Shown one piece after another: positions 1 to 33,048 of a DNA stretch of 33,048 nucleotides; within the stretch, counting starts at the first letter, position 1; each line of letters begins with the position of its first letter. Below the pieces are notes generated by a model that saw only the letters and a program-made list of their open reading frames with translations, searched no databases and was not told the DNA's origin. The translations under genes were made by a program, and so were the position numbers. The stretch spans positions 1 to 33,048 of the forward strand of contig JAJZKQ010000007.1 of the NCBI GenBank assembly GCA_021804095.1, given 5' to 3'. The stretch comes from Microcaldota archaeon. Lineage in GTDB: Archaea > Micrarchaeota > Micrarchaeia > Micrarchaeales > CABMGC01.

Positions 1-113
1 ATATGGCTGAAAATGCAAATGTTCCAGTATTTTTCGTATCAAGTGGAAGTTCACTCGGAAGGGAATTCCTGATGGGCTTCAAGGGAGTAGGTGCGCTGCT
101 GCGCTACAAATGA
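1..113 (+). CDS. pelA: Pelota-like mRNA surveillance protein, C-terminal end (partial)
   Basis: The reading frame open at the left edge ends with FFVSSGSSLGREFL and then KGVGALLRYK before TGA at 111-113. This fits the C-terminus of archaeal pelota (Dom34), where a short strand with 'SS' is followed by a helix and the ending 'GGIAAILRYK' or similar. Pelota works with aEF1A/aABCE1 to rescue stalled ribosomes. Only about 37 residues are visible, so the call rests on the terminal motif. The first in-window ATG (position 3) is almost certainly internal. A minus-strand open frame overlapping this end looks spurious. Confidence 0.55.
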   Translation, partial: MAENANVPVFFVSSGSSLGREFLMGFKGVGALLRYK

Positions 114-190
114 ACAAACTGTACTCCCAATACCAATAAGTCCTGCATCCTCTCTGCCTGTTGATAATATTCTTATAATTTTCGGTATAG

Positions 191-514
191 CATTACAAAT
201 GTATTGCCGGTGAAATAATGTTGCTGGTCTCTCGTATGTCTGGAATACGTCCTGAAAAGGACTATACCGTATCAAGTGCGACATGCCCAAATGAGACGCA
301 CCACGGCACGCAATCCGTAGTTGAGGATGCGCCTGTTTCCATCCAAAGAAACAGGTATAACGATATATCCTGATTGCATACAGACAGGGACGTATGCAAA
401 GAGAGCACTGATACCTTCAGAGAAGCAACGCAAGGATGCTCTGTGACCTTCCTAGTAATTGTTCCAAAACCCGCTCCGATGCAACATGTGAAGACGGACA
501 GAGACAGAAGCTAA
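191..514 (+). pseudogene. tnpB: Decayed tnpB (IS200/IS605-type) C-terminal remnant
   Basis: One plus-strand frame is open from 191 to 514 apart from a single TGA at 371-373. It reads YTVSSATCPN about 28 codons before that stop and LHTDRDV just after it. In TnpB proteins the C-terminal zinc finger begins with a YTSxxCPxCG-like motif, and the last RuvC acidic motif follows as (A/H)DRDV. Here the second Cys of the first knuckle is replaced and the finger's other Cys pair is absent, so the product cannot be functional. The frame stops at TAA 512-514, immediately before a hairpin typical of the right end of such elements. Similarity was judged by eye from short motifs; no upstream tnpB body is present because pelota ends at 113. 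Confidence 0.5.
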
Positions 515-557
515 GTGAAAGAGGAACCTCCCTCTCTTTAGATGGGAGAGGATGTCA
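515..557 (+). mobile_element. Putative right end / omega-RNA hairpin of a tnpB element
   Basis: Directly after the tnpB-like stop comes GTGAAAGAGGAACC and a hairpin: CTCCCTCT (528-535), loop CTTT, then AGATGGGAG (540-548, one bulged T), followed by AGGATGTCA. The order 'stop codon, GGAACC, C-rich/G-rich hairpin, AGGATGTCA' is what I associate with the 3' end of many IS200/IS605 and IS607 tnpB elements, where it forms the end of the omega (guide scaffold) RNA. In an intact element the guide would follow. There is no sign of tnpA here. The assignment is by pattern only. Confidence 0.42.
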
Positions 558-633
558 GAACTACTCCCAAGTCTGCGCAGTTTCTGAATATGCGGCTATA
601 TGAAACGTCCGCTATCCGTTGGAATTAATCAAC

Positions 634-643
634 CTTTTTAAAG
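634..643 (+). promoter_or_regulatory. TATA-like box of histone gene
   Basis: CTTTTTAAAG lies about 45 bases before the histone ATG. A transcript starting some 25 bases further on would carry a short leader with the Shine-Dalgarno-like GAGGTG at 675-680, five bases before ATG 686. Confidence 0.5.
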
Positions 644-685
644 CTTAACTTCTCAAGCTATTTTGGATTTTTAAGAGGTGTCAAA

Positions 686-1009
686 ATGAGCGATAGAGAA
701 TTCAGTCTGTATGACATTGAACAATTTCTAAGAGAAGCAGGAGCTGAGAAAGTGACTGAAGACGCTGTCTTAAACCTTGAAAAGGAGCTTGCAAAGCTCG
801 CAGACAAGGTAACAGGAAAGGCGATGCGCTATGCTGCACACGCCGGACGTAAAAGACTAATAAAAAAAGAGGACATACTTCTTACCAGAAATATGAAACA
901 GGCACATCTTTATGGCAATCATCCCTATAAGGATCATACCTATAGTACTCCGAATACCTTAAGAAGAAGGCCAAGGATTACAAATACCGCTTCAAAAGTG
1001 CATAGATAG
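686..1009 (+). CDS. Archaeal histone (HMf-type) with basic C-terminal tail
   Basis: DNA-packaging protein. Residues 4-68 form a histone fold: FSLYDIEQFLREAGAEKV (helix 1 and loop 1), a long central helix ending in KAMRYAAHAGRKRL, then the short IKKEDILL segment. Archaeal histones usually end close to this point (65-70 residues). This one continues for about 37 residues, rich in Arg, Lys, His and Tyr (for example TLRRRPRITN). The last 22 or so codons lie antisense to the 3' end of the convergent gene. The start is supported by GAGGTG five bases upstream and a TATA-like box. The fold is clear. The tail may be a genuine histone tail, or readthrough after loss of an earlier stop. A second histone gene lies at the right edge of the window. 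Confidence 0.88.
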   Translation: MSDREFSLYDIEQFLREAGAEKVTEDAVLNLEKELAKLADKVTGKAMRYAAHAGRKRLIKKEDILLTRNMKQAHLYGNHPYKDHTYSTPNTLRRRPRITNTASKVHR

Positions 1010-1977
1010 ATAGTCACATCCCTTTCAGTAGCTCTCTTCAGGTTCATTACTACATGTGTAAGGCTGTATATCTTCCTGCCATACGGTGCTTTCATGCTTC
1101 CATCTGGCTGCCTTATCCCAAGATCTGTAACCTTGAACTTTCTTCTAAGATGAAGGAAAAATTCTATTATCCAAGGTATAAATATTATTATTCCTATTGC
1201 TTCGGCATTTCCCATCACCATTATAGCTACGAAAATCGCTCCTGTGGCATAAGTAAAGGTATCTCCGGGTATTATCTTCGGATTGACTGCGTTAAATGGA
1301 AGGAAAGTAAGCACAGCAGCAACAAACAGCGTTGATAGAAGGGTTCCCATATAACTTCCAAAAAATATCGAATAGACCAAGAAGCCTATTCCTGCTACCA
1401 ATGCCATTCCGGGCTGCAGCCCGTCAAAGCCTCCAAGGAGATTGACTGCGTTAGAAACAAAGACTACTGCAAGAGGTATCACCACTATCGGAAAGAAGAG
1501 CCCCAAATTGACATTTCCAAATATCGGTATGTCTACCGTGCTGACTCCAGCATTTATTGCCATTAGTGGAAGGGCTCCCACAAATGTGAGAACAGGCTTC
1601 TGCCATTGCTTAAGCCCCTGTCTTATATCCATCATGTCTGTACTCTTAACTCTCTTTCTCTGGACATTAATGTCATCAAGGAAACCTACCATTGCGATAA
1701 GCATTACTGACAGGGCAACCGCTAGAAGATCCGACGTGCTTACTACAGGTATGAATACAAAAGTGCCTCCGAAAACATATGCGAGTATTCCGAATATCAC
1801 TCCAGCAGCTACTGCAAGGCCACCACTGCTTGCCATTCTCTTGACCTTCCCTTTGTTTCGGTCTTCTGCTATTATACCCGCATTGTAAAGATATGTTATA
1901 AGGAATTGTGTCGCTACATATGTCACTATGGCAACTATCACTCCAGGAATCAATACCGTCTGGAAGGTTCTATACAT
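940..1977 (-). CDS. UDP-GlcNAc:polyprenyl-phosphate GlcNAc-1-P transferase family protein
   Basis: This is a 345-residue polytopic membrane protein of the GPT/MraY/WecA (PNPT) superfamily, which moves a sugar-1-phosphate from a nucleotide sugar to a polyprenyl (dolichyl) phosphate carrier. Visible motifs are the Mg-binding MVGFLDDIN near residue 100, the conserved NAVNLLGGFDGLQPG loop near residue 180, and a cytosolic HLRRKFKVTD segment near residue 275. About ten hydrophobic segments are present. It plausibly starts lipid-linked glycan assembly for N-glycosylation, in keeping with the GT2 next door and the STT3-like gene at 19.5 kb. A TATA-like GGTATTTAAT about 25 bases before ATG 1977 suggests a leaderless transcript. 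Its 3' end overlaps the histone tail by 70 bases on the other strand. The exact sugar is unknown. Confidence 0.85.
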   Translation of the reverse strand: MYRTFQTVLIPGVIVAIVTYVATQFLITYLYNAGIIAEDRNKGKVKRMASSGGLAVAAGVIFGILAYVFGGTFVFIPVVSTSDLLAVALSVMLIAMVGFLDDINVQRKRVKSTDMMDIRQGLKQWQKPVLTFVGALPLMAINAGVSTVDIPIFGNVNLGLFFPIVVIPLAVVFVSNAVNLLGGFDGLQPGMALVAGIGFLVYSIFFGSYMGTLLSTLFVAAVLTFLPFNAVNPKIIPGDTFTYATGAIFVAIMVMGNAEAIGIIIFIPWIIEFFLHLRRKFKVTDLGIRQPDGSMKAPYGRKIYSLTHVVMNLKRATERDVTIYLCTFEAVFVILGLLLKVFGVL

Positions 1978-2073
1978 ATACTAGAATTAGGAAGTTGACA
2001 AATTAAATACCTTTACGTATATTAGCATCTATGCCTTCCAAAGGCTTCATATGCCTAATCTAATGCAGATTTT

Positions 2074-3198
2074 ATGTATCCAATATTATACTATCCAATT
2101 TTAGGATTCATCTTCCTGGTATTCGCATTTATGATGGTAATAGACCTTGCAGGCATCATAAAGTCTAAAACAAGAAACAAAGCCCATCTCCAATCACGCC
2201 GAGTGGAAACATATCCCTCAATGTATATCCCAAAAACCCTTGTTATAGTGCCCTGCAAAGGAATAGACATTTCGCTTGAAGGAAATCTGAAATCTATAAA
2301 AAATCAGAAGTATAAGAATTTCGATTCTATCGCAGTCGTAGATTCAGAAAACGATCCTGCAATAAAGCATATAAAAAAATCAGGAATGAGATATATCATT
2401 ACAGGTTCAAACTGTAAAGCATGTAGCGGCAAGGTAAAGGCCATAAGCACCGCTCTGGAAAAGTTTGGAAATTACGACGTTTATGTTATAGCGGATTCAG
2501 ATGTGGAAGTGCATGAAGGCTGGCTCGAAAATCTTGTATTGCCTCTTCAAGAAAGCTCTGTAGGCATTTCAACCTCATATCCATACTTCATGCATTCCGG
2601 CGGCTTCTGGTCAAAGATAAAATCAGTATGGGGTCTAGTCGGAGAAGGCCTTATGGAAAACGAATCTACCAGATTCGGCTGGGGAGGCTCCCTGGCATTC
2701 AGAAAAGACCTTATCGGAGGCCCGAAATCCACCACCCTATTCAAGAACTCCCCATATTCAATATCGGACGATATAACCCTCACAAAGATCTCAGAATCGA
2801 AAGGATTGGGAATTGCCTATGTAAAGAAATCCCAGCCAATAGTGAAAACCAACGATAGCTTCAAAACATTCATGGAATGGGCAAACAGGCAGACTGCATT
2901 ATCAATCACGGGGAACAGGAAGAACCTTTATGCTGGAGTAATCTTCTATCTCTCTGAGTCAGTACTGATTCTATCCGGAATATCCCTTTCCATACTAATA
3001 TCTCCTATCTTCCTCCTTCTTCTAATACACTATGCAAAGAGCCTTACTATGATCTGGAAGAGATCAAAACAGAAAGGAGCATATATTATTATAGCAGCAT
3101 TGATGGTTCCATTCATATACTCTTACAATCTTCTGCATGCAAAGGGAACGAAAAGCATAACCTGGAGAGGATCGGTTTATCCTCTGCCTAAAGCCTGA
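2074..3198 (+). CDS. Family 2 glycosyltransferase, membrane-anchored
   Basis: 374 residues: an N-terminal membrane helix (about 2-27), a GT-A domain, then C-terminal membrane helices (about 285-345). GT2 features in order are the nucleotide-binding start TLVIVPCKG, the metal-binding IADSDVEV near residue 140, the acceptor-loop GWGGSLAFRKD near residue 210, the catalytic SISDDITLT near residue 235 and EWANRQ near residue 270. The arrangement resembles ceramide glucosyltransferase/HpnI-like GT2 enzymes (D1, D2, D3, then Q/RxxRW-type motif). It probably adds a sugar to a lipid carrier on the cytosolic face, together with the divergent GlcNAc-1-P transferase. Donor and acceptor cannot be told from the sequence. 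The next gene converges, with 12 bases between the ends. Confidence 0.82.
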   Translation: MYPILYYPILGFIFLVFAFMMVIDLAGIIKSKTRNKAHLQSRRVETYPSMYIPKTLVIVPCKGIDISLEGNLKSIKNQKYKNFDSIAVVDSENDPAIKHIKKSGMRYIITGSNCKACSGKVKAISTALEKFGNYDVYVIADSDVEVHEGWLENLVLPLQESSVGISTSYPYFMHSGGFWSKIKSVWGLVGEGLMENESTRFGWGGSLAFRKDLIGGPKSTTLFKNSPYSISDDITLTKISESKGLGIAYVKKSQPIVKTNDSFKTFMEWANRQTALSITGNRKNLYAGVIFYLSESVLILSGISLSILISPIFLLLLIHYAKSLTMIWKRSKQKGAYIIIAALMVPFIYSYNLLHAKGTKSITWRGSVYPLPKA

Positions 3199-3210
3199 AC
3201 CTGCCTCTGA

Positions 3211-5016
3211 TCACACTGACAAAAACCTTGAAACCGAATCTATTATGTTCCTATTCTCAGATATCTCAACGAATTTGCTTAGCAACGACCTGTAACTGCT
3301 CCATCCGTATCTCTTATCCATAAATATGATGAATGCCCTGTCATTCTCACTTCTAATTGCTCTTCCTGCTGCCTGAGCAGCTCTTATTATCCCCGGTATA
3401 AGATAAGCATATTCAGCACCTTTCCCGTTAAATCTCTTGTTTATGTATTCTATCTTGGCATTTATCTCAAGGCTGGGCTTCTCAAGAGGTATTCCTACTA
3501 TTATTATGCCTTTTATAGCATTGTTTGCATAATCTATTCCCTCGCTCATGCTTCCTCCCATAACCCCGAACATTGTTGAGTCTCTTCCTTTTTTGAATTC
3601 ATCTATGAACTTCTCCACAGCGATGCTCTTCATCTCGCTTCTCTGTATATAATCCACTTCTTTTTTCATGTTTCTGTATACTGAATTCAGGACAGAGAAG
3701 CTTGGAAAAAAAACTGCAAGATTTCCATCTGTTATCATTCTGATCTCTTCGATCCTCTCGGCTATCTTTTTGTATTCTTCATTCGATCTGCTTTCATATT
3801 TTGTAGATACTGTATCATCTATCAGGCAGAGTTTGTTGCCTTTTGGAAAGGGAGAGCCATAATCTTCTGTAATGGCATCGCTTACTCCAAAAAGCTCCTT
3901 ATACATGCGCAGCGGAAGAAGCGTTCCACTCATAAATATATTGGCATAGACTTCATCAAAGAGCCCTATTGCCTTTTCAGGATACAGGCATGTCAGCGAG
4001 AAGCGCAGCCCCTTGTTGTTTTTTGTTATTATGCTGGCTATCGATTCATCTTTCGAATTCAGCGATACAAGGAAATTTGCTATATGCATCAATGCTGATC
4101 TTTTTGCCTTGCTTTCGGTAAGGTACTCTACTCCTGCCTTCTCAAGCTGCTTCGAAACCTCCGAGATATTCTCAACAACTTCTTTAGGTATATCCTCTTT
4201 TTCTACAAACGCTTCGTTCTTTCCAGAAAGCCTTCTTTCAGCTATTTTTTTCAGCATGAACTGAAGATACTCCAAGTCTATGCTGCTGCCTATGGAAATC
4301 AGTTCTTTAGAGGCATTAGCTATCGCATTGGAGCTGAGCGAAGTACTCATATAAGACGAAGCCGCATTAAGTATGTTATGGGCCTCGTCCCATATCACTA
4401 TCGAATTCTCAAGATTGTGTGATATCTTCTTCAGGAAAGATGTCCTGGTGTATGGATTCAGCATATGTGCATAATCTGCTATTACAAAGTCAGCATCTTT
4501 AGCAAGCTGCGTTGCAATCTCATATGCACATATCCCTCTGTTAAACGATTCCTCGAAGAGCGCATTGTGGCCTCTGTAGCTTGCCTCTACCACTTCCTCG
4601 GTTATATTAGAATGTTCCTTGGCATTGGTGTAAAATACGCATCTCTTGCTGCTTACTGCCTTCTCGCATCCTTTATAAAAAGCCTCGCTTTCCAGTGAAT
4701 TTATCTCTGTATTTATGCAGAGATTTCTCTTCCCTACTATATCTATGTATCTTATTCTATTATCGAATTTCTTCCTTATACCAAGAAGCGAGTCAACGGC
4801 TATCTTATGTTGGGATATCTTCGGAGTAAGAAAAAAAAGATCGAGATTGTTATCTATAGCATAGCTCAAAGCAGAAGCGATAGCCGCATCTGTCTTTCCT
4901 GTACCTGTAGGCGCATTTACGAGTATGTTCCTTTTCAGAGAGAGGGCGTTACCGATGCTCTTCATTATGGCTTCCTGGTTGGCTCGTGGCCTGTCAAATC
5001 TGAATAATGTATCCAT
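3211..5016 (-). CDS. XPD/DinG-like superfamily 2 Fe-S DNA helicase
   Basis: A 601-residue SF2 helicase. Walker A NAPTGTGKTD is at 34-43, the DEAH box VIWDEAHN at 207-214, motif V-like GSMSEGIDYANN near 495 and motif VI QAAGRAIRSENDRA near 555. Between Walker A and the DEAH box are four cysteines at 100, 117, 126 and 163, in the place of the XPD 4Fe-4S cluster, followed by DYAHMLNPYTR, which matches the XPD/DinG DY-x2-L segment. Such helicases unwind DNA 5' to 3' in repair. It is the last gene of an apparent operon with the aminopeptidase (24 bases upstream) and peroxiredoxin. XPD versus another archaeal DinG-like paralogue is not resolved. Confidence 0.87.
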   Translation of the reverse strand: MDTLFRFDRPRANQEAIMKSIGNALSLKRNILVNAPTGTGKTDAAIASALSYAIDNNLDLFFLTPKISQHKIAVDSLLGIRKKFDNRIRYIDIVGKRNLCINTEINSLESEAFYKGCEKAVSSKRCVFYTNAKEHSNITEEVVEASYRGHNALFEESFNRGICAYEIATQLAKDADFVIADYAHMLNPYTRTSFLKKISHNLENSIVIWDEAHNILNAASSYMSTSLSSNAIANASKELISIGSSIDLEYLQFMLKKIAERRLSGKNEAFVEKEDIPKEVVENISEVSKQLEKAGVEYLTESKAKRSALMHIANFLVSLNSKDESIASIITKNNKGLRFSLTCLYPEKAIGLFDEVYANIFMSGTLLPLRMYKELFGVSDAITEDYGSPFPKGNKLCLIDDTVSTKYESRSNEEYKKIAERIEEIRMITDGNLAVFFPSFSVLNSVYRNMKKEVDYIQRSEMKSIAVEKFIDEFKKGRDSTMFGVMGGSMSEGIDYANNAIKGIIIVGIPLEKPSLEINAKIEYINKRFNGKGAEYAYLIPGIIRAAQAAGRAIRSENDRAFIIFMDKRYGWSSYRSLLSKFVEISENRNIIDSVSRFLSV

Positions 5017-5040
5017 GAAAAGGCCTAAGTCCTGTCTACC

Positions 5041-7599
5041 TCATGCCTCTTTCTTACTCTCCATGCTGCGTTTCATAAATCTTCTATTTATCTCAATAAT
5101 CTCCATTGTCTTATCTACGGAGTTCCTTATGTCCGCACGCATGTTTTCCTTCTTGCCGAAGAATCTCCTGATTTCAACTACTTCTGATGGATCGCCTATC
5201 AGGCTAAGATTCTCTACATACCTCCCAAGCATATGGGTGCCGCTCTTAAACCTTCCCCTAATCTCCTTCCAATTCTCCCTTGTCCATTTCCATATGACTT
5301 TCCTGCCAAGAGGATTTGAAGAGACATATGCAGGTATAAAGAACGAGTCCTGATATCTTACCTTGTCTGTCAATGAGTAGTCCATAGCTGCTCTAAGCAG
5401 CTTTTCATCCCTGAACATTCCAAGTGCCGCAAGAAATCTTATCTTTTCCTCAGGAGCCTCCTCTTTTTCATAATGTTCGCGCAAATTTCTGTAAATATCG
5501 CCATTTCCCGACCAGGCAACAATGCCATAAACCGCACTTCTTATATCCGGGTCTATGGAAATGCCTTTCAGGCTTCTGTCGAAAAGCTTGTTTGACTTAT
5601 TTACTGTCATATGCTCTCCTGTAAGCCCTGAACCGAGTATAGCTGAGCTTCTCATCAATGCTGTAGTCGGGCTCTCTTCAGGGTTCTTCTTCCAGCCTAC
5701 CTGCTTTATTATGTCCATGCTATACTCCCTGAATATCCTTTCCAGCCTCTCGCTCTCTGTGAACTCCTTTTCATAAAACAGAGTATACAATCCCCTGAGG
5801 TGAGAAAGGATTCCGAGATTCATGGGATACTTTGCGGCGAAGCAGTATTTTTCTATGAAATCGAGGTATTCACCGAGCGTAACAAGGTTTTTCTTCATAT
5901 AAGCGTAAAGGTCGTTCTCAACTCCCCATGCATCAAGGCCTTTTACCTCATTCTCCTTTATCATCTCCCCAATGCTCTCAAGCATATCCTGATTATAAAA
6001 TACCCTATAAAATCCGCTCTGGCCGAAATTAAGTTTTGGCTTCTTGCCCTTTTCAACATTAACTGAGAGCGCTCCGCCCCGCATCAGAAAAGACTCTCTT
6101 CCTTTCCCATCGAGATATCCTATATCTACCGGTATGAGCCATTTTGTATTTTCATCTCTGCTATCCATCAGCATAAATCTTTTCTGCCTTAGCGCAAGCC
6201 TGCCTCCTCTCTTTTCAACCACTATTCCAGGATATCCTTCATTATCTATCCAGCTCTTGGCCACCATAGGCAGATATCTTCCTTTTCCTTCTTTCACAGA
6301 GGCTCTGCCTATGGCATTCCAGAGATCATACTTATCAGCGTTGGAGTAAGCATGTTTCCTAAGGTAGGCATTCAATCCCTTCCTGAAATTAGATTTGCCA
6401 ACAAAGTTCTCAAGCATGTTTAGGACAGCACCTCCTTTATTGTAACTTATATCGTCGAATATCTGATCTATCTCTTCAGGCGTGTCAACCTTGACGCTTA
6501 TCGGATGGGTAGCCTTGAGCTGGTCGACTGCAAATGCGGCTCCAACCACCTCTGCCACATATCTATTCATCATCTCCCACTCCGGGAATACTGCATCAAG
6601 AGCCTTATAGCTCATAAAATTGGCAAAACTCTCATTAAGCCATAAATCATTCCACCATTTCATCGTTACAAGATCTCCGAACCACTGATGTACAAATTCA
6701 TGGGCTATTACCTCTGCTATTCTCTGTTTTGTAGCTATCGCGCTGTTTACGTCACCAAGAAGCGCAGTCTCTCTGAATGTTATAGCCCCCCAATTCTCCA
6801 TGGCTCCTGCAGCAAAGTCCGGTATAGCTATAAGGTCCATCTTAGGCAGGGGGAATTTTATTCCGAAATACTTTTCGTAATAAGAGAGAAATTTTACTGC
6901 GTATTCAAGTGCAAGCTTGGAATACTTCTCTCTGCCTGGTGTAGTTACCAAACCTATTTCAATATTCCTGTATCTGGAAGTATTTCTTACAAAATCTCCA
7001 ACCCCAAGGTATAAGAGATATGTCGACATCTTAGGGGTAGGCATAAAAGAAACCACCTTCTTTCCGTTCTCACTCTTCTTCACCGATCTGGCAGGCATGT
7101 TTGAGATGCATGACATTCCTTCCGGAACAATCATGGAAACATCAAAAACGGCTTTGAACTCAGGCTCATCAAAGCATGGAAAAGCATTCCTTGCATTTGC
7201 AGGCTCAAACTGCGTAGTGAGAAGATAGCCGCTTCCCTTTGGCCCATCATACCTGCTTCTGTAGAAACCGTAAAGCTTGTCATTATGTATTCCTGTAAAT
7301 TCTATCTCTATTCTTATTCTTCCGGAAACAGGTTTCCCAAGCCTTAACTCAAGAATGGATTTCCCCATGTCTCTCAGTATCTCCGCTTTTTCTCTTCCTG
7401 TACCGCTCTCAACATACGCCGCATCTATCTCAAGTTCTCCCGCATTCAATTTTATGCTTCTCACTGTCTTCTCTGCTTCTGCATCTATCTTGGCAGATGC
7501 CTTGTAGACAAACCGCTCCATGTCAGGCTCAAATGCAAGCTCATATCTTTTGGGAATGACGCTTCTTCCCAATGTATAATGCTCTTCTCTCTTATCCAT
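5041..7599 (-). CDS. M1 family zinc aminopeptidase (tricorn-factor / aminopeptidase N type)
   Basis: 852 residues, with the usual M1 layout. An N-terminal beta domain contains the N-terminus-anchoring GAMEN motif at 265-269. The zinc site is HEFVH at 300-304, with the third ligand E323 in WLNESFA 18 residues on, the spacing expected for gluzincins. A C-terminal helical (ERAP1-like) domain fills about 530-850. No signal peptide is visible, so it is probably cytosolic and trims peptides released by the proteasome or similar proteases. It sits 9 bases downstream of the peroxiredoxin gene and 24 bases upstream of the helicase. Motifs look intact. Confidence 0.93.
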   Translation of the reverse strand: MDKREEHYTLGRSVIPKRYELAFEPDMERFVYKASAKIDAEAEKTVRSIKLNAGELEIDAAYVESGTGREKAEILRDMGKSILELRLGKPVSGRIRIEIEFTGIHNDKLYGFYRSRYDGPKGSGYLLTTQFEPANARNAFPCFDEPEFKAVFDVSMIVPEGMSCISNMPARSVKKSENGKKVVSFMPTPKMSTYLLYLGVGDFVRNTSRYRNIEIGLVTTPGREKYSKLALEYAVKFLSYYEKYFGIKFPLPKMDLIAIPDFAAGAMENWGAITFRETALLGDVNSAIATKQRIAEVIAHEFVHQWFGDLVTMKWWNDLWLNESFANFMSYKALDAVFPEWEMMNRYVAEVVGAAFAVDQLKATHPISVKVDTPEEIDQIFDDISYNKGGAVLNMLENFVGKSNFRKGLNAYLRKHAYSNADKYDLWNAIGRASVKEGKGRYLPMVAKSWIDNEGYPGIVVEKRGGRLALRQKRFMLMDSRDENTKWLIPVDIGYLDGKGRESFLMRGGALSVNVEKGKKPKLNFGQSGFYRVFYNQDMLESIGEMIKENEVKGLDAWGVENDLYAYMKKNLVTLGEYLDFIEKYCFAAKYPMNLGILSHLRGLYTLFYEKEFTESERLERIFREYSMDIIKQVGWKKNPEESPTTALMRSSAILGSGLTGEHMTVNKSNKLFDRSLKGISIDPDIRSAVYGIVAWSGNGDIYRNLREHYEKEEAPEEKIRFLAALGMFRDEKLLRAAMDYSLTDKVRYQDSFFIPAYVSSNPLGRKVIWKWTRENWKEIRGRFKSGTHMLGRYVENLSLIGDPSEVVEIRRFFGKKENMRADIRNSVDKTMEIIEINRRFMKRSMESKKEA

Positions 7600-7608
7600 A
7601 ACCTACAC

Positions 7609-8073
7609 CTATTTTGAGGACGATTTTCCGTTAAGGAAAGCCAAAACCTCTTTATCATGGTGCGCTGCATCTACCTTTTGGAATATCTCTAAAATCTTCC
7701 CTTTCTCGTCTATTATAAATGTCTTTCTAAGAGTTCCTTCTCCGAAGATGCCCCTGCTTCCATAAGCCTCGTACTCTTTTATTGTCTTCTTTTCAGGATC
7801 CGAGAGCAGCAGAAATCCAAGTCCATACTTATTCGTGAATTTCGCATGGGAATCCAGACTGTCAGCGCTAATTCCCACGACTTCAGCGCCCTTCTTTCTT
7901 ATTTCACCTATGGATGAATTCAGGCATTTAGCCTCTGCCGTGCATCCTGGTGTATCATCCTTCGGATAAAAATACAATACAAGTCTCTTTCCCCTGAAAT
8001 CTGCAAGTTTATGTCTCTTTCCATCAGATCCTTCAAGCGAAAAGTCCGGTGCGGTTTCTCCTTTTTCTAACAT
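7609..8073 (-). CDS. bcp: Peroxiredoxin, Bcp/PrxQ type
   Basis: 154-residue thioredoxin-fold thiol peroxidase that reduces hydrogen peroxide and organic hydroperoxides. The active-site segment [15 protein letters not shown] gives the peroxidatic Cys44. A second Cys at 50 could serve as resolving Cys, with five residues between them. In the well-known E. coli Bcp the two are four residues apart, so this is a small variation. The conserved Arg and 'KTFIIDEKG' strand of the family are also present. It is the first gene of the minus-strand operon with the M1 aminopeptidase and XPD-like helicase, and diverges from the 8115 gene across 41 bases. Confidence 0.93.
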
Positions 8074-8114
8074 GGTAACACAAAATCTACTGCCACAAAC
8101 AACTATTTATACTA

Positions 8115-8840
8115 ATGTCTACAATAACTTCTCTACTGCTTCTGAGTGGTATATTGGCAATAACAGAGATATTCAAACGTTTCAAAAATAATAAAAATCC
8201 AGGAAAAAGCATAACTCTTACCAGCATAAACCTGCGTTTCGGTTCAGATGTCCATGCCCTGCAGGGCAAGGAATTCGACAAAGAAGAATTCGAGCTTAAG
8301 ATACCATTCAAGAATACAATGGGCAGCGGACTTCTTCCTGACAATATCAAAGGCCCTGAGATAACTATAAAAAAAATAAGCGTGGATTCTCCATTCCAGC
8401 TAACCCAGTTATCACCCAAGCCTCCGCTCAAGGTAGGATATCTCTCAAGCACGAGCTTCAATATGCGGCTGCGCTCCCCCTCACCAAACTACACCGGACC
8501 TGTAACCATCTCGTTTGAGACAGATACCAGCGATAATGTCAATATAGACATCAACAAAGTGGTGCTTATAAAAGGTGATATGCGGAGAGAGATTGAAGAC
8601 ACGGCAACAAACATGATACTCAAGAAATCGCAGATAATAAGAAGGGACATACAGCTGTACAAAATCCTGAAATACGACCAGGCAGTATCCTCAGTGAAGG
8701 CAAATCCTCCGTTTGAACTAGTCTCATCCGAGCCAGCGCTGCCTTTTACTATAGACAGGAAGGATAGCTACGTTATAAAGCTCTTCATCAGATGCCCAGA
8801 TTTCAATTATGCAGGACCTCTCGAGATAACCTTTCTATAA
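8115..8840 (+). CDS. Unknown membrane-anchored protein with two tandem beta-type repeats
   Basis: Not recognised. 241 residues: a short hydrophobic segment (about 4-18) followed directly by KRFKNNKNPGK, then two similar segments. The first (about 80-140) contains PFQLTQLSPKPPL and ends SPNYTGPVTISFETD. The second (about 190-241) contains PFELVSSEPALPF and ends CPDFNYAGPLEITFL. The repeated pattern 'PPFxL, Pro-rich turn, (S/C)PxxxYxGPxxITF' suggests two Ig-like or other beta-sandwich domains from an internal duplication. By the positive-inside rule the basic run after the helix would put the domains in the cytosol, but the segment is short and this is weak. The ATG is only 41 bases from the divergent peroxiredoxin start. 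Confidence 0.72.
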   Translation: MSTITSLLLLSGILAITEIFKRFKNNKNPGKSITLTSINLRFGSDVHALQGKEFDKEEFELKIPFKNTMGSGLLPDNIKGPEITIKKISVDSPFQLTQLSPKPPLKVGYLSSTSFNMRLRSPSPNYTGPVTISFETDTSDNVNIDINKVVLIKGDMRREIEDTATNMILKKSQIIRRDIQLYKILKYDQAVSSVKANPPFELVSSEPALPFTIDRKDSYVIKLFIRCPDFNYAGPLEITFL

Positions 8841-8950
8841 GCAGGGAAGCGCCAAGCACACTGCAGAACGTCAAGCATCTTTAAATAAATTACTATGGTA
8901 TATATAATCCTAAAATCTAGATCTGAGAAGTTATAGAGAAGCGTGCTTTT

Positions 8951-9376
8951 ATGGAAAAGAAAACAGAAAACAAATTGCTTGCAGTAGTAAGGGTAAGAGG
9001 CAGAGCCTCAGTCAGACACGACATACGCGAGACAATGAAGAGATTAAACCTCAACAGGATAAACAACCTTGTTCTTATATACGGGACAAAGCCCAATCTT
9101 GGCATGATAAAGAAGTGCAACGACTTCATAACATACGGGGAGATAAACGAGGAGACGTTCGGAAAACTTGCAGAGAGAAAAGAATTAGAGGCAACCAAAG
9201 AAGACCTCAAATTAATCATGGAAGGCGGAAAGCGCCCCCAAGAGCTGATAAAAATGCCGATAAGAATGCATCCGCCAAGAAGAGGCTATGAAGGTATAAA
9301 ATCTTCGTTTGGCAACAAAGGTTCTCTAGGTTACAGGGGAGAGAAGATAAATGCGCTCCTGAAGCGAATGATGTGA
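8951..9376 (+). CDS. rpl30: Large-subunit ribosomal protein uL30
   Basis: 141 residues. The N-terminal KLLAVVRVRGRASVRHDIRE followed by LNLNRINNLVLI is the compact L30 fold (about 8-65). The longer archaeal/eukaryotic (L7-type) C-terminus follows, with PIRMHPPRRGYEGIKSSFGN and RGEKINALLKRM. Bacterial L30 lacks this extension. The gene directly precedes uL15, four bases apart, as in the archaeal spc cluster. AT-rich promoter-like sequence with TATATATAA lies near 8900. Confidence 0.95.
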   Translation: MEKKTENKLLAVVRVRGRASVRHDIRETMKRLNLNRINNLVLIYGTKPNLGMIKKCNDFITYGEINEETFGKLAERKELEATKEDLKLIMEGGKRPQELIKMPIRMHPPRRGYEGIKSSFGNKGSLGYRGEKINALLKRMM

Positions 9377-9380
9377 TCTT

Positions 9381-9773
9381 ATGACCGAGAGAAACAAGAA
9401 AAAATCAAGGAAGTTTCTGGGCTCACGAAGCTGGGGCGTAGGAAATATCAAGAACAACAGAGGCAAGGGAAGCAGAGGAGGCGTAGGAAGAGGAGGCATA
9501 AAGCACAAATGGTCTTATAATGTCGTATATGCACGAGATACATTGGGATCCACGGGCTTCAAGCCGTGGAAACCGAAGCGCCTAGAAGAAATAGACCTTT
9601 CAGGCATCTCCAAGGAAATTCCCTCAGGAGAGAAACCTACAATAGAAAAAAGGGGATTTAAAGTTTTGAGCAGCGGCATACTTATAAAACCTGCAATAAT
9701 CAAGGCATCAGCCTTCTCAAAGAAGGCAGAGGAGAAGATAAAAAGCGCAGGAGGGGAAGCTGTTAAGCTCTGA
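9381..9773 (+). CDS. rpl15: Large-subunit ribosomal protein uL15
   Basis: 130 residues. The Gly/Arg/Lys-rich N-terminus (KKSRKFLGSRSWG, then GKGSRGGVGRGG) threads into 23S rRNA. The C-terminal globular half contains SSGILIKPAIIKASAFSKKAEEKI, the usual L15 ending. It is translationally close to uL30. In most archaea secY follows rpl15; here a glycosyltransferase follows after 8 bases, so the end of the spc cluster is rearranged. Confidence 0.94.
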   Translation: MTERNKKKSRKFLGSRSWGVGNIKNNRGKGSRGGVGRGGIKHKWSYNVVYARDTLGSTGFKPWKPKRLEEIDLSGISKEIPSGEKPTIEKRGFKVLSSGILIKPAIIKASAFSKKAEEKIKSAGGEAVKL

Positions 9774-9781
9774 CTGATGAA

Positions 9782-10969
9782 ATGGAACGATTAGGGATAG
9801 CTTTCTATACTGATAGTTATCTCCCTGCAGTTGATGGCGTCGTCACATCAATACTCAATTTCAAGGATGAGCTTGAGCACCGAGGCCATGATGTCTACAT
9901 ATTCTCAAGCAAGAAGCTCTATACTGAAGCTAAAAAGTCGAAGAATGTATTTCTTTATCCCGGGATAGACTTCAAGCCATATCCGCAGTACAGCATGGCA
10001 ATATTTCCATATAACTCCATGCTAAAGCTCAAGGATCTTAAAATAGACGTAATACACGCGCATACTCCGCTGGTCATGGGTTTTGCCGCAATGGTAAGCG
10101 CAAAGCTTGGTAAATATCCTATAGTCGGCTCCTACCATACCATAATAAACAACAAGTCTGTAGTGCAGGACTATTATCCCAAGAACAAGCAGCTGAAAAA
10201 AATCACCTCAAAATACATGCTTAAGTACATAAAATTCTTCTACAGGAGATGCAATGCTACGACAGTTCCCTCGGACTCCATAAAAACATTCCTGGAAAGA
10301 TACGGCGGCATACAAAACATATCTGTAGTGCCAAACAGCATAGACCTAAAGACATTCAATCCCGGTGTTGACGGATCCGTCCTTCGCGCCAGCCTGGGCA
10401 TAAGAGATAATGAAAAAATGGTTCTTTATCTGGGCAGGATCTCCAAGGAGAAGAAGATAGAGGTAATGCTTAAGGCGGCAGCCTATCTTCTTAAAAAGGA
10501 AAAAAACATAAAATTCATAATAGGCGGAACAGGCCCTGCTGAACAGCACTACAAAAAGATGGCAGTCAATCTGGGACTGGAAAAGAGCGTAAAATTCATA
10601 GGATTCGTAGGCAATAAAATCCTTCCCAAGCTATATGCCGCCTCGGATCTCCTCTGCCTGCCATCCACATTCGAGACCCAGGGGATAGTCTCTCTAGAGG
10701 CGATGGCAACCGGCAGGCCTGTCGTCGGAGCCGACTATCTTGCGCTATCCGAGCTCATAATAAACGGGAAAAACGGTGAAAAATTCATTCCCGGCAATTA
10801 TATCTCATGTGCAAAAAAAATAGAAAAGGTTTTAAATGATACATCTCCATATATAGGCAGTGCATTAAGTACTGCAGCTCAATTTTCAGTTAAAAAAGTG
10901 ACCGATAGATTGCTTGATGTATACGATTTAGTCCTTACAAACTACAACGGTGTATATACTGACAGATAA
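9782..10969 (+). CDS. Family 4 glycosyltransferase
   Basis: 395 residues with the two Rossmann-like halves of GT-B enzymes. N-terminal motif YTDSYLPAVDGVVTSI (8-23) is typical of GT4 enzymes related to diacylglycerol or phosphatidylinositol glycosyltransferases. The C-terminal half has LYLGRISKEKKIEVMLKA near 220, IGGTGP near 250, and the donor-binding ETQGIVSLEAMATGRPVVG near 300. No membrane helix is obvious, so it is probably a peripheral cytosolic enzyme acting on a lipid or polyprenyl-linked acceptor. It starts 8 bases after rpl15, and its last 20 bases overlap the next gene's GTG start, pointing to one transcript. Sugar and acceptor are unknown. Confidence 0.87.
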   Translation: MERLGIAFYTDSYLPAVDGVVTSILNFKDELEHRGHDVYIFSSKKLYTEAKKSKNVFLYPGIDFKPYPQYSMAIFPYNSMLKLKDLKIDVIHAHTPLVMGFAAMVSAKLGKYPIVGSYHTIINNKSVVQDYYPKNKQLKKITSKYMLKYIKFFYRRCNATTVPSDSIKTFLERYGGIQNISVVPNSIDLKTFNPGVDGSVLRASLGIRDNEKMVLYLGRISKEKKIEVMLKAAAYLLKKEKNIKFIIGGTGPAEQHYKKMAVNLGLEKSVKFIGFVGNKILPKLYAASDLLCLPSTFETQGIVSLEAMATGRPVVGADYLALSELIINGKNGEKFIPGNYISCAKKIEKVLNDTSPYIGSALSTAAQFSVKKVTDRLLDVYDLVLTNYNGVYTDR

Positions 10970-11597
10970 TGAAATAAAGACAGAAGAAAAAAGCCCTAAG
11001 AGCGAAGGCTCATCCTCAGAGGTTAAGAAGCCAGTTCCTACTCAGAATGAGGAGCTTATGAAAGCCATAGAGGAAGAGCGCAAGAAGAAGAGCGCACTCA
11101 TCGATGAGCTCAGGAGGTACAAGCGCAGGCTTGCGTATAAGCTAGCTGAGAAAGACGCACTTGCAAAGCTCAATGCTGAAAACTCTGCAAACAGAAAGGG
11201 CACGAAGAACATAGGCTATCTGAGGAGGAAGAAGGAGTCGCTTGAATTCAGGATATCAACGGAGGCATTCACCCTTAGCGCTGAGAAAGATCTTATAAGA
11301 AAGAAGCAGGAAGTAGATGCCGAGCTGAACGAGGCCATAAACAACTACCGAATGAAGCGCAAGGCAGAATTTGTAAATGGGGACATAGAGGAGCTCACTA
11401 AAAAATCAGACGAGACGTATGCAAAGCTGCAGGAGCTGGAAAAAAGGCTCGATGTATTATATGGCAACCTGAGAAGGCAGCGCGGCCAGCACAGGGAGAA
11501 GAAGCATGAATACCACCAGGCACCTGTGCAGGAGGTAAGCTTCGCCGATATAGCAATCATAAAAGGCAAGAAGGAAGACAAGAAGAACGGCGAATGA
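10950..11597 (+). CDS. Archaeal coiled-coil protein (COG1340-like)
   Basis: 215 residues with a GTG start that overlaps the GT4 gene by 20 bases. After a disordered Ser/Pro/Glu-rich start (1-30), residues about 33-185 are strongly helical and charged, with heptad-like spacing (LRRYKRRLAYKLAEKDALAKL; LTKKSDETYAKLQELEKRL). The segment IGYLRRKKESLEFRISTEAF resembles the core of the poorly characterised archaeal coiled-coil family COG1340. The tail has a short conserved-looking VQEVSFADIAIIKGKK. Its stop codon abuts the ATG of the beta-CASP RNase with no gap, which suggests coupled translation and perhaps a role with RNA processing or ribosomes. Function is not known. Confidence 0.78.
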   Translation: MYILTDNEIKTEEKSPKSEGSSSEVKKPVPTQNEELMKAIEEERKKKSALIDELRRYKRRLAYKLAEKDALAKLNAENSANRKGTKNIGYLRRKKESLEFRISTEAFTLSAEKDLIRKKQEVDAELNEAINNYRMKRKAEFVNGDIEELTKKSDETYAKLQELEKRLDVLYGNLRRQRGQHREKKHEYHQAPVQEVSFADIAIIKGKKEDKKNGE

Positions 11598-12917
11598 ATG
11601 CAGGTTACCTTTTTTGGAGCGGCTTCCGAGATAGGAAGAAGCTGCATAATGCTAGAATCCAATAAGACAAGGATACTTCTCGATTCTGGAGTCAAAATCG
11701 GAAGCAGTGAAGAATATCCCATGATTCCTGAAAGTGATCTAAAAAGCATAGATGCAATACTAATATCACATGCTCATCTTGACCACTCGGCATATCTTCC
11801 GCATATATTCTCAAAAGGATTCAGGGGCAGCGTCTATGCCACAAAGCCGACCCTGGAGCTTATGAATATCCTGATAGGAGACTACCTAAAGATAGCAGAG
11901 CCGCCTGAGGTGGACCCTGATGCTTTTTCAAAGATGCAGAAAAGCTACAAAATAACAGAATACAACATGCCTATCATCATAAAAGACATGGAGATAAGCA
12001 TGCTGCCTGCAGGGCATATCCTGGGAAGCTCCATGATAACCGTCAAAGCAGAAAAGAAGAGTATTCTCTATACTGGAGATGTGAACTGCAGAAACACAAA
12101 ACTCCTTAACAAGGCAGAGAGCAGGAATCTCGAATCCGAAATAATGATAACAGAGAGCACCTACGGCGGCTCAAAAGATATCTTCCCTCCTGAGAAGTCT
12201 GTTCTTGCAGGAATGATCTCCAGCATAAAGGAGACTATCTCAAAAGGCGGCAAGATAATAATACCAAGCTTCGGGGTAGGGAGAGCGCAGGAGGTTATGC
12301 TGCTTCTTGACGATTACATGAAATCAGGCGCAATTCCGGCAGTGCCTATATATACCGACGGCATGGTGAACAAGGCACTGAGAATACACAGGCATAATGT
12401 GATATACTGCAGGGATGAGCTCCAGAAGCGAATACTTATGAATGATGATGATCCATTCAAGAGCAGAAATTTTGCAGAAGTTGGCGGGATATCGGGAAGA
12501 AATAAGATACTCTCACAAGGCAATCCTGCAATAATAGTAACAACAAGCGGCATGCTTACCGGAGGACCTGTGTTGGAATATCTGGAAAGGCTCGGAGGCG
12601 ATACTCTAAACAAGCTGATACTGGTAGGCTATCAGGCCGAGGGAACAAGGGGAAGGGCTCTTGCAGAAGGAGCCGATGAAATAGAATACAAAGGCAGAAA
12701 AACCAAGATCTCAATGGACATTGAACAATACAGGCTCTCAGCACATGCGGACAGAAACCAGCTTTTAAACCTTATACAAAGCGTCAAATCAATGCATGAC
12801 CTCTTCATAATACACGGCGAGCCTTCAAAATCCAGAGAGCTTGGAGAAGCAGTTTCATCCTCCGGAAATCCTGCAAGAATACATATGCCTTCAATCAAGG
12901 ATAGTTTCGGATTCTAA
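11598..12917 (+). CDS. Beta-CASP metallo-beta-lactamase ribonuclease (aCPSF2-like)
   Basis: 439 residues. The metallo-beta-lactamase motif HAHLDHSAY (58-66) binds the catalytic zincs, with further ligands in AGHILGSS near 138, YTGDVN near 160 and the late His in FIIHGE near 415. The beta-CASP insert contains IPSFGVGRAQEVMLLL and VTTSGMLTGGP, and LSAHADR is near 382. There are no N-terminal KH domains, so it fits the shorter archaeal group (aCPSF2) rather than aCPSF1. These enzymes cut RNA endonucleolytically and some also act 5' to 3' in decay or maturation. It starts directly at the stop of the coiled-coil gene. AT-rich sequence follows. Confidence 0.93.
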   Translation: MQVTFFGAASEIGRSCIMLESNKTRILLDSGVKIGSSEEYPMIPESDLKSIDAILISHAHLDHSAYLPHIFSKGFRGSVYATKPTLELMNILIGDYLKIAEPPEVDPDAFSKMQKSYKITEYNMPIIIKDMEISMLPAGHILGSSMITVKAEKKSILYTGDVNCRNTKLLNKAESRNLESEIMITESTYGGSKDIFPPEKSVLAGMISSIKETISKGGKIIIPSFGVGRAQEVMLLLDDYMKSGAIPAVPIYTDGMVNKALRIHRHNVIYCRDELQKRILMNDDDPFKSRNFAEVGGISGRNKILSQGNPAIIVTTSGMLTGGPVLEYLERLGGDTLNKLILVGYQAEGTRGRALAEGADEIEYKGRKTKISMDIEQYRLSAHADRNQLLNLIQSVKSMHDLFIIHGEPSKSRELGEAVSSSGNPARIHMPSIKDSFGF

Positions 12918-13013
12918 TCCTGCACCTGATAACTAATCCCTACTCTCGTATAATTTCCAATATCTCTCCTATCCATATACTTCTATATTGTATTTTATCT
13001 ATAAAAAACCGAA

Positions 13014-13083
13014 AGCTTTAAGAATCTCATCTAATTAATATCAACAAGGGCTAACAAGTACATCCTGCTGAAAAGGTGAAAAT
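13014..13083 (+). promoter_or_regulatory. Promoter and ribosome-binding site of small gene
   Basis: AGCTTTAAG near 13014-13022 is a TATA-like box about 60 bases before the ATG. AGGTGA at 13074-13079 is a good Shine-Dalgarno sequence four bases before ATG 13084. Together they make it likely that the short downstream frame is truly translated. Confidence 0.45.
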
Positions 13084-13272
13084 ATGAACACAACAAAACA
13101 AAAACCTGAAAAGACAGTGGTTACTGGTACAGAAAAGAATCCTGCCCAAGTAGCTCAAGCACCAGCGCAAACGAGAACTGTAGTTTTCACAGCAGCAGAA
13201 AAACTGCAAATACAGAGAGAAGCAAACATCGGGAGGCTTGGACCATTTCTCAAAGGTCTGAAACTACATTAG
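13084..13272 (+). CDS. Small unknown protein, 62 residues
   Basis: Not recognised. The first half is low-complexity and polar (Thr, Lys, Gln, Pro, Ala; for example PAQVAQAPAQTRTVV). The C-terminal half reads FTAAEKLQIQREANIGRLGP then FLKGLKLH, which could form an amphipathic helix. There are no Cys and no membrane helix. The frame has its own TATA-like box, a clear AGGTGA ribosome-binding site and a strong hairpin 30 bases after the stop, so it is an isolated, well-marked transcription unit despite its size. The disordered start plus short basic helix suggests a nucleic-acid- or protein-binding peptide, but that is only inference. Confidence 0.6.
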   Translation: MNTTKQKPEKTVVTGTEKNPAQVAQAPAQTRTVVFTAAEKLQIQREANIGRLGPFLKGLKLH

Positions 13273-13302
13273 TGCGCAGGATAACAGGCAAAGAAACAGA
13301 AT

Positions 13303-13327
13303 GGGAAATTTACTTAATAAATTTCCC
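13303..13327. terminator. Perfect 10-bp hairpin between convergent genes
   Basis: GGGAAATTTA (13303-13312), loop CTTAA, TAAATTTCCC (13318-13327) is a perfect inverted repeat. It is followed on the plus strand by T-rich TATTTATACTTAATATAATTTC. It lies between the small plus-strand gene ending at 13272 and archease ending at 13420, so it can serve as a two-way terminator or 3'-end stabilising structure. Confidence 0.6.
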
Positions 13328-13419
13328 TATTTATACTTAATATAATTTCATCTTTCCAATGCGGTACATCGCATAATCACATAATCAGGCGTTTTCTTCT
13401 AATCCTTCATTGTAACCAA

Positions 13420-13860
13420 TCAGACATCTACTATTGCCCTGATTGTGCATCCTGATTCCGATCTTAGTACCGCAAATCCTGAAGGGGTTACTGCCTTGAT
13501 ATCAAGCATGGTATAATCCCTATCTGTATCCTTGTAGAACAATCTTCCTTCTATGGTGAATCTTCCTGCTGATTTTTTAAGATGCTCTACCTTAAAACTA
13601 AATGCGTTAAGATATAACGATGACCTCTTAGTTACAATATCTTGCAGGACAAACCACGCCAGATTCTCAATGTTACCTGCCTTCTCAATTATCTTTAACG
13701 ATCTGCTTGGGTTTCCAAGAGCAGATAATTTCTTAGTATCAAGTACTATTCCAAGCAATGCTAAAGCTGCGTTCTCCAATGCCTCTTCAAAACTATCGCC
13801 ATAAGCCTCAAATTCAACATCTGCCATATGCTTAAGGTATCTGAAACGCCGTTTTCCCAT
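13420..13860 (-). CDS. Archease
   Basis: 146 residues. The motifs RYLKHMADVEFEAYG (near the start) and SFEEALENAALALLG match the archease N-terminus (FxxxEHTADxxIxAYG). The later KDTDRDYTMLDIKAVTPSG segment corresponds to the conserved KAVTYHx region, with the late acidic residue in IVDV. Archease helps the RNA ligase RtcB guanylate itself during tRNA splicing. The frame extends five codons further to a TTG, but the ATG at 13860 has GAGG nine bases upstream and is preferred. CATATATAGC near 13885 (minus strand) is a plausible TATA box. RtcB is not in the window. Confidence 0.87.
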   Translation of the reverse strand: MGKRRFRYLKHMADVEFEAYGDSFEEALENAALALLGIVLDTKKLSALGNPSRSLKIIEKAGNIENLAWFVLQDIVTKRSSLYLNAFSFKVEHLKKSAGRFTIEGRLFYKDTDRDYTMLDIKAVTPSGFAVLRSESGCTIRAIVDV

Positions 13861-13942
13861 AAGTATCTGCCTCAAAAAAGCTATATATGTCTATCAGTAC
13901 AAATTATAAACGTCCTGTGAAGACAAGAGTAACTGCTGAAAA

Positions 13943-15526
13943 ATGATGAAACCCATATCGACGGAGGACACTGGTGTATTGTTGGAATATGATAAACGGG
14001 TAGGAATTCTCATTTTTTCAATACTCCTGGCAGTATCGGTTGCCAGCTCTTTTTATATAACCCCATTCTCAATAGGCGATACCGACCCCTCGACATATGT
14101 GGCAGTGCCTCTTCTTATGCTTCCACTATTCTCATTGTTCATGCTCAAGGAGGAGATAAAGCCTAATACAACAAAGCGTGACATAATGCTAGGGATATCC
14201 ACCTTCGCCCTTCTCGCTGCGATTACTGTATTTCTGAGATATCAGCTTTCCTATCTTTTTCTTAGCTACAGAATAGACATGCTCCTATTCCCTATGCTTA
14301 TAATCTCCTTCGCATTTCTCCTTTTCGGGTCTTCGAACATTCACAAATTCAAGTATATCGCCGTATATTCCATGCTTGCCTCATCTCTAATAGCCGCTCC
14401 CATAATAATGGCAAATTTTGCATTTACAGAATTCAATACACATATAATCTACCTCATTCTGCGGATATTCATACCTGGAATATCACTCATATCACCATTA
14501 ACTGTGGCTACAAACGGATACCAGATAAGCATAGGAGAAACATGTGTGGGGATAGGCATACTTATCTCAATAATCTTATTTCTCATGCCACTAGCATATC
14601 TCTATAACGGAGAAAGGAAGAAGAAATTTCTATGGCTCCTAAGCGCAATAATCATCTTATTCCTGCTCAATATAGGAAGAATGTTCAGCATAGCCTTATT
14701 CTGGCTTCTTTACGGTCCAACAAGCGCCCTGATGGAAGTCCATGTCTTTGCAGGCGTTCTTCTCTTCTATATCTCCATAATACTTATGGTCCTATTATCG
14801 GGAAGATACGGCTTGGAATTAAAAACAGAGAGTCAAAAAAACAGGACTCAAAACAAAGCAGGAAAGGCAAGCAAAACAAAAAGAGCAGCAACCTATTCTG
14901 CATATGGCATAATCATAAGCATACTTATGGCAATAGCATATTTTGCCATGACTTATAACTACTCTTCAGCACTCTACATCTCGCAAATACACCTGTATAC
15001 GCCTTCATATCCCAAATTAACTAGCGAAGGTGCTTATGCAATTGCAGGTTCCATATTGAATCGTTCTGAAACACTTAAAAGCATATCCCTGAGCGGAAAC
15101 TTCAGCGAAATTCTCTCTGTATATGGACAAAATATAAACTACTCAGAGCCTCTAATAGTCTACATGGGCTACTACAAAAACACCGGGCTTCCCATACCTG
15201 TTTTGGGAAGAACAGGGATAAGCAGCATGCATTTCACTAACCAGAAAGGAATCTCCGGAAGTATCTATTATTTAGAATCAAACATGTCCGGATTTCTGGT
15301 GTATCATGCCATAATCCCAGATATAGGGCTAAACGGCTCTTCTGCAATTCCAATTTCAACATATCTGATACTTCCCGCTTCAGAACTAGAAACCTCCGGT
15401 GCATGCACAAATGGGTTTTCATACACCGACTACCTGATTAATATAGCAAATCCTACACTATACAATACCACTTTAAGGCAGCAGCTAAATTCAGGATACT
15501 GCCTTTTCAAAAAGGTGCTATCTTGA
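13943..15526 (+). CDS. Exosortase/archaeosortase-like transmembrane protein with C-terminal external domain
   Basis: 527 residues. Residues about 20-285 hold roughly eight membrane helices. Three sites match the exosortase/archaeosortase family's Cys-Arg-His set, each at a helix end: Cys201 in IGETCVGIGILISI (family: A/E-C-x-G-L/I), Arg246 in FLLNIGRMFSI (family: N-x-x-R) and His267 in EVHVFAGVLLFY. Family members are thought to cut and transfer surface proteins with PEP-CTERM or PGF-CTERM tails. A Lys-rich cytosolic loop (about 295-315) leads to a last helix (320-338) and an external domain of about 190 residues with several N-x-S/T sites. Some bacterial exosortases carry a fused EpsI-type domain in this place; LIVYMGYYKNTGLP could be its counterpart, but that is uncertain. 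The next gene overlaps its stop codon. Confidence 0.75.
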   Translation: MMKPISTEDTGVLLEYDKRVGILIFSILLAVSVASSFYITPFSIGDTDPSTYVAVPLLMLPLFSLFMLKEEIKPNTTKRDIMLGISTFALLAAITVFLRYQLSYLFLSYRIDMLLFPMLIISFAFLLFGSSNIHKFKYIAVYSMLASSLIAAPIIMANFAFTEFNTHIIYLILRIFIPGISLISPLTVATNGYQISIGETCVGIGILISIILFLMPLAYLYNGERKKKFLWLLSAIIILFLLNIGRMFSIALFWLLYGPTSALMEVHVFAGVLLFYISIILMVLLSGRYGLELKTESQKNRTQNKAGKASKTKRAATYSAYGIIISILMAIAYFAMTYNYSSALYISQIHLYTPSYPKLTSEGAYAIAGSILNRSETLKSISLSGNFSEILSVYGQNINYSEPLIVYMGYYKNTGLPIPVLGRTGISSMHFTNQKGISGSIYYLESNMSGFLVYHAIIPDIGLNGSSAIPISTYLILPASELETSGACTNGFSYTDYLINIANPTLYNTTLRQQLNSGYCLFKKVLS

Positions 15527-16506
15527 TATTCGAATTTTCATCCGGAGCTGTGATATTCAGAAAAGACCAAGACGGAAAGATACTTTTTCTCTTATTGGAG
15601 AAAGCAAACGGCGAATATGATCTTCCAAAAGGCCATATAGAAAAAGGCGAGAGTGCTGTAGAGGCTGCCAAAAGGGAGATAACCGAAGAGACAGGATTAT
15701 CGGTAGAATTTATACCCGGATTCTCAATAATGACAAAGTATTTTTTCTACAAAAACAAATCAAAGGTTCTTAAGAAGAATAAGCTATTCCTGGCTGAAGT
15801 ACGTTCATCAAAGGTGACAATCTCCCCTGAACATAAAGGATATTCATGGCTTACTTTTGAAGAAATAACTGAAAAAATAAAATACAAGAACACAAAGACC
15901 CTCTTCAAAGAAGCAAGTTCCTACATAAGAAAGAAGGAATTGATGGACAAGCTTAATTCAGAATATGCAAAGCTGCCTTCTTCTGAGAAAATCTGGAATC
16001 TCAGCAAGAGGCTAGTTCCAGGAGAAGGCCCACTAAACGCTTCAGTAATGCTAGTGGGTCAGGCTCCCGGAAAGAATGAGGACGAATCGCTCAGGCCCTT
16101 CATAGGCAGGTCAGGAAAGCTGCTTTCATCCATGATGCACAAAGCAGGCATAAACAGAAGCGATACCTACATAACAAGCACTGTGCAGTTTTTCCCTCCT
16201 GCAAACAGGCTTCCTACCGAAAACGAGGTAGAGCTCTGTATGCCGTTTCTAATGCGGCAGATTGAGATAATAAAACCCAGTTTCATAATTACCCTAGGGA
16301 GCCTTTCTGGAAAAGTCCTTACCGGAGTAGAAAGCATTGAGAAGGAGCACGGCAGAATCATCAAAAGAAACTCGATTACTTATATGGTCACATATCATCC
16401 TGCAGCGGCCTTAAGGTTCAAAAGAGTGCTGGAGCTCATGTCTGAAGACTTCAAGAAATTCGGAAGAGAGATAAATGCCGGAACTATTGAAATCAATAAG
16501 GAATAA
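15523..16506 (+). CDS. Nudix hydrolase - family 4 uracil-DNA glycosylase fusion
   Basis: 327 residues from a TTG start that overlaps the previous stop; AGGTG eight bases upstream supports it. Residues 1-135 are a Nudix domain with a complete box at 37-59 (GHIEKGES through REITEETGL, pattern GX5EX7REUXEEXGU), most like Ap4A or nucleotide-pool hydrolases. Residues about 145-315 are a family 4-type uracil-DNA glycosylase: GQAPGKNEDE (179-188), PFIGRSG, FFPPANRLPT (223-232), ELCMPFL and YHPAAALR (291-298). In canonical family 4 enzymes four Cys bind a 4Fe-4S cluster. Only Cys239 is left: the N-terminal CxxC is gone and the 'KCRPP' Cys is Phe (QFFPP). The protein would join nucleotide-pool cleaning with uracil removal. 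tRNA-Ile follows 32 bases after the stop. Confidence 0.88.
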   Translation: MIFEFSSGAVIFRKDQDGKILFLLLEKANGEYDLPKGHIEKGESAVEAAKREITEETGLSVEFIPGFSIMTKYFFYKNKSKVLKKNKLFLAEVRSSKVTISPEHKGYSWLTFEEITEKIKYKNTKTLFKEASSYIRKKELMDKLNSEYAKLPSSEKIWNLSKRLVPGEGPLNASVMLVGQAPGKNEDESLRPFIGRSGKLLSSMMHKAGINRSDTYITSTVQFFPPANRLPTENEVELCMPFLMRQIEIIKPSFIITLGSLSGKVLTGVESIEKEHGRIIKRNSITYMVTYHPAAALRFKRVLELMSEDFKKFGREINAGTIEINKE

Positions 16507-16538
16507 AGACATTCCCAGCCTAATATCCTGCAATGACG

Positions 16539-16613
<75 letters not shown>

Positions 16614-16763
16614 TTAACAACGCGTGCATGAAATCACACACCATTTACAGGTATGATATAGTGGCTTACAGTTATATCATGAATTGGCATTTTGCAACTC
16701 CTTCAGCTAGAACGAGAGGATATCGCTTTTTCGCTGGCATGGATTCAGTCACAGGCAAAAAAG

Positions 16764-17255
16764 CTAATCCGAATATATCCTGCCGAACACATCCTTATGG
16801 TAATGCTTTATCTCTTCAACAACAGCTATCTCCCTGAGTTCCGAAACACCTTCAATCATCTTTATCTTGTCTCTCATCACATCATCTATCTGCGAAAGGT
16901 CTTTACCGCTGATTTTTATTATGAAATCATATTCGCCGAAGACCACATATATATCGGTAACTTCAGGCAATGCCTCAAGCTCCTTCTGCACATCATCATG
17001 CTTTTCTGACACAGTCTTCAGAAGAGCCATAGAAACCACACCATGTTCCACATAGATCGAATTCAACTCAATGGTAAATCTCTTTATAACTCCCTCCCTC
17101 ATCAGTCGTTTGAACCTATGCTGTATTGTTGCATCAGGATAGCCTGTTGCCTTGGACATCTTGGCAAAACTCATCCTAGAATCCTCAGATAAATGTGATA
17201 TTATAGCTAAATCTATTTCATCTAATTTTATCTTATTGCTAGCTGTACTTGCCAT
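16764..17255 (-). CDS. Lrp/AsnC family transcriptional regulator
   Basis: 163 residues. The N-terminal winged helix-turn-helix (about 10-60) reads KLDEIDLAIISHLSEDSR, then FAKMSKATGYPDATIQHRFKRLMREGVI, the typical 'D-x2-D-x2-I-L' start and recognition helix. The C-terminal RAM/effector domain (about 68-150) contains VTDIYVVFGEYDFIIKISG with the family's 'G-x-(Y/F)-D' turn. It is probably a DNA-binding oligomer responding to amino acids or another small ligand. It diverges from a tiny membrane protein and the NRAMP-related transporter across a very AT-rich 247-base gap, so these are the natural targets, along with itself. Confidence 0.93.
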   Translation of the reverse strand: MASTASNKIKLDEIDLAIISHLSEDSRMSFAKMSKATGYPDATIQHRFKRLMREGVIKRFTIELNSIYVEHGVVSMALLKTVSEKHDDVQKELEALPEVTDIYVVFGEYDFIIKISGKDLSQIDDVMRDKIKMIEGVSELREIAVVEEIKHYHKDVFGRIYSD

Positions 17256-17383
17256 ATAACCCCTATCATTTAGTATTATACCAATAAATTAATAAATACT
17301 TAAGAAATCAACAACATTGATAAATATAAACAATATGTTAGTTTTAAACTACTGTATATGCTTATATTTGGTTTTTTACCTAA

Positions 17384-17423
17384 TTTCATTAGATATTTGA
17401 GTATTTAATGAAACATTTAAATA
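17384..17423. promoter_or_regulatory. Inverted repeat and TATA-like box in divergent promoter region
   Basis: TTTCATTA (17384-17391) and TAATGAAA (17406-17413) form a perfect 8-bp inverted repeat, centre near 17398, directly followed by the TATA-like CATTTAAATA (17414-17423). AT-rich dyads of this kind are what Lrp-family regulators bind. The location, between the Lrp gene and the membrane-protein/transporter genes, makes an operator plausible. Confidence 0.4.
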
Positions 17424-17502
17424 CCTTATTGTTATTATACTAATATAAAATCTGCAAGTTATCTAATATAACCTGTAAATAATTGATAGCAAAGATGGTA
17501 AT

Positions 17503-17709
17503 ATGAGCGCATATCAAAGCCTAGGAAAAAACTTTATGACAAAAGAAGAGATAATAGAAGTTATAGGGGACCATGCGACCTTTGTAAAGAAGGAGAAACT
17601 CAGCCTCAGGGTGCTGACTAAAAAGGAAAAATATCTGATGATAGGACTAAGAATATACATAGTAGCCATTATCGGTGTTATAATCCTGAGCCTGCTGGGC
17701 GTTATCTGA
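17503..17709 (+). CDS. Small single-helix membrane protein upstream of transporter
   Basis: 68 residues, not recognised. Residues 1-45 are polar and Lys-rich (MTKEEIIEVIGDHATFVKKEK), and residues about 46-68 form one hydrophobic helix (LRIYIVAIIGVIILSLLGVI). The acidic/His stretch EVIGDHATF could touch metal, but this is speculative. It precedes the NRAMP-related transporter in the same direction and shares its only obvious promoter, so it may be an accessory subunit. Both follow the divergent Lrp-family regulator. The start is ATG after AAGATGGTAAT. Confidence 0.65.
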   Translation: MSAYQSLGKNFMTKEEIIEVIGDHATFVKKEKLSLRVLTKKEKYLMIGLRIYIVAIIGVIILSLLGVI

Positions 17710-17784
17710 CCCCATCAATATCTGTAACAAAGACAAGTATCTCTAATTTTGTATAACAAAGATCTTGCAGAGCAAGGCGATCCG

Positions 17785-19200
17785 ATGCCCACAAAGCACA
17801 TTAGCAAAACAATTAGTAAACCGACTAAGAATAAAAAAGCCTTCTTAAATGATACCACTCCAAAATTAATGACTAATGATGGGATAAAATCAGAGGATAT
17901 GGTACGTGTGAGAGAGAGGCAGCAGATTGAACGCCTCAAATCAAAAAAATCGTTTTTGAAGAAGATAATGCTCTTCCTGATACTGATGGGTCCCGGAATG
18001 CTTGTTATGCTTGCAGACAATGATGCTGGAGGGGTCATCACCTATGCAATAACAGGAGCGACTTATGGGATAAGTATCTTCATCCCATTTCTCATACTTA
18101 TGATTTTTGTTGCTTACATTGTGCAAGAAATGACTGCAAGGCTCGGAGCAGTAACCCATCGTGGACACGCAGAGATGATCTTCAGCAGGTTTGGAAAAGG
18201 CTGGGGCTTATTCTCCATGGGTGATCTCATCATATCAAACTTTCTTACCCTGATCACCGAGTTTATAGGAATGGGGGCAGCCTTGCTCTTCATCGGCGTG
18301 CCATTGGCCTTGGGAGTCTTAATAAGTGCCGCGATTCTTCTTTTCATACTTTCATTCCGTAGATATCTGGTCATAGAAAAGATAATTCTTGCATTTGCCG
18401 TATTGAACTTGATATACATACCACTGGCGTTCATTGCACATCCTACAATTGCACAAATACTGAAGGCTTTCTCATTTGCCGGAATACCTAGTACAGGTTC
18501 GCTGACAACATTGGTCTTCCTATTAATTGCCAATCTAGGAACAACAATTGCACCGTGGATGCTTTTCTATCAGCAATCAGCAGTTGTGGACAAAGGAAGT
18601 GTAAAGGAAGACCTATTTTACGGAAAATTGGACACCTTCATCGGTGCTGTTATGATGGGAATCATATCTGTCGCTATTGTTGTATTCACCGCTATGACAT
18701 TACATACGACTGGCACAAACACTCTCTCCTACACTGACCTTGATTTTGCTAACACCATATCAAAGATCATGGGCAATTATGCCGGAGTACTATTCTCAAT
18801 AGGACTGTTTGAGGCAGGTTTTGTGGCAGCATTCGCTTTAGCTTCCTCATCGGCCTGGGCATTCGGAGAAGTTATGGATCTTCCCCACAGCTTCAACAGA
18901 AAGTTCAGCGAAGCAAAGCCTTTCTATGCAATTTTCTTTGCAAGTATAATCGGCGCTGCACTTGTAGTGCTAATACCAAACGCTCCACTCGGATTCTTCA
19001 CCCTGCTGGTGCAGATAACCGCGACCATACTTATGCCACCGGCTTTAATATTTCTCTACTTCCTTGTTAATGACAGGAGTCTCATGGGAGACAAAGTCAA
19101 CGGAAAATTCACCAATATTGCTGTTGCCGCTATAATAATCGGAATAATTGCGATGAATACCCTTTTGGCAATCCTGCTGGTAAACGGAGGGCATATATGA
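17785..19200 (+). CDS. NRAMP-family divalent metal transporter with non-canonical site motifs
   Basis: 471 residues from ATG 17785 (AAGGCGAT lies upstream); the frame also extends back to a TTG at 17749. A basic cytosolic N-terminus (about 55 residues) precedes eleven or so membrane helices of the LeuT/APC fold. Helix 1 reads GPGMLVMLADNDAGGVI, where metal-transporting NRAMPs have a DPGN motif. Helix 6 reads TTIAPWMLFYQQSAVVDKG, where they have (A)MPHN. The Asp is kept, but the Met and His of the transition-metal site are absent. The 'DxDAGG' with 'PWMxFYQQS' form resembles NRAMP-related proteins linked to magnesium transport, so Mg2+ (or another hard cation) is a reasonable substrate. The small membrane protein upstream and the divergent Lrp regulator may belong with it. 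Confidence 0.85.
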   Translation: MPTKHISKTISKPTKNKKAFLNDTTPKLMTNDGIKSEDMVRVRERQQIERLKSKKSFLKKIMLFLILMGPGMLVMLADNDAGGVITYAITGATYGISIFIPFLILMIFVAYIVQEMTARLGAVTHRGHAEMIFSRFGKGWGLFSMGDLIISNFLTLITEFIGMGAALLFIGVPLALGVLISAAILLFILSFRRYLVIEKIILAFAVLNLIYIPLAFIAHPTIAQILKAFSFAGIPSTGSLTTLVFLLIANLGTTIAPWMLFYQQSAVVDKGSVKEDLFYGKLDTFIGAVMMGIISVAIVVFTAMTLHTTGTNTLSYTDLDFANTISKIMGNYAGVLFSIGLFEAGFVAAFALASSSAWAFGEVMDLPHSFNRKFSEAKPFYAIFFASIIGAALVVLIPNAPLGFFTLLVQITATILMPPALIFLYFLVNDRSLMGDKVNGKFTNIAVAAIIIGIIAMNTLLAILLVNGGHI

Positions 19201-19475
19201 AATCATATTTTCCAGCGTTTCTTTTTTCCTGAACATCTTTCCTTTATTCCGAATACATAGCAGATGCAGTTGCATGTGTGGCAAGCGGGCTATCAAAAGT
19301 AAGCATAAACGGGATATTAACACGCCCCATAGCCCAGTAGGCTAACATCCATCTTCCTGTAAATATCATCTTCTTGTAACTATCTGTACAGTAACAGATT
19401 AATTTTTTCTGTTATTAATTTCCAAAGATGTAAATAACATATAAGAATCTAATCTATCTAATTCTACCAACAGCA
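19201..19475. other. Gene-free gap with competing hairpins
   Basis: No coding frame is convincing here. GGGCTAT (19287-19293) can pair with ATAGCCC (19329-19335), but TAGCC (19330-19334) can instead form a tight hairpin with GGCTA (19340-19344). Further on, ATCTGT-acagta-ACAGAT (19382-19399) is followed by TTAATTTTTTC, which looks terminator-like for the upstream transporter gene. AT-rich promoter sequence fills 19400-19475. Confidence 0.35.
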
Positions 19476-21194
19476 ATGATAACTGTGGCTAGTGATACTG
19501 ACATCTATTCTGAAGAAAAAGTAAAACATAGGAGCCTACATCTTTATTCTGCAATTGTTCTGATAATTATTCTAGCAATAAGTCTCAGAGCCTTTTTCCT
19601 AATTCGGGGTAAATTTCTGACTGTCGGAACAATGGCTGCCGTTTTAGCAATGAAACAGACTATTGCAAATGGATACGTAATACATCCAAACCCTCTAGCC
19701 AGTTTTCCAAACCACCCATATATATTCCCCGAAACCGGCCTAATCTATTTTGCAGTATATACATACAGGATCTTTCCATTTATTGGGATATTCGGCAGTA
19801 TGTACTTGATAAAAACACTTTTTACCATTCTCGGAGTCATAACCGTCTTCCTCTTCGCGAAGAAGATAACAAAAAATGCGGAGGCAGGCCTTCTCGCATC
19901 ATTGCTTTACGCCACTTCCGAGATAGGAATAACCGCAGAAGCATTCAACAGATGGAAAGGCGATTCATTTGTACCAATACTCCTTTTGTTTTCTGTATTA
20001 ATGCTTCTGCACTTGATAGAAAACAAAAACCATTATAACTCATTTAAAAAAATAGGATTCTTCCTGCTAATCACAGTTCCATTGGTTTTCTCATACTACA
20101 TCTGGAATGGCGGTTTATATGCAACTGCAGCATTCTTCTTCATACTGACTGCACTCATCATATCTAACATAATCCCAGATACTAAGAAACAGGCCCTCGC
20201 GATTATACTAATCTTCGCAGCAGCTTGGACAGCATTCGTCTTCTTTCATCTAAACAACGCAATAAGTCTAGGTCCCATAAACTTAACTCCCCATCTTTTC
20301 ATAGAAGACATACTTCAGCTTCTAGGGCAGCTCGAATCCGCTTATTATCTTCCGTCTCTGATATACCATACCTATCTCTATTATATATGGGTTTTAGCAG
20401 GATTTCTGTCGACCTTTGGCTTGTTAATAATAACCATCAGGTTATACAAGCCTTCTTTAAAGGACAAAAATCAAAAAAGCGCATACACTGCAATACTGGC
20501 AATGCTTTTGTTTGGGATACCATTTGCAATTATTCAATATAGATTCAATTCATTAGTATATCTTCCAATCTCGATAATTGCAGGATGTTCAATAGCATTA
20601 ATTCCAGATATCTGGAAACGGAACATGAAAATCTTCATACCTTCCATAATCACAATAGTCTTAATATTTGCAATATACCAGATAATCTCAACGCCACAAT
20701 ACACCGGCATGAGCCAACAGTTCCACCGCGAACTTTACTGGATTGTTAACAATACACCTAAAAACGCAACATTCCTGAATTTTGATGGTGATGGTACCGC
20801 CATACAATACTGGGCAAACAGGACCACATACAGCGATACGAACTACGCCGATAATCAAACTGTAGTAAATGACTATTACTCTTTTCTTTATGCACGTGCA
20901 GGAAATTTCTCATATCTAAACCAGATAAAACCAGACTATTTGCTTATCCATCAAGTTCCTTCGATAAACAATGATTACAACAGATCATTCAACGGAAGTA
21001 ATATCCAGTATCTGATAGAATGGACAAGATCCCCACACCCCAACTTCTATTATGACGGAGTACTCTTCAATCTTGTTTATGCTAATTTCACTCCAGAATA
21101 CATAAACAACGGTACTATCCTATTCCGGTTATTTTACATGAATGAGAGCGAAGTTGCAAAATTATTGAAGGTGAACAACAAAAATTACACCTGA
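19476..21194 (+). CDS. STT3/AglB-like GT-C membrane protein, divergent
   Basis: 572 residues. About 12 membrane helices (27-405) are followed by a C-terminal external domain. The segment ELYWIVNNTPKNATFLNFDGDG, then IQYWANRTTYSD (about 420-454), aligns with the archaeal oligosaccharyltransferase region 'WLxxNTPxxAxxLSWWDYGYWI..xxNRTTxxDN', but the signature WWDYG is FDGDG here. The first external loop, which in AglB carries a metal-binding Asp after helix 1, reads FLTVGTMAAVLAMK with no Asp; a GDSF (162-165) could stand for the second acidic motif. It is therefore a GT-C protein of STT3 descent with changed active-site residues: a diverged transferase with another acceptor, or inactive. A sequon-rich surface protein lies 71 bases downstream. 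Confidence 0.78.
   Translation: MITVASDTDIYSEEKVKHRSLHLYSAIVLIIILAISLRAFFLIRGKFLTVGTMAAVLAMKQTIANGYVIHPNPLASFPNHPYIFPETGLIYFAVYTYRIFPFIGIFGSMYLIKTLFTILGVITVFLFAKKITKNAEAGLLASLLYATSEIGITAEAFNRWKGDSFVPILLLFSVLMLLHLIENKNHYNSFKKIGFFLLITVPLVFSYYIWNGGLYATAAFFFILTALIISNIIPDTKKQALAIILIFAAAWTAFVFFHLNNAISLGPINLTPHLFIEDILQLLGQLESAYYLPSLIYHTYLYYIWVLAGFLSTFGLLIITIRLYKPSLKDKNQKSAYTAILAMLLFGIPFAIIQYRFNSLVYLPISIIAGCSIALIPDIWKRNMKIFIPSIITIVLIFAIYQIISTPQYTGMSQQFHRELYWIVNNTPKNATFLNFDGDGTAIQYWANRTTYSDTNYADNQTVVNDYYSFLYARAGNFSYLNQIKPDYLLIHQVPSINNDYNRSFNGSNIQYLIEWTRSPHPNFYYDGVLFNLVYANFTPEYINNGTILFRLFYMNESEVAKLLKVNNKNYT
20600..20624. repeat. 25-bp exact repeat containing a 16-bp palindrome (copy 1)
   Basis: These 25 bases are identical to 22620-22644. 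They include the perfect palindrome TTCCAGATATCTGGAA at 20602-20617. This copy lies inside the STT3-like gene and is read as IPDIWKRN. Confidence 0.9.
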
Positions 21195-21265
21195 CTACTG
21201 GTTTTTTAAATTCTTATGTTCCTAATATCAATAATGCTGCAAAATAAGCAGAATTAGTTGATATA

Positions 21266-22852
21266 ATGACAAATAAGAATCTCATAATCGCATCAGTTGG
21301 AATAATTGTCATAATTGCTGTTATAATAGCTGCCGTTTCACTTACTTCTTCAGTACCAAAAACATCTACCACTTCAACAACCTCTCCCGGAACTACGTCA
21401 GTTAATACTTCTGTACAAAATCAACAGATATCCACATCAGTCCTGCTTACTGATCCCCCAGTAGTTCCAAATGGCACAACCTCCCTTCTGATACATTACT
21501 CTTCAATAAGCATACATTCAATATCTTCTAATGGCTGGCTGTCATCAAACACACAAGGAAACATAAACCTGCTGAATCTCACCAACACCTCAGTAGTTCT
21601 CGCAAATCTCAACATCTCGCCAGATTCCAGCCCTAATCTTGTAAGGTTCTATATCTCAAATGCAAGCATAACAATAAACGGAACAGTGTACAATGTCACA
21701 GTTCCAAGCGCAGAGGTTACGGCTGAAATTTCTAACTACACCAGCGCAAATGCTTATCTGACTTCAAGTATACTAATGCAGTTCTCTCCTACTATAGTTA
21801 CTATATATACTAACACAACTCCAGACTTCATACTTGTTCCTTCAGTAAAGGCTGTGGTAGTCGGGAATGTATTGGCTGGAAAAAGGCCTCAGGAAGGCGA
21901 AATGCTTCCATTGACTAAGGCTGAAGACAGATCTCTCAAAGATGCAACTCCAAATATAACAATTACCAATGCTTCGATATCCCAGTCGAATAACACTACC
22001 ACCGTATCGTTCACTGTTACTGACAACTCAAATTATTCTGTAAACCTCATGCATGCAAGCATAAATGGGGAGGAGAACATAAGCATCAACACCACAGCGG
22101 CATCTGCTGTTGCGAATTCAATAACAAGAAGGGTAGACGACATAGTAAACCAGATTCAAAACAATACAGAAAACGCATCAATCAATTCTACTGACAAAAC
22201 TCAAGTAAACGAAAGCAGTTCAGGGTATAACACCCATACTGACATAAACGAATCGACAAACGCAAGCACTAAGTATCCTGCTGAAAATTCCTCAGCAAGT
22301 TCCTCTGTAAACATATCAATTACAGGCAACGGCAAGCTAATAACTCCTGCAACAAACCAGCGAATATCATCCACATTCAAAACCGGATTAGGGATTGGAA
22401 AATTCAACAACTACAACATAGAACTTTCAGACAGGCTTGAAAATGACATGAACGGGATAGCAGGAAACTCAACATTAAGCACTTTTGTAAACAACTCAAT
22501 AATGAACGGCACATTAAATACAACTTCTTTCAGAAATGAGCTATCCGATAAAATAGAAGGCTTCATATCGCAAAGATATAAAGAAAACGAGGCCTTCCAG
22601 AATCATAATCATGTAATACAATTCCAGATATCTGGAAACGGAACCCTACAGTTACCTTTCTCAGAAGACCAATTTGCAAATAATCTGGGATATGCGCTTC
22701 AACCTGGACAATCCCATACCTTCACATTTATTGGAAGGATGACCCTTGCAAATGGACGTATGCAGATATCACTCATTCCTGGGCAGAATTATACTCTAAA
22801 TCTCCAGGGAGACATGGGTGCGAGGGCAGAGGCAAATCTCACTGCAAGATAA
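21266..22852 (+). CDS. Sequon-rich surface protein, DUF4382-like
   Basis: 528 residues. An N-terminal hydrophobic helix (about 5-28) acts as membrane anchor or signal, followed by a Thr/Ser-rich stalk (30-55). Residues about 57-200 resemble the DUF4382 domain: STSVLLTDPPVVPNGTTSLL, HSISSNGW, INLLNLTN, SITINGTVYNVTVPS and VPSVKAVVVGNV. The rest is Asn/Ser/Thr-rich, and about thirty N-x-S/T sites are spread through the chain, so heavy N-glycosylation outside the cell is likely. There is no C-terminal membrane helix or sorting-type tail. It follows the STT3-like gene by 71 bases, and the two may be functionally linked. Its role is unknown; cell-surface or adhesion functions are possible. Confidence 0.75.
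   Translation: MTNKNLIIASVGIIVIIAVIIAAVSLTSSVPKTSTTSTTSPGTTSVNTSVQNQQISTSVLLTDPPVVPNGTTSLLIHYSSISIHSISSNGWLSSNTQGNINLLNLTNTSVVLANLNISPDSSPNLVRFYISNASITINGTVYNVTVPSAEVTAEISNYTSANAYLTSSILMQFSPTIVTIYTNTTPDFILVPSVKAVVVGNVLAGKRPQEGEMLPLTKAEDRSLKDATPNITITNASISQSNNTTTVSFTVTDNSNYSVNLMHASINGEENISINTTAASAVANSITRRVDDIVNQIQNNTENASINSTDKTQVNESSSGYNTHTDINESTNASTKYPAENSSASSSVNISITGNGKLITPATNQRISSTFKTGLGIGKFNNYNIELSDRLENDMNGIAGNSTLSTFVNNSIMNGTLNTTSFRNELSDKIEGFISQRYKENEAFQNHNHVIQFQISGNGTLQLPFSEDQFANNLGYALQPGQSHTFTFIGRMTLANGRMQISLIPGQNYTLNLQGDMGARAEANLTAR
22620..22644. repeat. 25-bp exact repeat containing a 16-bp palindrome (copy 2)
   Basis: Identical to 20600-20624, with the palindrome TTCCAGATATCTGGAA at 22622-22637. 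This copy lies in the DUF4382-like gene and is read in a different frame (FQISGNGT). Confidence 0.9.
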
Positions 22853-23021
22853 TGCGTGGGCAGAGCCTTTCAGCTCTTCTACGAATGAACTGGGAAAAAG
22901 GAAAACTTTAGAACAAAGAAAGCAGTATCCCCCGGATTTGGATTTGGACTCTCCTGAAGCAAAAAGGTTTATAGTTATCTCATGTATTAGAAAGTAAGAT
23001 GTTTTTAAACTAAGTGATTAG

Positions 23022-23561
23022 ATGAATTTATGGCATGACATAGAAACCGGGCCCGAAACTCCGAAAGTAATAAATGTAATAGTCGAAATACCTAAAGGCA
23101 GCACAAACAAATATGAATACGACAAAAAGAACAATCTTATAAGACTGGACCGGGTTCTCTTCTCCCCTGTATATTATCCCGGAGACTATGGCTTCATACC
23201 AAAAACCCTATCAGAAGACAACGATCCGCTTGATGCAATCATAATCCTTGACAAGCCAACCTACCCTGGCGTTCTTGTGGAAGCGAGGCCTATAGGCGTG
23301 CTGATGATGGAGGATAACGGAGAAAACGACGAAAAAATACTCTGCGTGATAAAAGGGGACCCAAGGTTCAGCAAAGTGAACGATATCAAAGATGCAAATG
23401 AGCACGAACTGAAGGCCATTGCACATTTCTTTGAGGTATACAAAAAACTAGAAAACAAGGTTACTAAGATACAAGGCTGGAAAGATTCAGGAGATGCCTA
23501 CAAAATCATCTCGGAAGCTATCGAACGATACGAAAAAAAGTTCAATGCGGAAAAGCACTGA
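23022..23561 (+). CDS. ppa: Inorganic pyrophosphatase, family I
   Basis: 179 residues; hydrolyses pyrophosphate to phosphate, driving biosynthetic reactions. Active-site residues are all visible: E22 and K30 in VEIPKGSTNKYEYD, R44, Y56 in YYPGDYGFIP, and the metal-binding EDNDPLDAI with D66, D68 and D71. A later KGDPRF segment near 110 carries the additional Asp, and the YKKLE stretch near 146 holds the conserved Tyr-Lys. Length is normal for the soluble hexameric enzyme. A TATA-like GTTTATAG lies about 50 bases upstream. It stands as a single gene. Confidence 0.96.
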   Translation: MNLWHDIETGPETPKVINVIVEIPKGSTNKYEYDKKNNLIRLDRVLFSPVYYPGDYGFIPKTLSEDNDPLDAIIILDKPTYPGVLVEARPIGVLMMEDNGENDEKILCVIKGDPRFSKVNDIKDANEHELKAIAHFFEVYKKLENKVTKIQGWKDSGDAYKIISEAIERYEKKFNAEKH

Positions 23562-23620
23562 AAGCGAATCCCAACAAGGCCCAAGTATTTATTCTTCCTG
23601 CCTAAATAAATGCAAAGATA

Positions 23621-23633
23621 TTTTATATATAAG
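23621..23633 (+). promoter_or_regulatory. TATA-like box of aldehyde dehydrogenase gene
   Basis: TTTTATATATAAG ends 18 bases before ATG 23651. The box centre is about 24 bases from the ATG, the distance expected for a leaderless archaeal transcript. Confidence 0.55.
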
Positions 23634-23650
23634 ATTCATTAGGTAAAAAC

Positions 23651-25270
23651 ATGGATGCGTTTTCCAACGAATCAACCTACAAAAAATTCCTAGAGCAAGG
23701 CGATGAGCAGAGATTCGATCTTTTGTTTGATGGTGCCTTAGAAAAGGCTAAGAGGGAGATTTTCAATAAACGATTTCCTGCATACATAGGTGGAAAGGAG
23801 ATAATAGCAGAAAAAGAGCTGACCGAATACTCTCCTATAGATGGCATGCTGATAGGCAAATTCCAGTACTGCACAAGGGAAGACGCCGGAAAGGCTGTAG
23901 ACGCCGCTTTAGATGCGTTTTCCGGATGGTCAAAAACCGACTACAGGGAGAGGGCTGCAATAATGCGCAAAGCCGCAGATCTCTTCAGAAATCAAAAATT
24001 CCTGATATCGGCTATAATGAGCGTAGAGAACGGAAAAACAAGATACGAATCTGTAGGGGAAGTTGACGAAGCCATAGACTTTCTGAATTATTACGCATAC
24101 GAACTGGAGAAAAACAAAGGATATGGGATAAGGAAAAAAATAGGCGAGAGCCGAGTCAAGGTATCTGCAGGATTTCAAGGGGCTCCTGGAAACAGTGAGC
24201 AGATATCCAACATTATGAAACCATACGGTGTCTTCGGGGTAATAGCTCCATTTAATTTTCCAATATCCATATCTACCGGGATGAGTTCGGCCGCATTGAT
24301 AACCGGCAATACTGTTGTATTCAAACCGTCATCTACTGACAACATGACAATGCTGACCGGATTATACATATACAAGATATTCGAGGAGGCAGGAGTCCCT
24401 CCTGGCGTTTTCAATTATATCACCGGGCCTGGTTCTGAACTGGGAGACGAGCTTGTATCAAATCCCAAAGTAAAGGGCATAATCTTCACAGGCTCAAAAA
24501 AGACAGGATTCGGAATGATGGCAAAATCCTATAGTTTAGGTTTGCATAAAACATTTATTGTAGAGCTCGGCGGCAAGGATCCGGCCATAGTCTCAAAAAG
24601 TGCAGACCTTGATATTGCAGTTGAAGGCATATCAAGCTCAGCGTTTGGATACTCGGGGCAGAAATGCAGTGCATGCTCCAGGGTATATGTACAGGAGTCA
24701 GTAAAAGAAGAATTCATAAGCAAGCTTTCTGAAAGAACCAGGAACCTGCGCATAGGGAACCCGCTGGTAAAAGAAAATTATGTAGGTCCACTGATAAGCC
24801 AAAAATCACTCATAAAATTCAATGAGGCTGTTGCAGAGGCCGAAGCCCACGGCAGAATAATCTGTGGTGGAAAAATTGCAGGCCCTGGAGCTGAAGGAAT
24901 CTATGTTGAACCCACCATCGTAGAGATCGACCATTCAAACAGGTTATTCCACGAAGAGCTCTTCCTTCCATTCCTTGTGATAGACAGCTATAAGGACTTC
25001 AGCGAGGCAATTGCCAAGGCGAATGACACCGAGTACGGACTGACTGCAGGGCTTTACAGCAAAAACAGGACCGAAATCAACGAATTCCTAAAAAAGATAG
25101 AAGCAGGGGTAGTATATGTAAATAGGAAGATAGGCGCAACTACCGGGGCTATGGTAGGTTCTCAGGTTTTTGTAGGCTGGAAAGGCAGCGGCACAACTGG
25201 AAAGGGAACCGGAGGCAGATTCTATCTGCAGCAATTCCTGCAGGAACAGAGCCAGACAGTTGTAAAGTGA
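23651..25270 (+). CDS. Aldehyde dehydrogenase, probably 1-pyrroline-5-carboxylate dehydrogenase type
   Basis: 539 residues, NAD(P)-dependent. Visible elements are the cofactor site IAPFNFPIS (198-206), FKPSS, the FTGSKKTG loop (279-286), the general base E305 in VELGGKDPAIV and the catalytic Cys339 in SGQKCSACSR. The long N-terminal part (FNKRFPAYIGGKEI, YSPIDGMLIGKF) and the length match delta-1-pyrroline-5-carboxylate (glutamate semialdehyde) dehydrogenases better than shorter ALDHs. The expected product would be glutamate from the proline or arginine route. No proline dehydrogenase is nearby, so the substrate is tentative. The DUF192 gene follows closely. Confidence 0.88.
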   Translation: MDAFSNESTYKKFLEQGDEQRFDLLFDGALEKAKREIFNKRFPAYIGGKEIIAEKELTEYSPIDGMLIGKFQYCTREDAGKAVDAALDAFSGWSKTDYRERAAIMRKAADLFRNQKFLISAIMSVENGKTRYESVGEVDEAIDFLNYYAYELEKNKGYGIRKKIGESRVKVSAGFQGAPGNSEQISNIMKPYGVFGVIAPFNFPISISTGMSSAALITGNTVVFKPSSTDNMTMLTGLYIYKIFEEAGVPPGVFNYITGPGSELGDELVSNPKVKGIIFTGSKKTGFGMMAKSYSLGLHKTFIVELGGKDPAIVSKSADLDIAVEGISSSAFGYSGQKCSACSRVYVQESVKEEFISKLSERTRNLRIGNPLVKENYVGPLISQKSLIKFNEAVAEAEAHGRIICGGKIAGPGAEGIYVEPTIVEIDHSNRLFHEELFLPFLVIDSYKDFSEAIAKANDTEYGLTAGLYSKNRTEINEFLKKIEAGVVYVNRKIGATTGAMVGSQVFVGWKGSGTTGKGTGGRFYLQQFLQEQSQTVVK

Positions 25271-25274
25271 TCCG

Positions 25275-25682
25275 TTGTTCACAAAACTACTTTATCTTAC
25301 AACAAAATTCAAGACAAGAAAGACAAGATGCAACGGCAAGGCCTTCGAGCTCATGGTTGCAGACTCTCCAACAAAAAAAATGCTAGGTCTCATGCACCGA
25401 AAGTCTCTTCCTGAAAATAAAGGAATGCTCTTTCTCTTCAACCGGGCAGGAAGATATGATATATGGATGCTAAACATGAATCTTCCTATAGACATACTAT
25501 GGCTAGATTCCAAATCAAAAGTCATCAAAATAATTGAAAATGCAGAGCCTTGCAGCTCATTCTTCAAATGCATCCCCTACTCCTCCCCACACAATGCGAT
25601 GTACATAATAGAGCTAAATGCCGGAGCGTCAAGAAAAAATTCTATAAGGAAAGGCAGCGTATTCTCATTTCAGAAAGGATAA
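25275..25682 (+). CDS. DUF192 family protein
   Basis: 135 residues as drawn from a TTG at 25275, five bases after the aldehyde dehydrogenase stop. The core from about residue 26 shows the DUF192 pattern: ADSPTKKMLGLMHRKSLPE, GMLFLFNRAGRYDIWMLNMNLPIDILWLD, then a late MYIIELNAGASRKNSIRKG. The usual 'FWM-x-NT' motif appears as IWMLNMN. DUF192 proteins are small beta proteins without firm function; many carry signal peptides, this one does not. There is no good ATG before the core, so the start is uncertain. Confidence 0.82.
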   Translation: MFTKLLYLTTKFKTRKTRCNGKAFELMVADSPTKKMLGLMHRKSLPENKGMLFLFNRAGRYDIWMLNMNLPIDILWLDSKSKVIKIIENAEPCSSFFKCIPYSSPHNAMYIIELNAGASRKNSIRKGSVFSFQKG

Positions 25683-25748
25683 CCCTCCAACGTTTTCCAC
25701 ATAAGAAGGCTTTTAGTGTTTTTGCATATAAACCTATACTGAATATAT

Positions 25749-27260
25749 ATGACAGAGAATTCGGGCGAAAGCCAGAACAATCAACCTGAAATCTTAGGCG
25801 AAAAGATATATGAGCTAGCAAAGCGCAGGGGATTTTTCTATCCCAGCAACGAGATATACGGAGGTCTAACAGGCTTCTATGACTATGGAAGCACAGGCGT
25901 TCTTCTAAAAAGAAACCTGGAGAACCTCTGGCGCATGCACTTCCTGAGATTCAATGACAACTCCTTCGAGCTGGAACCATCACAGATAATGCCCGAACCT
26001 GTATTCATAGCTAGCGGCCATATAAAAAATTTCATAGATCCGAGTGTAAGATGCAAGAAGGAAGGCATATACTACAGGGCAGATCATATAATAAGCGAAG
26101 CCACCGGTGAAAATGCCGAGGGAAAGAAGCCGGAGGAGCTAGAGCGGCTTATAACTGAAAGAAAGATAAGATGCCCAAAATGCGGAGGCGAGCTTGGGGA
26201 GGTCAAAGTCCTCAACATGATGCTTCAGGTAAAACTCGGCGCAGAAGGGGACACTATTGCATACTTAAGACCTGAGACAGCTCAAGGAGTATATGTAAAT
26301 TTCCTGCGCCAGTTCAATATACAGCGCGGGAAGCTTCCAATGGGGCTTGCCATAATCGGCAAGGCCTTCAGAAACGAGATCTCCCCAAGACAGCTACTCA
26401 TACGCCAGAGGGAGTTTACACAGGCAGAGCTCCAGACGTTTATAGATCCAAGCGAGATCGAGAGCGTAGAGAGATGGGATGATATCAAAAATTACCAGCT
26501 GAGGCTTCTGTATTCAGGAAAAGACGAAATCCAGACATTCAGTTGTGAAGATATCGCATCATCTAAAAAGATACCCAAATTCTATGTATACTGCATGGCA
26601 AAGATGCAGCAATTCTTTATCGACATACTGGGATTTCCTCCAGACAAATTCCGCCTGAGGGAACTCTCCCAAGAAGAACGGGCATTCTACAACAGGCTTC
26701 ATTTTGACTCTGAAGTATATCTGGAAAGCCTGGGTGAGTATAAGGAAGTAGGTGGAATACATTACCGAACAGACCATGATCTAAATGGTCATGCCCAAAT
26801 ATCAAAGAAATCCCACGAAATACTTTATAACGGAAGAAGATTTGTACCTCATGTCGTAGAGCTAACTGTAGGGATAGACCGGGTTTTCTATTCTATAATG
26901 GAATTATTTTATAATCCAAAATCCGTGAAACGGGAATGGGAATGGATGGCATTTCCAAGAAGGCTCTCCCCATTTCAGTTTGCGGTATATCCTCTGGTAA
27001 ACAAAGACGGGATTCCCGAATCAGCTATCAAGGTGGCTGAAAAACTAAAGAAAAGATACGAAGCCTTCTATGACTATTCAGGAAGCATAGGAAAGAGATA
27101 TGCAAGAGCTGACGAGATAGGCATACCTTTTTCTATAACAATAGACTACCAAACACTTGAAGACAATACCGTTACAATAAGGGATAGGGATACCACGCTG
27201 CAGTCACGTGTAAGAATAGAGGAGCTTGAAGCCGAAGCGGGCAGGCTTCTAGGCTTCTGA
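25749..27260 (+). CDS. glyS: Glycyl-tRNA synthetase (class II, archaeal/eukaryotic type)
   Basis: 503 residues; charges tRNA-Gly. The N-terminal LAKRRGFFYPSNEIYGGLTGFYDYG is the signature start of alpha2-type GlyRS. Then come motif 1 with LEPSQIMPEPVFIASGH, a CPKCGGE knuckle near 140, LRPETAQGVYVNF near 177, motif 2 FRNEISPRQLLIRQREFTQAE near 208, and motif 3 with VVELTVGIDRVFYSI near 370. The C-terminal anticodon-binding domain (about 395-500) starts FQFAVYPLVNKDGI. Motif 3 has 'ELT' where most GlyRS have 'EPS', a minor oddity. Upstream TATA-like CATATAAACC suggests its own promoter. Confidence 0.96.
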   Translation: MTENSGESQNNQPEILGEKIYELAKRRGFFYPSNEIYGGLTGFYDYGSTGVLLKRNLENLWRMHFLRFNDNSFELEPSQIMPEPVFIASGHIKNFIDPSVRCKKEGIYYRADHIISEATGENAEGKKPEELERLITERKIRCPKCGGELGEVKVLNMMLQVKLGAEGDTIAYLRPETAQGVYVNFLRQFNIQRGKLPMGLAIIGKAFRNEISPRQLLIRQREFTQAELQTFIDPSEIESVERWDDIKNYQLRLLYSGKDEIQTFSCEDIASSKKIPKFYVYCMAKMQQFFIDILGFPPDKFRLRELSQEERAFYNRLHFDSEVYLESLGEYKEVGGIHYRTDHDLNGHAQISKKSHEILYNGRRFVPHVVELTVGIDRVFYSIMELFYNPKSVKREWEWMAFPRRLSPFQFAVYPLVNKDGIPESAIKVAEKLKKRYEAFYDYSGSIGKRYARADEIGIPFSITIDYQTLEDNTVTIRDRDTTLQSRVRIEELEAEAGRLLGF

Positions 27261-27502
27261 ATGACAACCCTGATACTGATTGTCGTATTTTTATTATAAC
27301 TTGTTACCTGTACACTTCAAGATGAAGCCTGAAACATTTCTAACAATCAGCTATCAAAAAATTTCATAATTCTGCCCACTAACCAACCAATTCTGCCGGT
27401 TTTATAAAATCAGTCCCCATCAATCAAACGCGCCTGAATATAAACTCAAATTCCTAAGCCTGTTTATCTCACGCGGACCTGTTACCTAACCGGAGGCGAA
27501 AT

Positions 27503-27512
27503 GATTTAAATA
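27503..27512 (+). promoter_or_regulatory. TATA-like box of S16 protease gene
   Basis: GATTTAAATA is about 25 bases before ATG 27533, fitting a leaderless transcript. The preceding 27261-27500 holds no supportable gene; T-rich GTCGTATTTTTATTATAAC just after the GlyRS gene is a likely terminator. Confidence 0.5.
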
Positions 27513-27532
27513 TTAACTCCTTAAGGCTAATC

Positions 27533-29404
27533 ATGAGGACACTTCTAAAATACTCTGCGTTTTTGATGATTGCCGCATTCTTTTTAGGCACTGTGAGTGG
27601 ATACACTACACAGATACATGCTCCTGCTGTTCTTCTAAGCGAGAACCAGGGAGTGCTCACTGTAATACAGCTTAATCTGACTCAGGGCAATGGCAATGTG
27701 TCAATAAGCGGCCCATCAAAGGTCGGGAATTCAACTCTTCAGTCAGCTATTACGGCAGCAAACTACGCCTCAAAATATCTAGGAGTGAACGAATCCAACT
27801 ACAATTTCTCGTATACAATAGAGGACAATGGCTCAGATGTCTCAGGCCCTAGCGGTGGTCTTGCATTAACCCTCCTCGCAATCTCCGCCCTGGAGCATAC
27901 ACAACTTCGCGGAAATTTCACGGTTACCGGAACCATCTCTCCTTCCGGCCTGGTAGGACAGGTAGGCGGAGTATATGACAAACTTAACGCGGCAAAGAGA
28001 TACGGAATGAGATTCGCACTGATTCCTTCAGCCTCGCAGCAGAGCATAGAATATCTCATCTACTACATAGCGCAGCAGGAATTCAGGATTCCCGTGGTAG
28101 AGGTATCAAACGCATCGCAGGCACTTCCTTATGCTACAGATAAATATACTCCAAAGATAACTCCGCTAGCACTTAATTTCTCAAGCGACTACAAGCTCAA
28201 AGGTCTGCCCATGGCTCCTGTAAACTGCAGCGATTGCAACATGAGCTATTTCAGGCAGCTCATCAACTTCACATTCGGAATGCTCTCTAATTCCACAAAC
28301 CTGATATCCGGAAACCTGAGTGTTGTAAAACCCCAGATCGACTCACAGCTCAGAATCTATGAAAACATATCCGGAAAAGGATATCTATATCAGGGAGCAG
28401 ATCTCGCGTTCCTGCAATATCCTACTGTGTTCACTCTGATGAACTCTGGCAATTACAGCGTTCAAGGCGCAAATAATATCTTCAATAATGTATATTCGTA
28501 CTGTTCTTCATTGACGCCTCCAAATATGACCACTGCCAATTACGAATATGTAGTCGGAGGGCAATTAAGGCAGGAATGGGCAATGCAAAATCTGGCAGAG
28601 ATACATTCATTTATAAACGCATCAAACACAACAGACGATGTTATCTTTGGCCTAAACAATATAGCTCCATCATATGCATGGTGCAGAAGCACTTCTGAGA
28701 TGTATCACATAGCAGGAGAGATAGGAGGAACTCCAATGGGCTACTCTTCAAAACTCAAATCGGAAGCACTGGCAGCGATAGACAGGGCAAACGCTTCAGG
28801 CACAGCTGTACCTTTATATCTTCTTGCAGCAGAATCCGCATATAACTCAAGCCAATATCCTGCAGCCATTTTTGGTGCGGACTATTCTGTCTCTTTCAGC
28901 GCAAATGTAAATCCTTCAATAAACAACACCGAATTGTTGTCCATGATAAATGCAAACGCTGCAAATTCGACATATGGCATATGGTCATCAGAATTTGCCA
29001 ATTCTGCGATGTTTGCAGCATACCAGGCAAACCTCACGGGAGGCAACGAAACATATAATCTTACAAGCGCATATGTAACATCGGAGCTTGCTGCGAATCT
29101 TGCAAATGCAGAAGAGGAGACAGCATCTGGCCTTGTTCCTATAAATGAAAGCATTGCAAACGTGCTCACCCAAAACACGCAGACTGCAACCACACAACCT
29201 GAAAACAGCACAGCCATAACCTCTATAGAATACCAACTCAATCAGATCTATTCCGTGCTTCTGATATTGGTTATCATAGTCGCAATACTCGCCCTGATAC
29301 TCTTCTTCATATTGATAAGGCTATTCAGGCTTGGAAATGAGAATATTCGGAACACTGCCAGAAATACCAACTCCAGGGCCGCAAGCCAGAAAAGGAAGGT
29401 GTAA
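27533..29404 (+). CDS. Extracytoplasmic Lon-like (S16) serine protease, COG1750-like
   Basis: 623 residues. A signal peptide or anchor (about 4-23, LKYSAFLMIAAFFLGTVSG) is followed by a Lon-type proteolytic domain (about 25-200). The Ser-Lys dyad is visible: Ser107 in DVSGPSGGLALTLL and Lys150 in GLVGQVGGVYDKLNAAKRYGM. No ATPase domain is present. A long Asn/Ser-rich helical region with many N-x-S/T sites follows, then one membrane helix (about 578-602) and a basic cytosolic tail ending SQKRKV. The protein is therefore a membrane-bound, outward-facing protease, like the archaeal family COG1750. It likely processes surface proteins. The HIT gene starts three bases after its stop. Confidence 0.87.
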   Translation: MRTLLKYSAFLMIAAFFLGTVSGYTTQIHAPAVLLSENQGVLTVIQLNLTQGNGNVSISGPSKVGNSTLQSAITAANYASKYLGVNESNYNFSYTIEDNGSDVSGPSGGLALTLLAISALEHTQLRGNFTVTGTISPSGLVGQVGGVYDKLNAAKRYGMRFALIPSASQQSIEYLIYYIAQQEFRIPVVEVSNASQALPYATDKYTPKITPLALNFSSDYKLKGLPMAPVNCSDCNMSYFRQLINFTFGMLSNSTNLISGNLSVVKPQIDSQLRIYENISGKGYLYQGADLAFLQYPTVFTLMNSGNYSVQGANNIFNNVYSYCSSLTPPNMTTANYEYVVGGQLRQEWAMQNLAEIHSFINASNTTDDVIFGLNNIAPSYAWCRSTSEMYHIAGEIGGTPMGYSSKLKSEALAAIDRANASGTAVPLYLLAAESAYNSSQYPAAIFGADYSVSFSANVNPSINNTELLSMINANAANSTYGIWSSEFANSAMFAAYQANLTGGNETYNLTSAYVTSELAANLANAEEETASGLVPINESIANVLTQNTQTATTQPENSTAITSIEYQLNQIYSVLLILVIIVAILALILFFILIRLFRLGNENIRNTARNTNSRAASQKRKV

Positions 29405-29407
29405 TCA

Positions 29408-29860
29408 ATGGAAGCCAAAAAAGGCACCGATGTCTTCTGCAGCGAATCGATAAACAAAGGAATATTCTTCAGGACAGAGCATACCATGGCTTTATGCGAC
29501 ATAGCCCCTGTAGTCTATGGCCATTCTCTCATAATACCAAGAAGACATGTACTTGACTTTTCGGAGCTGAGCGAAGAAGAAGTGTTGGACATGCAATCTG
29601 TGATAAAGAAGGTCAAGCCAGTGATTCTGAAATTATATGGGGACAGCTCGAATTCTTATGATCTCACCGCACAGATAGGGGAGTATTCGGGAATGAGCGT
29701 AAGGCACCTCCATTTCCATATAATACCACGCAGGAAAAACGACGAATATCAAGAAGGCAAGAGTGTCTTCGATGCCATAGAACATGTAAAGCGCCTCGAT
29801 AATGACGAGTATCTGAAGAGAGTGGCTATCCTAAGAAAAGAACTAGATTGGCGCGAGTAA
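29408..29860 (+). CDS. HIT family nucleotide hydrolase/transferase
   Basis: 150 residues. The histidine triad HLHFHIIPRR gives H100, H102 and H104. The N-terminal half (FFRTEHTMALCDIAPVVYGHSLIIPRRHVLDFSELSEEE) has the usual HIT strand with the nucleotide-ribose contacts. Relatives hydrolyse dinucleoside polyphosphates or AMP-lysine/AMP-NH2 adducts. It follows the S16 protease by three bases, so they probably share a transcript. Its last 18 bases overlap the end of the convergent UbiA gene. Confidence 0.94.
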   Translation: MEAKKGTDVFCSESINKGIFFRTEHTMALCDIAPVVYGHSLIIPRRHVLDFSELSEEEVLDMQSVIKKVKPVILKLYGDSSNSYDLTAQIGEYSGMSVRHLHFHIIPRRKNDEYQEGKSVFDAIEHVKRLDNDEYLKRVAILRKELDWRE

Positions 29861-30691
29861 TATGGCAATAAGGGCAAGCCCCATGGCTACCAGTGAAAGA
29901 TTCCTTGCAAGATCATAAAACCTCCTATCCGACTTCACTAAAAATCCTATTCCTGTGTAAGCAAGCATTATGTCCGTTATGGTTATGGGCAGCGCATATA
30001 CCAGATTCATCTTGAATGGAGCAACCCTAAAGAAAATGTAGGCACTTATGGCAATTGCAATTATGTATAGCAGAAGCGCAATGGCAGCACTTGCCATGGT
30101 CCCTATTATTCCAGGAAGCGATCTTATCTTCCTTGCCTTTGAATCTCCTTCAATGTCTCTTATGGTGCCATGGATCTCCCTTGCCAGCCCGCTGAGAAAG
30201 ATCATGCAGAATATTAGGATTATTCCATTGCCCAGCTCGCTGCTTACCACATAGCTGCCGTATATGAAAGGTATTGCCATTGAGAATGCGATATACGAAT
30301 TTCCTACGAATGCTATCTCTTTAAGTTTATAGCTGTAGAGAAGGGCAAGAATGCCGAAAACCAGCGCTATCACGAAAACTTCCCAGTTTATGAGTGCGCT
30401 GGCAACCAAACCGATCAGCATGCTCAGTATTGTTATATAGACAGCATCGGAAGGCTTCATATCTCCTGTCACAAGCGGCCTCTTTCTGTTGTTCATCCTG
30501 TCTACTTCGAGGTCAAAATAATCGTTTACTGCAAATGACGACATGCTTATGAATACCGGGGAGACAATGCTCAAGATCAGAATCCAGGCTCCAGGCAGCC
30601 TTCCCGCTATCATCTCCGCAGCAAGCACGGCTATCACAAGCATGGCACTATGCTCCATGCGCGTAAGCCTAAGCAGAGCCATCAATCTCAT
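29843..30691 (-). CDS. UbiA family prenyltransferase (DGGGP synthase-like)
   Basis: 282 residues from ATG 30691, with about eight or nine membrane helices. The first Asp-rich motif is NDYFDLEVDRMNNRKRPL (56-73) and the second is REIHGTIRDIEGDSKARK (about 175-190), the two Mg-prenyl-diphosphate sites of UbiA enzymes. The pattern fits archaeal digeranylgeranylglyceryl phosphate synthase, which adds the second isoprenoid chain in membrane lipid synthesis. The frame continues upstream for 55 codons to a TTG at 30856, but family N-termini resemble MRLMALLRLTRMEHSA, and ATTTAATA about 30 bases upstream could be the TATA box. DGGGP synthase rather than another UbiA type is likely but not certain. 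Confidence 0.83.
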   Translation of the reverse strand: MRLMALLRLTRMEHSAMLVIAVLAAEMIAGRLPGAWILILSIVSPVFISMSSFAVNDYFDLEVDRMNNRKRPLVTGDMKPSDAVYITILSMLIGLVASALINWEVFVIALVFGILALLYSYKLKEIAFVGNSYIAFSMAIPFIYGSYVVSSELGNGIILIFCMIFLSGLAREIHGTIRDIEGDSKARKIRSLPGIIGTMASAAIALLLYIIAIAISAYIFFRVAPFKMNLVYALPITITDIMLAYTGIGFLVKSDRRFYDLARNLSLVAMGLALIAILLAPI

Positions 30692-30875
30692 GATAGAGCT
30701 TTGTATCCCAATTATTAAATTCTTTGGCAAATTCAACCTATGTCCTCCCAACTTCCCATTATCCCTAGCGCAAGGCAGCATAACCACAGTTTCTCCAGAC
30801 TTGAAATACAGCCAAGCATCTTTGCAAGCCAAGCGTGCTGTTGCGTCTATATGCAATACCTCCTAAATACCAAAG

Positions 30876-30884
30876 CTTAAAAAG
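30876..30884 (+). promoter_or_regulatory. TATA-like box of SRP RNA
   Basis: CTTAAAAAG lies about 25-30 bases before the 5' pairing strand of the SRP RNA at 30907. On the minus strand it reads CTTTTTAAG and could also serve the leftward frame. Confidence 0.45.
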
Positions 30885-30906
30885 TCTAACACGCCAAAGT
30901 ATAATC

Positions 30907-31202
30907 GCAGCAGTAAGACGGGAAGCTAGGGGTTTCCCACACCGCAAATCCCCTTCAGGCGGGTCTCAAGCCGACAGAGTATTATATGCAGTACATGGGA
31001 ACCTTGCTGAAGCGTCGAAGTCTTGCCTTTGGTGGTGGTTCTACATGTGAAACGGGCCAGGCCGGAAGGAGCAACCCTAAGTATATTGCCCATTGGCTTA
31101 CAAGGCCAAAGGCGTACAAAGCGCCATGCTCTGAAGATACAGGGCGGAGTGGATGCGGGTCAAACCCATGTGCCCTTATGGTGCAATGTCGGCCTCTGCT
31201 GC
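30907..31202 (+). ncRNA. ffs: SRP (7S) RNA
   Basis: The SRP54-binding helix 8 segment at 31054-31080 reads GGGCCAGGCCGGAAGGAGCA, then ACCCTAAG, the near-universal 'GG(U/C)CAGG(Y)CCGGAAGG(A)AGCA' core. The 5' end has an Alu-domain-like stretch (30925-30962, CTAGGGGTTTCCCACACCGC and the following pairing bases). The two ends close as helix 1: GCAGCAG at 30907-30913 pairs with CTGCTGC at 31196-31202. Length near 296 bases is right for an archaeal SRP RNA, the scaffold for SRP19 and SRP54 in targeting membrane proteins. tRNA-Ser begins only 8 bases later. Confidence 0.92.
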
Positions 31203-31210
31203 AAGAACCT

Positions 31211-31295
31211 GCCGGGTTCGCCTAGTGGTAGGGCGGCAGCCTGCTAAGCTGTTTGGCTGATTTAGCCTTCGCGAGTTCGATTCTCGCACCCGGCG
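31211..31295 (+). tRNA. tRNA-Ser (GCT anticodon)
   Basis: Acceptor GCCGGGT (31211-31217) pairs perfectly with ACCCGGC (31288-31294); discriminator G. Anticodon stem GCAGC/GCTGT with loop CTGCTAA gives GCT. The long variable arm GGCT-gattt-AGCC marks a class II tRNA. T-arm is GCGAG-TTCGATT-CTCGC. CCA is not encoded. It is probably co-transcribed with the SRP RNA just upstream. Confidence 0.96.
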
Positions 31296-31366
31296 TATTT
31301 AGAATAAAGAGACAAGAATACCAATAACTAAGTGTATAAGTCAAAACGGCAACACACAAAAGCAGC

Positions 31367-31377
31367 CTTATATAATC
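31367..31377 (+). promoter_or_regulatory. TATA-like box of tRNA-Cys
   Basis: CTTATATAATC is the only TATA-like box between the two tRNAs, about 35 bases before tRNA-Cys, so tRNA-Cys probably has its own promoter. Confidence 0.5.
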
Positions 31378-31407
31378 TACTGCATGTAATCTTGGATTTA
31401 TAGGCAT

Positions 31408-31478
31408 GCCAGGATGGCAGATCGGCTATGCGTCCGCCTGCAGAGCGGAGTAGGGGGGTTCAACTCCCTCTCCTGGCT
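31408..31478 (+). tRNA. tRNA-Cys (GCA anticodon)
   Basis: Acceptor GCCAGGA (31408-31414) pairs perfectly with TCCTGGC (31471-31477), with the T discriminator typical of tRNA-Cys. Anticodon stem TCCGC/GCGGA with loop CTGCAGA gives GCA. T-arm is GGGGG-TTCAACT-CCCTC with one G-T pair. No encoded CCA, no intron. Confidence 0.95.
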
Positions 31479-31686
31479 TAATATGAATGGTCAAAAACCC
31501 TTCAACAATTTTTTCTGCCGCAAAATCCACAAACTCCCCAATCTGCACTCACATACAAATATGACCTGCCAAAAATCGGAGAGGCATCTGATTTCTTTTT
31601 ATTTTCTTGTGTAAACTATACTGGATATATAATTTTATAATTCGGTTTAGGAATAGATTTAAATAATAATACAATAATGGATATGT

Positions 31687-32295
31687 ATGGATTTGTTCTC
31701 AAAAGCAGTTATTTCTGCATTGGTTCTTATAGTAGTGATGTTCTCAATATACCAAATAGAAAGTTCAAGCAGGCCTGTATCACAAGTAAGCGCCCAGCAG
31801 GCAGATTCTCTTGTATTGCATTATCTTGAGAATACAGTACCAAATTCTACAATAAATATAACCAACACCACCCCTTCCCAATATCCGGGAAGCTGGCATA
31901 TAACAACCTCTGTCATAACTAACTCAACTTCACCATGTCCTTCCTATCTCATATACTCATTCGATTACCCGAAATACGGCTTTGTATTCAGGGTAGATAA
32001 TACATACACGAGCAGATGCCAGATATACGGTACCAGATCGGGAAACACCCTAGTGGGCTCATATCCGGTCGCAATAACTCTCTCTTACCTGGACAACATC
32101 TCCCCGGTAATATCATTTATATCAAAATACGGATTTTCAAACGTAAAAGTAAATGCCGTGTATTATAATTCCACTACCTATGTTGGGAAAAAATACTCCA
32201 ACGTATGGATGATCAATTATACTTATTACAATGCTCCAAACAACGTAACTGTTCTGCTTTCCCAGATAAACGGAACGGTTTTATACCCTAAATAG
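31687..32295 (+). CDS. Membrane-anchored external protein, unknown
   Basis: 202 residues, not recognised. An N-terminal hydrophobic helix (about 5-23, ISALVLIVVMFSIYQI) anchors it. The rest looks external: many N-x-S/T sites (VPNSTINITNTTPS, VITNSTS, NNVTV, INGTV), Tyr-rich beta-strand patterns, and only two cysteines (about 83 and 110) that could form a disulfide. The last part, SNVWMINYTYYN then NVTVLLSQINGTVL, has the feel of a PepSY- or pilin-like beta fold, but no family is claimed. GATTTAAATAA about 25 bases before the ATG suggests a leaderless transcript. The gene ends 17 bases from the convergent GNAT gene. Confidence 0.68.
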   Translation: MDLFSKAVISALVLIVVMFSIYQIESSSRPVSQVSAQQADSLVLHYLENTVPNSTINITNTTPSQYPGSWHITTSVITNSTSPCPSYLIYSFDYPKYGFVFRVDNTYTSRCQIYGTRSGNTLVGSYPVAITLSYLDNISPVISFISKYGFSNVKVNAVYYNSTTYVGKKYSNVWMINYTYYNAPNNVTVLLSQINGTVLYPK

Positions 32296-32311
32296 ACGCC
32301 ATCTCTATTCT

Positions 32312-32800
32312 TCAGATCCTTTTGACAAATGTCAACCTTCTCACTGTAAAACCTGAATCATCCTGTCTAACCTGTGCCAATTTTTCCGGAACAAACCCAT
32401 TTCTTTCAAGAAAACAAATCCCTGCCTTATTATCGCTTGAAACTTCTGCCAATACCCTGATTATGCCTTGCTTTCCTGCATCCAGCAATGCCCTTTTCAG
32501 CAAGGCGTTTCCTATTCCTGCCCTCCTGTTCTCAAGGCCCACTATAATCCCCAATATCCCTGTATTCTTATCAATTCTGATTATCTCGCAGTTTGCAAGT
32601 ATTTTCCCATCTTCTTCAGCAATAATGTCTACAGAGGTGCCATCCGATAGCATATCCAGCTTATTCTCAAACAAGAAACGGAATGCTTCCTTCCCAGGAA
32701 TCTCCTTGAAATTAAACGCCGTAGGCGTATCTGCAAACACATCGGCAACAAGCCGGAAGACTTTTTCGAAATCTTTACTTCCAATATCTCTTATTTTCAA
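32312..32800 (-). CDS. GNAT family N-acetyltransferase
   Basis: 162 residues from a TTG start (AGGTATT lies upstream). The acetyl-CoA pyrophosphate loop is in IIVGLENRRAGIGNALLKRAL (about 92-112), the R-x2-G-x-G/A motif A of the fold. VLAEVSSDNKAGICFLERNGF (about 119-139) gives motif B with the usual N-x2-A-x2-(F/L)-Y/E-x2-GF end. The acetyl acceptor cannot be told. The gene diverges from the histone at the right edge and shares a 54-base promoter region with it. Confidence 0.88.
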   Translation of the reverse strand: MKIRDIGSKDFEKVFRLVADVFADTPTAFNFKEIPGKEAFRFLFENKLDMLSDGTSVDIIAEEDGKILANCEIIRIDKNTGILGIIVGLENRRAGIGNALLKRALLDAGKQGIIRVLAEVSSDNKAGICFLERNGFVPEKLAQVRQDDSGFTVRRLTFVKRI

Positions 32801-32832
32801 GTCTAATACCTAATAAACACTCCAAGCGCAAA

Positions 32833-32842
32833 CTTTTTTATT
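32833..32842 (+). promoter_or_regulatory. TATA-like box of second histone gene
   Basis: CTTTTTTATT is about 25 bases before the ATG at 32864 and about 17 before ATG 32855, so the transcript is probably leaderless with ATG 32864 as the start. Confidence 0.5.
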
Positions 32843-32863
32843 CTTACCATCAATATGTTAGGT

Positions 32864-33048
32864 ATGCCTATAAATAGGGTTACAGCAAAACGTATGCTTA
32901 AGGAAGCCGGCGCAGAAAGGGTAAGCCTGCAGGCTGCCGAAGAGCTTGCCGAAATAATAAACAAGTATGCATACGGAATAGCGAAGAAGGCTGTAAATCT
33001 AGCCGCACACGCTAAAAGGAAGACAGTAAAGAAGGCGGATATAGACCT
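32864..33048 (+). CDS. Archaeal histone (HMf-type), cut by window edge
   Basis: 61 codons are visible and the frame is open at the right edge. [20 protein letters not shown], then the central helix ending [19 protein letters not shown], is a complete histone fold apart from the last few residues. A start three codons earlier (32855, MLG) is possible. Compared with the histone at 686 the core is similar (AGAE-V, AAHA-RK, KK-DI), so the two are paralogues about 32 kb apart. Whether this one also has a tail cannot be seen. Confidence 0.9.

Follow-up and report, generated by a model that had tools for sequence, protein, structure and literature searches.

Here we describe an STT3/AglB-like paralogue encoded in a 33,048-nucleotide stretch of archaeal DNA (hereafter the window; Table 1). 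Judging from its motifs, this old AglB paralogue has probably lost oligosaccharyltransferase (OST) catalysis. In our preferred reading, to which we give an even chance, it would be a non-catalytic OST paralogue (a pseudo-OST) that works alongside AglB on surface proteins rich in sequons.

Table 1 Features of the paralogue and its neighbour (window coordinates).
Feature	Position	Strand	Basis
STT3/AglB-like paralogue, 572 aa	19476..21194	+	ORF, AlphaFold/Foldseek fold, hhalign to long AglB
Gly51, replaces loop 1 metal/acceptor Asp (A. fulgidus AglB Asp47)	19626..19628	+	MAFFT, hhalign; role PMC8342417
Ala154, replaces loop 2 Arg (A. fulgidus AglB Arg154)	19935..19937	+	Alignments; role PMC7226087
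Asp163, retained second acidic position of loop 2 DXD (WKGD; resident AglB YRGD)	19962..19964	+	Alignments
Trp210 of WNGG, invariant in the order's short and long AglBs	20103..20105	+	Alignments
Merged loops 4/5, residues 261-300	20256..20375	+	AlphaFold model, MAFFT, hhalign
Arg356 of RFNSL, retained	20541..20543	+	Alignment
FDGDG (residues 436-440) at WWDYG position	20781..20795	+	Gapless hhalign against long-AglB profile
Sequon-rich exported DUF4382-like protein, 528 aa, one N-terminal membrane anchor; neighbour, conserved in genus	21266..22852	+

Overall fold of the paralogue

The reading frame is present and open throughout. Its product is composed of ~11 predicted membrane helices and an external C-terminal domain (residues ~406-572). 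Searches of Pfam and NCBIfam, and of the PDB by sequence alone, returned no match. It falls below the cut-off of the Pfam STT3 model (PF02516), for which a long AglB of the same genome itself reaches only E 0.002. An AlphaFold model built from seven sequences (pLDDT 72.6, pTM 0.74) was compared with the PDB using Foldseek and matched human STT3B (2.3e-9), C. elegans DPY19 (5.3e-9) and A. fulgidus AglB (1e-7), with STT3A and yeast STT3 also among the matches. Using hhalign, the paralogue aligned to a profile of long AglBs from related genomes with probability 100 and E 1.3e-45. The fold matches and the profile match together identify it as an STT3/AglB homologue with the GT-C fold of STT3.

AglB in the same genome and order

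The genome (G000) also encodes canonical-length AglBs, with copies on contigs C1 and C14. Contig C14 (4870 bases; L002) matches, at 100% identity, a contig from the sister species G003 and is probably mis-binned, with a sister-species origin. We therefore took the C1 copy as the resident AglB, the C14 copy having been found first. The two proteins, 94% identical, carry EPD (loop 1), YRGD (loop 2) and TIQE (loop 5), and read LWPDG in place of WWDYG. WPDGS is found in 19/19 long AglBs of our alignment A4 and in the AglBs of the order fetched with PF02516. Other Micrarchaeota orders have, where the motif is readable, WWDYG and FEFDPYYY-type loops. At these motifs the order's long AglBs align with human STT3A without gaps, such that W-W-D-Y-G corresponds to L-W-P-D-G and D-N-E to R-G-D. 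One metal ligand is thereby lost in the order's canonical AglBs (the first Asp of the second DXD is Arg). These enzymes are presumably active, and motif rules drawn from other archaea may therefore fail here. This order-wide WPDGS/RGD AglB (L001, L177, alignment A4) is possibly more interesting than the paralogue itself.

An earlier note on this DNA, made from the sequence, had proposed that WWDYG has become FDGDG in the paralogue, perhaps with a new acceptor, and had advised a search for a canonical AglB elsewhere in the genome. That search succeeded: the AglBs found have the loop 1 Asp, TIQE and WPDGS, and we rejected the idea that the genome relies on the paralogue as its only OST, one with a new acceptor. 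The change to FDGDG is present but, since the resident canonical AglB has LWPDG, the loss of WWDYG is not special to the paralogue. Set against the order-wide baseline, most of its motif loss is common to the order; what is peculiar to it is the loss of the remaining Trp and of the loop 1 Asp.

To assess the acceptor, we collapsed proteins drawn from a subset of loci to one per family, and classed them as exported/membrane or cytosolic by a simple hydropathy rule. N-x-T exceeded T-x-N in exported and membrane families (230/114 = 2.02; bootstrap 95% range 1.40-2.84), with parity in cytosolic families (67/67 = 1.00). The uncollapsed counts of N-x-T versus T-x-N were 839/259 in membrane proteins and 90/87 in cytosolic ones. 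The ratio of N-x-S to S-x-N did not separate the classes (1.35 exported/membrane versus 1.23 cytosolic). At least N-x-T is thus still favoured in the exported proteins of organisms with a WPDGS AglB. Because this enrichment persists in an order whose AglBs also lack WWDYG, loss of WWD need not mean a new acceptor, and that proposal is not supported.

Molecular details of the paralogue motifs

In known OSTs, the acceptor Asn is contacted by Asp47/Asp56 and the Glu of TIXE, and WWD binds the Ser/Thr of the sequon (PMC7226087). The metal ligands of A. fulgidus AglB are Asp47, Asp161 and His163, together with Glu360 of TIXE via a water (PMC8342417). All motif positions in the paralogue lie in gapless stretches except loop 5, which is weakly aligned. 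The placement of FDGDG is anchored by the long-AglB profile, itself gapless against the WWDYG of human STT3A. The two nearest species have FNGDG at this position, and FDGDG, or Asp437, is therefore not fixed. In the second DXD, the first position is Lys161 (Arg in the order's AglB) and Asp163 is kept at the second.

Before loop 5, the paralogue is without about 65-80 residues of long AglB, corresponding to two membrane helices; this two-helix deficit was counted on the AlphaFold model. Within loop 5, where the alignment is weak, neither MAFFT nor hhalign placed an acid at the TIXE position. Glu287 of LGQLE lies near that position, unaligned, and is a possible remnant of TIXE. We take Arg356 to be equivalent to the donor-phosphate Arg375 of PglB. 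The earlier note had described a GT-C, STT3-like protein lacking both WWDYG and the loop 1 Asp; the fold matches and the alignment of FDGDG and Gly51 bear this out. It had allowed that the canonical acids or WWDYG might have equivalents elsewhere in the chain; none was found along the paralogue by multiple and profile alignment.

A degenerate clade of short AglBs

Short relatives of the paralogue were found in 11/98 related genomes in a first search, and in 13/295 genomes in a wider draw across the phylum, all within two families of one order. The contigs were scanned with a 6-row alignment; relatives on named contigs belong to Candidatus Micrarchaeota, bar one labelled only 'bacterium'. In the tree, the paralogue falls within a degenerate clade of nine short members from two families (support 100/99). 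Four motif-complete short AglBs (L010, L011, L114 and L115) form a separate group in the rooted tree (89/81), and a possible sister grouping of the two short groups has support 71/32, long branches making the fine placement uncertain. Both groups are without the same region of about two membrane helices. From Trp210 to loop 5 there are 64 residues in the motif-complete short proteins and 141-157 in long AglBs; the paralogue has 77 if Glu287 marks loop 5 and about 91 if the MAFFT column does. Wherever a member of the degenerate clade occurs, the genome also encodes a long AglB, which is split into two pieces in the fragmentary G002. In G096, a second, more diverged relative of 481 aa (L037:2819-4261) adjoins the short paralogue.

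Across the nine clade members, the position of Asp47 is occupied by G, G, G, E, E, N, N, E and Q. The Trp of WPDG is absent in 9/9, and an LGQLE-like Glu is present in 5/9. We searched the alignment for a replacement catalytic residue or acid conserved solely in the degenerate clade and found no clear one. The G/E/N/Q variation at the loop 1 acid is more consistent with lost catalysis than with retuning of the active site. Because three of the nine members have Glu in loop 1, weak or altered catalysis in the clade is possible.

Compared with an 87%-identical orthologue, the paralogue has a dN/dS of 0.09-0.11 overall, and AglB of the same species pair has 0.05. Per-segment values, which rest on small numbers, are 0.048 for the C-terminal domain, 0.048 for residues 255-307 (loops 4/5) and 0.15-0.22 for residues 149-254; residues 467-519 show zero amino-acid changes. 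The outward-facing side is thus more constrained. This clear purifying selection indicates that the paralogue is not a pseudogene. In the sister-species orthologue (L033:1163-1300), the first membrane helix is not preceded by an ATG, GTG or TTG start, and the gene may use an unusual start codon or encode a shortened protein.

Gene neighbourhood

In the window, the paralogue is flanked by an Nramp transporter on one side and, on the other, by the DUF4382-like protein, which contains 18 NxT and 14 NxS. PF14321 (DUF4382) did not match this neighbour itself but matched 5/8 scanned homologues (best 1.9e-8). A DUF4382 protein of Haloferax volcanii, HVO_1030, is listed with AglB-dependent glycans (PMC8241124). 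Three species of the genus share the arrangement in which the paralogue is followed by the DUF4382-like protein. In the most distant member, G076, the DUF4382-like homologue is about 1.6 kb off, divergent, and 48% identical in its best segment. The suggestion that the paralogue is dedicated to its neighbour is thus supported only in part: the neighbour's family is multi-copy and occurs in 95/98 genomes, and in most other genomes the paralogue is sited elsewhere. In G031 it lies between a group comprising AglB and two glycosyltransferase-like genes on one side and an S-layer-like protein on the other, and in G030 it is near nucleotide-sugar genes. A fixed pair across the family was rejected on account of the multi-copy neighbour family and of an archease-exosortase-Nudix block that occurs without the paralogue.

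This block is conserved across the family. In the window it includes an exosortase/archaeosortase-family protein with an extra C-terminal part (13943-15526) and a protein (15523-16506) that reads as a fusion of a Nudix domain with a family-4-like uracil-DNA glycosylase; a full-length homologue of the fusion was present in 7/7 genomes checked. Downstream, positions 27533-29404 encode an exported 623-aa protein with 13 NxT versus 3 TxN and, again by reading, a possible Lon-like protease domain.

Possible functions of the paralogue

As a pseudo-OST, the paralogue would still hold a substrate, most likely an acceptor segment of a surface glycoprotein bound via the external C-terminal domain. Lipid-linked glycan might be bound through the retained Trp210/Arg356 side. 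The protein would then assist the working AglB in glycosylating sequon-rich surface proteins, whether as an accessory partner or as a presenting factor, with the adjoining DUF4382-like protein its likely client within the genus. Against such a role, the gene neighbourhood varies among genomes.

The near-level Foldseek scores of DPY19 and STT3 raise another reading, in which the paralogue is an active GT-C enzyme that needs neither the metal nor the N-x-S/T pocket, for example a single-sugar transferase with a lipid-phosphate donor, like DPY19 or the protein O-mannosyltransferases. Two members of the short-family alignment match Pfam Dpy19 weakly (best 2.9e-5), and purifying selection would also suit an active enzyme. 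DPY19 has its catalytic acid in loop 1, and we know of no metal-free GT-C enzyme that does not retain this acid. In the paralogue, however, it is Gly, it is not kept across the clade, and no clade-only replacement acid was found; we regard this reading as unlikely. A weak or specialized canonical OST, its site rebuilt from Asp163, Glu86 or Glu287 and still acting on N-x-S/T, would accord with the retention of Asp163, the proximity of Glu287 to the loop 5 position and the existence of motif-complete short relatives. It is rather less likely still, because the Asn-contacting Asp56/Asp47 is missing and the TIXE Glu cannot be aligned in the paralogue (contacts, PMC7226087), and because the LGQLE-like Glu is confined to part of the clade.

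The varying location of the gene, here between Nramp and DUF4382-like genes, might instead point outside glycosylation, to a GT-C scaffold for lipid handling, for assembly of the neighbouring protein or for attachment. This is improbable given that constraint is strongest in the C-terminal domain, whose homologue in AglB is the acceptor-binding part, and that several relatives have glycosylation or S-layer genes in their vicinity. Motif loss and an ATG start that is not kept in the sister species could also suggest a decaying pseudogene. That we rejected as highly improbable in view of dN/dS values of 0.05-0.2 along the chain and the long retention of extended open frames across two families (nine genomes). 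A bolder and doubtful scenario is that the order rebuilt its OST acceptor pocket (WPDGS, a one-Asp second DXD, still N-x-S/T) and that this lineage yielded a metal-free GT-C paralogue modifying or presenting a dedicated DUF4382-type protein by an undescribed mechanism.

Comparison with known systems

With a whole order whose AglB is without WWDYG but whose exported proteins keep the sequon bias, the necessity of WWD becomes directly testable, and the retained, motif-poor paralogue is a candidate for a prokaryotic pseudo-OST. Annotation by motif overlooks the paralogue as well as the WPDGS AglB, and the standard STT3 model, used at its cut-off, fails for the genome of the window. In the open-access literature, we found no paper naming WPDG with oligosaccharyltransferase; just two papers contain Micrarchaeota and AglB together, and each mentions Micrarchaeota once. 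Because the search covered open-access papers only, this absence is weak evidence of novelty.

The paralogue resembles A. fulgidus AglB-L (GT66; PF02516; PDB 7e9s, 3wak and 5gmy) in its GT-C fold, its external C-terminal domain, the NTPxNAT...GTxIQYWANRT context of WWDYG and the equivalent of Arg356. By contrast, it is without the loop 1 Asp, a recognized TIXE and WWD, has ~two fewer membrane helices and scores below every family cut-off. Its closest functional relatives are the order's long AglBs (C1 and C14), with which it shares the gapless xxxDG variant and the [RK]GD of loop 2. Those proteins, however, keep EPD, TIQE and WPDGS, are about 740-920 aa in length and carry an extra C-terminal ~180 aa. 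The motif-complete short AglBs are short like the paralogue and miss the same region, but retain the loop 1 Asp, RG[DE], TIAE or SIIE, and W[DPQ][DE]GS. The DPY19 C-mannosyltransferase (PDB 7zlg) has a similar GT-C fold, recovered here by Foldseek, whereas its loop 1 catalytic acid has no counterpart in the paralogue (Gly51, with no acid conserved across the clade), leaving C-mannosylation unsupported. A. fulgidus also encodes two short paralogues, AglB-S1 and AglB-S2 (591 and 593 aa), beside a long AglB in one genome (PMC3703281); they parallel the present protein in being short beside a long AglB, but keep WWDYG and a DK-type motif.
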